Below, piece after piece: positions 1 to 64,000 of a stretch of 64,000 nucleotides of DNA (positions within the stretch are counted from its first letter, which is position 1; each line of letters starts with the position of its first letter). The translations under genes and the position numbers were made by a program. The stretch comes from Atopobium massiliense (GTDB lineage: Bacteria; Actinomycetota; Coriobacteriia; Coriobacteriales; Atopobiaceae). The notes below the pieces were generated by a model. That model was not told where the DNA came from and made no database searches. It saw only the letters and a program-made list of their open reading frames with translations. The stretch is from contig OPYK01000005.1 of the NCBI GenBank assembly GCA_900343135.1, positions 1 through 64,000 on the forward strand, read 5' to 3'.

Positions 1-205
1 CTCAAAGACGAGAAAGCATATACCCCGATACATATGGAAACGCTGTGGTGTGGTCAGAACTACATCACAGCGATCCTTATCCTTATACAACAGAATAACT
101 TATTTACACACTTTTTGTCCTATAGCTCCAACCTTACGTTGGCACAGCCTTGCGCATATGTGCAGCTCTTTGGCGTTATAACTCTCTTACAATACCTGCA
201 ACGTT

Positions 206-1936
206 CTAACTTTCAGCCAGCGGCGTATCCATAATGTTGAGGTATATCAGGTAGGTAATTCCCCAAAAGATAGCACATATCACAAGTGCACAGGCACAAT
301 ACAAGATGTCACTAGGAATAAAAAGCATAAGAGGATTAAAGCATACAAGCAGGGTAATGCTTATGCTCACATACGCCATCATCATCATAGCAAAAGCGAA
401 TGTGGGTCGCTTTATTGCCTGGGTGATGGAGTGCGTATCATCCCATGAAAAATTGGGCTGGTGTGCGTCCATAGAAAACGCGAGTATTTGCATAAAAAGC
501 GTTATGGAAATTGGGGTTATGAGCAGCACAAACCGTTCGGCCAAGCCGAGAGGTAGAAATACGTTGTAAAGAATTTCACACAGAGCAATAGCTATATACG
601 ATGGAATTAACGCTTCGGTGAGCTTTGCATGGTACAGCGTTTTTGCAGGTATGGGGGCTGTTTGCATGTGCCACCATTTATTGCCCTCGAGTGTAATTGT
701 GTAAAGCGCGATAGGAGCAGCCATCATGTACACAGGTATATCTGCAGCTACGGTGCATGCTATGCGTATTGGAAATGGTGCGTCGGCAAGCATGAATTGG
801 TACACCAAGCAAAATATCAACGCGATTACAACCATCAGAAGCAATATGATCCCCAGGTTTATAAACAGTGCAAACGTGCGTTTAAAGAAGCGTGCATCTT
901 TGGCAATAATGGCGCGGAATGCTGATTTATAGCTTGCGGGTAATACTGCTTCGTGAGCAGCGCCAGCATCTTCAATCATAGTAGCACCCGCGTTGCTATT
1001 AGCAACCTCATTACGCGTATTTCCAGCTGCTAGCTGGTCAAACGTAAATGTGCGTGCTGATTTTTTTACGCCTTTAAGCGCGATAATGGCGTCGAGATTG
1101 CGCGAAATCCACGTCATAAACACGGCGTATACCACGACACCCGGCGTTGCAATCATAAGAAGCGCAAGTAGATCGCCCTCGCACGCCTGAGTAAAGAGGT
1201 TGAGGACTTGCGGCATTATATTGAATTTGTCCACGAGAGGAACTATCACCTCGCGCGCTTCGGGAATAATCATACAGTAGGAAAAGATGATAAAGGGCGC
1301 AATAATTACGCAGGAAATAAGGCCAACAAGCAGCGTTTTTCCTGCGCGGAACGTGCGGTTGAGCTCGTAGCCGATGATAAAAACGCCAATGCTCATTATC
1401 GACACATACATGGGACCTATGATGGTGCCAAACAGCATAAGGCGCATTATCGAGAGTATGTCGGCAAAACGTATCCACACTATTGAAGCGCAGCCCAAAA
1501 AGTAAAGTGCCGTTATAAACGATCCGGTTAAACCGCTGATAATGCGTGACCAGGCTATAGTGCTTGTTGACACGGGTAAGGATCGGATTTGTTCGTAGCG
1601 ATTTGTTTCAAAGAGCGTTGTGCCAAGTGAGATAAAGTCGTTGATAAGGATAACAATAACGCTTGTCATGAGTGCCCACGCCGGTATTGCACCCGGACCA
1701 AACGTGTTAGCAATTTGAGCATAAAAATTTATGAGTATAGCGCCTATGTATATAAGCACGAAGCCCGTAAGGATTGTGCTCGATACTTTGGGGTTTATCA
1801 GGCGTTTTTTGTTCATGTGTTTTGGTAAAAACGCTTGCCTGCGTCTATTGCGTAAATCGGCTTTTAGGATGGTAGTAATTTGGCGAAGCAGCGTTGGTGC
1901 GGCGTTTTGCGTGGAGGTGATTACATCGTGCGTCAT
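206..1936 (-). CDS. ABC-2 type exporter permease
   Basis: Integral membrane protein of 576 residues with about twelve hydrophobic segments, six before and six after a soluble loop at roughly residues 285-350. This two-block layout fits the membrane part of an ABC exporter in which two 6-TM units are joined. Its start codon lies one base after the stop of the ATP-binding gene at 1938-2855, so the two are almost certainly co-transcribed and form one transporter. The exported substrate cannot be told from sequence. Family assignment is by topology and gene pairing; no signature motif was seen. Confidence 0.75.
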   Translation of the reverse strand: MTHDVITSTQNAAPTLLRQITTILKADLRNRRRQAFLPKHMNKKRLINPKVSSTILTGFVLIYIGAILINFYAQIANTFGPGAIPAWALMTSVIVILINDFISLGTTLFETNRYEQIRSLPVSTSTIAWSRIISGLTGSFITALYFLGCASIVWIRFADILSIMRLMLFGTIIGPMYVSIMSIGVFIIGYELNRTFRAGKTLLVGLISCVIIAPFIIFSYCMIIPEAREVIVPLVDKFNIMPQVLNLFTQACEGDLLALLMIATPGVVVYAVFMTWISRNLDAIIALKGVKKSARTFTFDQLAAGNTRNEVANSNAGATMIEDAGAAHEAVLPASYKSAFRAIIAKDARFFKRTFALFINLGIILLLMVVIALIFCLVYQFMLADAPFPIRIACTVAADIPVYMMAAPIALYTITLEGNKWWHMQTAPIPAKTLYHAKLTEALIPSYIAIALCEILYNVFLPLGLAERFVLLITPISITLFMQILAFSMDAHQPNFSWDDTHSITQAIKRPTFAFAMMMMAYVSISITLLVCFNPLMLFIPSDILYCACALVICAIFWGITYLIYLNIMDTPLAES

Positions 1937-1937
1937 G

Positions 1938-2855
1938 CTACATCACATCGGTTTCGTGCTCGTTTATGGCTGTACGTGCATTGGTCTGCGCCTGAGCTTG
2001 CACAGTTGCTTGAGCGTTTTCGCCTAACTCGTCCATAAACAGCGTTTCAAGCGACGCATTCTGCGTGAGCTGCGCCATGGTGCCCTGTGCAACAAGGCGG
2101 CCATCCTTAATCATCGCCGCTTTATTACACAGCTTTTCGGCAACTTCAAGTACGTGCGTTGAATAAAACACCGCACCGCCGTTTTCGCAAATCTCGTGCA
2201 TAACTTCCTTAAAATGGAGCGTTGCTTCGGGGTCGAGACCAACAAACGGCTCGTCAAGAATAAGAAGCTGCGGATTGTGCAAAAGTGCAGCTATAATGGC
2301 AAGTTTTTGCTTCATACCGTGTGAAAAATCGGCAGCACGCATATTCAGCTTTGAAGTTATGTCAAACATGTCGGCATACTTTTGCATGCGCGCTTTAGCC
2401 TGAGCTTGCGAGATGCCATACATGTCGGCAACAAACTGCAAATACTCGATGCCCGTAAGGTATTCGTACACGCTTGGGTTGTCGGGCAGGTACGAAAACA
2501 CCCGTTTAGCTGCGATGGGGTCGTCCACAATGGAGTGGCCGCCAATGGTAATGGTGCCTTTGTCAAAGGAGTGAATGCCAACAACACTTTTTATGGTGGT
2601 TGTTTTACCTGCGCCGTTAGGGCCGATAAACGCAAAAATGTCGCCCGGCTCTACACGCAAGCTAAGGTCGCGCACCGCAAACGTGATGGCCGATTGCGGG
2701 CGGGACGGCTGTGTTGCGTGGTTATCTTGGCTAGCTTGGCTTTTACCTGCGCCTTTGGATGTATTTGTAAAGGTAGTGAGTTTATTTGCTAGTTTTTTGA
2801 ACATGCCCGGCTTTTGCGCCTGGTATGTTTTGGTGAGGTGCTCTATGTAAAGCAT
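1938..2855 (-). CDS. ABC transporter ATP-binding protein
   Basis: Nucleotide-binding subunit of 305 residues that powers the adjacent permease. Walker A GPNGAGKT is at residues 77-84, the signature-like FSHGMKQK follows, and Walker B is LLILDEPFVGLD. The start is set at the ATG at 2855, which has an AGGAG ribosome site. An open frame continues about 94 codons upstream but is not protein-like. An insertion of about 35 polar residues (roughly 18-55) separates the first strand from the next beta strand, which is longer than usual for the fold. The C-terminus is Ala/Gln/Thr rich. The class is certain; the substrate is unknown. Confidence 0.88.
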   Translation of the reverse strand: MLYIEHLTKTYQAQKPGMFKKLANKLTTFTNTSKGAGKSQASQDNHATQPSRPQSAITFAVRDLSLRVEPGDIFAFIGPNGAGKTTTIKSVVGIHSFDKGTITIGGHSIVDDPIAAKRVFSYLPDNPSVYEYLTGIEYLQFVADMYGISQAQAKARMQKYADMFDITSKLNMRAADFSHGMKQKLAIIAALLHNPQLLILDEPFVGLDPEATLHFKEVMHEICENGGAVFYSTHVLEVAEKLCNKAAMIKDGRLVAQGTMAQLTQNASLETLFMDELGENAQATVQAQAQTNARTAINEHETDVM

Positions 2856-3379
2856 AAGCGCTCCTTTTTCGAAGGGCTCGTCGCCGTAAATTAATATCGA
2901 TATGATATCACACTTTGCTCGGTGTGCGGACGCATTTTCCCGCGCGTGTCCATACAACGGCGTGCCAAGCTGTCCATCTTTTTGTGCGCTCCCAACATTT
3001 GAAAATAAATCAAATCCCGCTAAAAAAATTGGGGGGTGCGGACAAAACTTGCCTTGACTCTTGTTTTTCTGACCTTTGCATTCCGCCACATCTGAAACTC
3101 CATGCAGCACATGCATAGCGTTATTCCGCCCGTTCATCCTTTCAGGCGCATTTCAGGCTGTTAAACCATCAGCGCTCAAAAAATAACCTCTCGCCAAAAT
3201 CATTAAGCAACCTAATTGGCCTCACTATATACTAGCGTTGTTGTCACGTTGGTTATTGGGCGCGTATGGTGTTGCTACGGTTGTTTAAGTTGTAACCTGT
3301 TGTAGTCACAACCTGTTGCATTTCGCATTATCTTACGATCTGTGCATTGCCATAACCCTTTTGTTTGGAGTTGATTGTC
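2856..3379. other. Intergenic region between divergent transporter genes
   Basis: These 524 bases lie between the exporter operon (minus) and the solute-binding lipoprotein (plus) and should hold both promoters. Two direct copies of AACCTGTTG sit 16 bases apart at 3294-3302 and 3310-3318, upstream of the lipoprotein gene, and could be a regulator site. A TATACT box lies near 3228 without a convincing -35. A six-G run lies near 3031. No protein-coding gene is visible. Confidence 0.4.
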
Positions 3380-4573
3380 ATGGATATTGCTAAGTTGCCA
3401 CATTCTGCATGCTCGTTAAAGCATGCTCCACACTGTATTAATCGTCGCTCTTTTATTTCTGCAGCTACGGCAAGCGTTGTAGCAGCTGGACTTCTTTCGG
3501 CTGCTGGTTGTGAGCAACAAACAAACGAAGCAACTAAACAATCGAAAGAGTCAAAAGACACAAGTCGTATTGCCGATCAAGCAACCATCGATGCAGCAAA
3601 AAAAGATGGCAGCCTTGTTATTTATGCGTCGTGCGAAGAGCAGCATGTCCAAGCGTGTGCCGAAAAGTTCAAGGAGCTTTTTGGTATTGACGTAAGCTAT
3701 CAGCGGCTTTCAACGGGTGAAGTTCAGGCAAAAGTTGAGGAAGAAGCAGGTAACCCATCAGCGGATGTGTGGTTTGGTGGAACGCTCGACCCGTATAATG
3801 TTGCCGTAACAAAAGGCCTGCTTGAAGCCTATAAAGCACGTAATGCATCGCATCTTATTTCAAACGTATTTAGGGATCCGGATGGCTATTGGTATGGCAT
3901 TTACAAAGGTATATTAGGGTTTCTATATAACCAAGATGAGCTATCTCGCAGAAAGCTGGAGCCTCCCCAAGATTGGCCCGATTTACTAAAGCCTGAGTAT
4001 AAGGGTTTAATTTGGGCATCTAATTACAATACTGCAGGTACAGCCAAGCTTATTATGAATACCGTTTTTAAAAAATATGGGCACGATAAAGGCATTGAGT
4101 TTTTAGTGCAGCTTGATAAAAATATTGCGATATACACAAAAAGTGGTTCAGGGCCTTCGAAAAACGTTGGTAGCGGCGAATGTACTATTGGTATCGACTT
4201 TTTGCATGGTGCAATTTATCAAACGGTTGATAATGGTTATACAAATATTGGCATGGTTGTGCCTAGTTCTGGCGCGTCGTACGAAGTGGGCGCAACTGCG
4301 ATCTTTAAGGGTGCAAAACATCCAAATGCTGCGCGTTTATGGGTTGAGTTTGCGCTTTCGCCACAGTGTGTGGAGCGTGCGCAGGAGGTTGGCGCATATC
4401 AATTCTTGGTAATCGACGACGCTAAACAGCCAGATAAGGCTACGGAGTTTGGTCTTGATGCTAATAATGTTATGGATTATAACTTTAAGGATGCCAAGGA
4501 ACACACTGAGCAGTATGTGAAGGACGTAATGGCTGCACTTAAGGGTGGCGACGATCGTTTTAAGACGGCGTAG
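3380..4573 (+). CDS. Tat-exported lipoprotein, ABC solute-binding protein (AfuA/PotD-like)
   Basis: Extracellular solute-binding protein of 397 residues. The N-terminus carries a twin-arginine motif (NRRSFIS, Arg22-Arg23) followed by a hydrophobic stretch and the lipobox LSAAGC, which predicts Tat export and lipid anchoring at Cys44. The mature part resembles the periplasmic-binding type II family that carries iron(III), polyamines or phosphate esters (COG1840-like). Motifs such as NPSADVWFGG and the late GAKHPNAARLWVEFALS are typical of that family. ATG 3380 is preferred because GGAG lies nine bases before it; an in-frame TTG at 3365 is less likely. No permease or ATPase gene is adjacent, so it is an orphan binding protein here. 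Ligand unknown. Confidence 0.8.
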   Translation: MDIAKLPHSACSLKHAPHCINRRSFISAATASVVAAGLLSAAGCEQQTNEATKQSKESKDTSRIADQATIDAAKKDGSLVIYASCEEQHVQACAEKFKELFGIDVSYQRLSTGEVQAKVEEEAGNPSADVWFGGTLDPYNVAVTKGLLEAYKARNASHLISNVFRDPDGYWYGIYKGILGFLYNQDELSRRKLEPPQDWPDLLKPEYKGLIWASNYNTAGTAKLIMNTVFKKYGHDKGIEFLVQLDKNIAIYTKSGSGPSKNVGSGECTIGIDFLHGAIYQTVDNGYTNIGMVVPSSGASYEVGATAIFKGAKHPNAARLWVEFALSPQCVERAQEVGAYQFLVIDDAKQPDKATEFGLDANNVMDYNFKDAKEHTEQYVKDVMAALKGGDDRFKTA

Positions 4574-4677
4574 ACAATAGCGCTGTTGTTTGCGCTGTTG
4601 TTGGCGGTTGACATGGAATTTTGTAAGAAGTGGCTGAGTATTTCTTGGCCACTTTTTTACTAGTCTACCTTTTGCTA

Positions 4678-4707
4678 TTGAAAAATCCTCCGGGGGGGGG
4701 GTATACT
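4678..4707 (+). promoter_or_regulatory. Promoter with a 10-G tract in the spacer (candidate phase-variable switch)
   Basis: A -35 box TTGAAA (4678-4683) and a -10 box TATACT (4702-4707) are separated by 18 bases, of which the last ten are guanines (4692-4701) that abut the -10 box. Loss of one G would give the optimal 17-base spacer. This matches the known design of phase-variable promoters in Neisseria porA and opc. The surface protein gene starts 85 bases downstream. Box assignment is by eye. Confidence 0.65.
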
Positions 4708-4791
4708 ATCGGTGCCTGTCCTACAAGTTGGTGCGCGCCAACTTTTGCGCTAGGACGGCATATAACCACATATGTACCTGTTGGAGATGCC

Positions 4792-6720
4792 ATGAAATCA
4801 CAGTTTACACGTACCCAGGCGCTCTCGTTAGTTAGTTTGAAGGCTCATTGTAAGCCTCTGCTGAAGTTGCTTATTACCTTTAGTATCATAAGTCTATTGT
4901 TTGCGCAGCTTGGTGCTGCATCACTTTGTTATGCCGCCACGCCTGCAGCTTCGTTGGACGCTGATAAACCTGTTAAGCTTACCAATGAGCAGATGAAGCA
5001 ATACTATTTTATAAATCTAACGCTGCAATACAAAGCTCTTGATACGCGCATTGTTCCAGGTGATAAGACTACATTCATACAACCTGACAGTGATTTTGGT
5101 CTTTTGGATACCTCATGGCAAAATGGTGCGAACTCTGATCCTGCATGTAGAAAGCAACATAATGATGTACTTGCAAAGTATCGTGCGGTAAAGTTTCGCT
5201 TTTTTGATAATACAACTAACCAAGAAGCAACCAACATCAAAGAGCTTGATTTTGGTGACCCTGTAAATATCAGCAGGATCTTTTTCGGCTTTAATCCCGA
5301 TCATGAATATAAGATTTCCATTGTTGGTGAAACGGTACCATCTCCTGTTGCGCTAGGTTTTAGCTTGCGACATGCCGATCATACGAGCCCTGTTGCCACA
5401 ACGCTTACCTTTCAAATAAATAAAAAATATTCCTACAACAGTGGTGTTCCAGTGGAAAAAGGCGATAATTGGAATATTCCTTATCAGTTTATAGATCTTA
5501 AAGACCATTTTGTGAAAACAACTCTTTTTATGCTGCCCATGGAGTTTATATTTGCTAATTCTGCAGATGACGCGAAAGATGCACTAACAATTGAAAAAGA
5601 CCCGATAACTGCAGATAAGTATTCGTTTGTGTATCACAACGAGAAGATTTTTAAGCGCGTGCGTATCAAAGATAATAAGCTGGATATTCCAACAGAGGTG
5701 CCCAAGCGTGCTGGTTATAAGTTTTTAGGCTGGGGCTATAATCTACTGTTTCCTAAAAAAGCAGATGGAACGCCAGACGATGATCAAAATGCCTATACTA
5801 TACACAATCTATTGGAATGTACGCGTCAAAGTAATTTAACACTTGATCAGAAAAATAAGTGTTACAGCGATTATACCAACTGGGCTGCAGAGACACTTCG
5901 CTTTGATGCAAGACACATGCGCTCAGCGTATCAGTGGTCTATTATTCGAGATGGTGTGATTAACAAGTATGGCATGCAAAAAGACTTTTTACATGCCGAG
6001 TCGCCGGTATTTATTGTGTTTGCTGTTTGGAAAAAGCTTCCTTCATATACAGTAACGTTTGATCCTAACGGTGGCGTGCTTACTGGTGCTGCTCACGTGC
6101 AGGTAAACGAAGGGGATTTAGTGCCAAAACCAATTGATCCCACCAAGCGAAATTGCACGTTTTTGGGTTGGTTTGTAAAAGACAAACAATGGGATTTTAA
6201 TTCTCAGAAAGTTATGTCTGCGGTTACGCTTGTTGCAATGTGGAAGGAAAATCCTAAGAAAGAGGATGAAGACCCACGGTTTGGAACGCTGTACCGCCTG
6301 TACAACCCGTACACCCACGAGCATTTCTTTACTGCAGAAACGGTAGAGAATGACAACTTGGTGCGTCTTGGCTGGAAGAGTGAAGGCGGTGTAGGCTACA
6401 TTTACAAACATGCAGAAAAAGGTGGTGTGTACCGCTTGTACAATCCAACCACAGGTGAGCACCACTACACAACCAAAGAAAACGAAGTTGCAAACTGCGT
6501 TAAGGCAGGATGGAAAAACGAAGGTGTAAAGTGGTTTAGCGCTCAAAATAAAGAGGTAACACTGAACAAGCTTTACAGCATGTACAACCCCTACGAAAAG
6601 AAGTTTTATCATCACTACACAGCCGATGCCGATGAGATTGCCAAGATGGTGAAAGCAGGCTGGCGTAAAGAAGAAGTAAAGTGGTGCACGTTGCCAGTTT
6701 CATACATCATTAAAAAATAA
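4792..6720 (+). CDS. Secreted surface protein with InlB-like repeat and C-terminal DUF5648-like repeats
   Basis: Predicted secreted protein of 642 residues. Residues 1-48 form a signal peptide. A central region shares motifs with the neighbouring surface protein at 7780-9600 (DSDFG; the VPSP/IPSP element; GYKFLGW against GYTFVGW). An InlB B-repeat or Flg_new-like unit begins near residue 418 (VTFDPNGG and FLGWF). Residues 498-642 hold three DUF5648-like units built on YRLYNP...GEHHYTT...AGW, nearly identical to the end of the giant protein at 27853-33369. No LPXTG motif or C-terminal membrane anchor is seen, so the DUF5648 module may bind the wall; that is inference. ATG 4792 is chosen for its GGAG and the signal peptide it opens. 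Confidence 0.8.
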   Translation: MKSQFTRTQALSLVSLKAHCKPLLKLLITFSIISLLFAQLGAASLCYAATPAASLDADKPVKLTNEQMKQYYFINLTLQYKALDTRIVPGDKTTFIQPDSDFGLLDTSWQNGANSDPACRKQHNDVLAKYRAVKFRFFDNTTNQEATNIKELDFGDPVNISRIFFGFNPDHEYKISIVGETVPSPVALGFSLRHADHTSPVATTLTFQINKKYSYNSGVPVEKGDNWNIPYQFIDLKDHFVKTTLFMLPMEFIFANSADDAKDALTIEKDPITADKYSFVYHNEKIFKRVRIKDNKLDIPTEVPKRAGYKFLGWGYNLLFPKKADGTPDDDQNAYTIHNLLECTRQSNLTLDQKNKCYSDYTNWAAETLRFDARHMRSAYQWSIIRDGVINKYGMQKDFLHAESPVFIVFAVWKKLPSYTVTFDPNGGVLTGAAHVQVNEGDLVPKPIDPTKRNCTFLGWFVKDKQWDFNSQKVMSAVTLVAMWKENPKKEDEDPRFGTLYRLYNPYTHEHFFTAETVENDNLVRLGWKSEGGVGYIYKHAEKGGVYRLYNPTTGEHHYTTKENEVANCVKAGWKNEGVKWFSAQNKEVTLNKLYSMYNPYEKKFYHHYTADADEIAKMVKAGWRKEEVKWCTLPVSYIIKK

Positions 6721-6735
6721 GGTGCTGTACTGAAA

Positions 6736-6770
6736 GCAGGCGCCCGCATCATATGACACGTGGCGCCTGC
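6736..6770. terminator. Hairpin between convergent genes
   Basis: Perfect 9-bp inverted repeat GCAGGCGCC / GGCGCCTGC with a 17-base loop between the 3' ends of the surface protein gene and the Pr6Pr-like gene. There is no long T-run on either side, so it is a probable but atypical bidirectional terminator. Confidence 0.5.
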
Positions 6771-6787
6771 GTCATCACCGGTCGCAC

Positions 6788-7540
6788 TTAGCGTTTGCGC
6801 GACTTCATAATATGCAAAAAACCGGCAGCCATACCCAAAAATATCAGCGCAAATACCACGATAAAGTAGAATACGCCAATGCCGAGGCTGGTAGATGACA
6901 CGTGTCCGGGGTTAAAGCCAAACCACCCTGTTTGTGCACCAAAGTTGAGAAAATTGTAGGGTGCGAGCATGGTTTGCTTCCAGCGCACGCCAAACGCAAG
7001 CGAGAGCACGCACACGTATGCCACATATACAAGCGGCGGAATTACGCCAAATAGCAGCTCGAATGGGCGCGGCTCAAAATCCCTGTCGTAAAAAAAGAAA
7101 TCAGCAACTGCACACAGTGGACCTACAACGTGAGTGGCAAAACTTGCGCAATAGTTTTGCATAAACGCGCCCAAAAATCCATGGCTGCTCGTGGGAGCAA
7201 GAAAGCATGTGTACAGAAAGAATGTAACAAAAATCGAGAGCGTTGCAACGAATTTGATGCGGTACCACCTATGCTGAGCTGCAGTGTTGCAATTATGCCC
7301 ACCTTGCTGTTGCTGCTGTCTGTGCAGCCGCCACAGAGCGGCCACCAGTACGCACGTCATCGCAATATTGGATAAATTCGTAAAATATGTTAGGGAAAAA
7401 AGTCCTTCCCAGTTCATACTCATGCCGTATACGCTGGCGCAGATGGACGCAATTTTGAGCAAGTACGCTCCCCAAGGCGCGCTCATTTGTTGTGCATACG
7501 CACTGTGAGCAGGCGTTTGTGTATTGTGTTCAGGCGGCAT
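6788..7540 (-). CDS. Pr6Pr-like integral membrane protein
   Basis: Membrane protein of 250 residues with about six hydrophobic segments. The FTNLSN motif in TM2 and the conserved spacing of a loop ending in FFFYDRD resemble the Pr6Pr family of six-helix membrane proteins of unknown function. ATG 7540 is preceded by AAGGAG. The frame stays open about 57 codons further upstream but shows no ribosome site. It stands alone on the minus strand between two surface protein genes that read the other way. Confidence 0.65.
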   Translation of the reverse strand: MPPEHNTQTPAHSAYAQQMSAPWGAYLLKIASICASVYGMSMNWEGLFSLTYFTNLSNIAMTCVLVAALWRLHRQQQQQGGHNCNTAAQHRWYRIKFVATLSIFVTFFLYTCFLAPTSSHGFLGAFMQNYCASFATHVVGPLCAVADFFFYDRDFEPRPFELLFGVIPPLVYVAYVCVLSLAFGVRWKQTMLAPYNFLNFGAQTGWFGFNPGHVSSTSLGIGVFYFIVVFALIFLGMAAGFLHIMKSRKR

Positions 7541-7658
7541 ATGTCTCCTTTCAATCGTCTTGGCGCTTTGCGGTATGGCTGTATAGTGTAACGCATTTTT
7601 GCAAAACAACCCTCGACAGCAGCAGGTCTGTGGCGCGCAGCTATTCCGCGCTATTTCC

Positions 7659-7703
7659 TTGCCGCTACAAATAAATATGGAGATAATATGGAGCGGGGGG
7701 GGG
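7659..7703 (+). promoter_or_regulatory. Promoter followed by a 9-G tract at the predicted transcription start
   Basis: TTGCCG (7659-7664), a 17-base spacer and GATAAT (7682-7687) form a plausible promoter. The nine guanines at 7695-7703 then fall at about +1 to +9, so their length could alter start-site choice or allow reiterative initiation. Other box choices are possible; no good -10 lies just after the tract. Confidence 0.45.
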
Positions 7704-7779
7704 CTATGCATTTCAATGCTGAAAGGTTGCTTAAAATTGAAACCAGTTCAGATTAAGGCGGTTCTAACACGGAGGAATT

Positions 7780-9600
7780 ATGTCTACACCGTACATAAAC
7801 AACGCAAATGACCTGCAGGTTTTAGGTCTCCGTACGCGAAAGCAACCGTTGGCATCTCTTGGCCGTGCTGTTTTGCTTACGGGTTTAAGTTCAATACTCA
7901 TGGGCACATCGTTTGCACTCAGCACTCATGTGGCATGGGCGGGTGAAGCTACGCCCAAGGTTGAAAAAACAGCAGTGCAATCCGGCGTCCAGGTAACTCC
8001 TAATGCTCCGTCTGTAGCCGGTACGTCATCTGAGAAACACGCTGCAAAACATGCCGCGTTACCAACCGCGCCGAAGGGGACATCAGCTTCAGCGTCTAAC
8101 ACACCAACCGTTCCAAAACATGCTGCAGTACCAGGTGCTACGTCTGATACAGTTGCTGATCATCCTGCCAACACGCCAGCAAGCGAGCATGTTAATGCTG
8201 CCTCCCATACGAGAGCTAAACGCGCGGTTAACGATCCGCAGCCTGCAGCAGAACAAACACCTGCTACACCAGAACCTGCCAAGCCGCAAGAGCAGCAAGA
8301 AAAAACTGAGCTTCGAGTTAGTCTTTGCTGGGAAACCATGAACGGCGATAACAACAACGCCCTCGTTAAAGGTGATAGCGATTTTGGCCAGTTGAATTTT
8401 GTGAACTGGGACTTTGGCTCTACGCTTGATTCAAGCAGGCAAGACGTAAAGGATGCGTTTAAGAACATCGAATTTCAGATAAAAGATACTACTACTAATG
8501 AGATAACAAAAACAAAAGGCGTTTATCCTGATACTGCCACGTCTGCAACAAAAAGTCTTGGCAGCTACGATACCAAACACACCTACGAAGTATCAGTGGT
8601 AAACAACACAATTCCAAGCCCATATTATGTAACGTATAACAATGTTGCTACGAATGAAGACGAGGCGTTCACTCCTGATGTTGCTCACTTTACCTGGGCG
8701 CCATCAAAAGGATCTAATAAAACGTATCAAAACAAGCACTTTCGTTTAAATGCACTGGAAATTGTTTATGCCAAGGATGAGTCGGTAGCAGCCAAGTGTT
8801 TTTCATATGAGCAGCCAAAAAAAGATAATGGTGAGTATCGATCTGATGGAAATTGGAAATTTACTTACACGGACAACAATATTTTTGCGCGCTTACGTGT
8901 AAAAGATAATGCGATTCAGTTCTCAACGGATAACAGCGGAAATCCAATCCACCCTAAAAAAGAAGGGTATACGTTTGTTGGCTGGCAGTTTTATGTTGCA
9001 AAAAAGGCAAATAATAGGCCTTATACGTCTTATGACCGCATGAGCGATGATAATGGGAGCATTCTTAAAAATACAATCGTTATGTATTCGCCATTTAACG
9101 CTCAGACCACCACATACCCCTATTTATTTGCTGTGCTTCGGGACAACAAAGGTGTAAATACGTTTGGTAGCAAGCTTGGCACGCAGTATTGCTCCACAAA
9201 TCACACGTTTGTTGTATTTCCTGAGTGGAAAGAAGGAGCTGAGCCCGAGCCTGCACCTAGTCCTACGCCTACACCAAAACCAGAGCCAACGCCTACGCCT
9301 GAAAAACCAAAACCTACGCCAAAACCAACACCGGAGCCCAAGCCGGAACCTGAGCCGGTGGAGGAGCCGCAGGTACCCGTGCTGCCAGCGCCAACACCTG
9401 CACCAAAGCCAACCCCACAGCCTGCACCAGCGCCCACACCAGTGCAGCCTGCCTCTACGCCTGCTGCTCCACGCAGGCACGCGCGTGCACTTCCGAAAAC
9501 CGGCGACTCGCTTGGATGTGCTACCGTCGGGGAGCTCGGTGCAATACTCGGAGTAGCTGCAGGTTTGCTTGCAGAAGCACTTCGTCGCAAGCGGTACTAG
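7780..9600 (+). CDS. LPKTG-anchored surface protein
   Basis: Cell-wall protein of 606 residues. An N-terminal signal peptide probably ends near the AWA at residues 52-54. It is followed by an Ala/Pro/Thr-rich stretch, then a globular region sharing short motifs with the protein at 4792-6720 (DSDFG, RVKDN, GYTFVGW). A Pro/Glu/Lys/Thr-rich wall-spanning stalk occupies about residues 487-563. The C-terminus has the sortase signal LPKTG at 571-575, a hydrophobic segment and RRKRY. Sortase should link it to peptidoglycan; no sortase gene is in the window. GGAGGAAT sits directly before ATG 7780. A nine-G run lies in the upstream region. Ligand unknown. Confidence 0.88.
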   Translation: MSTPYINNANDLQVLGLRTRKQPLASLGRAVLLTGLSSILMGTSFALSTHVAWAGEATPKVEKTAVQSGVQVTPNAPSVAGTSSEKHAAKHAALPTAPKGTSASASNTPTVPKHAAVPGATSDTVADHPANTPASEHVNAASHTRAKRAVNDPQPAAEQTPATPEPAKPQEQQEKTELRVSLCWETMNGDNNNALVKGDSDFGQLNFVNWDFGSTLDSSRQDVKDAFKNIEFQIKDTTTNEITKTKGVYPDTATSATKSLGSYDTKHTYEVSVVNNTIPSPYYVTYNNVATNEDEAFTPDVAHFTWAPSKGSNKTYQNKHFRLNALEIVYAKDESVAAKCFSYEQPKKDNGEYRSDGNWKFTYTDNNIFARLRVKDNAIQFSTDNSGNPIHPKKEGYTFVGWQFYVAKKANNRPYTSYDRMSDDNGSILKNTIVMYSPFNAQTTTYPYLFAVLRDNKGVNTFGSKLGTQYCSTNHTFVVFPEWKEGAEPEPAPSPTPTPKPEPTPTPEKPKPTPKPTPEPKPEPEPVEEPQVPVLPAPTPAPKPTPQPAPAPTPVQPASTPAAPRRHARALPKTGDSLGCATVGELGAILGVAAGLLAEALRRKRY

Positions 9601-10310
9601 TCGTACTTGTTGCACAACTCTGCAAAATAAGGTTTGCGGCCAAGACCGCGCAACCAAGCAACACATACGTGTGACCATTACCTTCGCCCGCTTTAGCCGT
9701 GCGTTTATCTGGCATTTTGCCGATACGCCGGGTTTGGCGGGCGAGCGTTTACAAAACTTTTTGCTTCATATTAGAAAATTACCCCACTTTGACACGCGTT
9801 TCGCCGCCGCTCTGGCGCGCTGCAGCACACCACAAAAAAGTGGGTTTTGCATTTTCCCAGGTAGGGGCATTGGGTCTGTTTTTGGCAGCATTCACATGTG
9901 CTTCGAAGGCCAATTTTTGAGTTCAAAACGCGTGTCAAAGTGGGGTAATTTTCTAATATCGCTCACGAAATCCGTTTCTACTGCCTTTACGTGCAACAGT
10001 TCTTTCATATGGCTCTGCATGGAGCTGAGCTGTAGATTCAGCCTTCAAGATGCTATTAAGACATGCTTGGAGCAACTCTATAAGCCCTTCAGTCTTATCT
10101 TTTGAAAATAAGCGTAGTATTTCTTTCTCACTAAAGGTAATATTGATTTGAGCCCTTTGTCACTCCTTGTTTTTATTTTTTTGACCAATCAATTATAGTT
10201 AAGAGAAGGGCGCTTGACTCTTTTTTTGTCCTGTAGGAGCATATCGTTATACGGGTGCTGCTCTTCGTCGTAAGTCGTATAGTACTTCTCTATGAACCCT
10301 AGGGGTATGT
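9601..10310. other. Gene-free accessory stretch carrying an inverted-repeat element
   Basis: No convincing gene is present in these 710 bases. They contain the inverted-repeat element described at 9768-9959 and an AT-rich leader before the DUF3784-like gene. Short open frames here lie inside the repeat element and have no ribosome sites or family features. Confidence 0.6.
9768..9959. repeat. MITE-like element A with perfect 34-bp terminal inverted repeats
   Basis: The arm at 9768-9801 and the arm at 9926-9959 are exact reverse complements over 34 bases and are separated by 124 bases without coding features. The inner part contains TTTTCCCAGG. Related arms recur near 21.5 kb and 33.6 kb, so this is one copy of a dispersed family. 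No transposase is encoded. Confidence 0.7.
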
Positions 10311-10637
10311 ATGGATGCCTTGATCTTCTTTTCGTTCTCTATTTCTTTTCTAGTTATGTCAATTCAGTTGTTTAGAAATAAGTGGCTCATGTTGATTTCA
10401 GGCTACAATACTATGCTCAAAGAAGAGAGAGATAAAATAGATGTAAGGCCATATGCTATTGCCGATGCGCGGGGTATGGCAGCTACCAGTCTGCTTATGT
10501 GTGTATATGGCATCAATTCTTTAGGATTATCTATTTCGAACGCATATATGCTAATCGCCTTTATTATTTCTTGGACATTATTTATTTGGTCGCTTATAAG
10601 TATGTTCAAGCTGATGTTTAAGAATCAATCAAAGTAG
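10311..10637 (+). CDS. DUF3784-like small membrane protein
   Basis: Protein of 108 residues with three hydrophobic segments (about 4-20, 55-75 and 80-100). The ISGYNTMLKEERDKID stretch after TM1 matches the hallmark IAGYNTMSKEE of DUF3784 proteins, whose function is unknown. An AGGGG sequence lies just before ATG 10311. It stands alone between a repeat element and the ribosomal cluster. Confidence 0.7.
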   Translation: MDALIFFSFSISFLVMSIQLFRNKWLMLISGYNTMLKEERDKIDVRPYAIADARGMAATSLLMCVYGINSLGLSISNAYMLIAFIISWTLFIWSLISMFKLMFKNQSK

Positions 10638-11026
10638 CTCCAGTAATTTCATACAATGGCGCAAAATTAGGACTTGACCTAAGTTTTTGTATGAGGCACG
10701 GCCAGCTCTGAGCGTCATGCACTCCCTCCTTCCGCGCGGATGCATGAAATATGGAATTATCCTGAGTTTTTGGGCGTTTGGCAAATTGAGCAGGTGTCAG
10801 CCACGCAGAACAGGTAACATTTAGCGTTGCAACTTTATAGGGTACACGTATGTACATTGTGCCTGTACAGCCTGTTTAGCGTGTATAACATCCACGTTGT
10901 GCGTAACCTGCACGTCAGCACAAGCACCTACCTGCACCCAATCGTTGCATGTTGGCTCCTAGCAGCCGGCTAGGAGGCGCGAGGCTCATCCCCGCGCTTA
11001 AAACCCCAAGAGTTAAGGAGTGTCAC
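10638..11026 (+). promoter_or_regulatory. Leader region of the rplE ribosomal cluster
   Basis: These 389 gene-free bases precede rplE. A candidate promoter is TTGCAA (10827-10832), a 16-base spacer and TATGTA (10849-10854). A hairpin with an 8-bp stem CTCCTAGC / GCTAGGAG spans 10956-10976, about 50 bases before the start codon, and could be a control element or processing site. No remnant of rplX (L24), the usual upstream gene, could be found. Confidence 0.35.
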
Positions 11027-11587
11027 ATGGCAAACGCAACCGACAATATGCCTCGCTTAAAGGCAAAGTATTTTAACGAAGTGCGTGACGCGCTTCAGCA
11101 GCAATTTGGTTACAAAAACGTTCACCAAATTCCAAAGATCGAAAAAATCGTTGTAAACATGGGTGTTGGTGAAGCGGCAGGCGACCACAAAGCTATTGAA
11201 GGCGCTGTTTCCGACCTTCGCGACATTACCGGTCAGCAGCCAATGGTTACTCACGCACGTAAATCAATCGCAACTTTCCACCTTCGCGCTGGTATGGCTA
11301 TCGGTGCCAAGGTTACTCTTCGTGGCGACCGCATGTATGAATTTTTGGATCGCCTCATCGCTATCGCCATTCCACGTATCCGCGACTTCCGCGGTATTTC
11401 GGCAAAGAGCTTCGATGGCCACGGAAACTTCTCCATGGGTGTAACCGAGCAGCTCATCTTTGCTGAGATCGACTTCGACAAGGTTGATCACACACGTGGT
11501 ATGGATATTACTATCGTTACTTCTGCATCAAACGACGACGAAGGTCGTGCGCTTTTAAGTGCATTTAACTTCCCGTTCAAAAAATAG
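11027..11587 (+). CDS. rplE: 50S ribosomal protein L5
   Basis: L5 binds 5S rRNA and the central protuberance of the large subunit. The 186-residue product has the family signatures ([29 protein letters not shown]) and the usual length. AAGGAG lies before ATG 11027. It is the first gene of the local ribosomal cluster; in most bacteria rplX and rplN come directly before it, but here the upstream neighbours are accessory genes. Confidence 0.97.
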
Positions 11588-11620
11588 CTCTGACAAAGTG
11601 CTGTTTGATGTGAAGACACG

Positions 11621-11723
11621 CTGCTAGAGCAAAATGATTGCCCCTAGCAGCATCGGCTACCATAACCGCAGTTATATGGCGGTAAATAGTAGCCACCTCG
11701 CTGCGAGTAGCAGCATCGGCTAC
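11621..11723 (+). promoter_or_regulatory. Structured spacer before rpsN with alternative hairpins
   Basis: CTGCTAG (11621-11627) pairs with CTAGCAG (11644-11650). GTAGCC (11689-11694) can pair either with the upstream GGCTAC (11655-11660), which encloses ACCGC/GCGGT, or with the downstream GGCTAC (11718-11723), which encloses a CTCG-CTG-CGAG hairpin. The two GGCTAC copies lie in a 17-bp direct repeat (TAGCAGCATCGGCTACC). Mutually exclusive pairing is typical of attenuators. Function is inferred. Confidence 0.4.
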
Positions 11724-11782
11724 CTTGTGTAGCTGCACGTAGTTTGGTTGGAACTATTTCAACCAAGACAAAAGGAGGATTT

Positions 11783-11968
11783 GTGGCTAAGACATCGATG
11801 ATCGTCAAGGCAAACCGTGAGCCGAAGTTTTCCTCACGCACACAAAACCGTTGCCAGCGTTGTGGGCGTCCCCACAGTGTGTACCGCAAGTTTGGTTTGT
11901 GCCGTGTATGCTTCCGCGAAATGGCTTGTACAGGCGAGCTCCCTGGCGTGCGCAAAGCAAGCTGGTAG
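11783..11968 (+). CDS. rpsN: 30S ribosomal protein S14, zinc-binding type
   Basis: S14 of the small subunit head, 61 residues. Two CxxC pairs (CQRCG and CRVCF) show the zinc-binding short form, often called type Z. The start is GTG 11783, eight bases after GGAGG; the sequence from there ([12 protein letters not shown]) matches the family N-terminus. It is separated from rplE by an unusually long 195-base structured spacer. Confidence 0.96.
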
Positions 11969-12052
11969 GAAGCTCTGGTGTGAAGGCAACTTTGCTACCG
12001 GCAAAGATGAACCACACGCACAGTTTCATCACGAACGAAGGAGAAAGAAACA

Positions 12053-12451
12053 ATGAAGGTTACCGACCCCATTGCGGACATGTTAACTCGCATTCGTAAT
12101 GCGAGCTCCGCTGGTAAACCTGAGGTCTCTATGCCCTCAAGCAAGCAACTTGCTGAGATTGCTCGCGTTATTTGCGAAGAGGGATACATTGAGTCCTATG
12201 TAGTAGAGGACACTCAACCTCAAAAAACTTTACACATTACGCTGAAGTACCTCGACAAAAACGTTCGCGTTATCCGCGGTATTCGCCGTATTTCTAAATG
12301 TGGTTTGCGTATTTACTCGCAGGCAAACAAGCTTCCTCGCGTACTTGGTGGCTTGGGTACTGCTGTTATTTCAACATCTAAAGGCATGATGTGCGACCGT
12401 GATGCTCGTAAGTTGGGCGTGGGCGGCGAAGTTATTGCCTACATTTGGTAA
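12053..12451 (+). CDS. rpsH: 30S ribosomal protein S8
   Basis: S8 binds 16S rRNA in the central domain and in many bacteria represses the spc operon by binding its mRNA. The product has 132 residues, begins with the typical TDPIADMLTRIRNA and ends with the conserved GGEVIAYIW. A GGAGAAAG ribosome site precedes ATG 12053. It lies between rpsN and rplF in standard order. Confidence 0.97.
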   Translation: MKVTDPIADMLTRIRNASSAGKPEVSMPSSKQLAEIARVICEEGYIESYVVEDTQPQKTLHITLKYLDKNVRVIRGIRRISKCGLRIYSQANKLPRVLGGLGTAVISTSKGMMCDRDARKLGVGGEVIAYIW

Positions 12452-12481
12452 TCGTTACGTATCTAGATAGGAGAGCAGACA

Positions 12482-13018
12482 ATGTCTCGTATTGGTAAAA
12501 AGCCTGTCTTGGTTCCAGCTGGAGTAACGGTGACCATTGACGGAACTCATGTTGCTGTGAAAGGTGCAAAAGGTGAGCTTGAGCGCACGTTTTCGCCGCT
12601 TGTAGCTATTGCATTGCAAGACAACGAAGTACTCGTTTCCCTTGCAGAAGAAACTGTTGAGGCAAACGCACAACAAGGTCTTACTCGCACGCTTATCGAC
12701 AACATGGTAATTGGTGTATCAACAGGATTTGAAAAGCGCCTTGAGCTTGCTGGTGTTGGTTATCGTGCCGCACTTAAGGGCAAGGATCTCGACTTGTCGC
12801 TTGGTTATTCACACCCTGTTATCTATGCGTGCCCTGAGGGCATGTCATTTGAGGTGCCCGACAACACACACATTGTTGTTAAGGGTATTTCAAAAGAGCA
12901 AGTAGGCCAAGTTGCTGCTGAAATTCGCTCGAAGCGCGCACCTGAGCCCTACAAAGGTAAAGGTATTCACTACGAAGGTGAACACATTCGTAGGAAGCTT
13001 GGTAAGGCAGCTAAGTAG
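12482..13018 (+). CDS. rplF: 50S ribosomal protein L6
   Basis: L6 of the large subunit, near the factor-binding site. The 178-residue product starts MSRIGKKPV and contains the C-terminal signature PEPYKGKGIHYEGE. AGGAGAG precedes the ATG. Standard position after rpsH. A 155-base spacer with small hairpins (for example TGTAG/CTACA near 13070) follows before rplR. Confidence 0.97.
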   Translation: MSRIGKKPVLVPAGVTVTIDGTHVAVKGAKGELERTFSPLVAIALQDNEVLVSLAEETVEANAQQGLTRTLIDNMVIGVSTGFEKRLELAGVGYRAALKGKDLDLSLGYSHPVIYACPEGMSFEVPDNTHIVVKGISKEQVGQVAAEIRSKRAPEPYKGKGIHYEGEHIRRKLGKAAK

Positions 13019-13173
13019 TATAGGCTCCACGCTGCGAAAGGTCGCCTTACGAGCGGCATGTAAGCAGCTGTAGTACGTGCTACACCATGCAAGGTTATTA
13101 TTACCCCGCATGAGCCTTACTTCACAAGAAAGACCGCAGCCCCGTTAGGTTGTGGCGTGTTGAAGGGAAGAGT

Positions 13174-13542
13174 ATGAACAAGAATCAGGCAAAACTTGCA
13201 GGCCTTTTGCGCCGCAAGCGCCGCATTCGCTCTAAGATATTCGGCACTGCTGAACGTCCACGCTTGAGCGTACATCGCACCAATGCAAATATCTATGCAC
13301 AGGTAATCGATGATAAAGACGGTAAAGTATTGTGCTCAGCATCTACTCTTACGAGCGATGTAAAAGCAGAAATTAAGGTTGGCTCAAACAAAGAAGCCGC
13401 AGGCGTTGTAGGCAAAATTGTTGCTGAGCGTGCCATGAAACTTGGCGTAACCGAAGTTACTTTCGATCGTGGTGGTCACATTTACCACGGCCGCATTAAA
13501 GCATTAGCAGATGGTGCCCGCGAAGCGGGTCTGAAGTTCTAG
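13174..13542 (+). CDS. rplR: 50S ribosomal protein L18
   Basis: L18 binds 5S rRNA together with L5. The 122-residue product shows [18 protein letters not shown] and the C-terminal [20 protein letters not shown], both typical. ATG 13174 follows GAAGGGAAG; an in-frame codon 24 bases upstream is not needed to complete the family N-terminus. Confidence 0.96.
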
Positions 13543-13552
13543 GAGGAATTGA

Positions 13553-14074
13553 ATGCCACGTGAACGTAAGCGCCAGGATGACTCCGAGCTTCAGGAGCGC
13601 GTAGTTTTTATCCACCGCGTATCAAAAACCGTTAAGGGTGGACGCCGCATGTCCCTGCTTGCACTTGTTGTTGTTGGCGACGGCAAGGGTAATGTAGGTA
13701 TTGGTATGGGCAAGTCTGCCGAGGTACCTCAAGCAATTCAAAAAGCTGTTGAGGATGCTAAGAAAAACATGTTCCATGTTGATATTACTGAAGAGGGTTC
13801 TGTTCCTCACGCAGTAAAAGAATCATATGGTGCTGGTTGCGTACTTATTCAACCGGCTGTTCCTGGTACTGGTGTTATTGCTGGTGGTCCTGTACGTCCT
13901 CTGTTTGAGGTTGCAGGTATTACCAACGTTCTTGCCAAGTCTTTGGGCACTGGTAACGCATTGAACATGATTAAAGCTGCAGCTAAAGGTCTTCAATCTC
14001 TTACAAGCCCTGAGGAAGCTGCTGCTCGTCGTGGACTTAGCGTAAAAGAAATGTTTAATGGAAAGGAGGCCTAA
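13553..14074 (+). CDS. rpsE: 30S ribosomal protein S5
   Basis: S5 takes part in decoding fidelity and mRNA entry. The 173-residue product has the RNA-binding motif [19 protein letters not shown] and [18 protein letters not shown] lies eight bases before ATG, and only ten bases separate it from rplR, so the two genes are tightly coupled. Confidence 0.97.
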
Positions 14075-14078
14075 GGTT

Positions 14079-14267
14079 ATGGCAGATAAAAAGCTCAGCG
14101 TAAAGCTGGTTCGTAGTGCTGTTGCTTCTGTAAAGAAGGATCAAACACAGACCTGTCGTGCAATGGGTCTTCGTAAAATTGGTGACGTAGCATGTCTTCC
14201 AGACAATCCGAGCGTCCGTGGAATGATCTTCAAGGTAAAGCACCTTGTTGAGGTTGAAGAGAACTAG
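14079..14267 (+). CDS. rpmD: 50S ribosomal protein L30
   Basis: L30 of 62 residues. The core LVRSAVASVKKDQTQTCRAMGL and the ending VRGMIFKVKHLVEVEE are typical. The ATG at 14079 lies four bases after the rpsE stop, with the GGAGG ribosome site inside the end of rpsE. Confidence 0.95.
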   Translation: MADKKLSVKLVRSAVASVKKDQTQTCRAMGLRKIGDVACLPDNPSVRGMIFKVKHLVEVEEN

Positions 14268-14277
14268 GAGCAATTCT

Positions 14278-14718
14278 ATGCAACTTAATAATCTTCGTCC
14301 TGCACAAGGTTCCAAAAAATCTCGCAAACGCATTGGTCGCGGAAATTCTTCCGGTTTTGGAACTACTGCTGGTCGTGGTACTAAAGGTCAGCTCTCACGT
14401 GCTGGCGGCGGTAAGGGTTCAGGTTTCGAGGGTGGTCAGCAGCCGCTGGCAATGCGCCTTCCTAAACTCCCCGGTTTTACCAATCACTCACGTATTGAAT
14501 ACACTGCTGTTAATGTTTCACGTCTTGACGGCCTGTTTAACGATGGCGATGTTGTAAATGGTGATACCCTTGTCGAAAAAGGTGTTATCAAGCACAACTA
14601 CATCCCCGTTAAGGTGTTGGGCGACGGCGAGCTTTCGAAGAAACTCACCGTTAACGTCGACAAAGTGTCCGCTACTGCTAAGGCAAAGGTCGAGGCAGCT
14701 GGAGGAAAGGTCGAGTAA
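14278..14718 (+). CDS. rplO: 50S ribosomal protein L15
   Basis: L15 of 146 residues. The Gly/Arg/Lys-rich N-terminus (RKRIGRGNSSGFGTTAGRG) and GFEGGQQPLAMRLPK are diagnostic. TAGGAG precedes the ATG. Its last codons GGAGGAAAGG double as the ribosome site of secY. Confidence 0.96.
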   Translation: MQLNNLRPAQGSKKSRKRIGRGNSSGFGTTAGRGTKGQLSRAGGGKGSGFEGGQQPLAMRLPKLPGFTNHSRIEYTAVNVSRLDGLFNDGDVVNGDTLVEKGVIKHNYIPVKVLGDGELSKKLTVNVDKVSATAKAKVEAAGGKVE

Positions 14719-14720
14719 GC

Positions 14721-16001
14721 GTGTTTAAGGGAATAGCTAGCGCGTTTCGCATTCCAGAGTTAAGAAACAAGATTCTTATCACATTAGCAATCTTGCTGCT
14801 TTATCGTTTTGGTGCGTATCTTCCGGCACCTGGCGTGCCTTTTTCGCGCATGCTGAAGGCATTTCAGGAAGTATCTGCTGGTAGTGGTGCTCTTGCGGTA
14901 TTAAACCTCTTTTCGGGCGGTGCGCTTTCGCGTGTATCGGTCTTTAGTTTGGGAATTATGCCCTACATCACAGCGCAGATCATTCTGCAAATGTTTCAGG
15001 CAGTTATTCCCTCACTAGCTGTGCTGGCAAAAGAGGGCGAGAGTGGTCAGCGTAAGATTACGCAGTATACGCGTTACCTTACGGTTGCTCTTTCGTTCGT
15101 TAACGCCATTGGGTACTACTTCCTCTTTAAGAGCTATGGTATCGACTTTTCGCAGCTTGTGATACCCGAGTGGGTTGTTGCCATAACGATTATTGGCGTG
15201 CTTCTTACCGGTGCAATTATTATTATGTGGCTTGGCGAGGTTATTACGCAGCGTGGTATTGGCAATGGTATGTCGCTTATCATCTTTGCAAACATCCTTG
15301 CTGGATTGCCTTCTGCGCTTACCCATTCAATTAGCACGTCCACTATTGGATCGGTTACCACTCTTATTACGTTGATTGTTATTGTGGCTATTGTGCCAGT
15401 TATTATTTATATCGAGCGTGGTCAGAGGCGTATTCCTGTTCAGTATGCAAAGCGTGTTACTGGTCGGCGTATTATGGGCGGTCAGTCTACCTATTTGCCA
15501 ATTAAGGTAAACACCGCAGGAGTTGTACCCATCATCTTTGCATCGGCATTGTTGTATATGCCTGCTCAGGTTGCTGTGTTCTTCCCGCAGGTTGATTGGA
15601 TTCAGACGTTTGCCAACTCGCTTTCGAGCGGATGGGTAAACTGGGTGTTGTCGGTATTTCTTATCGTGTTCTTTGCGTATTTCTATACGGCCATGGTATT
15701 CAATCCCGATGAAACCTCCGACCAGCTTAAAAAAGCGGGCGGCTTTATTCCAGGCGTTCGCCCCGGTGGAGCTACGGCTGCGCACATTAAAAACGTGCTC
15801 GACCACATCACGCTACCTGGTGCGCTCTTTATGGCGGCAATTGCTGTTATACCATCAATTCTCTTTACTCTTACGGGTAACACGCTGCTTCAGGCGTTTG
15901 GTGGCACGAGCGTGCTCATCTTAGTGGGTGTAGCAATGGACACTATCTCGCAGCTCGAAAGTCAGCTTAAGATGCACAATTACGAAGGCTTGTTCCACTA
16001 G
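14721..16001 (+). CDS. secY: Preprotein translocase subunit SecY
   Basis: Channel-forming subunit of the Sec translocon in the plasma membrane; 426 residues with ten predicted membrane helices. Family motifs include GIMPYITAQIILQ, the cytoplasmic loop RGIGNGMSLIIFA and the C-terminal NYEGLFH. The start is GTG two bases after the rplO stop. A strong terminator follows at 16074-16103, so the block from rplE to secY can end here, before adk. Confidence 0.97.
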   Translation: MFKGIASAFRIPELRNKILITLAILLLYRFGAYLPAPGVPFSRMLKAFQEVSAGSGALAVLNLFSGGALSRVSVFSLGIMPYITAQIILQMFQAVIPSLAVLAKEGESGQRKITQYTRYLTVALSFVNAIGYYFLFKSYGIDFSQLVIPEWVVAITIIGVLLTGAIIIMWLGEVITQRGIGNGMSLIIFANILAGLPSALTHSISTSTIGSVTTLITLIVIVAIVPVIIYIERGQRRIPVQYAKRVTGRRIMGGQSTYLPIKVNTAGVVPIIFASALLYMPAQVAVFFPQVDWIQTFANSLSSGWVNWVLSVFLIVFFAYFYTAMVFNPDETSDQLKKAGGFIPGVRPGGATAAHIKNVLDHITLPGALFMAAIAVIPSILFTLTGNTLLQAFGGTSVLILVGVAMDTISQLESQLKMHNYEGLFH

Positions 16002-16073
16002 GATTGTTACTTCGATTCTTATGTGGTATGCCGTGCGTACGGTGATGTGCTCTAGCGTTCAATATCAAATGTT

Positions 16074-16103
16074 AAAAGCGAAGTTTTCGAACTTCGCTTT
16101 TTT
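16074..16103 (+). terminator. Rho-independent terminator after secY
   Basis: Perfect 12-bp stem AAAAGCGAAGTT / AACTTCGCTTTT with a TTCG tetraloop and a T-run. It splits the ribosomal cluster into an rplE-secY unit and a unit starting at adk. Confidence 0.88.
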
Positions 16104-16194
16104 ACGTTTCAGACACTTGTTTGCGTCCAAACGTGTTACATTTATCTAATCTATTTGATTTACACGAAGATACACACGAAAGGTGAAACAACCC

Positions 16195-16821
16195 ATGAAT
16201 CTTGTACTTCTTGGTGCTCCGGGCGCAGGTAAAGGCACCCAAGCACAAAAGCTTGTTGCAGAGTTTGGCTTTGCTCACATTTCTACGGGCGATCTGTTAC
16301 GCTCAGCCGTTGCAGCTCAAACACCCCTTGGCTTGCAGGTAAAAGAAATTATGGCTCAGGGCAAACTGGTTTCGGATGACATCGTTATTAAGCTTGTGCA
16401 AGAGCGTCTTGCCTGCGACGATGCTAAAAAGGGATTTATCCTCGACGGTTTTCCTCGTACTATCGACCAAGCGGTTGCACTCGATGAGCTATTAAGCAGC
16501 CTTTCCATTACGCTTGATGCAGCGCTTTATGTAAATGTTGCAACCGAAGCTATCATTAAGCGTCTCAGCAGTCGCCGTACCTGCAAATCGTGTGGTTACA
16601 CGGCTGGTGCTGATACAACTGTGTGTCCGAGCTGTGCATCCGAAATGATTCAGCGCCCTGATGACACGCCTGCTGCAATTCAAATTCGTCTTGATGCGTA
16701 CCACAAACAAACCGCGCCACTCGTTTCATTTTATGAAGATGCTTGCAAGCTCAAGGAGGTGGACGGTGACGCCGATCCTGACGTTGTATATGCCGAGGTA
16801 AAGCGCCAACTCTCACTATGA
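16195..16821 (+). CDS. adk: Adenylate kinase
   Basis: Converts ATP plus AMP to two ADP. The 208-residue product has the P-loop GAPGAGKGTQ near its start, the AMP-site FILDGFPRT and a LID domain with four cysteines (CKSCG and CPSC), which is the zinc-binding form found in many Gram-positives. ATG 16195 is nine bases after AAAGGTG; an in-frame GTG at 16183 is less likely. Its last four bases overlap map (ATGA). Confidence 0.96.
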   Translation: MNLVLLGAPGAGKGTQAQKLVAEFGFAHISTGDLLRSAVAAQTPLGLQVKEIMAQGKLVSDDIVIKLVQERLACDDAKKGFILDGFPRTIDQAVALDELLSSLSITLDAALYVNVATEAIIKRLSSRRTCKSCGYTAGADTTVCPSCASEMIQRPDDTPAAIQIRLDAYHKQTAPLVSFYEDACKLKEVDGDADPDVVYAEVKRQLSL

Positions 16822-17609
16822 TTCATATTAAATCGCAAAAAGAAATTATCCAGATGAAAAAAGCGGGCTCGCTTTCTAAGGCGGCGCTTCGCTTTGCTGG
16901 TAGTCTTGTTAAACCGGGCGTTTCAACCAAGGCAATTGATGTGCAGGTAGAACAGTTTATCCGCATGCACGGTGGCACTCCTACGTTTAAGGGCTACTAT
17001 GGCTACCCGGCGACGCTGTGTTCTTCGCCCAATAGCATGATTGTGCACGGTATTCCTTCGCCCGCATGCGTGTTGCAGGAAGGCGATATTATTTCGATTG
17101 ATACCGGCGCTACTGTAGACGGCTGGGTTGGCGACAACGCTTGGACTTTTTATGTAGGTCAGGTAAGTAGCGAGGCTAAGGCCTTATGCGAAATTACGCG
17201 CGACTGTTTGCACGCTGCCATTGACCAGGCGTTTATTGGTAACCGCTTGGGCGACATTGGTCATGCGGTGCAGGCACTTGCCGAAAAACATGGTTACGGC
17301 GTTGTGCGCGATTACGTGGGTCACGGTGTTGGTCACGTGATGCACGAGGATCCAAACGTGCCAAATTATGGCAAAAAGGGTAGAGGCATAACCCTGCAAG
17401 AGGGCATGGTTATTGCTATTGAACCTATGATTACCTTGGGCGATTATGCAAGTCACACGCTTGCCGACGGGTGGGGCGTGGTTACAAACGACGGCTCGCT
17501 TGCTGCACATGTTGAAAACACCCTTGCAATTACCAAGGATGGCCCTGTGGTGCTTACCAGCGATGATGAAGGCCCCGACTGTCCTATGGTTGGTGGGTAC
17601 AGTTTGTAA
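16818..17609 (+). CDS. map: Methionine aminopeptidase, type I
   Basis: Removes the initiator methionine from nascent proteins. The 263-residue metalloenzyme shows all five metal ligands in context: Asp in ISIDTGA, Asp in GDNAWTF, His in VGHGVGHVMHEDP, Glu in AIEPM and Glu in HVENTLA. Its start overlaps the adk stop by four bases, so translation is probably coupled. Confidence 0.96.
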   Translation: MIHIKSQKEIIQMKKAGSLSKAALRFAGSLVKPGVSTKAIDVQVEQFIRMHGGTPTFKGYYGYPATLCSSPNSMIVHGIPSPACVLQEGDIISIDTGATVDGWVGDNAWTFYVGQVSSEAKALCEITRDCLHAAIDQAFIGNRLGDIGHAVQALAEKHGYGVVRDYVGHGVGHVMHEDPNVPNYGKKGRGITLQEGMVIAIEPMITLGDYASHTLADGWGVVTNDGSLAAHVENTLAITKDGPVVLTSDDEGPDCPMVGGYSL

Positions 17610-17822
17610 CGTGCATCTGTCACGCGGCAATCGGCGGCGCGGGTGTATAAATTTGCAGGTAGCGCACGTAAAAGCCATGACGAGTGCGGTATTCGCTCAC
17701 ACATATCCCCAAGTATGTACAAACCGTGCATCTTGGGGTGTTGTACTTTTCAGGTGCGTGATTTTTATGTATGATAGATCATCGCTGTGAAATGTATTAC
17801 AACCAACAAGAAGGTAGGTGCA

Positions 17823-18041
17823 GTGAGTAAACAAGACGGAATCGAGCTCGAAGGTACCGTGCTGGAGCCTTTGCCAAACGCTATGTTTAACGTTGAGCTC
17901 GAAAATGGAAAAACCATCCTGTGTACCATTTCGGGTAAGATAAGAATGAACTACATTCGCATTTTGCCTGGTGATAGGGTTACCGTTGAGATTTCTCCCT
18001 ACGATTTAACGCGTGGGCGCATCACCTATCGCTATAAGTAG
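17823..18041 (+). CDS. infA: Translation initiation factor IF-1
   Basis: IF-1 binds the A site during initiation. The 72-residue OB-fold protein has the typical [30 protein letters not shown] and the ending GRITYRYK. The start is GTG 17823 after AAGGTAGG; the in-frame ATG at 17787 lacks a ribosome site and would add residues not found in the family. Confidence 0.95.
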
Positions 18042-18244
18042 GTTGCCTGTAGCTGCTAGCAGTTCCCGCTGCACCGCAGCACACAAGCTGGAACACAGCT
18101 CAAAGCTGCTATACAGCACACGGCGCGCGTGAAAACGCGCAACACAGCATTGCGCCTGCGGCTGGGCGCGCATGATGCAAACGCTAGCATTCACCTAGCG
18201 ATTGCAACTACCAGTTTATTCGTACTACTGGGAGGAAGTTTAAG
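18042..18244 (+). other. Structured spacer between infA and rpmJ
   Basis: A 203-base non-coding gap, long for this operon. It contains several short hairpins: GCGCGT-gaaa-ACGCGC at 18125-18140 (GNRA-type tetraloop) and CGCTAG / CTAGCG at 18182-18200. No open frame fits a gene. A leader or processing element is possible. Confidence 0.35.
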
Positions 18245-18358
18245 ATGAAGGTACGCCCTTCGGTAAAGAAGATGTGCGACAAATGTAAAGTAATTCGTCG
18301 CCATGGCAAGGTTTACGTGATCTGCGAGAACCCTCGCCACAAGCAGCGTCAGGGCTAA
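18245..18358 (+). CDS. rpmJ: 50S ribosomal protein L36
   Basis: L36 of 37 residues, beginning [15 protein letters not shown]. Cys11, Cys14, Cys27 and His32 form the zinc site of the Cys-containing form. GGGAGGAAG precedes the ATG. The order infA-rpmJ-rpsM-rpsK-rpsD-rpoA-rplQ is standard. Confidence 0.97.
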
Positions 18359-18373
18359 GAGAGGAGCTCGAAG

Positions 18374-18745
18374 TTGGCACGTATTAACGGTGTCGACCTT
18401 CCACGCGACAAGCGTGTTGAGGTCGGTCTAACGTATTTGTACGGTGTTGGGCAAACAAGAGCTACTAAAGTTTGTGCCGAAACCGGAATTAATCCAGACA
18501 CTCGCGTAAAAGACCTTACAGAAGATGAAGTTACCAAGCTTCGTGATTACATCGATGCAAACTTCACTACAGAAGGTGACTTGCGTCGTGAGGTTCGTCA
18601 GAATACTGCTCGCCTTATGGAGATTGGCTGCTACCGCGGTCTTCGCCATCGTAAAGGTCTTCCTGTACGCGGTCAGCGCACCCATACCAACGCTCGTACT
18701 CGCAAGGGTAAAAGGCGTCAAATTGGTGCAAAGAAGAAGGCCTAG
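18374..18745 (+). CDS. rpsM: 30S ribosomal protein S13
   Basis: S13 of the small subunit head contacts the P-site tRNA. The 123-residue product has [15 protein letters not shown] at its start and [25 protein letters not shown] near the end (shown in part). The start codon is TTG 18374, seven bases after GAGGAGC; no ATG fits the family N-terminus. Confidence 0.96.
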
Positions 18746-18756
18746 GAGAGTAGATT

Positions 18757-19155
18757 ATGCCAAAAAAGAATCAGCGCACCCAGCATATTCGTCGCTCTGA
18801 GCGCAAGAATATTGCGGTAGGTCAAGCGCACATTAAAACTACATTTAACAACACCACTATTTCCATTACTGACCCCCAAGGCAACGTCATTGCTTGGCAA
18901 ACAGGTGGAACTGCTGGCTTTAAAGGTTCGCGTAAATCTACTCCTTTTGCAGCTCAAATTGCTGCTGAGGCATGCGCAAAAGCAGCTATGGAACATGGCT
19001 TGCGTAAAGTAGCAGTGTTTGTTAAAGGACCAGGTTCGGGTCGCGAAACTGCGGTTCGTTCTCTTCAGGCAGCTGGCCTCGAGGTTTCGGGTATTCAAGA
19101 CAAAACCCCCGTACCACACAATGGCTGCCGTCCATGCAAACGTCGTCGCGTGTAG
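18757..19155 (+). CDS. rpsK: 30S ribosomal protein S11
   Basis: S11 of the platform, 132 residues. [17 protein letters not shown], the [11 protein letters not shown] motif and the ending [13 protein letters not shown] are diagnostic. AGGAGAG lies before the ATG, and 11 bases separate it from rpsM. Confidence 0.97.
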
Positions 19156-19173
19156 TAAGGAAGGACAGTAACT

Positions 19174-19767
19174 ATGGCAATTGATAGGACTCCTGTCCTC
19201 AAGAGATGCCGTCAGCTTGAGATTGAGCCCACGGTGATGGGTATTAACAAAAAATCCAATCGTCAACCTCGTCAGCGTCGCCGTCAGTTGAGTGAATATG
19301 GTACTCAGCTGCGTGAAAAGCAAAAGGCTAAATTTATTTACGGTATTCTTGAGAAACAGTTCCGCGGATATTACAACAAGGCTCTTAAAAATGAAGGTAT
19401 TACGGGTGACAACCTTATGAGCCTTCTCGAAACGCGCCTTGACAACGTTGTGTTCCGTCTTGGTTTTGCGCGCACTCGTAAAGAGGCTCGCCAAACTGTT
19501 CGTCATGGACACATTACAGTAAATGGCAAACGTGTTGATATTCCTTCATACCAGGTAAAAGCACAGGACGTTATTGCTGTAAATCCCAAGGCAAAAGATT
19601 TGCTGCCAATCAAGGAATCTCTTATTGTTTCCGAGCGTATGGCAGTTCCTGCATGGCTCGAAGTTGATATTGAAAAGCTTCAGGGTACCGTGCTTCAAAT
19701 TCCCGTTCGCGATCAAATCGATCTCGACATTGATGCTCAGCTCATCGTTGAGCTCTATTCCAAATAA
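19174..19767 (+). CDS. rpsD: 30S ribosomal protein S4
   Basis: S4 nucleates 16S rRNA assembly. The 197-residue product has the central YGILEKQFRGYYNKAL and the S4 RNA-binding fold (LDNVVFRLGFARTRKEARQ and HGHITVNGKRVDIPSY). The N-terminal zinc cysteines of some S4 proteins are absent: only one Cys remains, so this is the zinc-free form, in contrast to the zinc-type S14 and L36 of the same cluster. Confidence 0.96.
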   Translation: MAIDRTPVLKRCRQLEIEPTVMGINKKSNRQPRQRRRQLSEYGTQLREKQKAKFIYGILEKQFRGYYNKALKNEGITGDNLMSLLETRLDNVVFRLGFARTRKEARQTVRHGHITVNGKRVDIPSYQVKAQDVIAVNPKAKDLLPIKESLIVSERMAVPAWLEVDIEKLQGTVLQIPVRDQIDLDIDAQLIVELYSK

Positions 19768-19788
19768 CCTGATAGGCAGGAGGTATTC

Positions 19789-20733
19789 ATGTCAGAATTC
19801 ATCCGTCCACAGGTTGTTGTGGAGGATATATCCGAAAACCTTGCTCGAGTTAACGTTGAACCGCTTGAGCGTGGCTATGGTGACACGTTGGGTAACTCCA
19901 TGCGTCGTGTATTGCTGTCGTCGCTTGAGGGCGCAGCTGTCGAAGCCATTTCTATTGATGGCGTTCAGCACGAGTTTTCTACCATTCCCGGAGTATATGA
20001 GGACGTAACCGACATCGTTCTTAACGTTAAGGGCCTTGTGTTTCGTTCTAACGGCACGGGCAGCGAGGCTGAAGCATCGATTTCCGTTGATGGCCCCTGC
20101 ACGGTTGTTGCTGGCGACTTCCTTATACCGGCCGAGTTTGATCTTATCAACAAAGATCATCACATTTGCACGCTTGGTGAAGGTGCACATCTTTCCATGC
20201 GCATGCGCATTGGTACGGGTCGTAGTTATGTTTCCGGTGATGATAATGAGCGAGAAGACGATCCTATTGGCGTTATTCACGTTGATTCTCTGTTCTCGCC
20301 CGTTACTCGTTGTGCCAAGGTTGTAGAGCCTTGTCGTGTTGGTCAGCACACGAATTACGATCGACTTATTTTGGAGGTAGAAACCAATGGTTCCATCACT
20401 CCACGAGACGCTGTAATTCAGGCTGCTGATATCATCAACCAGCACATGTGCGCATTTATGGACTTAGCAGAGGACGAGCAAGAGCCTCTTGAGGATGCGT
20501 CCATTTTCTCTACCGTTGAGGAAGAGGACAACACCGAGCTTGATAAGCAAATCGAAGATCTCGATCTTTCGGTGCGTTCGTACAACTGCTTAAAGCGTGC
20601 GGGCATTCACAATGTTCGTCAGCTTGTTGAGTTCTCTGAAAACGACCTGCTTAACATCCGTAACTTTGGTGTTAAGTCGATTGAAGAAGTGCGCGAAAAG
20701 CTTGAGGCAGCAGGTTTGGGATTAAAGTCCTAG
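19789..20733 (+). CDS. rpoA: RNA polymerase alpha subunit
   Basis: Alpha subunit of 314 residues. The N-terminal dimerisation domain shows ERGYGDTLGNSMRRVLLSSL. After an acidic linker (about residues 225-250) the C-terminal domain has LSVRSYNCLKRAGI and NFGVKSIEEVREKL, so contact with UP elements and activators should be possible. GGAGG precedes the ATG. Located between rpsD and rplQ as usual. Confidence 0.97.
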   Translation: MSEFIRPQVVVEDISENLARVNVEPLERGYGDTLGNSMRRVLLSSLEGAAVEAISIDGVQHEFSTIPGVYEDVTDIVLNVKGLVFRSNGTGSEAEASISVDGPCTVVAGDFLIPAEFDLINKDHHICTLGEGAHLSMRMRIGTGRSYVSGDDNEREDDPIGVIHVDSLFSPVTRCAKVVEPCRVGQHTNYDRLILEVETNGSITPRDAVIQAADIINQHMCAFMDLAEDEQEPLEDASIFSTVEEEDNTELDKQIEDLDLSVRSYNCLKRAGIHNVRQLVEFSENDLLNIRNFGVKSIEEVREKLEAAGLGLKS

Positions 20734-20769
20734 TTGGCGATACGTGTTGTATTGAGGAGAAACTAGATC

Positions 20770-21255
20770 ATGAGACATAATAAAAAGAGAGGTATGAAGC
20801 TTGGTGCCAATGCCGCTCATACCAAAGCAATGAAAAGGAGTTTGCTAAGCTCCTTGCTCGCCAACGATCGTATTAAAACGCTCGACGTGCGCGCAAAAGC
20901 AATTCGCCCCGAGGTAGACAAAGTTATTACCTGGGCTAAACGTGGTGACCTTCACTCTCGTCGCTTGGCTATTGCCAAGGTAGGCGACAAAGAGCTTGTA
21001 CGTGAGGTATTCGAGAAAGCCGCACAAGGTTTGTGGGCAGATCGCAATGGTGGCTACACCCGCATTATGAAACTCGGCCCTCGCAAAGGTGACGCCGCAG
21101 AGGTTGTTATCATTGAGCTTGTAACCGAAGCTGTAAAGGGTGCTTCTGCTGCTACCAAGGTAGAAAAGGTGGAAGAGAAGCCTGCTGAGGCTGCTGCCGA
21201 CGCTAAAGAAGCCGACGCTGCAGACGACAAGGCTGAGGACAAAGCTTCCGAGTAG
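20770..21255 (+). CDS. rplQ: 50S ribosomal protein L17 with acidic/Ala-rich tail
   Basis: L17, last gene of the ribosomal unit. The N-terminal 120 residues are typical (MRHNKKRGMKLGANAAHTKA, then RKGDAAEVVIIELV). The 161-residue protein carries about 40 extra C-terminal residues rich in Ala, Glu, Lys and Asp, a low-complexity tail seen in some actinobacterial L17 proteins. A clear terminator follows. Confidence 0.95.
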   Translation: MRHNKKRGMKLGANAAHTKAMKRSLLSSLLANDRIKTLDVRAKAIRPEVDKVITWAKRGDLHSRRLAIAKVGDKELVREVFEKAAQGLWADRNGGYTRIMKLGPRKGDAAEVVIIELVTEAVKGASAATKVEKVEEKPAEAAADAKEADAADDKAEDKASE

Positions 21256-21299
21256 TTCGCTTACAGCACTGCAGATTTACCTGCATAGTTTGTAATCAT

Positions 21300-21340
21300 A
21301 TCGACGCAGTTGAACAATGTTCACCTGCGTCGATTTTTTA
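21300..21340 (+). terminator. Rho-independent terminator after rplQ
   Basis: 10-bp stem ATCGACGCAG / CTGCGTCGAT (21300-21309 and 21325-21334) followed by TTTTTTA. It ends the ribosomal transcription unit. Confidence 0.88.
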
Positions 21341-21482
21341 TTTTCATGGGTTTTATGTTTGCAAAGAGGTGCGCTGGTGTGCGCCGTGCTGACATGCACT
21401 GCTTGCTCGCTACCATGCTTGCATGTCGCCCTGCCGCGCTCCCGCGCTGCCGCGGCCCCTGCCGCATGAAAAAAGTAATGAG

Positions 21483-21660
21483 GTTAGAACAATACTTAAA
21501 TCGACACGAGATTTGCTCGACAGATTTTCCGTAAGCAAAAAGGAACGTCACGTTTGCCCAGGATACAACCTGCCGCATTGCGCAATGGTAGGCTCAAATC
21601 GTACCGGGCGTCTCTTTCGAGTGTAAATTCTCGTGTGAATTTGGTTATTTTTCAAATAAC
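21483..21660. repeat. MITE-like element B, imperfect copy
   Basis: Left arm near 21488-21515 (AATACTTAAATCGACACGAG) and a right arm near 21625-21658 that reads, in reverse complement, TTTGAAAAATAACCAAATTC then ACACGAGAA. The inner part has TTTGCCCAGG. Same family as the elements at 9.8 kb and 33.6 kb but with more mismatches between its arms. Confidence 0.5.
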
Positions 21661-21904
21661 GAGGAAAAATTGGGGAGGACGGTTTGCGAACGAAGCCGAG
21701 AAAGCTGCATGCACGCAGTTGGGAAAGCAGCCACACGGAAGGACGCCAGGAGTGCTGTGGAGAATTGTGTGTGCGGCTGCGGCACGCGCGGCACGTTGCC
21801 AACCTGCAGGAGCGTTTCATTGTATACTGCAATAAGCGCACGTCGCGCAATATGAGCTGCACGTTTGCAGCCGTAAAGTTTGTAATATTTTGACTATTGG
21901 ACGT

Positions 21905-24454
21905 ATGCAAAAAAGGATGGACGTGCTTGAGTTACACAACGTAGGGTTTCGCTACGCAAACGGAGCATTTGCCCTGCAAAACGTTAGTTTTTCGCTTGCA
22001 GCAGGCAGGCGCGTTTGTCTTGTGGGAGCAAACGGCTCGGGAAAAAGTACCATTGTGCGTATCTTAAGCGGAGCGCTGGTACCACAGACGGGTTGGGTTC
22101 GCTTTGTTGACGCTGAGCACCAAGAGGCGTGTACCGGGGAGCATGCATCGGGATCAGTCAATACCAAGGAGCATGCATCTAATGTGGAGCCCGCCTCACA
22201 GGCAGTAGCGCCCGCGTTAAGCAGGCCGTACCACGAGCGCATCGCATTTGTGCACCAAGACGCGCACCTGCACTTTACAAGTCCGTCGCTCCGCGAAAGT
22301 ATGACGTTTGCGCTTGGTAATTTTGGCTGGTCTGAGGATCGTATGGAGGCGGCCATAGCGCACATCCGCACGTTGTGCAAGCTTACGCATCAAAGCGATC
22401 GCATTTACACGCTTTCGGGTGGTCAGCAGCAGCGTGCGGCAATAGCGCAGGCACTGGTGCAGGCGCCCGACATTCTGGTTCTTGACGAGGCGTTTTCGCA
22501 TTTAGATGCTACAGCTCATGCCGAGCTCAAGGCTCTTGTGCACGATTTTATTACACGAGGCGCAATTGGCGTACTTGAAATTACGCACGATTTGCAGGAC
22601 GTGCAAGGCGCTGACGAGGTGATCGTGCTCAAAGACGGCCACATTTTTGCACATTGCACATCCGCCGAGTTTTTGGCAAATCCGCAGCTCGTAGAGGCAG
22701 CGGGTATGGTTGAATTTTCCGCACCCGTCGAGTTATGTAGTAATACGTTTATTGACGAAAAAAACCCAGGTAATAACAGATATCAGCATGGAGCGCCGCA
22801 GTTTGTTGCATCGGCTTTAATGTGGCAAGCGCCGCTTGCAGGCGTGCGCGCGCTGCTACGTCCAGCTCATAAGCGTTCACTTGTGCATGTTGGTACCTGC
22901 GCAAGTAGCAACGTAGCTTCAGCAGTAGCAGCTCCGCACGCAGCAGCGCAAGGCGCACTCACGCTTGCGCTTCGTTCCGGCGATTTATGTATTATCGCAG
23001 GTAAATCGGGTAGCGGAAAAACGTCCTGCGCGCTTAGTTTGGCGGGCATCACGCCGCTTCTCGAGGGCGCTCTCACGCTTAACGGCGCGCCTGTGCAGCC
23101 CGGTGACGTGGGGTTTGTGTTTCAGCAAAGCGAAGACATGCTGTTTTGTGCAACCGTACTCGATGAGGTGATGTTTGGCGCGCTGCAAGAGGGCAGTACG
23201 ATTCAAGACGCGCGTGCACGAGCGGAAGACGCCCTGCATACGGTGGGTATTGGTGCGAATTTGTATGCGTCAAACCCACTTGATCTTTCGGGCGGCCTGC
23301 GCCGTCGCGTGGGCATCGCGGCAACGATCGTGCTGCATCGCCGCGTCTACATTTTTGATGAGCCTACGTGCGCGCTTGATGGCAACGGTCGTCACGACTT
23401 TTTCCACATGGTGGCTCGTTTGCGCGCACAAGGCGCGTGCGTCCTTATCGTTTCGCACGATCCGATTGCATTTGCGCAGGTAGCTACCCAATTTGTGATC
23501 ATTAGTCACATGCAAAGCCGAGGTGTTTTTACTGATGTGGCTGAGTTTACGGCTGCCGCTGAGCAGCTCGGCATCGTTCCAGCTACAAGCGTTACCCCAG
23601 CTACGTCCTTTACACCAGCTACAAGCGTTACCCCAGCTACGTCCATTACACCAGCTACGACACGTGAACTTACGCCAATTTCCTCCGCCTGCTTGCTCAT
23701 TTCCCTCATCGCGTATGTGATAACGACCGCATTAGTTCACAATGGATACGTACTCCTCGCGCTCATGGTTACGGCACTCGTTTGTGCGCGTGTCTGCGCA
23801 GTCTCTTTGCGCGCTATTAAACTCATTTCGGTGCCGCTTATCTGGCTTTTTGTTGTCACGTTCGCCTGTAACGCCCTCGTTTACCTGCCGCAAGGCGCAT
23901 CTACTACTGCATCTACTGTTGCATTCACCATTCCATTCACCATCCCATTTGCAATTCGCCCCGACGCTGCACTGCGCTCTGTGTTCCTGGCGATAAAGCT
24001 CTTGTCAGCCAGCGTTGCAACTGCCAGTGCTGCCGCGCGTCTATCGGCCATCGATATCGGCACCACGGTGTCGCGCGTAACGTGGCCGCTCTCACGTTTT
24101 GGCATAAAAACGCAGCATATCGGCCTTATCACAACGCTCGTTCTCAGCGCCATCCCGTCAATTTACCAAACGGCTCAGCGCATTATCTGCGCGCAGCGCC
24201 TGCGCGGGGTAGACTTCGCGCGCGGCACTCTTTTTGCGCGCGTCAGCCGGTGGCTCTATGTGTGCGCACCGCTCATTATGAGCGTGTTTTACCAGGTAGA
24301 CATACGCGCTGCCACAATGACCGAGCGGGGCTACACGGGTGTCGTTCGCCACGTGCCACTTACCGCCCGCCAGCGCCTGCGCCTTGCCATTTGGACATTA
24401 TTCTGCTGTATTTCAAGTGCGCTATTATTACTGTTAGATCGCGCACTGCTATAG
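21905..24454 (+). CDS. ECF transporter energising module fused in one chain (EcfA-EcfA'-EcfT)
   Basis: A single 849-residue protein joins all three parts of an energy-coupling factor module for vitamin or metal uptake. Domain 1 is an ATPase with Walker A GANGSGKST (residues 41-49), LSGGQQQR and LVLDEAFSHLD. Domain 2 is a second ATPase with GKSGSGKT (about 365), LSGGLRRR and YIFDEPTCALD. A linker at about 558-588 repeats TPATS several times. The last 255 residues are membrane helices with the T-protein coupling motifs QRLRGVDFARG and MTERGYTG. The place between rplQ and truA is that of the shared ecfA1-ecfA2-ecfT operon of Gram-positives, so it probably serves several S components encoded elsewhere. 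ATG 21905 was chosen without a strong ribosome site; ATG 21917 is the alternative. Confidence 0.88.
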   Translation: MQKRMDVLELHNVGFRYANGAFALQNVSFSLAAGRRVCLVGANGSGKSTIVRILSGALVPQTGWVRFVDAEHQEACTGEHASGSVNTKEHASNVEPASQAVAPALSRPYHERIAFVHQDAHLHFTSPSLRESMTFALGNFGWSEDRMEAAIAHIRTLCKLTHQSDRIYTLSGGQQQRAAIAQALVQAPDILVLDEAFSHLDATAHAELKALVHDFITRGAIGVLEITHDLQDVQGADEVIVLKDGHIFAHCTSAEFLANPQLVEAAGMVEFSAPVELCSNTFIDEKNPGNNRYQHGAPQFVASALMWQAPLAGVRALLRPAHKRSLVHVGTCASSNVASAVAAPHAAAQGALTLALRSGDLCIIAGKSGSGKTSCALSLAGITPLLEGALTLNGAPVQPGDVGFVFQQSEDMLFCATVLDEVMFGALQEGSTIQDARARAEDALHTVGIGANLYASNPLDLSGGLRRRVGIAATIVLHRRVYIFDEPTCALDGNGRHDFFHMVARLRAQGACVLIVSHDPIAFAQVATQFVIISHMQSRGVFTDVAEFTAAAEQLGIVPATSVTPATSFTPATSVTPATSITPATTRELTPISSACLLISLIAYVITTALVHNGYVLLALMVTALVCARVCAVSLRAIKLISVPLIWLFVVTFACNALVYLPQGASTTASTVAFTIPFTIPFAIRPDAALRSVFLAIKLLSASVATASAAARLSAIDIGTTVSRVTWPLSRFGIKTQHIGLITTLVLSAIPSIYQTAQRIICAQRLRGVDFARGTLFARVSRWLYVCAPLIMSVFYQVDIRAATMTERGYTGVVRHVPLTARQRLRLAIWTLFCCISSALLLLLDRALL

Positions 24455-24523
24455 GGTGCACTGCTATAGTACACACCACCACGACATCCCGTCGCGGCAC
24501 ACACCGCGCGTGAAAGGACTCGC

Positions 24524-25498
24524 ATGACCATGCCTACCAACCAGCCTGCTTCTACTTTGGGCGAAGTTACACCCCACACTCCCGCTACGGGCACTACGGG
24601 CACTACGGGCGAAACAACACCCCACACTTCAACCACGGCAAAACCTGCAACCCCCGACCAACCTGCGGCTCAATCACCAATAGAGCCTGCCGCAACCATG
24701 GTGCTGCGCCTTGGCTACCAGGGCGAACAGTTTGCGGGCTATGCATTTCAGGAGGGTCAGCGCACGGTGGAGGGCTGCGTGCGCGACGTGCTGCAGCGCG
24801 TGTTGCGTCGCGATGTAACGCTTACCTGCGCCGGCCGCACCGATGCAGGCGTGCATGCGCACGCGCAGTACGTGAGCTTTCCCGTTACGCACGAGGAATG
24901 CGCGCGCGCCAAGTCGTCTCTTTTGCGCTCGCTCAACATGCTGTGTCCTGCCGACATCGCCATCCGCACAATTTATCAGGCTGCTCCGGATTTTTCCGCG
25001 CGCTTTGACGCGCGTTCGCGCAGCTACACCTATCGTATTGCGACCGCGCCGTTAAAACCCGTGCTCACAGCCCCGTTTGTGTGGTGGAATCGGCACGTCC
25101 ATCACGTGTGCATGGACGACATGAACGCCGCCGCGCAAGCCCTTATCGGCGAGCACAATTTTGAAAGTTTTTGCAAAGCTACCTCGGCAGACGTCCTAAA
25201 ATCGCAGGGGTTGTCGCTGCAGCGCTGTATTACGTCAATTAACGTGCATCGCGATTACGTTTTGGGCGAGCAACTCATTTGTATTGATATTGAAGGCAAC
25301 GCATTCTTGCATAATATGGTTCGCATTATTGCTGGTAGTTTGCTTGAGGTGGGTCGCGGCGCACGTAGTGTGGCGTGGCTTGGCGATGTGCTTGCTGCGC
25401 GCACGCGTACGGCAGCTGCGCAAACGGCGCCTGCGTGCGGTCTTACGCTCGAACACGTGGCATATCCTGCGCAAACGCTTACGCCGTGGCACGAGTAG
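24524..25498 (+). CDS. truA: tRNA pseudouridine(38-40) synthase with Thr/Pro-rich N-terminal tail
   Basis: Makes pseudouridine at positions 38-40 of the tRNA anticodon arm. The catalytic Asp is in CAGRTDAGVHA, and ARSRSYTYRI and NAFLHNMVR are family motifs. The enzyme core starts near residue 59 (MVLRLGYQGEQFAGY). Before it lies a 58-residue stretch of Thr, Pro, Ala and Gly with GTTGTTGETT repeats. AAAGGA lies six bases before ATG 24524, so the tail is probably translated, but Met59 is an alternative start. It follows the ECF fusion gene by 69 bases, the usual neighbour. Confidence 0.94.
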   Translation: MTMPTNQPASTLGEVTPHTPATGTTGTTGETTPHTSTTAKPATPDQPAAQSPIEPAATMVLRLGYQGEQFAGYAFQEGQRTVEGCVRDVLQRVLRRDVTLTCAGRTDAGVHAHAQYVSFPVTHEECARAKSSLLRSLNMLCPADIAIRTIYQAAPDFSARFDARSRSYTYRIATAPLKPVLTAPFVWWNRHVHHVCMDDMNAAAQALIGEHNFESFCKATSADVLKSQGLSLQRCITSINVHRDYVLGEQLICIDIEGNAFLHNMVRIIAGSLLEVGRGARSVAWLGDVLAARTRTAAAQTAPACGLTLEHVAYPAQTLTPWHE

Positions 25499-25750
25499 TT
25501 GGGTTGTACCAGCCTGCGCGCCTCACCTCTGTGCGCACGCCGCAACACGCTGCGTGGCGCCCACAGTCCGCAAACCCACAACTTCGCGCAGCCTGTGCGC
25601 ACCGTCCGTTTTTCTCAAATTTTGGTTTTGTCTTGAAGACATAGAACTATCACGTGTTCATCACATATTGCGCGCCAACATAACTCATACTAGAGGTGCT
25701 GGCAAGCTCGTATAAAACATATCGAGCAATGTGGAGGAGCACTTATAGTC

Positions 25751-26821
25751 ATGGCACCAAAGGTACCTCTTGTTTCAATTATCATTCCTGCGTATAACGT
25801 TGCAGGCTATATTTGCAGAGCCATTGAGTCTATTCAGCACCAAACGCTGCGCGACTTTGAGCTGTTGGTGGTAGACGATGGGTCATGCGACAGAACGGGT
25901 GCCATTCTCGATGCCGCGGCGGAGCGCGATTTTCGCATTACGGTGTTTCACACGTCCAACGCCGGCGCGCCCGCAGCCCGCAATTATGCACTTGAGCGGG
26001 CTCGTGGCACCTATGTTATGTTTTTTGATGCCGATGATTGGGCCGAGAGTCGCATGCTCGCCGATATGGTGTCGTACATGCAAATGCACGCGCTTGAGCT
26101 GGTAATTTCAGGCTTTTACATCGACACCTACTATGGCAAAGACAATCAGCATACAACCGAAATAAAAACCTATCCTACGGGCGTGTTTGCGTCGCAGGAT
26201 GCGTTTCGCGCGGCAGCATATCAGCTGTTCGACCAAAATTTGCTGTATACGCCATGGAACAAGCTGTTTTTGCGGAGCCGCATTGAGGAGCTCAACGTTC
26301 GTTTTAAGGATACGTTTTGGGACGATTTTCCGTTTGTGCTCGATTACATTCGCGACGTTTCGCAGGTAGGCGTGGTTGGGCAGCCGTATTACCACTTTAT
26401 TCGTCAGCGCAGTGATTCGGAAACGAGCCGCTGGCGCAAGGAAATGTACGAAAAGCGCGAAGAAGAGCATCGGTGGATGTGCGATTTGTATGAGCACTGG
26501 GGGCTTGCGCAGGAGCCGCGCAGTTTTGAGATGATTCAGCGCAGGTATATTGAGCGGCTTATTGGCTGCATTGAAAATGTGTGTAATCCTGCGTGTACGC
26601 TAACTAAAGCCGAAAAAATTGCAGCCATTCAGCAAATGATTGAAACTCCTCAAGCGCAAAAAGCGGTATTATATTCGCAGCCAAAAAGCGCGATGATGCG
26701 CTGTATGCTGCTGCCTATTCGCTACAAAAATGCGCAGCTTGCATACCGTGAAGGGGCGTTTATTTCGTTTGTAAAGCGGAAGAATGCGCGGCTGTTTGCG
26801 CAGCTCAAAGCGCGTAGGTAG
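25751..26821 (+). CDS. Family 2 glycosyltransferase
   Basis: GT-A fold glycosyltransferase of 356 residues, probably cytoplasmic and acting in cell-surface polysaccharide or glycolipid synthesis. The N-terminal domain has VSIIIPAYNVAGYICRAIES, VVDDGS and the metal-binding FFDADDW at about residues 91-97. The C-terminal half is typical of EpsJ/WcaA-like enzymes. GGAGGAG lies 12 bases before ATG. It stands between truA and pyrE without other polysaccharide genes, so the acceptor and sugar are unknown. Confidence 0.88.
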   Translation: MAPKVPLVSIIIPAYNVAGYICRAIESIQHQTLRDFELLVVDDGSCDRTGAILDAAAERDFRITVFHTSNAGAPAARNYALERARGTYVMFFDADDWAESRMLADMVSYMQMHALELVISGFYIDTYYGKDNQHTTEIKTYPTGVFASQDAFRAAAYQLFDQNLLYTPWNKLFLRSRIEELNVRFKDTFWDDFPFVLDYIRDVSQVGVVGQPYYHFIRQRSDSETSRWRKEMYEKREEEHRWMCDLYEHWGLAQEPRSFEMIQRRYIERLIGCIENVCNPACTLTKAEKIAAIQQMIETPQAQKAVLYSQPKSAMMRCMLLPIRYKNAQLAYREGAFISFVKRKNARLFAQLKARR

Positions 26822-26923
26822 GCTAAAAGCGGAAGAAAGCTAAACGGTCACAACCGGCACAACGCCGCAATCGGCATAATGCCGCAACCGGCACGCAGCC
26901 ACAACAAAAAGAATTGAGGCACT

Positions 26924-27571
26924 ATGGCAACAAAGGAACAAATTGCGCAGGCACTCCTGAGTATTAAAGCGGTATATTTGCGTCCAAACGATCCATTTAC
27001 CTGGGCAAGCGGAATTATTAGCCCCATTTATTGCGATAATCGCCTCACGCTTAGCTACCCTGACGTGCGCACGCTTATCGACGAGGCGCTGGCGCAAACG
27101 GTGCACGAGCTGTATCCCGATGTGCAAATTCTTATGGGCACATCAACCGCCGGTATTGCGCATGCCGCAATTGCCGCCGATCGCCTGGGCATTCCCATGG
27201 GGTACGTGCGCGGTTCAGCAAAGGATCACGGTCGCAAAAACCAAATTGAAGGTCGTATTTCGAGCGGCGATAAAACAGTTGTTATTGAGGACCTCATTTC
27301 TACTGGCGGCAGCGTGCTCGAATGCGTCGATCCGTTGCGCGAGGTGGGCGCCGACGTGTTGGGCGTTGTAAGCATTTTTACCTATGGCATGAAAAAGTCG
27401 TTTGAACGCTTAGGCGCAGCTCACGTGCACAATACCAGTCTGTGCGACCTTGATACGCTTATTGACGTTGCTGTTGCGGAACATTACATTCAAGCCGAGG
27501 ACGCGCCGCGGTTGCGTGCGTTTCGCGATAATCCATCCGATACGTCGTGGAGAGCGCTTTCGAGCAATTAG
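26924..27571 (+). CDS. pyrE: Orotate phosphoribosyltransferase
   Basis: Makes OMP from orotate and PRPP in pyrimidine synthesis. The 215-residue enzyme has FTWASGIISPIYCDNR at the N-terminus and the PRPP-binding motif VVIEDLISTGGS. No other pyr gene is adjacent. The 100-base leader contains imperfect repeats of CCGGCA / GCCGCAA units. PRPP synthase is encoded in the same window (prs at 37.1-38.1 kb). Confidence 0.93.
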   Translation: MATKEQIAQALLSIKAVYLRPNDPFTWASGIISPIYCDNRLTLSYPDVRTLIDEALAQTVHELYPDVQILMGTSTAGIAHAAIAADRLGIPMGYVRGSAKDHGRKNQIEGRISSGDKTVVIEDLISTGGSVLECVDPLREVGADVLGVVSIFTYGMKKSFERLGAAHVHNTSLCDLDTLIDVAVAEHYIQAEDAPRLRAFRDNPSDTSWRALSSN

Positions 27572-27852
27572 CACGTAGTGCGTATGCTGTGCTGTATACA
27601 TGTGCCGGTTCTGGTGCACGTACCAGCCTGTGTGCACCCGCCAGCCCGCCGGCTATCAATAAATCTTCACAAAACTGATAAAACGTCGGCAACGAACGGA
27701 AACTTTCGTTAAAATTAATGCTGTATAGCTATACCCAGCGCTATACCTGTACTCAGCCATAATCAAACTAAGCGCCCTACCAGGTGTTTTTATGCCCTGC
27801 AAGGTGCTTTGTTATGGTTTATTAGGCTTATGCCTTGATGTTAGGAGAACAT

Positions 27853-30800
27853 ATGTCGTTGCAACAACATGAGCAAACCATTCGCGGCGCGCGCACGATG
27901 CCCGTCCGCCTACGTCGTTTTTCGCTACCAGTGCTGCCAGTATGTGCTGCATCAGCTGCAGTGCTTGCTGGAACAATGTTGCTGGGGGGGGGTCTTGCCT
28001 CTAAGGCGTTTGCTGACGGCTATGTAAACGGCACCAACACCTATTATGGCTACAAAGCCGATGCTGGGTATAGTGAAGATCGCCTGCGTATTGAGGTGCA
28101 CTATTACAACACGCTTGATGCGGCATTAAAGGCTGATGAAAGCCAGGAAAATCCGCTGGGTAAGTTTATACGCGTTCGCTATATTGCAAACGATCCGCAC
28201 GATGCAGGCAATACTCCCGACTACTGGCATCTGCGTCCATTGTGGTGGTTTGGCGTGCCCGAGGGCGTAACCAATGTTAAGCACATTACGTTGCAGCGCA
28301 ATGGGGCAGGTACATGCGATCCAAACGCCGTGCATAAGCGTGGTGAAAAGAATAAAACGTGCGCGTCGCGTGAAGGCTTTGTGATTGAGTCGGAGCATAC
28401 GTATGCAGATCCGAAGGATTGGCAGGGTATTTCGCGCTGGTACAAAGAGGGTAAGGACGAGCTCAATAAAACGCTCAACGATTACGTGCTTAAAAAGTAC
28501 GATAACAGCGGTAATACTGAAAACCAATGGAACAATTACAAAATTGATGATAATGCTGAAACCGATGGCCTTTCGGCAATTTTTACCGACTGGGAATCGG
28601 CTGGTACGCGCTATTACGATTTTAGTTATGTTGCGGAAATTACCGATAGCGCTTACAAGCAGCGTGACAAAAAGCCCCTGCGTTTTGCTGCAGGTATTCG
28701 ACGCACGGTTGGCAACTGGCGCTATGCTGCTGGTTTAACACAAGTGTTGCCTGCCATATCCGAGCATGTTTCCGTGGCGTATCCTGCGGTAACGCCGGTT
28801 GTAAACACGCGCGCGGTTTCTGACGACGAAAAAAAGGCAATTATTGCTGCTATTAAAGAAGCTAACAAGAATAACGAGAACTTTAACAAATTCCTTAAAG
28901 AGGGCGGCGACGGCATTACCATTGGCCAAGAAGGAACTGCAACGGTAACGTTTAGCGACAATACGACGGTTGTGCTGCCTGGTGCATTGCTTGTGGAGCA
29001 AAAGCTTAAAATGTCCGAGCAGTATAAGCCCACTTTGCCCAAGAAAACGCCTGTTATAAATTTGTATCAGCTCACTCCCGACGAAAAAACAAAGGTACGT
29101 CAGGCGATTATTGATGCGAATGGGGGAGGCAATCCGAACGACTTTTTGAAGAACCTCAAGAAGGATTCTAGTAATCAGTATGACCTTACCGTTGAGGAAA
29201 ATGGCGATGTAGAGGCAACCTACACGGATGGCTCTTCCTACACGCTTTCCGCATCTGACGTGGTGTTCCAGGGCGCAACTATTGCCGAGTGGGCGCCGTA
29301 CACGGTGCCTTCGCCCATTGAGGTTGATAATGTAAAGCAGCTAACTGCGCAAGATTTGACGAATATTAAAAAAGCATTTGATGATGCGAACAAAAATTTG
29401 CCGGTATATAAAGATGCACAAACAGCAGATACTGATAACTACATAAAAGTTAATGTATCGAGCGGCGACGTAACCATTAAATGGAAAGACGGCTCTACTA
29501 CCACTATCCAGGCCTGGCAGTTCCTTAAAGAACGTCCACATACTTCTGAGTCAGTACCGAGCCCCCTTCCTGAGAGCAAAAAACACTTTAAGGTGACGCC
29601 CGCGGCGCAGCCTACAACGGTAACGTTTGATCCGTTTAGTCTTAAAGCGGAGGATCTTACTGCTGCAGGTCCAACCCAAGCGGCATTGGACAACCTCAAA
29701 GCAACGCTCGCGGGCTATGTAAAGGACGCAGATACACAACAGAAAGTTTCCGAGTTAACTGTTTTGACTATTGAGTATGGCGTTGATGCAAATGGTGCAG
29801 GAACGGTAACCTTTAAGGCACCCGGTTACGAAGATGCAACCTATCCAATGGGCGTATTCTTTAAGCAAGATGTAAACAAACAAACGCCAAAGGAAACAGA
29901 GCACAATCCACAAGGTAAAACGCAGTACAAATACAAGGTTAAGCCAATTCAATACGATGGAGATAATCCAACACCACAAAATCAAATAGAAGCGCTTAAG
30001 CAATTTGTTAAATCTAATTATGGAACCGATGTTTCGAATGATAACGGCGCAAGAACTGGTACATACGTGCTAAAAAAGACGGATGTTCCTGTGAGTGGTA
30101 CGGAAGGTATTCAGTATTATGATAAGGATGCAGCTGAACCTGCGGGTGTAACAACGATTAGTATTGAAACAGACGGCAGCATTAAGGTTCAAGGGTTTGA
30201 AAAGGGCGATAACAACTCAAAGGCGCTCTTTACTGTTCCTGCAAGTGAGCTGTACGTGAAGAAGACTACCACTCCAGTTGACCATACGGTTTCTGACTTG
30301 AAGGCGCTAGCAAAGCAAATCCGTGATCAACAGAAAAATAATGGTGTAACTGACGACGACTTTAAGCGGGCTGGAATTGATAGCACCGACGACAATACTA
30401 TCAATAGCATGAAGGACGAGGGTAAGCTGCGCGAGCTTATAAAGAAGCTTAGCGAGGCCAAGCACCTTGAGCGTAAATGGATAACACCTAACCCCGTTGA
30501 GGTTGAGAACACTGACGCGCTTACGGAAGACGATTTTAAGAAAGCGGTAGAAGCCTTTATTAAGGCTAATTATGATGGTACTGGTGAAATAACTGGCTCT
30601 AATGGAGTTTATACCATTCCAGGTACCCTTAAGCCAAAAGCGAGTACCGTGCTGATGGAGCTTAAGTCGGACACGAACCCAGACGGCATTGCGAGCGTAA
30701 AATACACTAACAGCAACTTCAATAAGCTTGTATTTTGCAAGTCTACGGGTGATAAGTTATTTACTGTTGATGTAACGTATACGAAGAAAGCTGTATCACC

Positions 30801-33369
30801 TGCTGTAAGCCCTGAAGAGCTGCAGAAGATGAAGGATGCAGCAAAAGCTACCATCGACCGTAACCCCAACCTTACAAAAGAGCAGAAAACACAGCTTAAG
30901 GGTGAGATTGATAACGCACAAACTCCTGATGCTATTAAAGACATCTTGAAAAAGGCAGAAAATCAAGCAAATACAAACAAGACTTCTACCGATCCTAAGG
31001 TACAAGGGGAAATTACAAACAACACGAGCGGCACCGATGCGCAAGCGGCTGCAAACGACAAGAAGGAACAGGAAGATAAACAGAAGCAAAGCGACAAACA
31101 AAATCAGCAGCTACAACAAGATAAAAAGGATGCCAGCGATACAATTGATGGTCTTGGTAACCTTACAAAAGATGAAAAAGACAAGCTGAAACAGGAGATT
31201 AATGGCGCAGATACGCCAGCTGCTGTGCAGCAGATCCTAGAAAAAGCGAAAGCCATTAATAACGCTAAGGACGCTTTGCAAAATGATGTAAACAAAGGCG
31301 CGCTGCCCTTCCTCGACCATGGCACTGGTAAAGACGAAGATAAGGCACTAAGCGACCTACTTGGCGGTACATCCCAAAAAGATGCAACACTTACCGCGCT
31401 TGAGCAGGCACTAAAGGCTGATAACGCAACAGCAGATAGCATTACTAACGCACTTAAGGCTGCACAGCGTCAAAACGGCATTAACGAAGCAACTGCAAAA
31501 GCGAAAGCTACCGCCACGCTTGAAGCGAAAGAAAAAGCGCTTAAGGATGCCTATGACAAGCTTACACCTGAACAACAGGCAAATGCTAAGCAGCAATATG
31601 AAGCAGCTACTACCGCCATTTCAACTGCTAAAGAGAACGTAAAGAAGGCAACCAAACCCTCTGAGATTAATACCGCCCTTGCTGGTGTGAAAGACGAAAC
31701 TATCAAATCAGCTCAAAAGGCTATTGCCGATGCGAAGGGCAAACGTGATACATCGCAGAATACAAACGACAACACCGAGGCACTTACTAAAGAAAAGAAC
31801 GAACAAAAGCAGCGCATCGATAATAGCAACCTTTCGCCCGAAGACAAGCAAAAGGTAAAAGATGATATCGACAACAATTCCCACAGGCTAGGCGACCCAA
31901 CGGGCATTGCCAACCGCGCGCTTAAAGCGCAGAAGATTGCCGACGCGCTGAAGAAGATTGACGAGCTTACGCACTTAAATAATGCGCAGAAGAAGGCGTT
32001 TAAGGATATTATTAATACCACCGACGCCGAAAATCACAAGGATGCTAACGGCAACGATACAGGCGTGGACGACATTGACGACGCGCTTGCGAATGCAACG
32101 AACACCGATAACGCGATGGCGCGTCTTGAGGCGCTGAAAGAGCAAGCTGACAAGTTTGCAAAGGGCGACAAGTATAAGGGCGCATCTCAGGATAAGAAAG
32201 ACGCTTTTAATGCAGCAGCAAGTGCTGCGGCTGAAGTGCTCAATAAAGAAAAGGACGACAACAGCAAGGGTGCAGCCGAAGTAAACACGCTGTATAACGA
32301 TTTGCTTAAGGCAATGCAGGCGATTGACCCCAGCATTAAGGGTGCGCTTGCGCTTCGCACTGACGCGCTGCACAGCGAAGTTGCCGCTGACAAGGCCTTA
32401 AAGCCCGATGATACAACAGATCCTAAGACGCCGGGAAGCTCGGTGTATACAACTGCTTCGCCCGATAAGAAAACAGCGTTTGATAATGCACTTAAAGACG
32501 CTGAAAAGGCACTTGAAGATGCGAAAACTGCAGATGTATCTACAGCCGATGCCGCCGCAGCGGCGCAGAAAAAGGTCGACGATGCGCTTGACAAGCTGAT
32601 AAAGGCGCGCATCGCGCTCGACGGTGTGGATACAAAGCCGCTGGTAGACGAGGTTGCTGTTGCGGATGCAACTAAGGATACGCCAGAGTACAAGTATGCT
32701 GACAAGGAAAAGCAAGCCGCATACGACAAGGCAATCGACGATGCACAGAAGCTGCTGGATACACTGGCGGGTGCGGGCGCAGGCGCTCAGCCTGGTGGAC
32801 AACCTGGTGTTCAGCCTGGACAGGGCGCAGGTCAGCTTGCGACAAAGGAGCAAAGGCAAGACGCCATCAATAAGGCGCTTAAGGCCATAGCAGATGCGAA
32901 AGCCGCCCTCGACGGCAAAGCACCTGCAGGTTCAGAGGACTTCTACGCGCTGCACGCGATGTATCGTTTGTACAATCCTTACACACATGAGCACCTGTTT
33001 ACTACCGATGCTGCCGAAAAAGATAACCTTGTTTCCCTTGGTTGGAACTTTGAGGGTATAACTGGCAAAGTGTACATGCATGGCGAAAAGGGCGGTGTGT
33101 ACCGCTTGTACAATCCAAACACGGGCGAGCACCACTACACTACCAAAGAAGACGAGGTAGCAGCATGCGTAAAGGCGGGCTGGAGAAACGAAGGTGTGAA
33201 GTTCTTTAGCGTGCTGGACGCCGATAAGCAGACAGTTGGCATGGTAAGCATGTACAACCCCTACGAAAAGAAGTTCTACCATCACTACACGTCTGACGCA
33301 GACGAGATTGCCAAGATGGTGAAAGATGGTTGGCGCAAAGAGGAAATCAAGTGGTACGCCGCTAAGTAA
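27853..33369 (+). CDS. Giant adhesin-like surface protein with an in-frame poly-G tract in its signal peptide
   Basis: Predicted secreted protein of 1838 residues. A long signal peptide (VRLRRFSLPVLP...SKAFA, ending near residue 54) contains a run of nine guanines at 27984-27992 encoding Gly-Gly-Gly; the current length keeps the frame open. An N-terminal domain (to about 315) is followed by Rib-like units that pair a helical segment with a strand motif such as VTFSDNTTVVLP or ATYTDGSSYTL (about 315-980). Next come GA-like three-helix modules (NLTKEQKTQLKGEIDNAQTP and relatives, 980-1490), two FIVAR-like units (1490-1690) and DUF5648-like repeats from about 1696 to the end. GA and FIVAR modules in known adhesins bind albumin or matrix proteins; the ligand here is unknown. 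ATG 27853 follows AGGAG by six bases. No LPXTG is present. Confidence 0.85.
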   Translation: MSLQQHEQTIRGARTMPVRLRRFSLPVLPVCAASAAVLAGTMLLGGGLASKAFADGYVNGTNTYYGYKADAGYSEDRLRIEVHYYNTLDAALKADESQENPLGKFIRVRYIANDPHDAGNTPDYWHLRPLWWFGVPEGVTNVKHITLQRNGAGTCDPNAVHKRGEKNKTCASREGFVIESEHTYADPKDWQGISRWYKEGKDELNKTLNDYVLKKYDNSGNTENQWNNYKIDDNAETDGLSAIFTDWESAGTRYYDFSYVAEITDSAYKQRDKKPLRFAAGIRRTVGNWRYAAGLTQVLPAISEHVSVAYPAVTPVVNTRAVSDDEKKAIIAAIKEANKNNENFNKFLKEGGDGITIGQEGTATVTFSDNTTVVLPGALLVEQKLKMSEQYKPTLPKKTPVINLYQLTPDEKTKVRQAIIDANGGGNPNDFLKNLKKDSSNQYDLTVEENGDVEATYTDGSSYTLSASDVVFQGATIAEWAPYTVPSPIEVDNVKQLTAQDLTNIKKAFDDANKNLPVYKDAQTADTDNYIKVNVSSGDVTIKWKDGSTTTIQAWQFLKERPHTSESVPSPLPESKKHFKVTPAAQPTTVTFDPFSLKAEDLTAAGPTQAALDNLKATLAGYVKDADTQQKVSELTVLTIEYGVDANGAGTVTFKAPGYEDATYPMGVFFKQDVNKQTPKETEHNPQGKTQYKYKVKPIQYDGDNPTPQNQIEALKQFVKSNYGTDVSNDNGARTGTYVLKKTDVPVSGTEGIQYYDKDAAEPAGVTTISIETDGSIKVQGFEKGDNNSKALFTVPASELYVKKTTTPVDHTVSDLKALAKQIRDQQKNNGVTDDDFKRAGIDSTDDNTINSMKDEGKLRELIKKLSEAKHLERKWITPNPVEVENTDALTEDDFKKAVEAFIKANYDGTGEITGSNGVYTIPGTLKPKASTVLMELKSDTNPDGIASVKYTNSNFNKLVFCKSTGDKLFTVDVTYTKKAVSPAVSPEELQKMKDAAKATIDRNPNLTKEQKTQLKGEIDNAQTPDAIKDILKKAENQANTNKTSTDPKVQGEITNNTSGTDAQAAANDKKEQEDKQKQSDKQNQQLQQDKKDASDTIDGLGNLTKDEKDKLKQEINGADTPAAVQQILEKAKAINNAKDALQNDVNKGALPFLDHGTGKDEDKALSDLLGGTSQKDATLTALEQALKADNATADSITNALKAAQRQNGINEATAKAKATATLEAKEKALKDAYDKLTPEQQANAKQQYEAATTAISTAKENVKKATKPSEINTALAGVKDETIKSAQKAIADAKGKRDTSQNTNDNTEALTKEKNEQKQRIDNSNLSPEDKQKVKDDIDNNSHRLGDPTGIANRALKAQKIADALKKIDELTHLNNAQKKAFKDIINTTDAENHKDANGNDTGVDDIDDALANATNTDNAMARLEALKEQADKFAKGDKYKGASQDKKDAFNAAASAAAEVLNKEKDDNSKGAAEVNTLYNDLLKAMQAIDPSIKGALALRTDALHSEVAADKALKPDDTTDPKTPGSSVYTTASPDKKTAFDNALKDAEKALEDAKTADVSTADAAAAAQKKVDDALDKLIKARIALDGVDTKPLVDEVAVADATKDTPEYKYADKEKQAAYDKAIDDAQKLLDTLAGAGAGAQPGGQPGVQPGQGAGQLATKEQRQDAINKALKAIADAKAALDGKAPAGSEDFYALHAMYRLYNPYTHEHLFTTDAAEKDNLVSLGWNFEGITGKVYMHGEKGGVYRLYNPNTGEHHYTTKEDEVAACVKAGWRNEGVKFFSVLDADKQTVGMVSMYNPYEKKFYHHYTSDADEIAKMVKDGWRKEEIKWYAAK
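27984..27992 (+). repeat. Nine-guanine tract in coding sequence
   Basis: G9 homopolymer within the signal-peptide region of the giant surface protein, reading CTG GGG GGG GGT. Gain or loss of one or two G would shift the frame within the first 50 codons and stop production. Confidence 0.85.
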
Positions 33370-33385
33370 GCGCTATTACTTGTAA

Positions 33386-33472
33386 ACACAAACGGGCAGA
33401 CGCTTTGTTGTCTGCGAAGTGCGCTAAAGCGAAACTTCGAATGCAACAAAGCTCCCAGCTGCCCGTTTGTGT
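33386..33472. terminator. Long compound hairpin after the giant surface protein gene
   Basis: Outer 14-bp perfect stem ACACAAACGGGCAG / CTGCCCGTTTGTGT, with an inner CTTTGTTG / CAACAAAG pair and a further CGAAG / CTTCG pair. It lies just after a large gene that converges on nfnB. Likely terminator or mRNA 3' stabiliser; no clear T-run. Confidence 0.5.
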
Positions 33473-33524
33473 ATTTCCCTTACGTTCCTTAACGCCAATA
33501 CAAAAAGACTGAAAAGCAATGAGT

Positions 33525-33559
33525 GCGCCGTTTTGCAAAACTCGCAAAACGGCGCGTTT
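33525..33559 (+). terminator. Second hairpin downstream of the giant surface protein gene
   Basis: Perfect 12-bp stem GCGCCGTTTTGC / GCAAAACGGCGC with a 7-base loop followed by GTTTT. Terminator-like, about 155 bases after the stop codon. The rest of the 533-base interval to nfnB is taken by inverted-repeat element C and the nfnB terminator. Confidence 0.55.
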
Positions 33560-33602
33560 TAGTGGAGCTGTGCGCAGCGGCGCGACCGAGCGTTAAAAAA
33601 TT

Positions 33603-33790
33603 TTGCTTCATATGAGAAAAATAATGCAAATTGACACGAGTTTTGGGCAGGGGGATTAACGCGCGGTTTGCGGCAGAGGAACGTTTTCCCAGGAAAGGAA
33701 AACTGAGCGTGATGCAGCTTGTCCACACAGCTTTGGCGTGCAGGTTTTTACGCGTGAAAACACGTGTCAATGTGAGTATTTTTCAAATCC
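33603..33790. repeat. MITE-like element C
   Basis: Left arm at about 33612-33645 (GAGAAAAATAATGC then AAATTGACACGAGTTTT) and right arm at about 33750-33788, which in reverse complement reads TTTGAAAAATACTCACATTG then ACACGTGTTTT. The inner part has TTTTCCCAGG as in element A. No coding capacity. Third copy of the family in this window. Confidence 0.6.
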
Positions 33791-33817
33791 AGCATGAAAT
33801 CTGGCATGCTGCGTCGC

Positions 33818-33859
33818 AAAAAAACGTTGCCACCGCGCGTAAGCGCGATAGCAACGTTT
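33818..33859 (-). terminator. Rho-independent terminator of the nfnAB operon
   Basis: On the minus strand AAACGTTGC / GCAACGTTT (9 bp) encloses CGCGC / GCGCG and is followed by seven T. It lies 44 bases after the nfnB stop. Confidence 0.85.
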
Positions 33860-33902
33860 GACTAACACTATAAATTAAATGCACACCCAATTGGGCGCCT
33901 AA

Positions 33903-35375
33903 TTACGCAAGCGCAGGCTCTTTTTGTCCCTTTTGCACCTTCGCGCCATCACTCGCGGCCTCGTCTGATCCGCAGAACGTCTCAATAATGGTAGCGGCAG
34001 CCTTCTTACCTGCTCCCATGGCCAAAATAACCGTAGCGGCGCCCGTTACAATGTCGCCACCAGCCCAAATGCGCGGGTTAGAGGTGCGACCGTTCTCATC
34101 GGCCTCAATGTAGCCCCACTTGTTGAGGGTCATGCCACCAATGAGTTTGGCAAATGGGTTTGCATTGGTACCAATTGCCGAAATAGCAACGTCGCAGGGG
34201 ATAATCTCTACTGCGCCGTCAATGGGCACGGGGCGGCGACGACCGGAGTCGTCGGGTTCGCCGAGCTGCATTTTTTGTACGCGCACACTGCACACCTTGC
34301 CGTCCTCGCCCGCAATGAACTCAAGCGGCGCAACAAGTGGCATAACCTCAACACCCTCAGCTTTCGCGTGGTGAAGTTCGGCCTTACGAGCAGGCATTTC
34401 GTCTTCAGTACGACGGTAGGCAATAATAGCATGCTCGGCACCAAGGCGTTTAGCTGTGCGAACGGCGTCCATGGCAACGTTGCCCCCGCCAAACACCACC
34501 ACGTTTTTGCCGTGCTTGGTGGGCGTGTCTACAACGGGGAAGTTGTTAGCGCGCATAAGGTTTGCGCGGGTAAGATACTCATTTGCAAAAAAGACGTTGG
34601 GCAAGTTTTCGCCCGGAATATTCAAAAACTTGGGAAGGCCGGCGCCGGTTGCCACGTAGAGCGCGTCGAAGCCCTTCTCGCCCAAAAGCTCCTCGGCATT
34701 GGCAAGACGCCCCATAACGGAGTTGTACTCAAAGTGCACGCCAAGCGCCTTTAAGCCGTCTATCTCGCGCTTTACAATCTTTTTGGGCAAACGAAACTCG
34801 GGGATACCATACACCAACACACCACCGGCAGTGGGGAAGGCCTCAAAGATGGTAACGTCAAACCCGCTGCGCGCAAGCTCGCCGGCGCAGGCAATGCCCG
34901 AGGGACCCGAGCCAATAACAGCCACTTTGTAGCCATTCTTTGGCTTGGTAACAGGCGCGCTTGCAAGTTCGGGCATGTCGCCCAAAAAGCGCTCGAGCTG
35001 GCCAATTGCAACGGGTCTAGCACGTCCGCCACGCCCGCGCACGCAGCGACCCTCACATTGCGTTTCTTGGGGGCATACGCGCCCGCAAATAGCCGGCAGC
35101 AGCGACGATTCATGAATAATGTCCAAGCCCTCACCATACTTACCCTCGTAAATTTTTTCGATAAACGCAGGAATGTTAATGTTTACAGGGCAACCCTCCA
35201 CGCACAGGGGCCTTTTGCAGCGCAAACAACGTTCCGACTCGGCGTGTGCCATCTCGGCAGTAAAGCCACGGTCAACGGGGCGAAAGTCGCACGCACGTTC
35301 TTCGGCGGGTTCTTCGTTATCGGCAACACGGTCGATTTTCATATCCGCTATCCAGCGTCCTTTTACTACTGGCAT
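33903..35375 (-). CDS. nfnB: Ferredoxin:NADP+ transhydrogenase large subunit, NfnB-like (glutamate synthase small-chain family)
   Basis: Flavoprotein of 490 residues. The N-terminal domain has iron-sulfur cysteines (CLRCKRPLCVEGCPVN and CGRVCPQETQCEGRC), then an FAD site GSGPSG and an NADP site FGGGNVAMD. The family also contains GltD, but the partner directly upstream is an NfnA-type subunit, not GltB. This makes electron-bifurcating NfnAB the best reading: NADPH plus oxidised ferredoxin and NAD+, or the reverse. Its ATG at 35375 (ribosome site GGGGAG) lies within nfnA, with a 10-base overlap. Confidence 0.87.
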   Translation of the reverse strand: MPVVKGRWIADMKIDRVADNEEPAEERACDFRPVDRGFTAEMAHAESERCLRCKRPLCVEGCPVNINIPAFIEKIYEGKYGEGLDIIHESSLLPAICGRVCPQETQCEGRCVRGRGGRARPVAIGQLERFLGDMPELASAPVTKPKNGYKVAVIGSGPSGIACAGELARSGFDVTIFEAFPTAGGVLVYGIPEFRLPKKIVKREIDGLKALGVHFEYNSVMGRLANAEELLGEKGFDALYVATGAGLPKFLNIPGENLPNVFFANEYLTRANLMRANNFPVVDTPTKHGKNVVVFGGGNVAMDAVRTAKRLGAEHAIIAYRRTEDEMPARKAELHHAKAEGVEVMPLVAPLEFIAGEDGKVCSVRVQKMQLGEPDDSGRRRPVPIDGAVEIIPCDVAISAIGTNANPFAKLIGGMTLNKWGYIEADENGRTSNPRIWAGGDIVTGAATVILAMGAGKKAAATIIETFCGSDEAASDGAKVQKGQKEPALA

Positions 35376-36205
35376 ACGCAGCTCCCCTTTTCGTAGGCTT
35401 CAAGCGACTCTGTTTCTTCTTCGCGATATGCACCCTGACGTGCGCGAAGGTCGTTCCAATCAACTTGCGTTGCGTCAAAATCGGGCCCATCAACGCAGGC
35501 AAACATGGTTTTCCCGCCTACTTCTACGCGGCAGCAGCCACACATGCCTGTGCCGTCTACCATAATGGGGTTAAGCGATGCAATAATGGGCGTGTTGTAT
35601 TTTTTTGCGGTAAGGGTTGAGAAGCGCATCATGGGCACAGGTCCCACGCAAAACACGCGGTCAACGCTACCAGCTTGCAGCAGTCTCTCTAATGGGGCGG
35701 TGACCACGCCTTTCTCGCCATACGAGCCGTCGTCGGTGGTAATGTGAATGTGCTCGCTATCGAGAAGACCTCTAAACTGGTCCTCAAGAAGCAGCAGGTC
35801 TTTGGTGCGCGCGCCCATAATCGCGTGCACTTCGCAGCCGGCTTGCGAAAGCAGCTTTGCCACGGGAAATGCAATGGCAAGCCCAACGCCGCCGCCGATA
35901 ACCGCCCAGCGACCCTCTTCCATTTTTGTTGGTTTGCCCAAAGGGCCGGTAACATCAAGCAAGCAATCGCCCGTGTTAAAGGTGGAAAGCATGGTGGTTG
36001 TTTTACCAATGCACATAAAAATAAATTCAACCCAGCCTTCTTGCGCGTTCCAATTTGCCAGCGTAAACGGCACGCGCTCGCCATTTTCGTTCGCGCGAAT
36101 CATCAAAAACTGGCCGGCATGTGCGTGTTTGGCAATTTCGGGCGCCTCTACGCGAAACTGATACACCTTCTCGGAGTACTGTTTTTTGTCAAGAATTTTA
36201 TACAT
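35366..36205 (-). CDS. nfnA: Ferredoxin:NADP+ transhydrogenase small subunit, NfnA-like
   Basis: Protein of 279 residues of the sulfide dehydrogenase/dihydroorotate dehydrogenase PyrK-like family. RVPFTLANW is the flavin-binding motif, IGGGVGLAIAFPVA the NAD site, and GMCGCCRVEVGG...CVDGPDFDA the [2Fe-2S] cluster motif. With nfnB it should form the cytoplasmic NfnAB complex that balances NADH, NADPH and ferredoxin pools in anaerobes. ATG 36205 lies downstream of GGGAGGGA; the frame continues 15 codons upstream without a better site. Confidence 0.88.
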   Translation of the reverse strand: MYKILDKKQYSEKVYQFRVEAPEIAKHAHAGQFLMIRANENGERVPFTLANWNAQEGWVEFIFMCIGKTTTMLSTFNTGDCLLDVTGPLGKPTKMEEGRWAVIGGGVGLAIAFPVAKLLSQAGCEVHAIMGARTKDLLLLEDQFRGLLDSEHIHITTDDGSYGEKGVVTAPLERLLQAGSVDRVFCVGPVPMMRFSTLTAKKYNTPIIASLNPIMVDGTGMCGCCRVEVGGKTMFACVDGPDFDATQVDWNDLRARQGAYREEETESLEAYEKGSCVCQ

Positions 36206-36316
36206 TGTAGTAAAATCCCTCCCCCTGATTATGGTACAGCCGTCCCCCAACGGCTGCTATGGCGTATAGGAAGCCCCCCGACTTACGCTATACAAGTACA
36301 TGGTAACAAATTTTGT

Positions 36317-36979
36317 TTATTGTGTGTTGAGAGTTTTTTGAAAACCTTGAGCAATGCAAGATTCAAGCAGGTCAGCGGCACTATTTGCGGTGTTAGTAAA
36401 CGCTTCAAGCTGACGGTGCGAAAGGTGCTGCAACACGTAGTCGGCAACTGCCATACTGCCTTGCGGTCTATCGATGCCGCACTGAAGGCGGCAAAAGTCG
36501 CGCGTGCCTAATTTTTGCGAAACGCTGCGCAGCCCATTGTGCGCATTAAGTCCGCCTGCCCATTTAAGACGCACCACGCCGCTTGCTTTATCGAGCTCAT
36601 CGTGAACAATTAAAATGGAGCGGGCATTAATTCCAAGTTTAGCTGCAAGTTTTGCAATCGCGCCGCCGCAGGTATTCATGTATGTTTGCGGTTTTGCAAG
36701 CACAACGGTGCCATGCGGACCTGCATACGACGCCACAAGGCAGCCAGCCTGGGTTTTCCATGCTCCAAGCTGCAAGCGCTCATAGAGGGCGTCAACTGCA
36801 GCAAATCCTATGTTGTGGCGTGTGTTGGCATAGCGCGCGTCGGCGTTACCCAAGCCAACGATAAGCGACACAAAGGCGGGAGCCTCACCTGCGGCGTTTG
36901 TGCCGCCTGAGGCTCCTTGTGCTAATTGCGCGTTTGCGCGCCGTTTACGTGCATGTTGTTGAAGATAATCACGCGTCAT
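36317..36979 (-). CDS. pth: Peptidyl-tRNA hydrolase
   Basis: Frees tRNA from dropped-off peptidyl-tRNA. Core motifs are SLIVGLGNADARYANTRHNIGF with the catalytic His in TRHN, KPQTYMN and the VHDELD loop. As read from ATG 36979 the protein has 220 residues, with a 36-residue Ala/Gln/Arg/Gly-rich extension before the core. An in-frame GTG at 36871, 10 bases after GGTGAGG, would give a standard 184-residue enzyme, so the start is open. The order glmU-prs-pth is common in Gram-positives. Confidence 0.93.
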   Translation of the reverse strand: MTRDYLQQHARKRRANAQLAQGASGGTNAAGEAPAFVSLIVGLGNADARYANTRHNIGFAAVDALYERLQLGAWKTQAGCLVASYAGPHGTVVLAKPQTYMNTCGGAIAKLAAKLGINARSILIVHDELDKASGVVRLKWAGGLNAHNGLRSVSQKLGTRDFCRLQCGIDRPQGSMAVADYVLQHLSHRQLEAFTNTANSAADLLESCIAQGFQKTLNTQ

Positions 36980-37072
36980 ACCAACTACTTTGTCTTACAA
37001 CTCCTGCATAAGCGTAGCTGCTGAAATTCAACCAGCAGCTACAAACCCGCAGCTACAAACCAGCAGCTATGC

Positions 37073-38068
37073 CTACATCTCGGAGTTACCCGCACCGCAT
37101 TCAGACACCGAATGGTTGGTGTACACGTTATAAATGCAGGTGGCAACCGTTTCGGCAATGGTTATTGACTTAATTTTTGAACCGGGCTTATTGGCCTGCT
37201 CGCAGGGGATAGCATCGGTTACCACGCACTCCACAATTGGTGCATTTTCCAGGCGCGATATTGCCTCGCCCGAAAAAACACCATGCGTAGCCGACACGTA
37301 AATGTCGCCTGCGCCCATTTCTTTAAGCTTAGTAATTGAACCTACCAAGGTACCTGCGGTATCAATCATATCGTCGTTAATAATGCAGGTTTTGTTTTTA
37401 ATGTTACCAATAATGCCCATAACTTCGGCGGCATTGTGCTTTGGCCTGCTTTTATGCGCAATGGCAACCTCGCAGCCCAAATAATCGGAAAGCTTTTTAG
37501 CCACCTTGGCACGACCCATGTCGGGCGAAACAACCACGGTATTTTCCCAGTTAAAGTTCTTATTTTTAAAGTAATCGCCAAACAGGTATAGCGCGGTAAG
37601 GTGTGTTACCGGAATGTCGAAAAAGCCCTGGATTTGGCCTGAGTGCAAGTCGACGGTAATAATGCGGTCGACGCCAGCGCATTCGAGCAGGTTTGCAACT
37701 AACCGTGCGGTAATTGGTTCGCGCGAAGATGCCTTGCGGTCTTGGCGCGCGTACCCGTAGTGAGGGATAACAGCAGTAAAGCTTGCCGCGGACGCGCGTG
37801 TGGCAGCGTCGGCAACAATAAGGGTTTCCATAAGCAGGTCGTTAATGTTTTTTCCTGCAATACTCTGAATGAAAAACACTTCGTCGCCGCGCACCGACTC
37901 GCCAAATCGCGCGTAAATTTCGCCATTTGCAAACTTGTTAAGCGTTAATCCTTGCAGCTCAAGATGCAAAATTTCAGCAATACGCTGTGCAAGTGCGGGC
38001 GCCCCATTTCCTGCAAAGAGCTTAATTTCTTTTTGATAGATGGTTGGCTTGCTCAATTGCTCGTACAT
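37073..38068 (-). CDS. prs: Ribose-phosphate pyrophosphokinase
   Basis: Makes PRPP from ribose 5-phosphate and ATP for nucleotide, His and Trp synthesis. The 331-residue enzyme has YARQDRKASSREPITARLVA, the divalent-cation motif ITVDLHSGQIQGFFDIP and the PRPP loop INDDMIDTAGTL. It begins three bases after the glmU stop, with GAGG within glmU, so the two are co-transcribed. Confidence 0.96.
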   Translation of the reverse strand: MYEQLSKPTIYQKEIKLFAGNGAPALAQRIAEILHLELQGLTLNKFANGEIYARFGESVRGDEVFFIQSIAGKNINDLLMETLIVADAATRASAASFTAVIPHYGYARQDRKASSREPITARLVANLLECAGVDRIITVDLHSGQIQGFFDIPVTHLTALYLFGDYFKNKNFNWENTVVVSPDMGRAKVAKKLSDYLGCEVAIAHKSRPKHNAAEVMGIIGNIKNKTCIINDDMIDTAGTLVGSITKLKEMGAGDIYVSATHGVFSGEAISRLENAPIVECVVTDAIPCEQANKPGSKIKSITIAETVATCIYNVYTNHSVSECGAGNSEM

Positions 38069-38071
38069 ACC

Positions 38072-39478
38072 CTAATCCTCTTTCTGTAATGTTTCCCAGT
38101 ACTGCGTTGCCCATTGCTCCTTTACCAGCAATTTTGAACGTTCAAGACCGAGTGCCCCTGCAGGTACGTTTTTTGTAATACAAGAACTAGCACCAATAAG
38201 TGCATTGTCTCCAATGGTAACGGGTGCAACCATCATCGTGTCGCTACCAATAAACACGTGGTTGCCAATTGTGGTGGGGTTTTTGTGTTTACCGTCGTAA
38301 TTGCAGGTAATTGAGCCGCCACCAATGTTTGTATCGGTGCCAATTGTAGCGTCGCCAATGTACGAAAGATGAGGTACTTTGCTGCGTGCACCAATAGTCG
38401 ATCCCTTAATTTCTACATGCGTGCCAACTTTTGCGCTCTCACATACGTGCGCCGCACCGCGAATATATGCGCGCGGGCCGCAGGTTACATTATCGTCGAT
38501 AGACGAGTTGTTAATAACCGTTTCGTCCACCGTACAACCCGCTCCTACCTGCGCGTTTATCAGGCGCGAGCCGGGACCTACCGTGGTGTCTTCGCCCACG
38601 GTGCTTGCGCCAAAAATAAATGTTTGCGGCAAAATTTCAACATCTTTTGCCAGCTTGGCTTCGCTACCAATCCACACTTGGGTTGGGTCGAGCATCGAAA
38701 CGCCCTCATGGAGCCAGTAGGTATTAATGCGCTTTTGCATAATAGCGTTTGCTTGCGCCAGCTGTTCGCGCGTATTAACGCCCAGGGCCTCGTTGTCGTC
38801 TTCGCAGTGCATCGACATAACGGGCTCGTGCGCGTGGTTAAAAATACCAATCATATCGGTAATGTAGTATTCGTGCTGCGAATTGTTTGTTGTGAGCTGG
38901 TCGATGTAATCGCTTAAGCGCCGACCGCAAAAACAGTACAATCCCGAATTACACACATGGTTGCTCTCACGCTGCTTTGGTGTGCAATCTTTGTCCTCAA
39001 CAATAGCTTTAACGTGTGTACCTGCAAAAATAAGACGTCCGTAACCCGCCGGGTTTTGAGGCGTCATACTTAAGATGGTGCACGCGTTGTGATATTGCAT
39101 ATTGGTATGGACAAGCGATTGAATAGTTTCGGGTCGAACAAGCGGCGTGTCGCCATACAGCACAATAACCGGACCATTAAAACCGCCAAGCGCTTCCTTT
39201 GCGCAACGAACTGCGTGACCGGTGCCGAGCTGTTCTGTTTGCTCAACAAAACTGAGCTTTTCGACCTTGCTTGCATAGTTAATGTCGTTAAAATATGTGC
39301 GAATTTCTTCTTGTTTGTGCCCAACTATAAGAACTATGTGGGTGGCGCCTGCCTTACGTGCAGCTTCTGCCGTCCACCATACTAAAGGACGATCGAGCAG
39401 TTTATGCATTACCTTTGCATGATTTGATTTCATGCGTGTACCCTCGCCTGCAGCAAGGATGAGTGCAGTAATAGGCAT
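38072..39478 (-). CDS. glmU: Bifunctional GlmU (GlcNAc-1-P uridyltransferase / GlcN-1-P acetyltransferase)
   Basis: Makes UDP-GlcNAc for peptidoglycan. The 468-residue protein has an N-terminal nucleotidyltransferase domain (LILAAGEGTRMKS...HAKVMHKL) and a C-terminal left-handed beta helix of hexapeptide repeats with the acetyl-CoA site region NYDGKHKNPTTIGNHVFIG. AGGAGG precedes ATG 39478. First gene of the glmU-prs-(pth) block. Confidence 0.96.
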   Translation of the reverse strand: MPITALILAAGEGTRMKSNHAKVMHKLLDRPLVWWTAEAARKAGATHIVLIVGHKQEEIRTYFNDINYASKVEKLSFVEQTEQLGTGHAVRCAKEALGGFNGPVIVLYGDTPLVRPETIQSLVHTNMQYHNACTILSMTPQNPAGYGRLIFAGTHVKAIVEDKDCTPKQRESNHVCNSGLYCFCGRRLSDYIDQLTTNNSQHEYYITDMIGIFNHAHEPVMSMHCEDDNEALGVNTREQLAQANAIMQKRINTYWLHEGVSMLDPTQVWIGSEAKLAKDVEILPQTFIFGASTVGEDTTVGPGSRLINAQVGAGCTVDETVINNSSIDDNVTCGPRAYIRGAAHVCESAKVGTHVEIKGSTIGARSKVPHLSYIGDATIGTDTNIGGGSITCNYDGKHKNPTTIGNHVFIGSDTMMVAPVTIGDNALIGASSCITKNVPAGALGLERSKLLVKEQWATQYWETLQKED

Positions 39479-39792
39479 ATGCGCCTCCTATAGTCGAGTT
39501 ACCTCTATAAGTATTGCATATAACTTCGTTTTATGTGCGTGCGCTCATAAGTTTTACAGCTTTTACAACGATTGCATATCTTTTACAAACGTGCAGGTAA
39601 CAGGGGGTAACAAGTTGCAGCGTTTTGGTTTTTGGAACGCGTGCGCAAGAGCTATACCGTAAAGATGCAGCTCAAAGATACAACCCTCAATCGTGATGGT
39701 GATGATGTGTGTATTGATAATGAAATGAGAAAAACGTGCAAGAAAAATGCTTGAACCAAAGACGCACAGGAAGCGTGTGCGGCATAAAAAAA
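39479..39792. other. Intergenic region between tRNA-Gln and glmU
   Basis: A 314-base gap that must hold the glmU promoter and the 3' end of the tRNA transcript. I see no clear hairpin with T-run and no gene. A short GATGGTGATGATG repeat lies near 39700. Confidence 0.4.
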
Positions 39793-39866
39793 TGGCTGGA
39801 GCAGCAGGGATCGAACCTACATTCTAGGTACCAAAAACCTATGTCCTACCATTGGACGATGCTCCA
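39793..39866 (-). tRNA. tRNA-Gln (anticodon UUG)
   Basis: Complete cloverleaf on the minus strand: acceptor TGGAGCA / TGCTCCA, D stem GTCC / GGAC, anticodon stem TAGGT / ACCTA with loop TTTTGGT (anticodon TTG), T arm with GGTTCGATCC, discriminator G and encoded CCA. 74 nt. It decodes CAA. Confidence 0.95.
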
Positions 39867-39879
39867 GTCGCAGGTATGT

Positions 39880-39908
39880 AGCATACTATATTTTGAACTG
39901 AAACGCAA
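39880..39908 (-). promoter_or_regulatory. Candidate promoter of tRNA-Gln
   Basis: On the minus strand TTGCGT and TATGCT are separated by 17 bases and end 13 bases before the tRNA 5' end. The -35 match is modest. Confidence 0.4.
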
Positions 39909-40015
39909 GCGCCAGTTTTCGCTGAGATACATGCGTCGTGTGCACATGGTGTAAAGTGCGTTCATGCAGCGCTGTTGGTGTGGATTAGGCGGTGTGGATT
40001 AGACGACGGTGCGGA

Positions 40016-40921
40016 TTACGCGAAGGCGGCGCAAATCACGTCGAGCAACATAACTGCCATGCCTTGTGCATCTTGCGTGGTAAAGCTGCCGTCGTAGCGC
40101 AGCCCCTCGGGAAGATCAAGGCGAATTTGCAGTGGCGTGTGGTTGTTCTGCGCACACGTTGCACGCAAACGTTGTGCCAGCGTTTCGATATTGTCGCACG
40201 ATAGCGCAGGCGTGCAGTCATCGTTTGTGTGGTTTTTGCAAATGATGAGCGTAATACAATTGGCCGGGGTTTGAACTTCTCTGCCTTGGCTGAGCTCTAT
40301 GCCGCTTTTTTCGGTTGTGGCACGTGCCAAATTCCATATTCTACCTGCAATATTGCGCGAGATGGGGTCGTCGCCTGTAAGGAAGAGCTTGATTGTTTCG
40401 AGCACATCGGCCGCGCGTGAAAACGACATATCGCCCATTGAGTGCGCGCCATCGGTGTGCACGCCTTCCCACACGTGATGCAGGCGTTCGAGCGCATCGA
40501 ACGTATCCTGAAACGCCATGCCGTCGGCAAGCCCACCCTGGCTTTCCTGAAACTCCTTTACTGCAGCTTCGGTATGCGCGCCGTAGTACGAATCGGCATC
40601 GCCGCAGCTAAAACCTAGTATGTTAAGAATTGTTTGCAGCTGGTACACATCGTGACCATGAAAGTTAGGCAGCCTTAGGTACAACGTGCGATCGCCCAGC
40701 ACGTACGATTCGTCTACCAGTGCATTCCATGTTTCCTGGTCGACATCCTCGGACAAGTCGAGCTGCTGAGCAAGTCGAAACGACGCAACTGCCCGTGCTG
40801 TGGACGAGCCATATGTTTGCGATTGCAGTTCTTGAGGGTCTATGACATAGCCAAGGCGACTAAGACGATTTTGTATGTCTTCTACCGCTGAGCCGCTGGC
40901 TCCTTTTTGAATGGGTTTCAT
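40016..40921 (-). CDS. Protein with tandem peptidoglycan-binding domains
   Basis: Protein of 301 residues starting MKPIQKGASGSAVEDIQNRLSRLGY, the start of a PG_binding_1 three-helix domain; a second follows from about residue 85 (VYQLQTILNILGFSCG...GAHTEAAVKEFQ). The C-terminal 150 residues show no recognised catalytic domain; in related actinobacterial proteins an amidase or N-acetylmuramoyl hydrolase domain is found there. No signal peptide is seen. ATG 40921 follows AAAGGA. Possibly a wall-associated regulator or a divergent hydrolase; function not established. Confidence 0.7.
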   Translation of the reverse strand: MKPIQKGASGSAVEDIQNRLSRLGYVIDPQELQSQTYGSSTARAVASFRLAQQLDLSEDVDQETWNALVDESYVLGDRTLYLRLPNFHGHDVYQLQTILNILGFSCGDADSYYGAHTEAAVKEFQESQGGLADGMAFQDTFDALERLHHVWEGVHTDGAHSMGDMSFSRAADVLETIKLFLTGDDPISRNIAGRIWNLARATTEKSGIELSQGREVQTPANCITLIICKNHTNDDCTPALSCDNIETLAQRLRATCAQNNHTPLQIRLDLPEGLRYDGSFTTQDAQGMAVMLLDVICAAFA

Positions 40922-41071
40922 AGACGTCCTTTCGAAATATCGTACCTTGCAATAGTAGGTAATGCACGCACTTTCTGCAAGTATGTGCGCGTATATGCAC
41001 ATATTTTATATGCACGTTATATGCACATACGTGCGGATTTTGCGTAGCCTGCGCCCGCACTACGAGTACTA

Positions 41072-42211
41072 TTATGCGCTCCGATGCGTAACGTAATGGC
41101 ACAAATCAGCAAGTAGCTGTATGTGTTTGGGCGCAAGCTGTGCCTTATCCAGCGTATGGAGTGCCTGCCCGACAAGCTCGCGCTCCTTCGCAAGGCTTGC
41201 CTCAGGCGCACCCGCTTTTTCAATAAGCTCACACGCACGTGCAAGTTCACGCGCCGTATTAGTTTTTGCAGCCAATATGTCGATAAGCTCATGTTGGAGT
41301 CCACTGGGCAAATGTTCAAGTGCATACAGCGTAAGATAGGTGCGTTTACCTTCGATAATATCACTACACATATCCTTGCCTTGTGCTTTGTTGCCAAAAA
41401 GGTTGAGGTAATCGTCACGCAGCTGAAACGCAACGCCCGCATCGCGCCCAAATTCCCGCAGCGCATCACGCAGTGCTTTCGGTGCCTGCGCAAAAAGCGC
41501 ACCCAGTACCAGGGGAGATGCAAGCGAGTAGTGTGCTGTTTTGAGCTCAGCCATAACAAGATAATCGCTTGGCGCAAGATTCCACGTGCGCGCCCGCGAC
41601 CAGCCTAAATCGAGCGCTTGGCCTTCGATAGTGGTGCGCTCCATCGTTAAAAACTCATCTAAAAGCTGTAAGGCGGCATTGCTTGGCAGCCCTTCTGCGT
41701 TCAGTGTGCATATAAGTTTGCTTGCGTCGACAAGAGCGCAATCACCCATGTTAATGGCAAGTCCGGTGCCGTGCGTGCGATACAAGCAGGGGTTGCCTCT
41801 ACGAACAAGGCTTTCATCTGCAATGTCGTCGTGGATAAGTGCCGCCGCCTGGAAAAGTTCAAGTGCGCAGGCAAGGCGTACGAGGGCATCCGGGAGCACC
41901 TCCGTTTGCACTGCTTCTCCTGCTGCACGCTCGCCTGCTGCGATGTGTGCACCAAGCATGCACAGTGCCGGTCGAATAAATTTTCCTTTTCCTTGCACAA
42001 ATTGTGCCAGTGGCTCATATAAAAACGCATCTAAGTTGTTCGTTATATGCCCAGGTAGCGTGCATGTTGGCGTATACACTGCGCTTTTGTGTTGCGGAGC
42101 CCATGTAGCAAGCGCACGCCTTATATGCGCTGCATACGTAGCAAATAGCTCGGCAAATGTGGGATCAGCAGCGTGCTCGAATGCGTCTTTCCGTTGTGCG
42201 CACTCAGGCAT
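41072..42211 (-). CDS. Polyprenyl diphosphate synthase
   Basis: Head-to-tail isoprenoid chain-elongating enzyme of 379 residues. The first Asp-rich motif is LIHDDIADES followed by RRGNP; the second is FQLRDDYLNLFG with Asn in the last place of DDxxD, as in several actinobacterial homologues. The product could be geranylgeranyl diphosphate or a longer chain for menaquinone or polyprenyl carriers; chain length cannot be read with confidence. Its ATG overlaps the galE stop codon by one base. Confidence 0.88.
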   Translation of the reverse strand: MPECAQRKDAFEHAADPTFAELFATYAAHIRRALATWAPQHKSAVYTPTCTLPGHITNNLDAFLYEPLAQFVQGKGKFIRPALCMLGAHIAAGERAAGEAVQTEVLPDALVRLACALELFQAAALIHDDIADESLVRRGNPCLYRTHGTGLAINMGDCALVDASKLICTLNAEGLPSNAALQLLDEFLTMERTTIEGQALDLGWSRARTWNLAPSDYLVMAELKTAHYSLASPLVLGALFAQAPKALRDALREFGRDAGVAFQLRDDYLNLFGNKAQGKDMCSDIIEGKRTYLTLYALEHLPSGLQHELIDILAAKTNTARELARACELIEKAGAPEASLAKERELVGQALHTLDKAQLAPKHIQLLADLCHYVTHRSA

Positions 42212-43299
42212 TAGTTGTCACCGTAGCCATTCGGATTTTCCGATTGCCAATGCCACGAGTCGCGGCACATATCATCAATGGTGTATTGCGCGCTCCAGCC
42301 AAGCTCGGTGCGTGCTTTTGTACAATCGGCATAGTTTTCTGCAACGTCGCCGCTGCGTCTGGGCTCAATAACGTAGGGAATATCGTGACCGCATGCCTTC
42401 GTAAACGCGGTAATAATTTGAAGCACCGACGTTCCTTTACCGGTACCAAGGTTAAACACTTCGCAGCCCGTTTTGCCTTCCATCCATTTAAGTGCAGCTA
42501 CATGGCCGGCTGCTAGATCCATCACGTGAATGTAGTCGCGCACACCCGTGCCGTCGGGAGTGGGGTAGTCGTTTCCAAACACGTGCACGCATTCGCGCTT
42601 ACCTACCGCTACCTGCGCTACGTAGGGAAGCAGGTTATTGGGGATGCCTTTTGGATCTTCGCCAATTAAACCAGACTGATGCGCGCCAATTGGGTTAAAG
42701 TAGCGCAGCAGTACGGCATTAAATTGGGGCAGCGCTGCGCAGGTGTCTTCGAGAATTTGTTCAATCATCCATTTTGTCCAGCCATAGGGGTTGGTAGCTG
42801 GCTTTTTAGGCGCGTCCTCGGTAAGCGGCAGGCTATCGGGGTTGCCATAAACGGTAGCCGAGCTCGAAAAAATAATCGAATAGCACTTGTGTGCACGCAT
42901 TACTTCAAGCAGGTTCATGGTGGTAATGAGGTTATTTGAGTAATATTCGATAGGTTTTTCTACCGATTCGCCCACCGCCTTAAATCCGGCAAAATGAATA
43001 ACACGGCTAATAGGAAAGCGGTCAAATACGTCGTTTAGCTTGGCTTTATCGGTAATGTCGATGTGACAAAACGCAAGGCGACTAAATGCGTCATTGCCCA
43101 CAATTTGCTTAATGCGATCCAGTACGCGTTCGGACGAATTTGAAAGGTCGTCGGCAATAACAACACGAAAACCGTCTTTTAAGAGTTCAACAGTGGTGTG
43201 ACTACCAATAAAACCGGCGCCGCCGCATACGAGTACGCAGGGTTGTTCGGTTTGTGTGGGCTCGGTTTGTGTGCTCGTTGCTGTTGCTTGTGTATTCAC
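42211..43299 (-). CDS. galE: UDP-glucose 4-epimerase
   Basis: Interconverts UDP-glucose and UDP-galactose, supplying sugars for surface glycans. Extended SDR fold with the NAD motif CGGAGFIGSHT, SSSATVYG and the catalytic YGWTK (Tyr and Lys). The best start is GTG 43299, seven bases after AGGTGG; a GTG three codons earlier (43308) is also possible. Either way a tail of about 20 residues rich in Thr, Gln and Ala precedes the core. Confidence 0.94.
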   Translation of the reverse strand: MNTQATATSTQTEPTQTEQPCVLVCGGAGFIGSHTTVELLKDGFRVVIADDLSNSSERVLDRIKQIVGNDAFSRLAFCHIDITDKAKLNDVFDRFPISRVIHFAGFKAVGESVEKPIEYYSNNLITTMNLLEVMRAHKCYSIIFSSSATVYGNPDSLPLTEDAPKKPATNPYGWTKWMIEQILEDTCAALPQFNAVLLRYFNPIGAHQSGLIGEDPKGIPNNLLPYVAQVAVGKRECVHVFGNDYPTPDGTGVRDYIHVMDLAAGHVAALKWMEGKTGCEVFNLGTGKGTSVLQIITAFTKACGHDIPYVIEPRRSGDVAENYADCTKARTELGWSAQYTIDDMCRDSWHWQSENPNGYGDN

Positions 43300-43410
43300 T
43301 GCATCCACCTCATTTTGTGTTGTGTTACCTTGGATAACCGTTTTTAACCGTTCCGATTGTTAGTATAAACCATCTTGTACTCATGTGGCGCAAAGCAAGA
43401 AGGCCTATAC

Positions 43411-43447
43411 AAAAACATGCTTGCAACAATCGTGTGCTGCAAGCATG
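43411..43447 (-). terminator. Rho-independent terminator after the alcohol dehydrogenase gene
   Basis: 9-bp stem CATGCTTGC / GCAAGCATG followed on the minus strand by five T, 28 bases after the adh stop. It separates adh from galE. Confidence 0.8.
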
Positions 43448-43474
43448 CGTAGTGCGTGTTGTTACGCAGCGATG

Positions 43475-44536
43475 TTAGTCTTCAATGACAACAACAGGCT
43501 TAATAAGGTCTTTTGGCTTGCTGCGCATTGTGAATAGAGCTTCTTCAAGCTTGTCCCAACCGTGATACAGGTGCGTAACTTCTGGGTGAAGATCAAGACG
43601 ACCAGCCGATACAAGCGAAGAAAGTTTTTCCATACGCAAACGGCCGCCAGGCATAAGGCCACCGCGAATGTCTTTGTGACCCATACCAACGCCCCACTCA
43701 ATACGAGGAATGGTAACAAATTCGCCCGAACCAAGGTAGTTAACGTTACCAATTTTGCCGCCAGGTTTAAGTGCTTTAACAGCTTCTTCAAAGGTGGAGC
43801 AGTCGCCGCCTGCGATGCATACCGCGTCGACGCCCTTGCCGCCGGTAAGTTTGAGTACTTGCTCGGAAATAGAACCATCTTTGTAGCTGATAAAATCGGT
43901 TGCACCGTAGCCTTTTGCAACTTCGATACATGTTGGACGGGTGCCAACTGCAATAATGCGTGACGCGCCGTGGAGGTTTGCGCCAGCAACGCTCATAAGA
44001 CCAACAGGTCCAATACCAATAACAAGTACGGTATCGCCAAATGTTACATTGGCAAGTTCAACGGCGTGAAAACCGGTGGGAACCATGTCCGATAAAATGC
44101 AGGCGTCAGCAGGGCTAATGTTGCCTGGCAGGTGAGCTAAGTTACCATCGGCATCGTTTACGTGGAAGTATTCACCAAATACACCATCTTTAAAGTTGGA
44201 GAATTTCCAGCCGGCAAGCATGCCGCCCGAGTGCATGGAGTAACCGGCCTGAGCTTCAAGTGAGTTCCAGTCTGGTGTAATTGCAGGTACGAGCACGCGA
44301 TCGCCTGGCTTAAAGTCTTTTACCAGCTCGCCTACTTCAACAACTTCACCGCAGCACTCATGACCCAAAATCATGTTGTGACGATCACCAATCGCGCCTT
44401 CCCACAGTGTGTGAACGTCGGACGTGCAAATTGCAACCGCAAGTGGTTTACAAATTGCATCGAGTGGACCACAGGTTGGCGTTTCTTTTTCGATCCAACC
44501 CGACTCTCCAATTTTGAGCATTGCGTAACCCTTCAT
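43475..44536 (-). CDS. adh: NADP-dependent secondary alcohol dehydrogenase (TBADH-like)
   Basis: Zinc-dependent medium-chain dehydrogenase of 353 residues, strongly similar by motif and numbering to the enzymes of Thermoanaerobacter brockii and Clostridium beijerinckii, which reduce ketones such as acetone with NADPH. The catalytic zinc ligands Cys37, His59 and Asp150 are in the same positions. In the cofactor pocket Gly198, Arg200 and Tyr218 are kept and Ser199 is Thr, so NADP preference is expected. GGAGGGG lies before ATG 44536. It has its own terminator and no pathway partner nearby. NfnAB could supply NADPH. Confidence 0.92.
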   Translation of the reverse strand: MKGYAMLKIGESGWIEKETPTCGPLDAICKPLAVAICTSDVHTLWEGAIGDRHNMILGHECCGEVVEVGELVKDFKPGDRVLVPAITPDWNSLEAQAGYSMHSGGMLAGWKFSNFKDGVFGEYFHVNDADGNLAHLPGNISPADACILSDMVPTGFHAVELANVTFGDTVLVIGIGPVGLMSVAGANLHGASRIIAVGTRPTCIEVAKGYGATDFISYKDGSISEQVLKLTGGKGVDAVCIAGGDCSTFEEAVKALKPGGKIGNVNYLGSGEFVTIPRIEWGVGMGHKDIRGGLMPGGRLRMEKLSSLVSAGRLDLHPEVTHLYHGWDKLEEALFTMRSKPKDLIKPVVVIED

Positions 44537-44700
44537 GGGCAACCCCTCCTATAAGTATATGCTCTGCATGTTTTACAACATGTGTAGGCACATTGTAGCG
44601 TATTTTGTGTCGCCTTCCTCAGGCTTTGCGGTAAACGGTAGTGCAGTGAGGACGAGCGTATCTGGTATGGCGAGCGTGTGCAAATGTGGTGGTAGAAAGG

Positions 44701-45507
44701 TTATATGCCTGCTATGCCAAGCGCGCATGAGCCTGCAAGTATTGCGATGAATATGCCAACTGCCACATAATCGCGGCAGGTGAGCACAAGCGGATGCCAG
44801 GGGTTTCGCTTCGCGTGCGCGCGATAACAGCGCGCATCGAGGGCACGCCCGAGGCCTTGCGCGTGGCGATATGAGCAGCTAAGAAGTGCAATTACCAGCG
44901 GCATAAGCAGCGTAAGGCGCATGCGTAGCGTGGTGTGTGTTACGCGTGCGCTGCGTAAGCGCTGAGCCTCGCTAATAGCTCGCGCATCGCTTGCAAGCAC
45001 CGGAATAAAGCGCAGCATCAGCGAAAACACCATAGCGATTTCGTGTGCCGGAAAACCAAGGCGTGCAAGGGGCGAAAGCAGCGAATCGAGGGCGTCGGCA
45101 AGCTGCATTTGCGTGGTGCACATAAGCAGCATATTGCCAACTATCAGTGCATATACAAGGCGCAAGCTAAAAATACCTGCATTTTGGAGGCCTTCTTGCG
45201 TAATAGTGAATATGCCCCACGACCACAGACACGTACCATGTTGCATGAGAAGTATATTTGTTATAGCTACCAGCGCAACAATGCCAAAAAGTGGTGTTAT
45301 GCAGCGGAGAAGCTCGCCTTTGGTAATACGCGAAAGATGTATAACCGCGATAAGAGCAAGTGCGTGAAAGACCAGTTGCCCGCCCGTGTGAATGCTAAAT
45401 GCGCAGGCAGCATACATAATGCTGCATAGCAATTTAATGCGTGGATCGAGCGCGTGGATGATTGAATGGGTGGGGATGTATTGCCCCAGCTGAACGGTGC
45501 GGCTCAT
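44701..45507 (-). CDS. ecfT: ECF transporter T component of the riboflavin operon
   Basis: Membrane coupling protein of 268 residues with about five to six hydrophobic segments. The coupling-helix motifs are EAQRLRSARV and ALDARCY, variants of the Ala-Arg-Gly motif that docks into the ATPases. The ATG overlaps the ecfAA stop (ATGA). Third gene of ribU-ecfAA-ecfT. A second T domain exists in the fusion at 21905-24454. Confidence 0.9.
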   Translation of the reverse strand: MSRTVQLGQYIPTHSIIHALDPRIKLLCSIMYAACAFSIHTGGQLVFHALALIAVIHLSRITKGELLRCITPLFGIVALVAITNILLMQHGTCLWSWGIFTITQEGLQNAGIFSLRLVYALIVGNMLLMCTTQMQLADALDSLLSPLARLGFPAHEIAMVFSLMLRFIPVLASDARAISEAQRLRSARVTHTTLRMRLTLLMPLVIALLSCSYRHAQGLGRALDARCYRAHAKRNPWHPLVLTCRDYVAVGIFIAILAGSCALGIAGI

Positions 45508-47507
45508 ACGTTTTGCCGCCTGTTCGATTGCGGGCGACTGGAGGCATCGACGCCTGCTGCGGCGCATATGCTATCATCTGCGCGCGCGTCTATAATCGCG
45601 TCTGCAAGCGCGCGTTTTGTGAGCGCGTCATCGGGCAGCGTAATACCATAGCGCGCAAACTCGCCGCGCATTGCTACGGCGTAGGGAAGACCAAGGCCAA
45701 TCTCGGACAAGTGCGCCGCATTACTGTTGCAAAACACCTGCTGAGGGGTGCCATACGAAACGAGAGCGCCTTCGTTTAGCACTACTACCATATCGGCACG
45801 GGCGGCTCGTTGCATGGAGTGTGTAACGTCGATATGCACCATTGTGCCGTGTAGCTCATCCATAAGTCGTTCGATATGCGCCTGTGCATGCGGATCGAGC
45901 CCGCTTGTAAGCTCATCGGTAATGAGTACCTGCGGCTTCATGGCAAGCACGCCAGCAATTGCAACGCGGCGCTGCTGGCCGCGCGAAAGTTCAAACGGCG
46001 ACGCCTGCGCTTTGTTGGCAAGTTCTACCTGCTCAAGGGCGGTATATGCACGCTCGTGCGCATCGTGTGGACTAAGCCCCATCGACAACAGCCCAAATGC
46101 AACATCATCAAGCACCGTTTGTGCAAAAAGCTGTCGCTCGGGGTACTGCATAATGTAGCCACGCTTCGCATGTGGCGTGTAGGTAATGGTGCCGTTTGTG
46201 GGTACATCAAGGCCGCTTAGCAGGCGCACAAGGGTCGATTTCCCCGATCCTGTTTGCCCAATAACTGCTACATGGCTTGCGTGAGGTATCGTAAGGGTAA
46301 GATCTACAAGCGCAGGTTGTTGCCGGTGAGAATAGCTAAACGACACGTGGTTGAGTGTGATTGTTGTGCCGCTTGTATGCGCCTGTGTGTGCGTGTTTGT
46401 ATGTGCGCTTGCGTGTGTGCTGCAAGACGCAGGTGTGTGGGTGTTCTCGCCCAGTGGAGCTGGCGTGCGCGCACTGTTGCTAACGTCGCTAACGTCGCTT
46501 GAGTTGCGCATATGAGTTGCAATGTAGCGCGCTACCTGCGCCTGCACAATATCGTAGGCATAGGCATGGTCTGGCAGCGTAGATACCGAGCACAGCGTGT
46601 GTACTGTTTCCTTTGATGGCGCTGTAACGCTACCGTTTGTAATGCAGTTTCGCAACAGATCGAGCGCATAAGGAAGCTGCAAATCGTAAGCTGCAAGTTC
46701 GCGTGCGCGCGCAAATAACGCTTGCGGCTCACAATCGCAGGTAAGCGTGCCATTATGCAGCACAAGCACGCGCTGTGCTTCAAGCACATCCTCCATGCAA
46801 TGCGTAATGTGAATAATAGTGCAGCCACTTTTGGCAAGCCGGCGCATCACACGTACAATTGCCCGGTGGCCGCGCACATCAAGTTGACTTGCCGGCTCGT
46901 CAAACACCACAATGCGCGGGTTCATAGCAAGGGCGCCAGCAATAGCCACGCGCTGCTTTTGGCCGCCCGAAAGTTGCGCCGGATTGCGTTTTGCAAGCGT
47001 CTGCAGCGCACACCGTGCAATTTCACGCTCTACACGTCGTTCAATTTCGTCCGATGGCAACCCTAAATTTTCGGGGCCAAAGGCAATGTCTTCTTCGACC
47101 ACGCTCGTAATAATTTGGTCGTCGGGGTTTTGAAATACCAGGCCAAGCTGTTGTTGCGCGCGTGAGTATGCACCAAAATGCGCGGCATTGTTACTATAAA
47201 CGCACTCGTTAAGCAGGCATACATGGCCTTCATCGGGGGCGAGAAGCCCGCACATAATGGTGCCTAAGGTTGATTTTCCCGAGCCGTTTGAACCAACAAC
47301 ACACAGGTATTCGCCCTCGTTAATGGAAAGCGACACATCGCGTAAGGCATGCACATCGCCATAGCGTACGCTTACGTGCTGCAAATCGATGGCAGGCAGC
47401 GGCGCGGCATTTGTGCTGTGTGCGTCCTTTGTACTGGGCGTGGTGTGTGGTGTAGGTATATGAGCGCTGGTAGAAAGCATGGTTGTCATGGGAGAGCTCG
47501 CGTGCAT
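45504..47507 (-). CDS. Fused ECF ATPases EcfA1-EcfA2
   Basis: Protein of 667 residues with two complete ATPase domains. First: GSNGSGKST, LSGGQKQR, IVVFDEPASQLD. Second: GQTGSGKST, LSRGQQRR, LITDELTSGLD. The domains are joined by a Ser/Thr/His-rich linker (about residues 330-375) with THTQAHT-like repeats. The first 40 residues are Thr/Pro/Ser/His rich. Its start codon shares one base with the ribU stop, so the S component and ATPases are made together. It should power riboflavin import with the T and S subunits of this operon. Confidence 0.92.
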   Translation of the reverse strand: MHASSPMTTMLSTSAHIPTPHTTPSTKDAHSTNAAPLPAIDLQHVSVRYGDVHALRDVSLSINEGEYLCVVGSNGSGKSTLGTIMCGLLAPDEGHVCLLNECVYSNNAAHFGAYSRAQQQLGLVFQNPDDQIITSVVEEDIAFGPENLGLPSDEIERRVEREIARCALQTLAKRNPAQLSGGQKQRVAIAGALAMNPRIVVFDEPASQLDVRGHRAIVRVMRRLAKSGCTIIHITHCMEDVLEAQRVLVLHNGTLTCDCEPQALFARARELAAYDLQLPYALDLLRNCITNGSVTAPSKETVHTLCSVSTLPDHAYAYDIVQAQVARYIATHMRNSSDVSDVSNSARTPAPLGENTHTPASCSTHASAHTNTHTQAHTSGTTITLNHVSFSYSHRQQPALVDLTLTIPHASHVAVIGQTGSGKSTLVRLLSGLDVPTNGTITYTPHAKRGYIMQYPERQLFAQTVLDDVAFGLLSMGLSPHDAHERAYTALEQVELANKAQASPFELSRGQQRRVAIAGVLAMKPQVLITDELTSGLDPHAQAHIERLMDELHGTMVHIDVTHSMQRAARADMVVVLNEGALVSYGTPQQVFCNSNAAHLSEIGLGLPYAVAMRGEFARYGITLPDDALTKRALADAIIDARADDSICAAAGVDASSRPQSNRRQNV

Positions 47508-48244
47508 TATAAACGAGGTGTGCCCTGCACGGTCTGCGCGGCCTGTGTACCCTGCTCGTTTTGGGTGCCGTGCAAAGCTGCGGTGTGTGTGGTTTTCTCA
47601 ACACATACCGTATCATGCATAACAATACGCCGTACGGGTGCAAAAAGCGCGCACGCAAGCATAATGTTTATACCAAGCTTAATTATATTAAAGGGCAGAA
47701 GCAAAGGAACAATCATGGCAAGAACAGCGCTTAAAGGAGCTCCTGTGTAGAGGGGCGTAATGAGGAGGTTTGCGCCCAAACACGCTACTAAGGACACGAT
47801 GCTTCCTGCAACAAACGCCGCTATCATGCCTGCACGCGTGGGAAATCTGCGGTAGATAATACTTACGGGCACGGTGAGCGACACGGTTGCCCAGATTGCC
47901 ATAATACAGCCAAATACCCCTGTTGAACTGGTAAGATGCACAAGGTAGGGAACCGTGCTTACCACGAGTGTGAGCGCAGGGTCGAAGAGGAAGGCGCAGA
48001 TGAGCGCAATTGCCGACGATGGATCGTATTTAAGCCAGGTAATGCCTGGCATAATGGGAAATTCGAGAAGGAGTGTAGAGAGTGCTGATGCTGCACATAA
48101 CAGTGCACATAAGGCAATGCGCTGGCTTGACCAGCCGCTCTTTTGCATGGTTGCGTGTGCAGATGAATTGTGGCATTGAGCTTGTGCATTGGCTGCACGT
48201 GCAGCACTTTTTGCCGCGCGTTGTGATGCGTTACAAAACGACAT
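47507..48244 (-). CDS. ribU: Riboflavin ECF transporter substrate-binding subunit RibU
   Basis: Membrane protein of 245 residues with about six helices. LEFPIMPGITWLKYDPSS matches the RibU signature LEFPI...LK.D.SD, and the FMN riboswitch directly upstream supports riboflavin as the ligand. The first 30 residues are an Ala/Gln/Ser-rich tail before TM1. In this operon RibU has dedicated ATPases and T protein, unlike most RibU proteins, which share a common module. Confidence 0.9.
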   Translation of the reverse strand: MSFCNASQRAAKSAARAANAQAQCHNSSAHATMQKSGWSSQRIALCALLCAASALSTLLLEFPIMPGITWLKYDPSSAIALICAFLFDPALTLVVSTVPYLVHLTSSTGVFGCIMAIWATVSLTVPVSIIYRRFPTRAGMIAAFVAGSIVSLVACLGANLLITPLYTGAPLSAVLAMIVPLLLPFNIIKLGINIMLACALFAPVRRIVMHDTVCVEKTTHTAALHGTQNEQGTQAAQTVQGTPRL

Positions 48245-48252
48245 ATGTCCTC

Positions 48253-48411
48253 GTTTCTTTCTTCCGGACTATAACCGTTGGCTTTGGACTTTCACCAAAT
48301 CAGCCACAGTGTGGCGCGCGGGCTTGTAAACGCGTTTATTACAGTTAGTACAGCTAGTGCAGCTAGTGCGTTTATTTACCGCCAGTGGGGATGTTCGCCC
48401 CGCCCTGAAAC
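48253..48411 (-). ncRNA. FMN riboswitch (RFN element)
   Basis: On the minus strand the conserved blocks appear in order: CAGGGCGGGGCGAA, ACTGGCGGT, AAGCCCGCGCGCC, GATTTGGTGAAAGTCC, GCCAACGGTTATAGTCCGG, closed by GTTTC / GAAAC. The ribU ribosome site (ACGAGG) starts directly after the closing helix, so FMN binding probably blocks translation initiation, though transcriptional control is not excluded. The variable arm contains GCACTAGCT-type direct repeats. Confidence 0.93.
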
Positions 48412-48590
48412 TACGTGTCTTAGTATACCCATTTTTTGTTTGTACGTGCGCGCATCATACACGTTACATGGATTCCAAAACGTTGCATGTAAAAATAATG
48501 GCGTGCCCGCTACCCTGCCGTGCGCAATCTTGGGTATACTAGAACAATCAACGAAGTAATCATACCCATAGTGAGGAGTGTGGTAGAGGC

Positions 48591-49520
48591 ATGTCTGATA
48601 GTGCCGATCACGTGCAGCATTTATCTGTACAATGTAAGGCTATCGTGGGTGAGAGCAACGTGCGCGTTATGGAGCCGCTTTGCCGTCACACCACGTTTCG
48701 TATTGGTGGTCCGTGCGATATTTACGTAATTCCCGATACATACGACGAGGTACGCGATATAGTTGCGCTGTGCCGCACCAACAATGTTCCCTATTATATT
48801 TTAGGGCGCGGAAGCGATTTATTGGTAAGCGACGCGGGGTATCGCGGCGTTGTTATTGCGCTTTCCGATGGCCTGGTAAATGTTACGTACGAGGGCGAAG
48901 AAATTACCTGTCAAGCTGGTGTAACGCTTCGTGAGGCCTCCGAAATGGCATGTGAGCTGGGGCTTACTGGCTTTGAGTTTGCGTGTGGTATTCCGGGTTC
49001 TATTGGCGGCGGGCTGTTTATGAATGCCGGCGCCTACGACGGATGCATTGCCGATATTGTGGATAGTATTAAGGCACTTACGCCTGAGGGTGCTATCGTT
49101 ACCATTCCTGCCAGCGAACTTCATTTGGGGTATCGTCAATCGCGTGTTCAAGAAGACAACTTGGTGGTGCTTGCGGCAACGTTTCGTTTGCACGAAGGCA
49201 AAAGCGAAGATATTCGTGCAAAGATGGACGATTTTACGCAACGCCGCCGCGAAAAACAGCCGCTTGAGTATCCAAGCGCGGGTTCCACTTTTAAGCGTCC
49301 TGAGGGCTATTACGTGGGCAAATTGCTTACCGATGCTGGCCTTAAGGGCTATCGTTCGGGCGGAGCTGCCGTATCCGAAAAGCATGCCGGTTTTGTTATT
49401 AATGTAGACCACGCTACGGCTGCCGATGTTATTGCTGTTATTACCCATGTTCAACACGAGATAAAGCGTCTAAATGGCGTTGATCTTGAGCCTGAGATTC
49501 GTTTTTTGGGTGAGTTTTAG
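48591..49520 (+). CDS. murB: UDP-N-acetylenolpyruvoylglucosamine reductase
   Basis: Reduces enolpyruvyl-UDP-GlcNAc to UDP-MurNAc in peptidoglycan synthesis. The 309-residue FAD enzyme has HTTFRIGGPCD, GRGSDLLVSD, GIPGSIGGGLFMNAGAY and the proton donor Ser in PSAGSTFKRP. It works after GlmU, also in this window. A strong terminator follows. Confidence 0.95.
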   Translation: MSDSADHVQHLSVQCKAIVGESNVRVMEPLCRHTTFRIGGPCDIYVIPDTYDEVRDIVALCRTNNVPYYILGRGSDLLVSDAGYRGVVIALSDGLVNVTYEGEEITCQAGVTLREASEMACELGLTGFEFACGIPGSIGGGLFMNAGAYDGCIADIVDSIKALTPEGAIVTIPASELHLGYRQSRVQEDNLVVLAATFRLHEGKSEDIRAKMDDFTQRRREKQPLEYPSAGSTFKRPEGYYVGKLLTDAGLKGYRSGGAAVSEKHAGFVINVDHATAADVIAVITHVQHEIKRLNGVDLEPEIRFLGEF

Positions 49521-49632
49521 CGCGTCGTGTAGCCCCGTGTAGCTGCGATCCTTGCAGCGGGTGGCATTTCGGCTGGTAGCTGGATTTGTTTTGTGCGGTC
49601 GTTACCGTGAGTGAGTAGTACGCGTATGAATA

Positions 49633-49670
49633 GTTGCCATCGTGCTTGAGCACGGTGGCAACGTTTTTTT
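49633..49670 (+). terminator. Rho-independent terminator after murB
   Basis: GTTGCCA / TGGCAAC encloses CGTGC-ttga-GCACG and is followed by GTTTTTTT. Its 3' half GGCAACGTTTTTTT is the same as in the nfnAB terminator. Confidence 0.88.
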
Positions 49671-49680
49671 GGCACGAGGG

Positions 49681-49725
49681 TGTTTTGCGCATGTGTTTTG
49701 CGCATGTGTTTTGCGCATGTGTTTT
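49681..49725. repeat. 13-bp tandem repeat, 3.5 copies
   Basis: Three exact copies of TGTTTTGCGCATG plus the first six bases of a fourth, in the gap between the convergent murB and HAD hydrolase genes. Confidence 0.85.
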
Positions 49726-49737
49726 CGTGTGAGCGTG

Positions 49738-50532
49738 TTAATCGATAAACCCAAGACGCTCGCAGGCGTGGTAAATGCCGTCGTCGTCGATATCATCAGT
49801 AATAAGACTCGCCTGGGCTTTAATTTCATCCTGAGCGTTACCCATAGCTACCGAGTTTTCGCACAAGCTAAACATGCCGCTATCGTTGCCGCCGTCGCCA
49901 AAACAAATCACCTCGCGTGGCGACAAGTTGCAATACTCAAGCATGCTGCGCACGCCATTTGATTTTCCACCTTTCGTGGGCATAACGTCGATAAACAAAT
50001 CGCTCCAGCGGGCAATTTTTACGTCGCGTGTAGCATCTAGCAGCAGGTGTTCCTCGCCGGGGTGCAAATAGGCATTAAGCTGGTACACGTCGTGCGTAAG
50101 CGCGCGGCTAATGTCCTGTACGTCGTAGTGCTGGTTTACAAATTGTTCCATTTGAATTACACGCTCGCAGCGCGTGTTTACATATACACAATCAAGCTCC
50201 TGAAACTGGCAGGGATACATACCCTCATTTACCTGGGAAACTATGGTTTCAATGTCGTGCGGATTAATGGGGCAGGAGTAAATAACGGTATCTCCTTTGT
50301 AGCAGTACTGTCCGTTTATGGTAACAAATGCATCAAAATAAGACGTGTCGAGAACGTCGAGCATATAACTTGGTCTACCCGTTGCCAAAATTGGCATAAC
50401 TCCGTGGTTTTTGAGTGCTCGCAGCGCCGCATACGCGCTTTGTGGCACGCGATTTGTTACGTGACTTAAGAGTGTTCCGTCGATGTCAAAAAAAGCTGCT
50501 TTTATTGGTGCTTTTGTGCGCCATTCTGTCAT
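49738..50532 (-). CDS. HAD-superfamily hydrolase, Cof type
   Basis: Phosphatase of 264 residues of the Cof/YidA group, usually acting on sugar phosphates, FMN or pyridoxal phosphate. Motif I is FFDIDGTLL with the nucleophile Asp, motif II lies in ILATGRP, and motifs III and IV are Lys in TKGGKSNG and FGDGGNDSGM. A C2-type cap lies between. ATG 50532 follows AAAGG. The substrate cannot be told. Confidence 0.9.
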   Translation of the reverse strand: MTEWRTKAPIKAAFFDIDGTLLSHVTNRVPQSAYAALRALKNHGVMPILATGRPSYMLDVLDTSYFDAFVTINGQYCYKGDTVIYSCPINPHDIETIVSQVNEGMYPCQFQELDCVYVNTRCERVIQMEQFVNQHYDVQDISRALTHDVYQLNAYLHPGEEHLLLDATRDVKIARWSDLFIDVMPTKGGKSNGVRSMLEYCNLSPREVICFGDGGNDSGMFSLCENSVAMGNAQDEIKAQASLITDDIDDDGIYHACERLGFID

Positions 50533-50967
50533 GCTGTACCTTTCTGTTGTGTACATGCGCTCGTGTGTTCGATATGGTTGCGTTTTGGCTGAGCACAGAT
50601 CACGTTTAGGGCGATAGTGCAGCAGCACTGCATGGTGCCGGCTGCACGTTGATATTGTACGACGTGTGCGCGTTCGCTATCTAAATAACACGAACATATT
50701 GTGGTTACTTCATGATGCTTATTTTTGACTCAGGTTGGGTACAAGCAATCTGAACGTGAGTGGCACGCTAACTTTGCCAACGTACCTGCTTGTTCATTGG
50801 GCATGTTCGTTCGCACACAAAAAAACAGAAAAAATCGCAATATATTGTAGATTGAGTCTTGTTTTTATACCATCCATTGTGGCAATATAGGTATGCACGC
50901 GCGCACGTTTTACGTGGCTGCGAGCGGTTTTTGTACAACTCTTGGTTTTCGTAACATTGGAGAAGTA
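50533..50967. other. Divergent promoter region of the HAD gene and nrdD
   Basis: 435 bases without a gene. It includes two NrdR-box-like sites, at 50688-50703 and 50835-50850, and the AT-rich start region of nrdD. An in-frame ATG at 50893 would extend nrdD by 25 residues but lacks family similarity. Confidence 0.5.
50835..50850. promoter_or_regulatory. NrdR box-like operator upstream of nrdD
   Basis: TCGCAATATATTGTAG fits the 16-bp palindromic NrdR consensus (ACACwATATATwGTGT) in its core CAATATATTG. A weaker site ACACGAACATATTGTG lies 147 bases upstream at 50688-50703. NrdR represses nrd genes when dATP is high. Canonical pairs are about 31-32 bases apart, so the spacing is unusual. Confidence 0.5.
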
Positions 50968-53190
50968 ATGAGAATTATTAAGCGTAATGGTTCCGAAGTA
51001 GAGTTTGACATAAGTAAAATCTCAAACGCTATTTCAGCAGCAAACAAAGAAGTTCCCGAAGGTGAGCGTCTCACTCAGCGCGAGATAACCTTTGCTTCTC
51101 TCAACGTAGAAGACTTGTGCAAGTCGGCGGGGCACACCGTTACCGTTGAGGAAATACAGGATATGGTTGAGGACCAAATTATGGCGCTCAACCACTTTAG
51201 TGTTGCCCGTAAGTATATTATTTACCGCTATCTGCAAGCGCAAAAGCGCCACCGTAACACCACCGACGACACCATTTTGTCGCTTATTGAGTCGAATAAC
51301 GAAGAAGTTAAACAAGAAAACTCAAACAAAAACCCCTCCGTTGTGTCGGTTCAGCGCGACTATATGGCAGGCGAGGTTTCCAAAGACTTGGCGATGCGTG
51401 AGCTATTGCCGCAAGATGTTGTTAAGGCACATAAAGAGGGGCTTATTCACTTTCACGATGCCGATTACTACGCGCAGCACATGCACAACTGCGATTTGGT
51501 AAACCTTGATGATATGCTGCAAAACGGTACTGTTATTTCGGGCACCATGATCGAAAAGCCACACAGCTTCTCTACTGCGTGCAACATTGCAACGCAGATT
51601 ATTGCACAGGTTGCATCTTCGCAGTATGGTGGCCAGTCCATTTCGCTTGCGCACTTGGCGCCATTCGTTGATGTGTCGCGCAAAAAAATTCGCCGTCAGG
51701 TAGAATCGGAGCTTGCGCTCATCGAATGCAAGCTCAATGAAGAGCGCTTGTCTGAGCTTGTAGAAAAACGCCTGCGTGATGAAGTAGCGCGTGGTATTCA
51801 AACCATTCAGTACCAGGTTGTTACGCTTATGACTACCAACGGTCAGGCGCCGTTTATTACCGTGTTTATGTATCTTAACGAGGCAAAAAACGAGCAGGAA
51901 AAGCAAGATTTGGCACTGTGCATCGAGGAAATGTTGCGTCAGCGCTATCAGGGTGTTAAAAACGAGGCTGGCGTGTGGATTACGCCCGCCTTCCCTAAGC
52001 TCATTTATGTGCTCGAAGAAGACAATATTCACGAAGGCGACCCTTACTTTTATCTTACGAAACTTGCTGCTAAATGCTCTGCGCGTCGTCTTGTTCCCGA
52101 TTACATTTCCGAAAAGAAGATGCGTGAAATTAAGCTGTCGCGCGGCGAAAAAGAGGGCGAGGGCGACGTATTTACCTGTATGGGGTGCCGCTCCTTCCTC
52201 ACACCCGACCGCTCAGAGGGCGGCTACAACAACATTGCCCACGCCAAAAACTATGAGCCGGGCAAACCCAAGTATTACGGCCGCTTTAACCAGGGCGTTG
52301 TTACCATTAACCTGCCCGACGTTGCGCTTTCTTCGGGTAAAGACATGGACAAGTTTTGGAAGATTTTTGATGAGCGCCTGGATATTTGCCACCGTGCGCT
52401 GCGTTGCCGTCACGACCGTTTGCGCGGCACACTTTCGGATGCTGCGCCAATTTTGTGGCAGTATGGTGCGCTTGCACGCCTTAAAAAAGGTGAGGTTATT
52501 GATAAGCTGCTGTACGATGGCTATTCAACCATTAGCTTGGGTTATGCAGGTTTGTATGAGTGCGTAAAGTATATGACCGGCTACTCGCACACCGATAAAG
52601 AAGCAACGCCGTTTGCGCTTGCGGTTATGCAGCACATGAACGACAAATGTGACGAGTGGAAAGCAGCGGAAAACATTGATTACTCCATTTATGGTACACC
52701 GCTTGAATCAACCACGTATAAGTTTGCCCGCGCGCTGCAAAAGCGTTTTGGCCTTATTAAAGGCATTACCGACCACGGCTACATTACCAACTCATACCAT
52801 GTAAATGTGCGCGAAAACATCGATGCGTTTACTAAGCTTAAGTTTGAAAGTCAGTTCCAACGTTTGAGCGGTGGCGGTGCTATCTCGTACGTTGAGGTTC
52901 CCAATTTGCAGGACAACCTTGAGGCTGTTATCCGCGTTATACAGTACATTTACGACAACATTATGTATGCCGAGCTTAACACCAAAAGCGATTATTGTCA
53001 GGCGTGTGGCTACGATGGCGAAATTCAAATTAAAGAGGACGACAACAAGCTTATATGGGAGTGTCCAAACTGCGGTAACCGCGATCAAACAAAAATGAAT
53101 GTTGCGCGTCGTACCTGCGGTTATATTGGCACGCAATTTTGGAATCAGGGTCGCACACAAGAAATTAAAGAGCGCGTGCTTCATTTGTAG
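50968..53190 (+). CDS. nrdD: Anaerobic ribonucleoside-triphosphate reductase
   Basis: Glycyl-radical enzyme of 740 residues that makes dNTPs from NTPs without oxygen. It has an N-terminal ATP-cone (MRIIKRNGSEVEFDISKI), the central HFHDADYYAQHMHNCDL region, a C-terminal zinc site (CQACG and CPNCG) and the radical motif RTCGYIG near the end. GGAG precedes ATG 50968. The activase nrdG follows. No class I or II reductase is seen in the window. Confidence 0.96.
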   Translation: MRIIKRNGSEVEFDISKISNAISAANKEVPEGERLTQREITFASLNVEDLCKSAGHTVTVEEIQDMVEDQIMALNHFSVARKYIIYRYLQAQKRHRNTTDDTILSLIESNNEEVKQENSNKNPSVVSVQRDYMAGEVSKDLAMRELLPQDVVKAHKEGLIHFHDADYYAQHMHNCDLVNLDDMLQNGTVISGTMIEKPHSFSTACNIATQIIAQVASSQYGGQSISLAHLAPFVDVSRKKIRRQVESELALIECKLNEERLSELVEKRLRDEVARGIQTIQYQVVTLMTTNGQAPFITVFMYLNEAKNEQEKQDLALCIEEMLRQRYQGVKNEAGVWITPAFPKLIYVLEEDNIHEGDPYFYLTKLAAKCSARRLVPDYISEKKMREIKLSRGEKEGEGDVFTCMGCRSFLTPDRSEGGYNNIAHAKNYEPGKPKYYGRFNQGVVTINLPDVALSSGKDMDKFWKIFDERLDICHRALRCRHDRLRGTLSDAAPILWQYGALARLKKGEVIDKLLYDGYSTISLGYAGLYECVKYMTGYSHTDKEATPFALAVMQHMNDKCDEWKAAENIDYSIYGTPLESTTYKFARALQKRFGLIKGITDHGYITNSYHVNVRENIDAFTKLKFESQFQRLSGGGAISYVEVPNLQDNLEAVIRVIQYIYDNIMYAELNTKSDYCQACGYDGEIQIKEDDNKLIWECPNCGNRDQTKMNVARRTCGYIGTQFWNQGRTQEIKERVLHL

Positions 53191-53307
53191 TAGCGCTGTT
53201 GCAGTGTGGTTGTACATGCGCGTGCGTTATGTGCGCGCATGGTTGTTTTGCGCACACAGGCGCGCCGTCGTTGGGCAAACGAGAGTGAAACAAGCGAGTA
53301 AGAGCCG

Positions 53308-53859
53308 ATGAACTACGCAAACATTAAATATTGTGATGTTGCAAACGGCACGGGCGTGCGAACCGTGCTGTTTGTTTCTGGCTGTCGGCTGCATTGTCCG
53401 TTTTGCTTTAACGAAGCAGCGTGGAACTTTCATGCAGGTACGCCCTTTACACGCGAGGTTGAAAACGACATTATCGCAAGCATGGAGCCGCCATATATTG
53501 ATGGACTTACCGTGCTTGGAGGTGAGCCCTTTGAGCCCGAAAATCAGCTTGGGCTCGTTGAATTTATGGAGCGCGTGCGTGCTACGTTTCCGCACAAAAG
53601 TTTGTGGATGTATACCGGGCATACCTGGAATGAGCTTATGATTGGCGGCTGCCAGTACACGCCGTTTACGATGCGCATATTAAAAACGCTTGATGTGCTG
53701 GTAGATGGGCCGTTTGTAATTGCCAAGAAAGATATTAGCCTGCGGTTTAGAGGCTCGTCAAATCAGCGACTGATTGATGTGCCCGCGTCGATAAAAGCAG
53801 GTAAGCCTGTGTTGTGGAGCGACGATCCGCTGTACGAAACGCACGCGTTTGACGCGTGA
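53308..53859 (+). CDS. nrdG: Anaerobic ribonucleotide reductase-activating protein
   Basis: Radical SAM activase of 183 residues that puts the glycyl radical on NrdD. The 4Fe-4S motif is CRLHCPFC (CxxxCxxC), and GGEPFEPEN is the SAM-binding GGEP motif. It lies 117 bases after nrdD. The ribosome site is weak. Confidence 0.95.
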   Translation: MNYANIKYCDVANGTGVRTVLFVSGCRLHCPFCFNEAAWNFHAGTPFTREVENDIIASMEPPYIDGLTVLGGEPFEPENQLGLVEFMERVRATFPHKSLWMYTGHTWNELMIGGCQYTPFTMRILKTLDVLVDGPFVIAKKDISLRFRGSSNQRLIDVPASIKAGKPVLWSDDPLYETHAFDA

Positions 53860-53924
53860 TGACACATGGGAAAGCTGCGTGCGAATAGCGCTAATGGTGC
53901 TGGAACCTTGACCAAAACGAGAGA

Positions 53925-54830
53925 TTAGTGCATAAAATAGTCGACTAAGGCACGAAACGTATCTTGCCCATCGCGGCAGGTATCCAGCAAAAACCCAGGT
54001 TCGTGCGGGTACTCATTAAGTCCACGATAATAAAAATACTTTTTTCTATCTTCGATAATAAAGGGCATTATGTTGTGGCGCAAACATTCCTTAAATGCAA
54101 TAAGCCTTCCTACTCGACCGTTGCCGTCCTGAAACGGGTGAATTGATTCGAATGCGTAATGAAATGCAATAATGTCCTCAAACGTAATGGTGGCATGGGC
54201 GTTATAGTCTAAAAGAAGTGTTTGCATGGCATGAGCAACCTTAGCGGGCGGCGTTGTTTTTTTGCCGCCTACAACATTAGGACGCATTTTATATGCGCCT
54301 ACATTAAACCATGGCAGCTGCTCGTCTTGCGTGCCACGTTTTATAAGGTAATGCAGGTGTATAATGTCCGCTTCGCTTAAGGGTTCTTCGGCTTTATCAA
54401 TACAATAATCAATTGCGCGAAAATGATTTACTGCTTCGATGATATCGTCTACAGCCATGTTTTCCTGCGCATCTATTGTGCGCGTTTCAAAAATAAGGCG
54501 CGTCTGATCTTCACTTAGCTTGCTTCCTTCAATATGGTTAGAATTGTATGTCATTCTTACCTGGAGTTCGTGATATAAACCGCCTGATATACCGTGGTTT
54601 TTTTCGTCTACAAGCAGCTGTATCAGGGGATTTTGAGCAACACTTCTGCAAAGGTCGCGCGGCTCGCACGCAAAATAGCTGCAGAGTTTATCCATAACGC
54701 GCGGCGACAGCTTTTCGCCTTTTGCGATTTTTGCTATAGTTCGCGACGATATGTTGAGCGTGCGTGCAAGCTGCGTTTTGAGGATGTGATGCTCGCGTAG
54801 TTTGTTGATAAGACCGCTGTAGTCGTACAT
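53925..54830 (-). CDS. HTH-Fic domain protein
   Basis: Protein of 301 residues. The N-terminus (5-60) is a Cro/C1-type helix-turn-helix (LRTLNISSRTIAKIAKGEKLS-like region). The C-terminal Fic domain has the complete catalytic motif HPFQDGNGRVGR at 231-242 with the active His. The auto-inhibitory motif SNHIEG (S/TxxxEG) is at 97-102, before the Fic core, so this is a class II, self-inhibited AMPylase. ATG 54830 follows GGAGG. The upstream region holds three operator-like repeats that the protein's own HTH could bind. Targets unknown; no separate antitoxin gene is adjacent. Confidence 0.88.
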   Translation of the reverse strand: MYDYSGLINKLREHHILKTQLARTLNISSRTIAKIAKGEKLSPRVMDKLCSYFACEPRDLCRSVAQNPLIQLLVDEKNHGISGGLYHELQVRMTYNSNHIEGSKLSEDQTRLIFETRTIDAQENMAVDDIIEAVNHFRAIDYCIDKAEEPLSEADIIHLHYLIKRGTQDEQLPWFNVGAYKMRPNVVGGKKTTPPAKVAHAMQTLLLDYNAHATITFEDIIAFHYAFESIHPFQDGNGRVGRLIAFKECLRHNIMPFIIEDRKKYFYYRGLNEYPHEPGFLLDTCRDGQDTFRALVDYFMH

Positions 54831-54841
54831 GGTTGCCTCCA

Positions 54842-54915
54842 ATCTTTACTTATTATGGTGAAAAACGGCAAAAAAGTAAAGATTTTGGTACCTATACGGG
54901 TAAAAAAGTAAAGAT
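54842..54915 (-). promoter_or_regulatory. Fic promoter with three 10-bp operator repeats at 32-bp intervals
   Basis: ATCTTTACTT at 54842-54851 and its reverse complement AAGTAAAGAT at 54874-54883 and 54906-54915 begin exactly 32 bases apart. On the minus strand, TTTACT (inside the middle copy), 17 bases and CATAAT form a promoter. The middle copy covers the -35 box and the first copy lies between the -10 box and the ribosome site. This suggests repression, probably by the Fic protein's own HTH. Confidence 0.65.
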
Positions 54916-54976
54916 GGTCGCTGCGGGGCGTGTAGGAGCGTGCCGCTTGTATCATCGTTAGGTGTTTCGCTGCAAC

Positions 54977-55034
54977 ACAAAAACACCGCAGCAAGCAGGC
55001 ATGCAATGGTGCATGACGCTCGCGTGCGGTGTTG
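54977..55034 (-). terminator. Likely terminator of the SPFH/zinc-ribbon operon
   Basis: On the minus strand AACACCGCA / TGCGGTGTT (9 bp) encloses an ATGCA / TGCAT pair and is followed by TTTTTG. It is about 106 bases after the last small gene. Confidence 0.5.
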
Positions 55035-55139
55035 TGATGTATGAGCGCGTTTGTCTTACGCGTAACGCTCCAGAACCACATCAGCTTCTGTTGTAGCGCT
55101 GGCAGTAAAAACGCTGGTATACGCAGCTATTTTGCGCAG

Positions 55140-55340
55140 CTATTTTAGTGGCGGATGCAAATCCCAGTCGGGAAAGCAGCTTGCAAAGCCTTCGAGATTC
55201 TGTTGCAGCTTAACCTTGCGCTCGTCTACAAACCCATCGCCGTCTTCGTCTTGCAGAAGCGCCTCAAGATCGGAAATATCATCCATCTCGTTTTCGTCGT
55301 TGTTCATGGCTTCTACAGGATTGTATGTGTTATCATCCAT
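55140..55340 (-). CDS. Small acidic protein with an EF-hand-like loop
   Basis: 66 residues from ATG 55340 (ribosome site TTGGAG); an in-frame ATG at 55388 would give 82. Very acidic, with DEDGDGFVDE that fits the Asp-rich calcium-binding loop of an EF hand or dockerin. No signal peptide. It lies 157 bases after the last gene of the SPFH operon and reads the same way, so it may belong to it. I do not recognise a family. Confidence 0.55.
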   Translation of the reverse strand: MDDNTYNPVEAMNNDENEMDDISDLEALLQDEDGDGFVDERKVKLQQNLEGFASCFPDWDLHPPLK

Positions 55341-55497
55341 GGTTACTCCAAACTCGTCGTGCGCACGTATTGGTGTTGTTACGTGCATCTTTGTGTGCTT
55401 ACCTGCACTCTTACGTTTACATTACGGTGCCCGTTACGAGCATTCTCACGGTAGCAATGCTACGCGTTAACACGGGCTTTAACGCGGTGCCTTACCA

Positions 55498-57156
55498 CTA
55501 CGCAGCCAGGTATTTTTGCGCGTTTGATTCAAAGTCGCCAATTGCGTAGTTAATGTTGTTCCACTCGGTTATGCACTTAAAGATGGTGTCGTAGCCCTTA
55601 TTAGCAAGCTGATTGTATTTTGCATCCATCTTTTTAAGGTATTCAGCCGGGTTAACAGCAGTTTTGTAGTACTTATAACCAAACCACGCGCAGGCAAGCA
55701 AAAAGATGATTGTAACTGGTATAAGCATCATAACAAGCGTAAGAAACGCGCCCACGCCGCAGCCTATCGTTTTGTACAGATTCTTTTTACCCTGGTGTTC
55801 CTTATACTCGGCAATTTCTTTTTCTTTGCAGCTGTCGAGGTACGTTTTGTATTGGCTTTTCAGCGCTTCGATGTTCGGCTGCTTGTCAACGCTAAGTTTG
55901 CATTCGCCCAGGTTAAGGGTAATGGTATTGGGGAAGAGCGGCTTTGCTTCGTTAAGATATTGCGTATAACCCTTATTGATGTAGGGTTTCAAAAGCGATA
56001 CAGCGGTTTTCTTTTCGGAAATCGACGTGTTGTCTTTGTTAAGAATTGCTTTTACCATGCGCTCAGCAAGGCTAAACTTTTGCTTTTGCGCATTCTCGCG
56101 CTCGCGGATAAGCCGTTTGCGCACATCTTCATAGCGCTGTTTACCTTTGCTGTTCTTTACAATGGTGTAGCAGGCTTCTTCTAGGCGCAAGTCTTGCTCG
56201 TCGTCAGCATAGTTATTAATTACGCGCACCAAATTGTCGTCTACATTTGCGCGAATTTGATCGATGTCAATTTCGGCGTCGTTAATGTCGCTAAATTCTT
56301 TTTGAATGTCGTACGAGCTATACACGCGGTTTGTGTAGTTTTTAATGCAGTCGATTTCATCAGCGTGTTCTTGCAGGTTAGCGTATAAATCGTCGTGCGC
56401 GGTTGTGCGATTTTCGCAAAATGCCTCCCACTGCTTGTTTTGTTTTTCTTCAAAGTCGGTGCCGCCGGCTTTAATTTGCTGGAGCCATTTGTCCACGTAG
56501 TCGCTGCAGATATGCTTTTCATCGGGGCCAAATACGCCGTTAATATATGCATCTACAAAGGTATAGCCACCTGCGGTAAAGCTGCTTACGTCAATCTTAG
56601 AGAAGTAAATGTTAAGCCATTCATAGCATGCATTGGTGCGCTTGTTACGACGGCAAATAAGCGCCATCGTAAGCGCAGTGCGCTGCTCGTCGCGCTTCAT
56701 TGCCTCTCTAATTGCACGGTCGGCAAGGTCGCGGTCGTTGCTAATCCAGGCGGATATTGCAATAAGGCAGGGTGCCAGCCAGTAATTTGGTGTTGAAATC
56801 ATGAGCTCTTCGGATACGTTCGAAATGGTCGTCTTTTTTACGAGTGCCAAGTCGGTTGCCTGCAGCACACCAATCATCGTTTTACGAATTTGGCCATACT
56901 CTCTAAAGTCTTTGTCTATATCCTGGCGTACGCGTACAAGCTCGGTAGCTGCGTGTGCGTATTCCTCGGCACGCTTTCGGTCTTCCATCAGCTCTTCAAA
57001 CCGTGCTTTGAGCTGTTCGAGATCTCGGCGCGTAGTTTTAACGTCGTCATGCATGTCATCAACAAGGCCACCTATGATTTCTACCTTAGCGTTAATTTCA
57101 CGCACATCACGTTTAAGGTCTTCTATGTCATGGTACCGTACTACATCTTCTGCCAT
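55498..57156 (-). CDS. Coiled-coil membrane protein of the SPFH operon, unknown function
   Basis: 552 residues, not recognised as a named family. The N-terminus (about 5-85) is a charged heptad-rich coiled coil. The middle is helical, with many Asp, Glu and Lys. Two adjacent hydrophobic segments at about 455-490 form a membrane hairpin, followed by a short C-terminal cytoplasmic tail. AGGAGGAA precedes ATG 57156, nine bases after the zinc-ribbon gene. The topology (long cytoplasmic coiled coil and C-terminal hairpin) suggests a membrane-tethered partner of the upstream proteins. Confidence 0.7.
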   Translation of the reverse strand: MAEDVVRYHDIEDLKRDVREINAKVEIIGGLVDDMHDDVKTTRRDLEQLKARFEELMEDRKRAEEYAHAATELVRVRQDIDKDFREYGQIRKTMIGVLQATDLALVKKTTISNVSEELMISTPNYWLAPCLIAISAWISNDRDLADRAIREAMKRDEQRTALTMALICRRNKRTNACYEWLNIYFSKIDVSSFTAGGYTFVDAYINGVFGPDEKHICSDYVDKWLQQIKAGGTDFEEKQNKQWEAFCENRTTAHDDLYANLQEHADEIDCIKNYTNRVYSSYDIQKEFSDINDAEIDIDQIRANVDDNLVRVINNYADDEQDLRLEEACYTIVKNSKGKQRYEDVRKRLIRERENAQKQKFSLAERMVKAILNKDNTSISEKKTAVSLLKPYINKGYTQYLNEAKPLFPNTITLNLGECKLSVDKQPNIEALKSQYKTYLDSCKEKEIAEYKEHQGKKNLYKTIGCGVGAFLTLVMMLIPVTIIFLLACAWFGYKYYKTAVNPAEYLKKMDAKYNQLANKGYDTIFKCITEWNNINYAIGDFESNAQKYLAA

Positions 57157-57165
57157 GTGTTCCTC

Positions 57166-57987
57166 CTATTGATTGTTGGTCATGCGCGATGTGTAGTTTT
57201 GTTGCATCTGCTGGTATTTTGCTGCCAGCTGATTGTTAAGTGCCGATTGTTTCATGTGTTGAATAATTGAACCTACCGGTACAACGTAGTGCTCATAGAA
57301 GTACTGCGTTTTTGCATGAAACGAAAAAGTATTGCCCGCATACGGCGACTCCGGATTTTTTTGTATGCCAATAAGCAGTGCCGCACACGTTTTGGGGATG
57401 TCGATATGAGCTGCCAGGTCGGCATAGTAGCCAGTCATTTCTTCATCGAGAAAATCGATTGAGCGTTGATGTTGAATAACGTAGGGACACACGGCTTCAA
57501 TGCACGCAGCCAGCTCTTTTTTATCTTGCTCGGCTTGCATATTTGTGGCAAGAATATAGATGAACTCTTTTTCGTAATCGATAAGAAGGTGTTTGCTTGC
57601 AACAAACACACGCACTAAATCGCGAATTTCATCAAACTCAAGCGGGGTAGCATCTTGGCGCATAATGCTTTCGAGAAATTGCTTAATGCTTAGGCACTGA
57701 CCCTTTTTTACCTCGTTGTAGTAGCTTACGATATATAACGCAGGTGCATAGTCGCTAAACAGGTTAAGCGTTTCGAGCGCATAGTGATATGCTTCTTCGA
57801 AGTTGCCATCGCAGAAAAACTCGATGGCATTTCTCATGGCAAGGATTACGTTTTTGTTTTTTGCCATTGTTGCGCGCGAGTAGGTGGTGTGGCTACCGCA
57901 CTGATTGCACTGTATGCTGCGTTCAGCGGCGTTGTATTCGATATTGGTACTCCCGCAGTTGGGACAGTTAATTCCGTTAAGCTCCAT
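57166..57987 (-). CDS. TFIIB-type zinc-ribbon protein
   Basis: 273 residues. The N-terminus has CPNCGSTNIEYNAAERSIQC then NQCG, a rubredoxin-like zinc ribbon of the TFIIB type. The rest is helical and soluble, possibly TPR-like (NFEEAYHYALETLNLFSDYAPALY). ATG 57987 follows AGGTG and lies eight bases after the stop of the upstream membrane gene. Related zinc-ribbon proteins occur beside SPFH proteins in other Gram-positives, for example the ydjFGHI region of Bacillus. Function unknown. Confidence 0.7.
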   Translation of the reverse strand: MELNGINCPNCGSTNIEYNAAERSIQCNQCGSHTTYSRATMAKNKNVILAMRNAIEFFCDGNFEEAYHYALETLNLFSDYAPALYIVSYYNEVKKGQCLSIKQFLESIMRQDATPLEFDEIRDLVRVFVASKHLLIDYEKEFIYILATNMQAEQDKKELAACIEAVCPYVIQHQRSIDFLDEEMTGYYADLAAHIDIPKTCAALLIGIQKNPESPYAGNTFSFHAKTQYFYEHYVVPVGSIIQHMKQSALNNQLAAKYQQMQQNYTSRMTNNQ

Positions 57988-57994
57988 CGCACAC

Positions 57995-58666
57995 CTACTT
58001 AAGCGCATTGCGCATTTTTACAGCGCTTTCAAGGGCAGCTATGTGCTGCGAAAGTGTTGCATCATCGCTTTGTTGACGAATGAGTGTTTCAAGTTCGCCC
58101 AAACGTGCATAAATATCGTTTTCGTAGGGCAACGTAGTGCTATTTGAAAGTGCATTGCTGTAGTCGAAGAGCTGCTTTACGGCAAGAAGCTCCTTTTTTA
58201 TCTGCTCATTGGGTGCAACTGCCAGCAGCGCAGCCATTTTTTTGGAAATGAGCGACGAGACATTCATTGCGGCTTCTACCGTTTGTACAGTGGCTTCAAC
58301 CTGCGCTGTTGCGCGGTGTGCGTAATACACAACGGCAATGTAGATGCACAGGATAACAAGGTTAATAAACAGAGTGTGATCAACCTTGGCAGAAGTGTGG
58401 CTTAATGCATAGTTTGCAACAAGGCACACAACAAGGTAGGTGTTTGTGTAAATGCTGGCAGTGTATGCAGCTTCGTTTGTTTTGGCTGATGTAGTGTTAA
58501 AGCCAAGCAAATAAACAAGGCACACAATAATGCCAATACATCCGCACGCAAGCGTGGTGTAAAACAGCTCGTCTGAAACGGTGGTTTGTCTAAAAATGAA
58601 CATTGCTGCAAGCCAAATAACAAACAACAGCAACGGTACAAGGCATGTACTAAACGACTTTTTCAT
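57995..58666 (-). CDS. Four-helix membrane protein of the SPFH operon
   Basis: 223 residues with four hydrophobic segments in the first 120 residues and a cytoplasmic, mostly helical C-terminus. ATG 58666 follows AGGAT, 24 bases after the SPFH gene. No recognised family. Its position between the SPFH and the zinc-ribbon gene suggests a shared membrane-linked role. Confidence 0.65.
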   Translation of the reverse strand: MKKSFSTCLVPLLLFVIWLAAMFIFRQTTVSDELFYTTLACGCIGIIVCLVYLLGFNTTSAKTNEAAYTASIYTNTYLVVCLVANYALSHTSAKVDHTLFINLVILCIYIAVVYYAHRATAQVEATVQTVEAAMNVSSLISKKMAALLAVAPNEQIKKELLAVKQLFDYSNALSNSTTLPYENDIYARLGELETLIRQQSDDATLSQHIAALESAVKMRNALK

Positions 58667-58689
58667 GATGACATCCTAACTGGTGCGTC

Positions 58690-60054
58690 TTAACATTTGG
58701 CGCCGCATTGCATGCAGAATTTAGATCCTGCTGCAAGGGTAGCTCCGCAGGTAGAACAGGTTGTTTGCTGGGGTGCAGCGCAGCCGCAGTTGGAACAGAA
58801 TTTTGCCGAAGGAGCAAGGGTAGCGCCGCATTGTGCGCATATCGCCCCGGGCGCGGCGGCTTGTTCGATGGGCTTTCCGCAGCTTGCACAGAATTTTGAT
58901 TGCGGGCTGCAGGGCGCCTGGCATGACGGGCATGTAGTAGACTGCGCCGTTTGCGGGGTTGCAAAGTTGGTTGCCTGCATGGTGTGCTGTGCGATAGTGC
59001 CCATAGACGAGCCCATACCAGCTCCTACCATGGTGCCCATGCCAAGACCCATGCCTGCACCCATAAACGTTGAGGACATGCCTTCGTTTTCGGCAGCGGC
59101 TTGCATAACGTTGAAGCCTTGTTCTTGCTGGTAGGTGTAGCCTTCGCGCTCACGCATACGTGCTCGTGCCGCCGATTCGATATCCATCTTTTTGGCGTTA
59201 CCTTGTGCTTCGAGTTCGTTGCGTTTGCGCTGAATTTTCATTTCGTTAACAGCGTCGAGATCGTCGTCGGGCGCGTTAATCGATGTGCATGAGAAGTTGT
59301 CGAGTACAAGGCCAAAGTCGGCAAAATAGGGCTTAAGCTTGGTAAATAGCTCATCAGAAAATTCGGTAAGGTGGCTATTGATGGCCAGAATGCCAATTTT
59401 TTCGCCGAGCATTTTTTTGCTTATCATATCGGGCGCATATTCAATAATTTTTGCGCGCATAAAGTTAAGAAGCTCAGCTTGCGTGTAGTTGGCACGCGTG
59501 CCTACCACCTTTTGCATAAACGTGCGCGCCCACGGCACCGCAATGGTGGTGTCTTGTTGCTCAATGTGTACACCAAACAGACCATTTGCACGTACGTGAA
59601 TGTTTACTTCTTCTTCGGGGTCTTGCATGACGATTGGTTTTTGAGTGCCCCAGGGAAGCTCGTTCATGTAGGTGGTGTTTATGAAATATACCGTTGAGTG
59701 GAACGATGACGCACCACCAGAAAGGGCGTGCGACATGTTTCTAAACGGCGCAAAACGTGCATCGCCTGTTTCGAGTTTTATTTTGCAGGGTCCAGAAAAT
59801 ATTGAATACTGCGATTTACCTGCTGATTCGTCAAGCGAGCTTCCTGTTGCTAAATTGTTGGTAAATACAGCGAGTTGGCTTGCACCCACGATAAGGTATG
59901 AGCCAGTGGGGAAATCTTCGTACTCAAATTTGTGTACAACGAGCGACGCTTCGTCGCTGTCTTCGGGCTCCCACTTGATGAGATCGACCGAAAGCGATCC
60001 AACAATGCCGCTGTGGCGTTGTTCTTTAGGGTTATCGCTGCTAAAGAGCCCCAT
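58690..60054 (-). CDS. SPFH-domain protein with C-terminal zinc ribbons (YdjI-like)
   Basis: 454 residues. The first 300 form an SPFH/band-7-like domain of the virion core protein/YdjI type (IVGSLSVDLIKWEPED at the start; helical AQGNAKKMDIESAARARMRE region). A Gly/Met-rich stretch (GAGMGLGMGTMVGAGMGSSM) follows. The C-terminus has three CxxC-x(n)-CxxCG zinc ribbons (CPSCQAPCSPQSKFCASCG, CAQCGATLAPSAKFCSNCG, CSTCGATLAAGSKFCMQCG). B. subtilis YdjI is linked to membrane stress and PspA; no PspA gene is seen here. GGAGGAAGC precedes ATG 60054. First gene of the operon. Confidence 0.85.
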   Translation of the reverse strand: MGLFSSDNPKEQRHSGIVGSLSVDLIKWEPEDSDEASLVVHKFEYEDFPTGSYLIVGASQLAVFTNNLATGSSLDESAGKSQYSIFSGPCKIKLETGDARFAPFRNMSHALSGGASSFHSTVYFINTTYMNELPWGTQKPIVMQDPEEEVNIHVRANGLFGVHIEQQDTTIAVPWARTFMQKVVGTRANYTQAELLNFMRAKIIEYAPDMISKKMLGEKIGILAINSHLTEFSDELFTKLKPYFADFGLVLDNFSCTSINAPDDDLDAVNEMKIQRKRNELEAQGNAKKMDIESAARARMREREGYTYQQEQGFNVMQAAAENEGMSSTFMGAGMGLGMGTMVGAGMGSSMGTIAQHTMQATNFATPQTAQSTTCPSCQAPCSPQSKFCASCGKPIEQAAAPGAICAQCGATLAPSAKFCSNCGCAAPQQTTCSTCGATLAAGSKFCMQCGAKC

Positions 60055-60074
60055 GCTTCCTCCTTTAAGAGAAG

Positions 60075-60100
60075 CTCTTGCGCTGTGCGTTGCGCAAGAG
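60075..60100 (-). promoter_or_regulatory. Leader hairpin of the SPFH operon
   Basis: Perfect 9-bp stem CTCTTGCGC / GCGCAAGAG with an 8-base loop, 20 bases before the SPFH start codon and downstream of the extended -10 at 60148-60156. Could stabilise the mRNA or act as an operator. Confidence 0.4.
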
Positions 60101-60147
60101 AGCGTATGTGTGGCACACAGGTATGGTGGTTGTGTGTCGTTAGGATG

Positions 60148-60156
60148 ACTATAGCA
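60148..60156 (-). promoter_or_regulatory. Extended -10 promoter of the SPFH operon
   Basis: On the minus strand TGCTATAGT is an extended -10 element (TGn plus TATAGT), about 95 bases before the SPFH start codon. No good -35 is seen, as is common with extended -10 promoters. Confidence 0.5.
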
Positions 60157-60183
60157 CAATCGGTGGACAAACTTTTGTATTAG

Positions 60184-60223
60184 TAAAAACGCGCAATCTA
60201 CCTGGGAAAACAGGAGATTGCGC
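60184..60223 (-). terminator. Rho-independent terminator after the M16C peptidase gene
   Basis: 10-bp stem CGCGCAATCT / AGATTGCGCG followed by five T on the minus strand, 64 bases after the peptidase stop. Confidence 0.85.
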
Positions 60224-60286
60224 GCATGTTGCAAGACAGTGTTGAGCTTGCGTGGGGCTTGTTTGTTGTTATGCGTGGGCAATAAG

Positions 60287-63200
60287 TTATGCCTGTGCAA
60301 TAAGGACGTCTACGGTATCAAACAAGTCGCCCGCTTTTTGAATGGCGTCTTGTGCGCCAAACACGCACACGCAACGCTCGCGTATATCACCATCAAGATA
60401 CGGCGCCAAGCTGCGTACATCCGCAGGCGTGGCATGAAGCTGCTGCGTGCGAATAAGCTCATTAAAGTTTGCTGGGCGATTTTTGAGATACCACATATCA
60501 AGCATGCGCGCCTGTGCATACGGCTTTTGCGGCGCATCAATCATTGCGGTTGTCGATACCACATAGCCCTCAAAGTCGTCGCAGGTAGGATGCCAGTTTT
60601 GAAGCCACGCTGTCGCCTTTTTGTATGCTTCGAGCGTAGTTGCAATTGCCGGATCGCGATACGACCACATGGCAGAAAAACCTGCAGTATTGTGCTGAAA
60701 CGCGCAGCCGTACGCGCCGTTTTTAACGCGTACTTCGTTCCATAGGTAGTCGAGCGAAAGTGCGCGCGATGCAATGTTCCAGGTACCAATGGCATTGATG
60801 TCGGGGCAAAGGGTGGGTGCGTCGGCTGCAATAAATTGTACCTGAGAGGGGATGATAAATGCGCAGCGACGCGGCTTGAGGGTGGGTATAACCAGGCGTG
60901 ATGTGCCCGCAGTTGTGCCCGCATTCGCTTTCGCAGCAGCACCAGCACCCGCCAAGCCCGCACCCAGCGGCGCGTCATCGAGCTGTGCAGTTATGGCGGC
61001 TGCATCGTGCGTGCTTCCGGCAACACTCACCACAAAAGGCAGCCTTATCGAACCCTGCGGCGCCTCACCCAAAAATACTACTCGTGCAATCGAAGCTAGT
61101 TTTTCGGCCAGCGTGAGCTTTTCTTCGTCCCAGTTATCCAGCAGTTTTGTTAAAAAGCGATAGTGCGAAACACCTTCAATTTCGTCCATAAGACGTCCTT
61201 GAGCAAAGCGCATCGACGACAAATAATCCATAGCACAGCTGTGACCAGCATTAATAAACGCCGATTCGAGTGAGAGTTTGCGCTGCATAAGCAGGGTGTG
61301 TATGCGCTCCAACTCATCAAACCGAGACGATGCACAAATTTCAACCAAATAATCAACAATGTAGTGGCGCATTTGCGCAAGTGCACTTGCCGAGACAGCA
61401 AAATACGGCGCGATTACCTGCGGGTTTTCGTCGTTTGACGTGCACACAATGTATGCCGACAGCGCGCCGAGGTGCTGCTGGGTAAGAATGTCGAGCTCAT
61501 CGGCACTGTGCTGTGCGGTGCTTACCTTGCCAAAAATTTCCTGCAACACGCCCACGTAGGGAGCGTCGCTAAAACGTATGCTATCAAGCGGAAAATAGCT
61601 GTACATGTAGGTAATGCCGCGCGTTGCAATGGCGTGGTGAAGCAGGGTGTAGCGCCCGTTTGCGCCGGTATGCACACTGGTTTGGGGAAGGACTGGGCTT
61701 GCGGTAATGTCGCTTGTATACAAGCGAGGGAGCGTTGCCACGTTTTGCGGACTATCGGGGGCTTCTTGCAGGGCTTTTAGGCGCGTGGTTTGCGTGCGTA
61801 TAGCCTCAAGCTCATCGGTTGTCATCTGCGCTTTTTTCGCGGCTAAAAGGCGCGCCTCATCGTAGTCGTCCTGCTCGCTTGGAATAAGTTCTACGCAGGC
61901 ACAAAACGCGTTTTTGCACACAAACTTTTGCAAAATGTGCTCAAAATACGAGGATGTAAGCTCGCGTTTCATGTGTGCGAGCGCCGCTTCAAACTTAAGT
62001 GTATCGAGCGGCTGCTCGTCGTTATACAGCCAGCTCGAAAGCACCTGAATCGCCAGGGCAACGCCGTCGCTGTACGTGCTCCAATCGCGCTCACGCAGCA
62101 TAAATTCCGTTTGCGCAAGCGTTGCATTAATGCGCTTGCGATCTATGCCATCGCGCACGTACTGCGCGCAGCGCTCTTCGATAAGTGCCTTAAACTGCGC
62201 TGCTACACCCTTATGAGCACCTTTAAGCTGAAACATAATAACCGGCTGCGCACACTCATCTACCAGCATTGCGCTCATGTCATCACCAAGATTTGCATCA
62301 AGTACATCGCGTTTAAGGGGCGAATCGTTGGTTGCGCACAAACTTTCGATAATAACGCTTGCCGCAAGCACCTCTTCGTGCGTAATGGGCGCATCGATAA
62401 CATAACTTACCTGCACCATTGTGTTGTCGGGCGTGGTTTTCATGGTAAATTGCACGGGCTTTGGGCTGTGCGGATGCTGCAGTCGCAGCTCATTGGGCGC
62501 GCCCATGGGCGCCGATGCGTTACTAAAATGCCCGTCGATAACCTGCAGCATATCATTCAAGCAGAGATCGCCATACAAAATGGTATAGCTGTTTGCAAGC
62601 TGGTAGTGGCGTTTGTGCGTGTCGATAAACTCTTCATACGTAAGGTTTGGAATTTCGCGCACGTCACCTCCCGACACGTACCCGTAGCAGGTATCGCAAA
62701 ACAGCGTTTCCATTGTTTTGTGGTACACCATTGTTTCGGGGCTCGAAAGCGACCCGCGCATTTCGTTCAGCACTACGCCGTTATAACACAAGGTGTCCGC
62801 ATCGGCGTTTAGCTCCAGGTGCCAGCCTTCTTGCTTAAAAATGTCGGGCTTGGTGTAAATGTTGGGGTGCAGCACCGCATCAAGATAAATATTAGTGAGG
62901 TTAATAAGGTCTTTTTGGTTGGTGCTCGAAACCGGATACACGGTTTTATCGGGGAAGGTCATGGCATTAAGGAATGTTTGCATGCTTGTTTTAAGCAGGT
63001 GCACAAATGGTTCCTTTACCGGGTAGCGCGCAGATCCGCACAGCACCGCATGCTCAAGGATGTGAAACACACCGGTTGAGTTTGTGGGCGGGGTTTTAAA
63101 TGCAATGCTAAACGTTTTGTTTGTATCGGCACATGCAAGCCACATAAGGCGCGCATGCGTTTGTTCATGCTCAAAAATATATGCATATCCATCGATTTCT

Positions 63201-63313
63201 TGCACCGCCTGCATGCTTGTAAGCTTGAAATGATGGTAGCTTTTAGTAAGATGAAGGAAGCTCAAAGGAGAAGTGTATACAGGGGTTGAAGTGGGTGTGT
63301 CTTTTTCAGACAT
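60287..63313 (-). CDS. M16C metallopeptidase (PreP/Cym1-like)
   Basis: 1008 residues, the normal length of presequence-protease-like insulinase-family enzymes that degrade short peptides in a closed two-half chamber. The inverted zinc motif HILEH is at residues 84-88, followed by the distal Glu region (NEMRGSLSSPE). The second half is the inactive M16C half. No signal peptide, so cytoplasmic peptide turnover is likely. ATG 63313 follows AGGAG; the open frame upstream of it has no ribosome site. A stretch AGLAGAGAAAKANAGTTAG in the second half is a low-complexity insertion. Confidence 0.93.
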   Translation of the reverse strand: MSEKDTPTSTPVYTSPLSFLHLTKSYHHFKLTSMQAVQEIDGYAYIFEHEQTHARLMWLACADTNKTFSIAFKTPPTNSTGVFHILEHAVLCGSARYPVKEPFVHLLKTSMQTFLNAMTFPDKTVYPVSSTNQKDLINLTNIYLDAVLHPNIYTKPDIFKQEGWHLELNADADTLCYNGVVLNEMRGSLSSPETMVYHKTMETLFCDTCYGYVSGGDVREIPNLTYEEFIDTHKRHYQLANSYTILYGDLCLNDMLQVIDGHFSNASAPMGAPNELRLQHPHSPKPVQFTMKTTPDNTMVQVSYVIDAPITHEEVLAASVIIESLCATNDSPLKRDVLDANLGDDMSAMLVDECAQPVIMFQLKGAHKGVAAQFKALIEERCAQYVRDGIDRKRINATLAQTEFMLRERDWSTYSDGVALAIQVLSSWLYNDEQPLDTLKFEAALAHMKRELTSSYFEHILQKFVCKNAFCACVELIPSEQDDYDEARLLAAKKAQMTTDELEAIRTQTTRLKALQEAPDSPQNVATLPRLYTSDITASPVLPQTSVHTGANGRYTLLHHAIATRGITYMYSYFPLDSIRFSDAPYVGVLQEIFGKVSTAQHSADELDILTQQHLGALSAYIVCTSNDENPQVIAPYFAVSASALAQMRHYIVDYLVEICASSRFDELERIHTLLMQRKLSLESAFINAGHSCAMDYLSSMRFAQGRLMDEIEGVSHYRFLTKLLDNWDEEKLTLAEKLASIARVVFLGEAPQGSIRLPFVVSVAGSTHDAAAITAQLDDAPLGAGLAGAGAAAKANAGTTAGTSRLVIPTLKPRRCAFIIPSQVQFIAADAPTLCPDINAIGTWNIASRALSLDYLWNEVRVKNGAYGCAFQHNTAGFSAMWSYRDPAIATTLEAYKKATAWLQNWHPTCDDFEGYVVSTTAMIDAPQKPYAQARMLDMWYLKNRPANFNELIRTQQLHATPADVRSLAPYLDGDIRERCVCVFGAQDAIQKAGDLFDTVDVLIAQA

Positions 63314-63519
63314 AGGTGCTCCTTTTGGTGCGTGTACATACAATACCCATGCTGCACCTGCGTGTTGCCCTTGCGCGTGTGCGTTGTTGCGATTTTGCGC
63401 GTATGTGCTTTGGTGCATTGTGGTGCCCACATGGCGGACTCGTGTAGCTGCAGCATTTAGGTTGCATTCCATTGTATACTACTCACGTTTTACCATGCAT
63501 ACCGCATAAGGAGTTTGTG

Positions 63520-64000
63520 TTGCATCATACAGATTACAAACGTGCCCTCACGCAGCGCTTTTCTCTCGAGCGCATCACATCCGCACTGCAAAACTCACAC
63601 AATCGTCGCCTTCTACATGGCATTATGCTTACGCTTGCTGGCGGCTCGCTATGGGGCGCCAATGCAACACTTTCAAAAATAATCATGGACACCTACGCCA
63701 TTTCGCCCTTGTGGCTTGCATGTATACGTGAAATTTTTGCAGCGTTGTTATTTTTGCTGTGTGCTTATAAGCAAACGCCTGACAAGGTGCGTGCCGTGTT
63801 TGAACATCCTTCATCGCTCATCTCAATTGCGCTTGTAGCGTATGATGCTATTTTGCTCTCGCAGGTGTCGTACCTGCAGGCAATTAACTGGACAAACTCG
63901 GCAACGGCAACGATTTTACAAAACATCTGCGTAATTTTTGTTATGGTGTACGTATGCGTTGTAAACCGTCGTGCGCCCAAACGTCGCGAAATAGCGGGGC
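63520..64000 (+). CDS. EamA/DMT-family transporter, 5' part
   Basis: Open frame that runs off the end of the window, about 160 residues visible. After a polar N-terminus of about 40 residues it shows at least three membrane helices. LTLAGGSLWGANATLSKIIMD matches the first-helix motif of EamA drug/metabolite transporters, and SQVSYLQAINWTNSATATILQ the typical helix 3-4 region. The start is TTG 63520 or GTG 63517 behind AAGGAG. Divergent from the peptidase gene. Substrate unknown. Confidence 0.8.
   Translation, partial: MHHTDYKRALTQRFSLERITSALQNSHNRRLLHGIMLTLAGGSLWGANATLSKIIMDTYAISPLWLACIREIFAALLFLLCAYKQTPDKVRAVFEHPSSLISIALVAYDAILLSQVSYLQAINWTNSATATILQNICVIFVMVYVCVVNRRAPKRREIAG

Follow-up and report, generated by a model that had tools for sequence, protein, structure and literature searches.

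A likely phase-variable promoter with a poly-G spacer and a set of G/C tracts at surface-protein genes in a member of the Coriobacteriia

A slippage-prone tract that alters promoter spacing or reading frame is an already known device, described in Neisseria, in Treponema and in Actinomycetota other than the bacterium considered here. In Neisseria meningitidis porA, a poly-G tract lies in the promoter spacer of a gene for an exported protein and its slippage alters the spacing. Treponema pallidum tp0126 also has poly-G between the −35 and −10 sites, and its expression is best at a total spacer of 17 bases (PMC7864442). Among the Actinomycetota, Cutibacterium acnes has a run of C (HPT_37) whose inferred place is between the −10 and −35 sites and which is associated with a 2-fold expression difference (PMC4746626), and in Bifidobacterium breve replication slippage in a G-tract switches surface appendages, the pili (PMC9187656). 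The vaginal genus Gardnerella has a phasome of G/C tracts of at least eight bases, mostly upstream of genes, many of which encode proteins with Rib, GA, FIVAR, InlB or LPXTG features, and variation between tract lengths of 9 and 10 was demonstrated there by Sanger sequencing (PMC11287997).

The window, i.e. the whole stretch of 64,000 nucleotides that we analysed, comes from the genome assembly of Atopobium massiliense (class Coriobacteriia). On its plus strand, a direct read of positions 4678–4707 gives a −35 hexamer TTGAAA (4678–4683), a spacer of 18 bases (4684–4701) composed of AATCCTCC (4684–4691) and ten G (4692–4701), and a −10 hexamer TATACT (4702–4707), exactly as in the preliminary description. 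The proposed slippage site, the G10 tract, which also stands out in motif and run-length counts, is thus wholly contained in the spacer. The mechanism had been likened to those of Neisseria porA and opc; the likeness to porA stands and can be extended to tp0126, but the poly-C tract of opc covers the −35 site (PMC7864442), whereas here eight bases separate the end of TTGAAA from the tract. The genes concerned differ as well. PorA is a porin, unrelated in gene and organism to the secreted protein of the actinomycete-phylum bacterium described here from sequence only, and tp0126 encodes an OmpW homologue of a spirochaete with no sequence relationship to the window gene. The C. acnes run is 5–7 bases long and precedes a respiratory-chain gene, its variation following clades (PMC4746626). 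The pilus switch of B. breve is an intragenic frameshift and does not act by promoter spacing, in which it resembles the coding tracts discussed below (PMC9187656), and Gardnerella belongs to another class, placement in promoter spacers not being described in the accessible part of that account (PMC11287997). As poly-G/C tracts ahead of surface-protein genes are described in these three genera, the earlier remark that the mechanism is rarely described in this type of organism does not hold for the phylum; for the class, our search of the open-licence literature returned no report on point on phase variation in Coriobacteriia, Atopobium or Olegusella.

The hexamers by themselves are weak evidence for a promoter. 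In 3.5 kb, seven sigma-70-like sites were found against 6.4 expected from shuffled sequences, i.e. such a pair alone occurs at chance frequency; the site at 4678–4707 is the top-scoring one of the seven, with 10 of 12 matches. For a good promoter carrying a tract in its spacer, however, comparison with shuffled flanks gave p of about 2 × 10−4 (and the same for the paralogous site on contig C8, the two sites being non-independent). Shuffling of the window predicts 0.36 matches to eight consecutive G, while three tracts (seven overlapping matches) are present.

The paralogous site, at C8:123441 on the minus strand of the same genome, reads TTGAAA-AATGCTGC-G9-T-TATACT, so that the spacer is of 18 bases in both paralogues, made with G10 in the window and with G9 plus T in C8. 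BLAST similarity between the two loci extends from position 4678, which is the first base of TTGAAA, to 4817, just inside the gene, the −10 hexamer thus being supported by the paralogue as well as by the promoter scan. The shared block spans the tract, the −10 site, the leader and the start codon, while the DNA upstream of TTGAAA is unrelated; from the sequence it reads like the footprint of a promoter plus its leader. A search for orthologous promoters in a further 396 genomes from the order gave nothing beyond a 29-base match in one of them, and viral contigs gave none. At the predicted mRNA start, the leader may form a hairpin (4714–4759, plus strand) with a GUCCU/AGGAC stem that is unchanged in the paralogue, its loop being different by 16 nt. 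The folding z-scores of −1.6 and −0.6 are weak, and we do not regard this hairpin as a strong structure; an Rfam search of the leader returned no known RNA element. We also rejected a translational reading of the region, in which an ORF from GTG 4630 runs in frame through the tract, because a ribosome site (GGAG) is first seen upstream of ATG 4792, a start codon that opens a signal-peptide-like sequence, and because the paralogue conserves the promoter and leader instead. An intramolecular G-quadruplex, which needs four runs, was likewise dismissed for this single G run.

The 642-aa product of the gene that follows (4792–6720, plus strand) has a signal-peptide-like N terminus, a core at approximately residues 54–415, an InlB-type Flg_new repeat at 419–482 (E = 1.5 × 10−17) and, at its C terminus, DUF5648 at 500–633 (E = 2.5 × 10−39); the repeat also gives a weak match to structures of internalin B. 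This product, earlier designated a surface protein, looks like an exported one, but no LPXTG anchor is visible in the 642-aa sequence. Such an anchor (LPKTG) is present in the neighbouring 606-aa exported protein (7780–9600, plus strand), a distant paralogue with 24% identity over 381 aa. Its candidate promoter, TTGCCG-17-GATAAT (7659–7687, plus strand), was found by the promoter scan and may be a chance match; a G9 tract (7695–7703, plus strand) lies outside its spacer, at the predicted transcription start, where slippage would alter the 5′ end of the transcript and not the promoter spacing. The third tract of the window, also G9 (27984–27992, plus strand), falls among the codons for the signal peptide in a gene (27853–33369, plus strand) whose 1838-aa surface protein contains Rib, GA, FIVAR and DUF5648 domains, and either G8 or G10 is predicted to truncate this product at 50–57 aa.

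The finding is wider than had been proposed for the single promoter, about a dozen tracts being located on surface-protein genes. Counted over 1.105 Mb of the 1.55-Mb assembly, taken as stretches from the contigs with tracts, the G/C runs number 249, 21, 0, 1, 11 and 1 for lengths of 5, 6, 7, 8, 9 and 10, respectively. The distribution is bimodal with the second peak at 9, and since the counts vanish at 7 and reappear at 8–10, the long runs constitute a separate population, unlike the upper end of a distribution produced at random. Taken together with the block kept in the paralogue, this separate population argues that the arrangement at 4678–4707 is more than chance. In the whole 1.55-Mb assembly there are 13 tracts of at least eight bases, and ten of them have positions between −300 and +350 relative to the starts of genes classed as exported by our own simple hydrophobicity rule, an interval comprising 3.6% of the sequence (p = 1 × 10−12); two of the remaining three are situated just before, or extend into, genes whose starts resemble signal peptides by eye. 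Several long tracts are thus found, beyond chance, at the 5′ ends of surface-protein genes, as in a simple-repeat phasome of the Gardnerella kind. Six of the 15 DUF5648 reading frames in 1.1 Mb carry a tract.

By position, six of the tracts are in 5′ coding sequence, all of them in frame at length 9, and translation predicts for every one of the six that with 8 or 10 bases the product would end early, at no more than 128 aa. Three tracts occupy promoter spacers: the two paralogous sites and C9:5296, which sits in TTGACG-17-TAAGAT (p = 0.015). For the other four of the seven non-coding tracts (C10:7695, C14:83036, C11:24386 and C11:45172), promoter spacing was considered and gave no fit. One large surface-protein gene has two tracts: C11:24386–24394 precedes the ATG by about 260 bases, and C11:24975–24983 lies within the coding sequence. 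One of the genes with a coding tract, encoding a DUF5648 protein (C9:7546–5804, minus strand) and containing nine C, has an in-frame stop at codon 108 that is independent of the tract.

The spacer anatomy, the conserved paralogous block and the non-random set of tracts give good support, at the level of sequence, to the reading of 4678–4707 as a phase-variable promoter, and we consider it likely that it is one of the porA/tp0126 type working within a surface-protein phasome. Each event of replication slippage on G10 would bring TTGAAA and TATACT one base closer together or move them one base further apart. RNA polymerase with the main sigma factor recognizes a −35/−10 pair best at a spacing near 17 bases. 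From this property and the optimum of tp0126 at 17, we infer that, if the polymerase uses these boxes and the tract slips in living cells, G9 (spacer of 17) would give a strong promoter, G10 (18, the assembled state) an intermediate one, and G8 (16) or G11 (19) a weak one. A clonal population would then contain subpopulations with differing amounts of the exported DUF5648 protein, and the G10 promoter would be one switch among about a dozen poly-G/C tracts, located in promoters or in 5′ coding sequence, through which the make-up of secreted and surface proteins varies. With so many slippery runs on its surface-protein genes, the bacterium probably uses errors of copying to change its surface. 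A MutS_I domain was found neither in this genome nor in another four from the class, but it was present in 11 of 14 control genomes; as no MutS was found, slippage errors may escape repair.

The most serious rival of this reading is that the promoter is genuine and its G tract has the form of a contingency tract, but that the tract changes length too slowly for switching within a population and fixes a clade-specific level of expression. Eleven of the 13 tracts are exactly nine bases long, all the coding tracts are in frame, and tract lengths in C. acnes follow clades (PMC4746626), which by analogy suggests slow change. On the other hand, tracts of 9–10 bases differ between Gardnerella colonies (PMC11287997), G-tracts slip in Bifidobacterium (PMC9187656), tract lengths in the genome DNF00809, discussed below, range from 8 to 12, and the negative search for MutS also speaks against stability. 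We therefore regard a stable tract as unlikely, while the in-frame state of all the coding tracts, both here and in DNF00809, may mean that slippage is slow or that expression is selected.

That the tract acts mainly otherwise than by spacing, for example through a DNA-binding factor that reads the G run with its flanks, is suggested by the bias of these flanks and by the several tracts situated outside promoter spacers. Relative to the G5–6 runs of the same genome, C precedes 9 of the 13 tracts (p = 0.014) and T follows 11 of them (p = 0.002). This bias is, however, modest and may just mark where runs tend to begin, and such a factor is unnecessary for coding tracts with frame effects, so that we hold this explanation to be quite improbable. 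Least probable is a chance or assembly artefact, i.e. an accidental G run beside accidental hexamers: hexamer pairs of such quality are indeed common, but an accident of this kind accounts neither for the bimodal run lengths and the conserved paralogous block nor for the bias in target genes.

For the core of the 642-aa protein, the sole close relative found belongs to 'Coriobacteriales bacterium DNF00809', since named Umbribacter vaginalis, a member of the Eggerthellaceae obtained from women with bacterial vaginosis (PMC12494484). Residues 54–480 are 87% identical to the DNF00809 homologue, and the DNA 88.6% over 1125 bases, while identity in the ribosomal-protein operon is 65–72% with DNF00809 and 66–78% with genomes of the same family; the ribosomal genes of the window's host, whose genus is represented by one genome, are thus nearer to its own family. 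In other genomes of the same family, the matches are restricted to the repeat and DUF5648 parts and do not exceed 51%. The high identity of the core beside a divergent ribosomal operon, with no core match in the same family, suggests that the core was exchanged horizontally with Umbribacter vaginalis. At its ends the DNF00809 copy differs, in its promoter region, in its signal peptide and in finishing with LPRTD, which is sortase-like. Upstream of it there is an assembly gap of 100 N with G10 on both sides, so that in either bacterium a G tract precedes the core despite the unrelated upstream DNA. DNF00809 has about 11 tracts of 8 to 12 bases, mostly on exported-protein genes, the coding ones seen there being in frame. 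The preference for C before and T after the run is common to the tracts of both genomes.

The block from the −35 site to the first codons is common to two genes with differing middles, and the core, exchanged between families, sits in Umbribacter vaginalis behind an unrelated G-tract region. These two facts led us to a tentative idea, which we hold to be possible though rather doubtful, that the phase switch can move as a cassette at the 5′ end and that poly-G switches and surface-protein bodies are recombined as separate modules among Coriobacteriia.

The tracts offer about a dozen specific candidate contingency loci in a class for which we found no report of phase variation by simple repeats. 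A close relative of the protein presumed to be switched is present in a bacterium that was isolated from bacterial vaginosis, and for Gardnerella in this condition phase variation has recently been shown. If the tracts vary, clonal populations would contain hidden surface diversity affecting adhesion, immune recognition and the comparison of strains, and draft genomes may misreport genes with tracts as intact or broken.

Some minor observations may be added. An FMN riboswitch (RF00050) is located on the minus strand of the window at 48248–48416. In DNF00809, G9 occurs inside a 281-aa gene (L033, 852–1694, minus strand) with no Pfam match, in which an NPPF motif, typical of adenine methyltransferases, was recognized by eye; the gene is a possible phase-variable methylase. 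A shared site around the tracts, G9 flanked by TCRCTC, was considered and is missing from the genome of the window. Tracts of G9–10, several of them near exported-protein genes, are found in genus g19, often followed by TCRCTC; the reversed control gave no G9-TCRCTC, and the genus has six exact cases, distributed over five of its six genomes.

Follow-up and report, generated by a model that had tools for sequence, protein, structure and literature searches.

A single-chain EcfA-EcfA'-EcfT protein between rplQ and truA in Atopobium massiliense, a recurrent variant of the ECF energising module

Between rplQ and truA in the genome of Atopobium massiliense lies a gene that a first-pass annotation had read as a whole ECF energising module in one polypeptide, which reading raises the questions of whether such a chain is real, how it might have arisen, and which S component it could serve. 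In the window—by which we mean the whole stretch of DNA analysed, 64,000 nucleotides in length—one intact frame codes for two ABC ATPases followed by an EcfT/CbiQ domain (Table 1); that frame is open from 21836 up to the stop, and a start at the TTG would give a protein of 854 residues. Pfam detected two ABC_tran stretches (E 3.7e-46), together with CbiQ (PF02361) at residues 603–817 of the 854-residue form (E 2.8e-15; score 57 bits, cut-off 25). The best NCBIfam matches were ECF ATPases, the equivalogs for single ECF ATPases, TIGR04520 and TIGR04521, scoring 242 and 251 bits, under their cut-offs of 315 and 330. Both nucleotide-binding domains (NBDs) retain the Walker A motif, the Walker B glutamate, the LSGG signature and the H-switch histidine, and the two coupling arginines of the EcfT domain are invariant across the module set. 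With the frame open, the domains found, the motifs intact and both landmarks flanking the gene, the annotated chain of two ATPases plus T, its canonical locus and its identity as a whole energising module were all borne out; a transport function is predicted.

Table 1. Coordinates of the fusion gene, its domains and linkers, and the flanking landmark genes in the window
Feature	Position	Strand	Remarks
rplQ, landmark 5' of the fusion gene	20770..21255	+	
ecfA-A-T fusion gene	21905..24454	+	849 aa; possible starts TTG 21890, ATG 21905, ATG 21920; relatives with the same domain order
NBD1, residues ~7–270	21923..22714	+	K47, LSGG 170–173, D194 E195 and H228 intact
NBD1–NBD2 linker, residues 272–349	22718..22951	+	Low pLDDT for the most part
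NBD2, residues ~350–556	22952..23572	+	K372, LSGG 461–464, D485 E486 and H518 intact
NBD2–EcfT linker, in-frame tandem repeat	23579..23658	+	18-bp unit x 4.4, coding for (PATSVT)n; residues 561–584 with pLDDT under 50
EcfT/CbiQ domain, residues ~594–848	23684..24448	+	Coupling arginines R767 and R808 intact
truA, landmark 3' of the fusion gene	24524..25498	+	

An AlphaFold2 model of the chain, built on an alignment of 88 rows, reached a pLDDT of 83.6 and a pTM of 0.84, with a helical EcfT domain; its low-confidence stretches were residues 77–101—an insertion of NBD1 between the Walker A motif and the Q loop—along with parts of the first linker and the repeat of the second. When compared with the PDB, the NBD1 of the model resembled EcfA and CbiO chains with Z values near 27–30 (29.1 for 8bms, the EcfA chain of Lactobacillus delbrueckii). 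Searches with the whole model by Foldseek and VIA-align returned no single-chain A-A-T structure among the matches listed, which matches were mostly ABC chains that barely tested the EcfT part.

Because a fusion may be simulated by a frame error, a hazard that the annotation itself had raised, we considered the junction between NBD2 and EcfT with particular attention. The assembled sequence contains no stop between those two domains in the frame of the fusion gene, and an EcfT start with a convincing Shine–Dalgarno sequence is absent from the junction in all three forward frames. The linker, moreover, is built from a unit of 18 bp, so that the frame is kept at any copy number. Since the corresponding genes of split relatives overlap, a single indel could in principle join them through a sequencing or assembly error; but independent relatives show this architecture at the rplQ–truA site too, a recurrence that makes an assembly error at the junction unlikely, and with the features of the junction just described we regard an artefactual joining of two genes as scarcely credible.

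Among those relatives, 37 of the 94 modules collected from the order—a collection gathered from search hits and not a random sample—were single A-A-T chains, for which reason we rejected the notion of a one-off fusion. Nine belong to the window's family (genera g1, g4, g9, g16, g19 and g27) and 28 to a second family, f10 (genera g44, g51, g65, g74, g82 and g98), the fused state being the only one seen in g44, g65, g74 and g98. The domain order that the annotation had proposed to look for in related genomes was thus found in 37 modules, and the rarity that it had implied did not hold within the order, where the fusion is to a large extent common. The same chain occurs between rplQ and truA in further genera; in general, single chains adjoin truA, and also rplQ wherever the sequence reached that side and gave a match. 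Genome G068 is the one clear departure: a single chain of about 900 residues (L144:1589-4300, minus strand) lies there away from the rplQ–truA site. A PF12822 S-component match stands close to that chain (G068:C55:6559-7017), and we rejected a larger S-A-A-T fusion within a frame of 1308 residues there, the first 400 of which show neither a transmembrane segment nor any match in Pfam and appear to be an artefactual extension of the frame. Outside the order, no single-chain A-A-T was found past E 1e-110 among 396 genomes drawn from the phylum; the one candidate, from G323, was discarded because it reads as AA, stop, T. The window protein, when used as the query for related loci, gave only two distant matches. 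Two of the 34 modules that enter the QueT comparison below, those of G024 and G078, have a T that is interrupted or incomplete. A partial fusion was seen in another family (L161, genome G043), where an A1 of 318 residues on its own is followed by an A2-T chain of 660 residues, neither rplQ nor truA being found in the stretch examined.

The annotation had also taken three genes as the normal form of the module. In the window's family this premise fails, as a gene pair usually stands between rplQ and truA, one gene coding for a fused AA of about 440–600 residues and the other for a T of about 260; the three-gene form was nonetheless seen at that site in one genome (G042), from another family of the order. 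That ecfA1-ecfA2-ecfT arrangement is like the window's in locus, in the set and order of domains and in having no S gene inside, and differs in keeping separate genes where the window has one chain. ECF modules with fused A1-A2 ATPases are present in the literature (PMC6828968, citing Rodionov 2009); they carry two NBDs per chain, as does the window protein and as is usual at this locus in its family, whereas their EcfT is separate and that of the window is attached C-terminally to NBD2. Domain order and rplQ–truA site are shared with the single chains of G003, G082, G096, G102 and family f10; the single chains of other genera are, however, only 25–28% identical to the window protein, and the tree assigns separate origins to the fusions within the window's family.

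In that tree, which was calculated from AA and T domains combined, the fused and split states changed 8–9 times, and at least 6–7 of those changes are forced by well-supported branches; these are counts of changes, which as such do not separate gain from loss. One shared origin for the nine fused rows of the window's family was rejected, their grouping as one clade giving a p-AU of 1.3e-89, and genus g4 alone holds two fused modules among fourteen split ones. The module of the window clusters with those of genus g11, three in number and all split (SH-aLRT 99); its exact placement should be read with care because the window's branch is the longest of the tree. Among the fused modules of the window's family, unusually long branches were observed for the window, for G068, G102 and G082, and for genus g27, though not for G003 and G217. 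As to how such joinings may come about, the AA stop and the T start of split relatives mostly overlap by about 4–11 nt (ATGA, ATGNNTAG and similar), often after a purine-rich stretch resembling a Shine–Dalgarno sequence, which arrangement suggests that AA and T were probably translated in step before any fusion. Judging by these comparisons, the A-A-T fusion has several origins among related bacteria, the starting point being as a rule a pair of genes and not a set of three; the fusion gene of the window is a real, recurrent variant of the ECF energising module.

The sequence of the window chain is nevertheless the most divergent of the module set: 18 of 82 conserved positions are changed, among them the conserved lysine of the EcfT N-terminus and, in NBD1, the GP that follows the Q loop, which divergence makes a weak or altered function possible. 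One might then regard the gene as a decaying or repurposed module, that is, a chance fusion now drifting with little transport activity, and the longest branch of the tree, the lost lysine and the repeat-rich insertions would all agree with such a state. Yet the catalytic residues of both NBDs and both arginines of EcfT are kept, the frame is unbroken over its 2.5 kb, the predicted fold is a confident one, and the likely client, QueT, is retained in the genome, as described below; we therefore think decay improbable. In nine pairs of fused relatives, dN/dS values ranged from 0.12 to 0.36 in AA and T, with dS reaching saturation where the pairs were more distant, and the linkers aligned without gaps in six of the nine, differing by whole codons in the rest. 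Purifying selection of this kind points to working genes in those relatives.

With respect to the S component, the A. massiliense genome contains seven EcfT genes, of which all except that of the fusion stand next to a gene for a small membrane protein, either recognised as their S component or resembling one: three of the MptD/Trep_Strep type, two of PF12822 (one of them below the curated cut-off) and one without a Pfam match. The fusion gene has rplQ and truA as neighbours and no S gene beside it. Among the matches listed, from a search that spanned the genome minus about 7 kb of contig ends and in which 39 of 64 matched Pfam families fell outside those matches, the only unlinked S was QueT (C16:19906-20631; PF06177, 103 bits against a cut-off of 33.7, E 2e-29), a known ECF-type component for queuosine precursors (PMC11130926). 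Neither the BioY nor the riboflavin S family was matched in the A. massiliense genome, and no riboswitch was detected near QueT at Rfam cut-offs in the stretches searched. As to the recognised classes of ECF transporter, the S gene in the same operon that characterises group I is missing here, and the group II features of an operon without S and of the rplQ–truA site are both present; as for the use by several unlinked S components that is typical of group II, the one such component among the matches listed is QueT.

Across the family, QueT occurs together with the module. Of the 73 genomes with a readable site, QueT is present in all 34 that carry the rplQ–truA module, versus 2 of the 39 that lack it (Fisher p 8e-19, a value that ignores relatedness). 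Relatedness was handled by within-genus contrasts only: in g7, g9, g16, g26 and g27, each of which holds both kinds of genome, QueT follows the module, G071 being the sole exception among the readable genomes. In that genome, devoid of the rplQ–truA module, QueT was matched as two pieces in separate frames (G071:C37:23257-23918) and so may be broken, which state is consistent with a joint loss of QueT and module. The other QueT without a module at the site belongs to G032, where it occurs with an AA+T module at another locus and a T-like gene stands between rplQ and truA. Proteins of PF12822, by comparison, are found in 78 of 81 genomes whatever the state of the module, so that S components in general do not show the pattern of QueT. 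The most likely client of the fused module is accordingly QueT, which would associate with it from an unlinked gene, and whose co-occurrence is compatible with further clients that the module may have.

A second complete ECF transporter was observed in the window at 44701-48244 on the minus strand, composed of an S component (PF12822, 245 aa), a fused double ATPase of 667 aa and a separate EcfT of 288 aa, whose genes overlap or abut.

On this basis, we consider it probable that the fusion constitutes the whole EcfA-EcfA'-EcfT energising module in one chain, that it originated locally from an AA/T pair, and that QueT is its likely client. With ATP held between them, the two NBDs would form a dimer and power the EcfT domain by way of its two arginine coupling motifs; a separately encoded S component would dock, hand over its substrate and then be expelled. 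The chain itself would have arisen where it stands, by the joining of overlapping AA and T frames via a flexible linker, in this instance with an expanded 18-bp repeat. A single chain should fix the A:A':T ratio at 1:1:1 and may guard against mixed assemblies with subunits of the cell's six other ECF modules, and QueT, acting in trans, would be the likely client in the uptake of a queuosine precursor.

Whether the fusion changes the working of the module, and with it the exchange of S components as the annotation had supposed, is a separate matter. In the solitary A-A'-T of Lactobacillus delbrueckii (PMC10368641), which consists of the same subunits, S components come and go from a module that is stable alone and keeps its ATPase activity; that module differs from the window's in having three chains and being shared by eight S components, versus one chain and one unlinked S among the matches listed. 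In known systems the working cycle includes S exchange (PMC7755397, PMC12075633). As the unfused A-A'-T is already stable, a flexible linker between NBD2 and EcfT would set the stoichiometry and, on its own, should leave S exchange as it is; our preferred reading is an unchanged mode of action, with QueT supplied in trans. The joining could then have been neutral, a harmless by-product of the loss of a stop between overlapping genes that left assembly and S exchange unaltered, to which possibility we would assign slightly less than an even prospect. An overlap of a few bases in split relatives means that small changes can join the frames, the A-A'-T needs no fusion in order to be stable, and QueT accompanies fused and split modules alike; but the state recurs 8–9 times and is the sole one in four f10 genera, which repetition may indicate an advantage, even if recurrence alone is no proof. 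Any such advantage may lie in the insulation just mentioned: a more speculative proposal, which we find rather doubtful, is that the rplQ–truA module of this lineage has ceased to be a generally shared motor and is kept for QueT, the two being gained and lost together, and that repeated fusion insulates it from subunit mixing with the cell's many other ECF modules.

In the literature searched, whose coverage was incomplete, we found no description of an A-A-T fusion. Recurrent natural single-chain ECF motors offer a direct test of whether A, A' and T must separate during transport, as well as a single gene that structural studies could use as a construct just as it stands; the close association with QueT, in turn, predicts a substrate for a module otherwise considered generic.

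Some minor features of the locus were also observed. A gap of 634 bp (window 21256-21889) separates rplQ from the fusion gene, as against less than about 150 bp in most relatives, and contains a terminator-like inverted repeat with a T run near 21300-21340. The N-terminus of TruA (window 24524-24690) has a low-complexity stretch of about 50 residues, rich in Thr and Pro, that lies outside the matches of its relatives; positions 24585-24610 hold a 9-bp tandem repeat, and short repeats that keep the frame may be a common feature of this genome. Downstream, at 27835-33369, the window encodes a predicted surface-type protein of 1844 residues with repeated segments and C-terminal repeats of the YRLYNP...EHxYT type.
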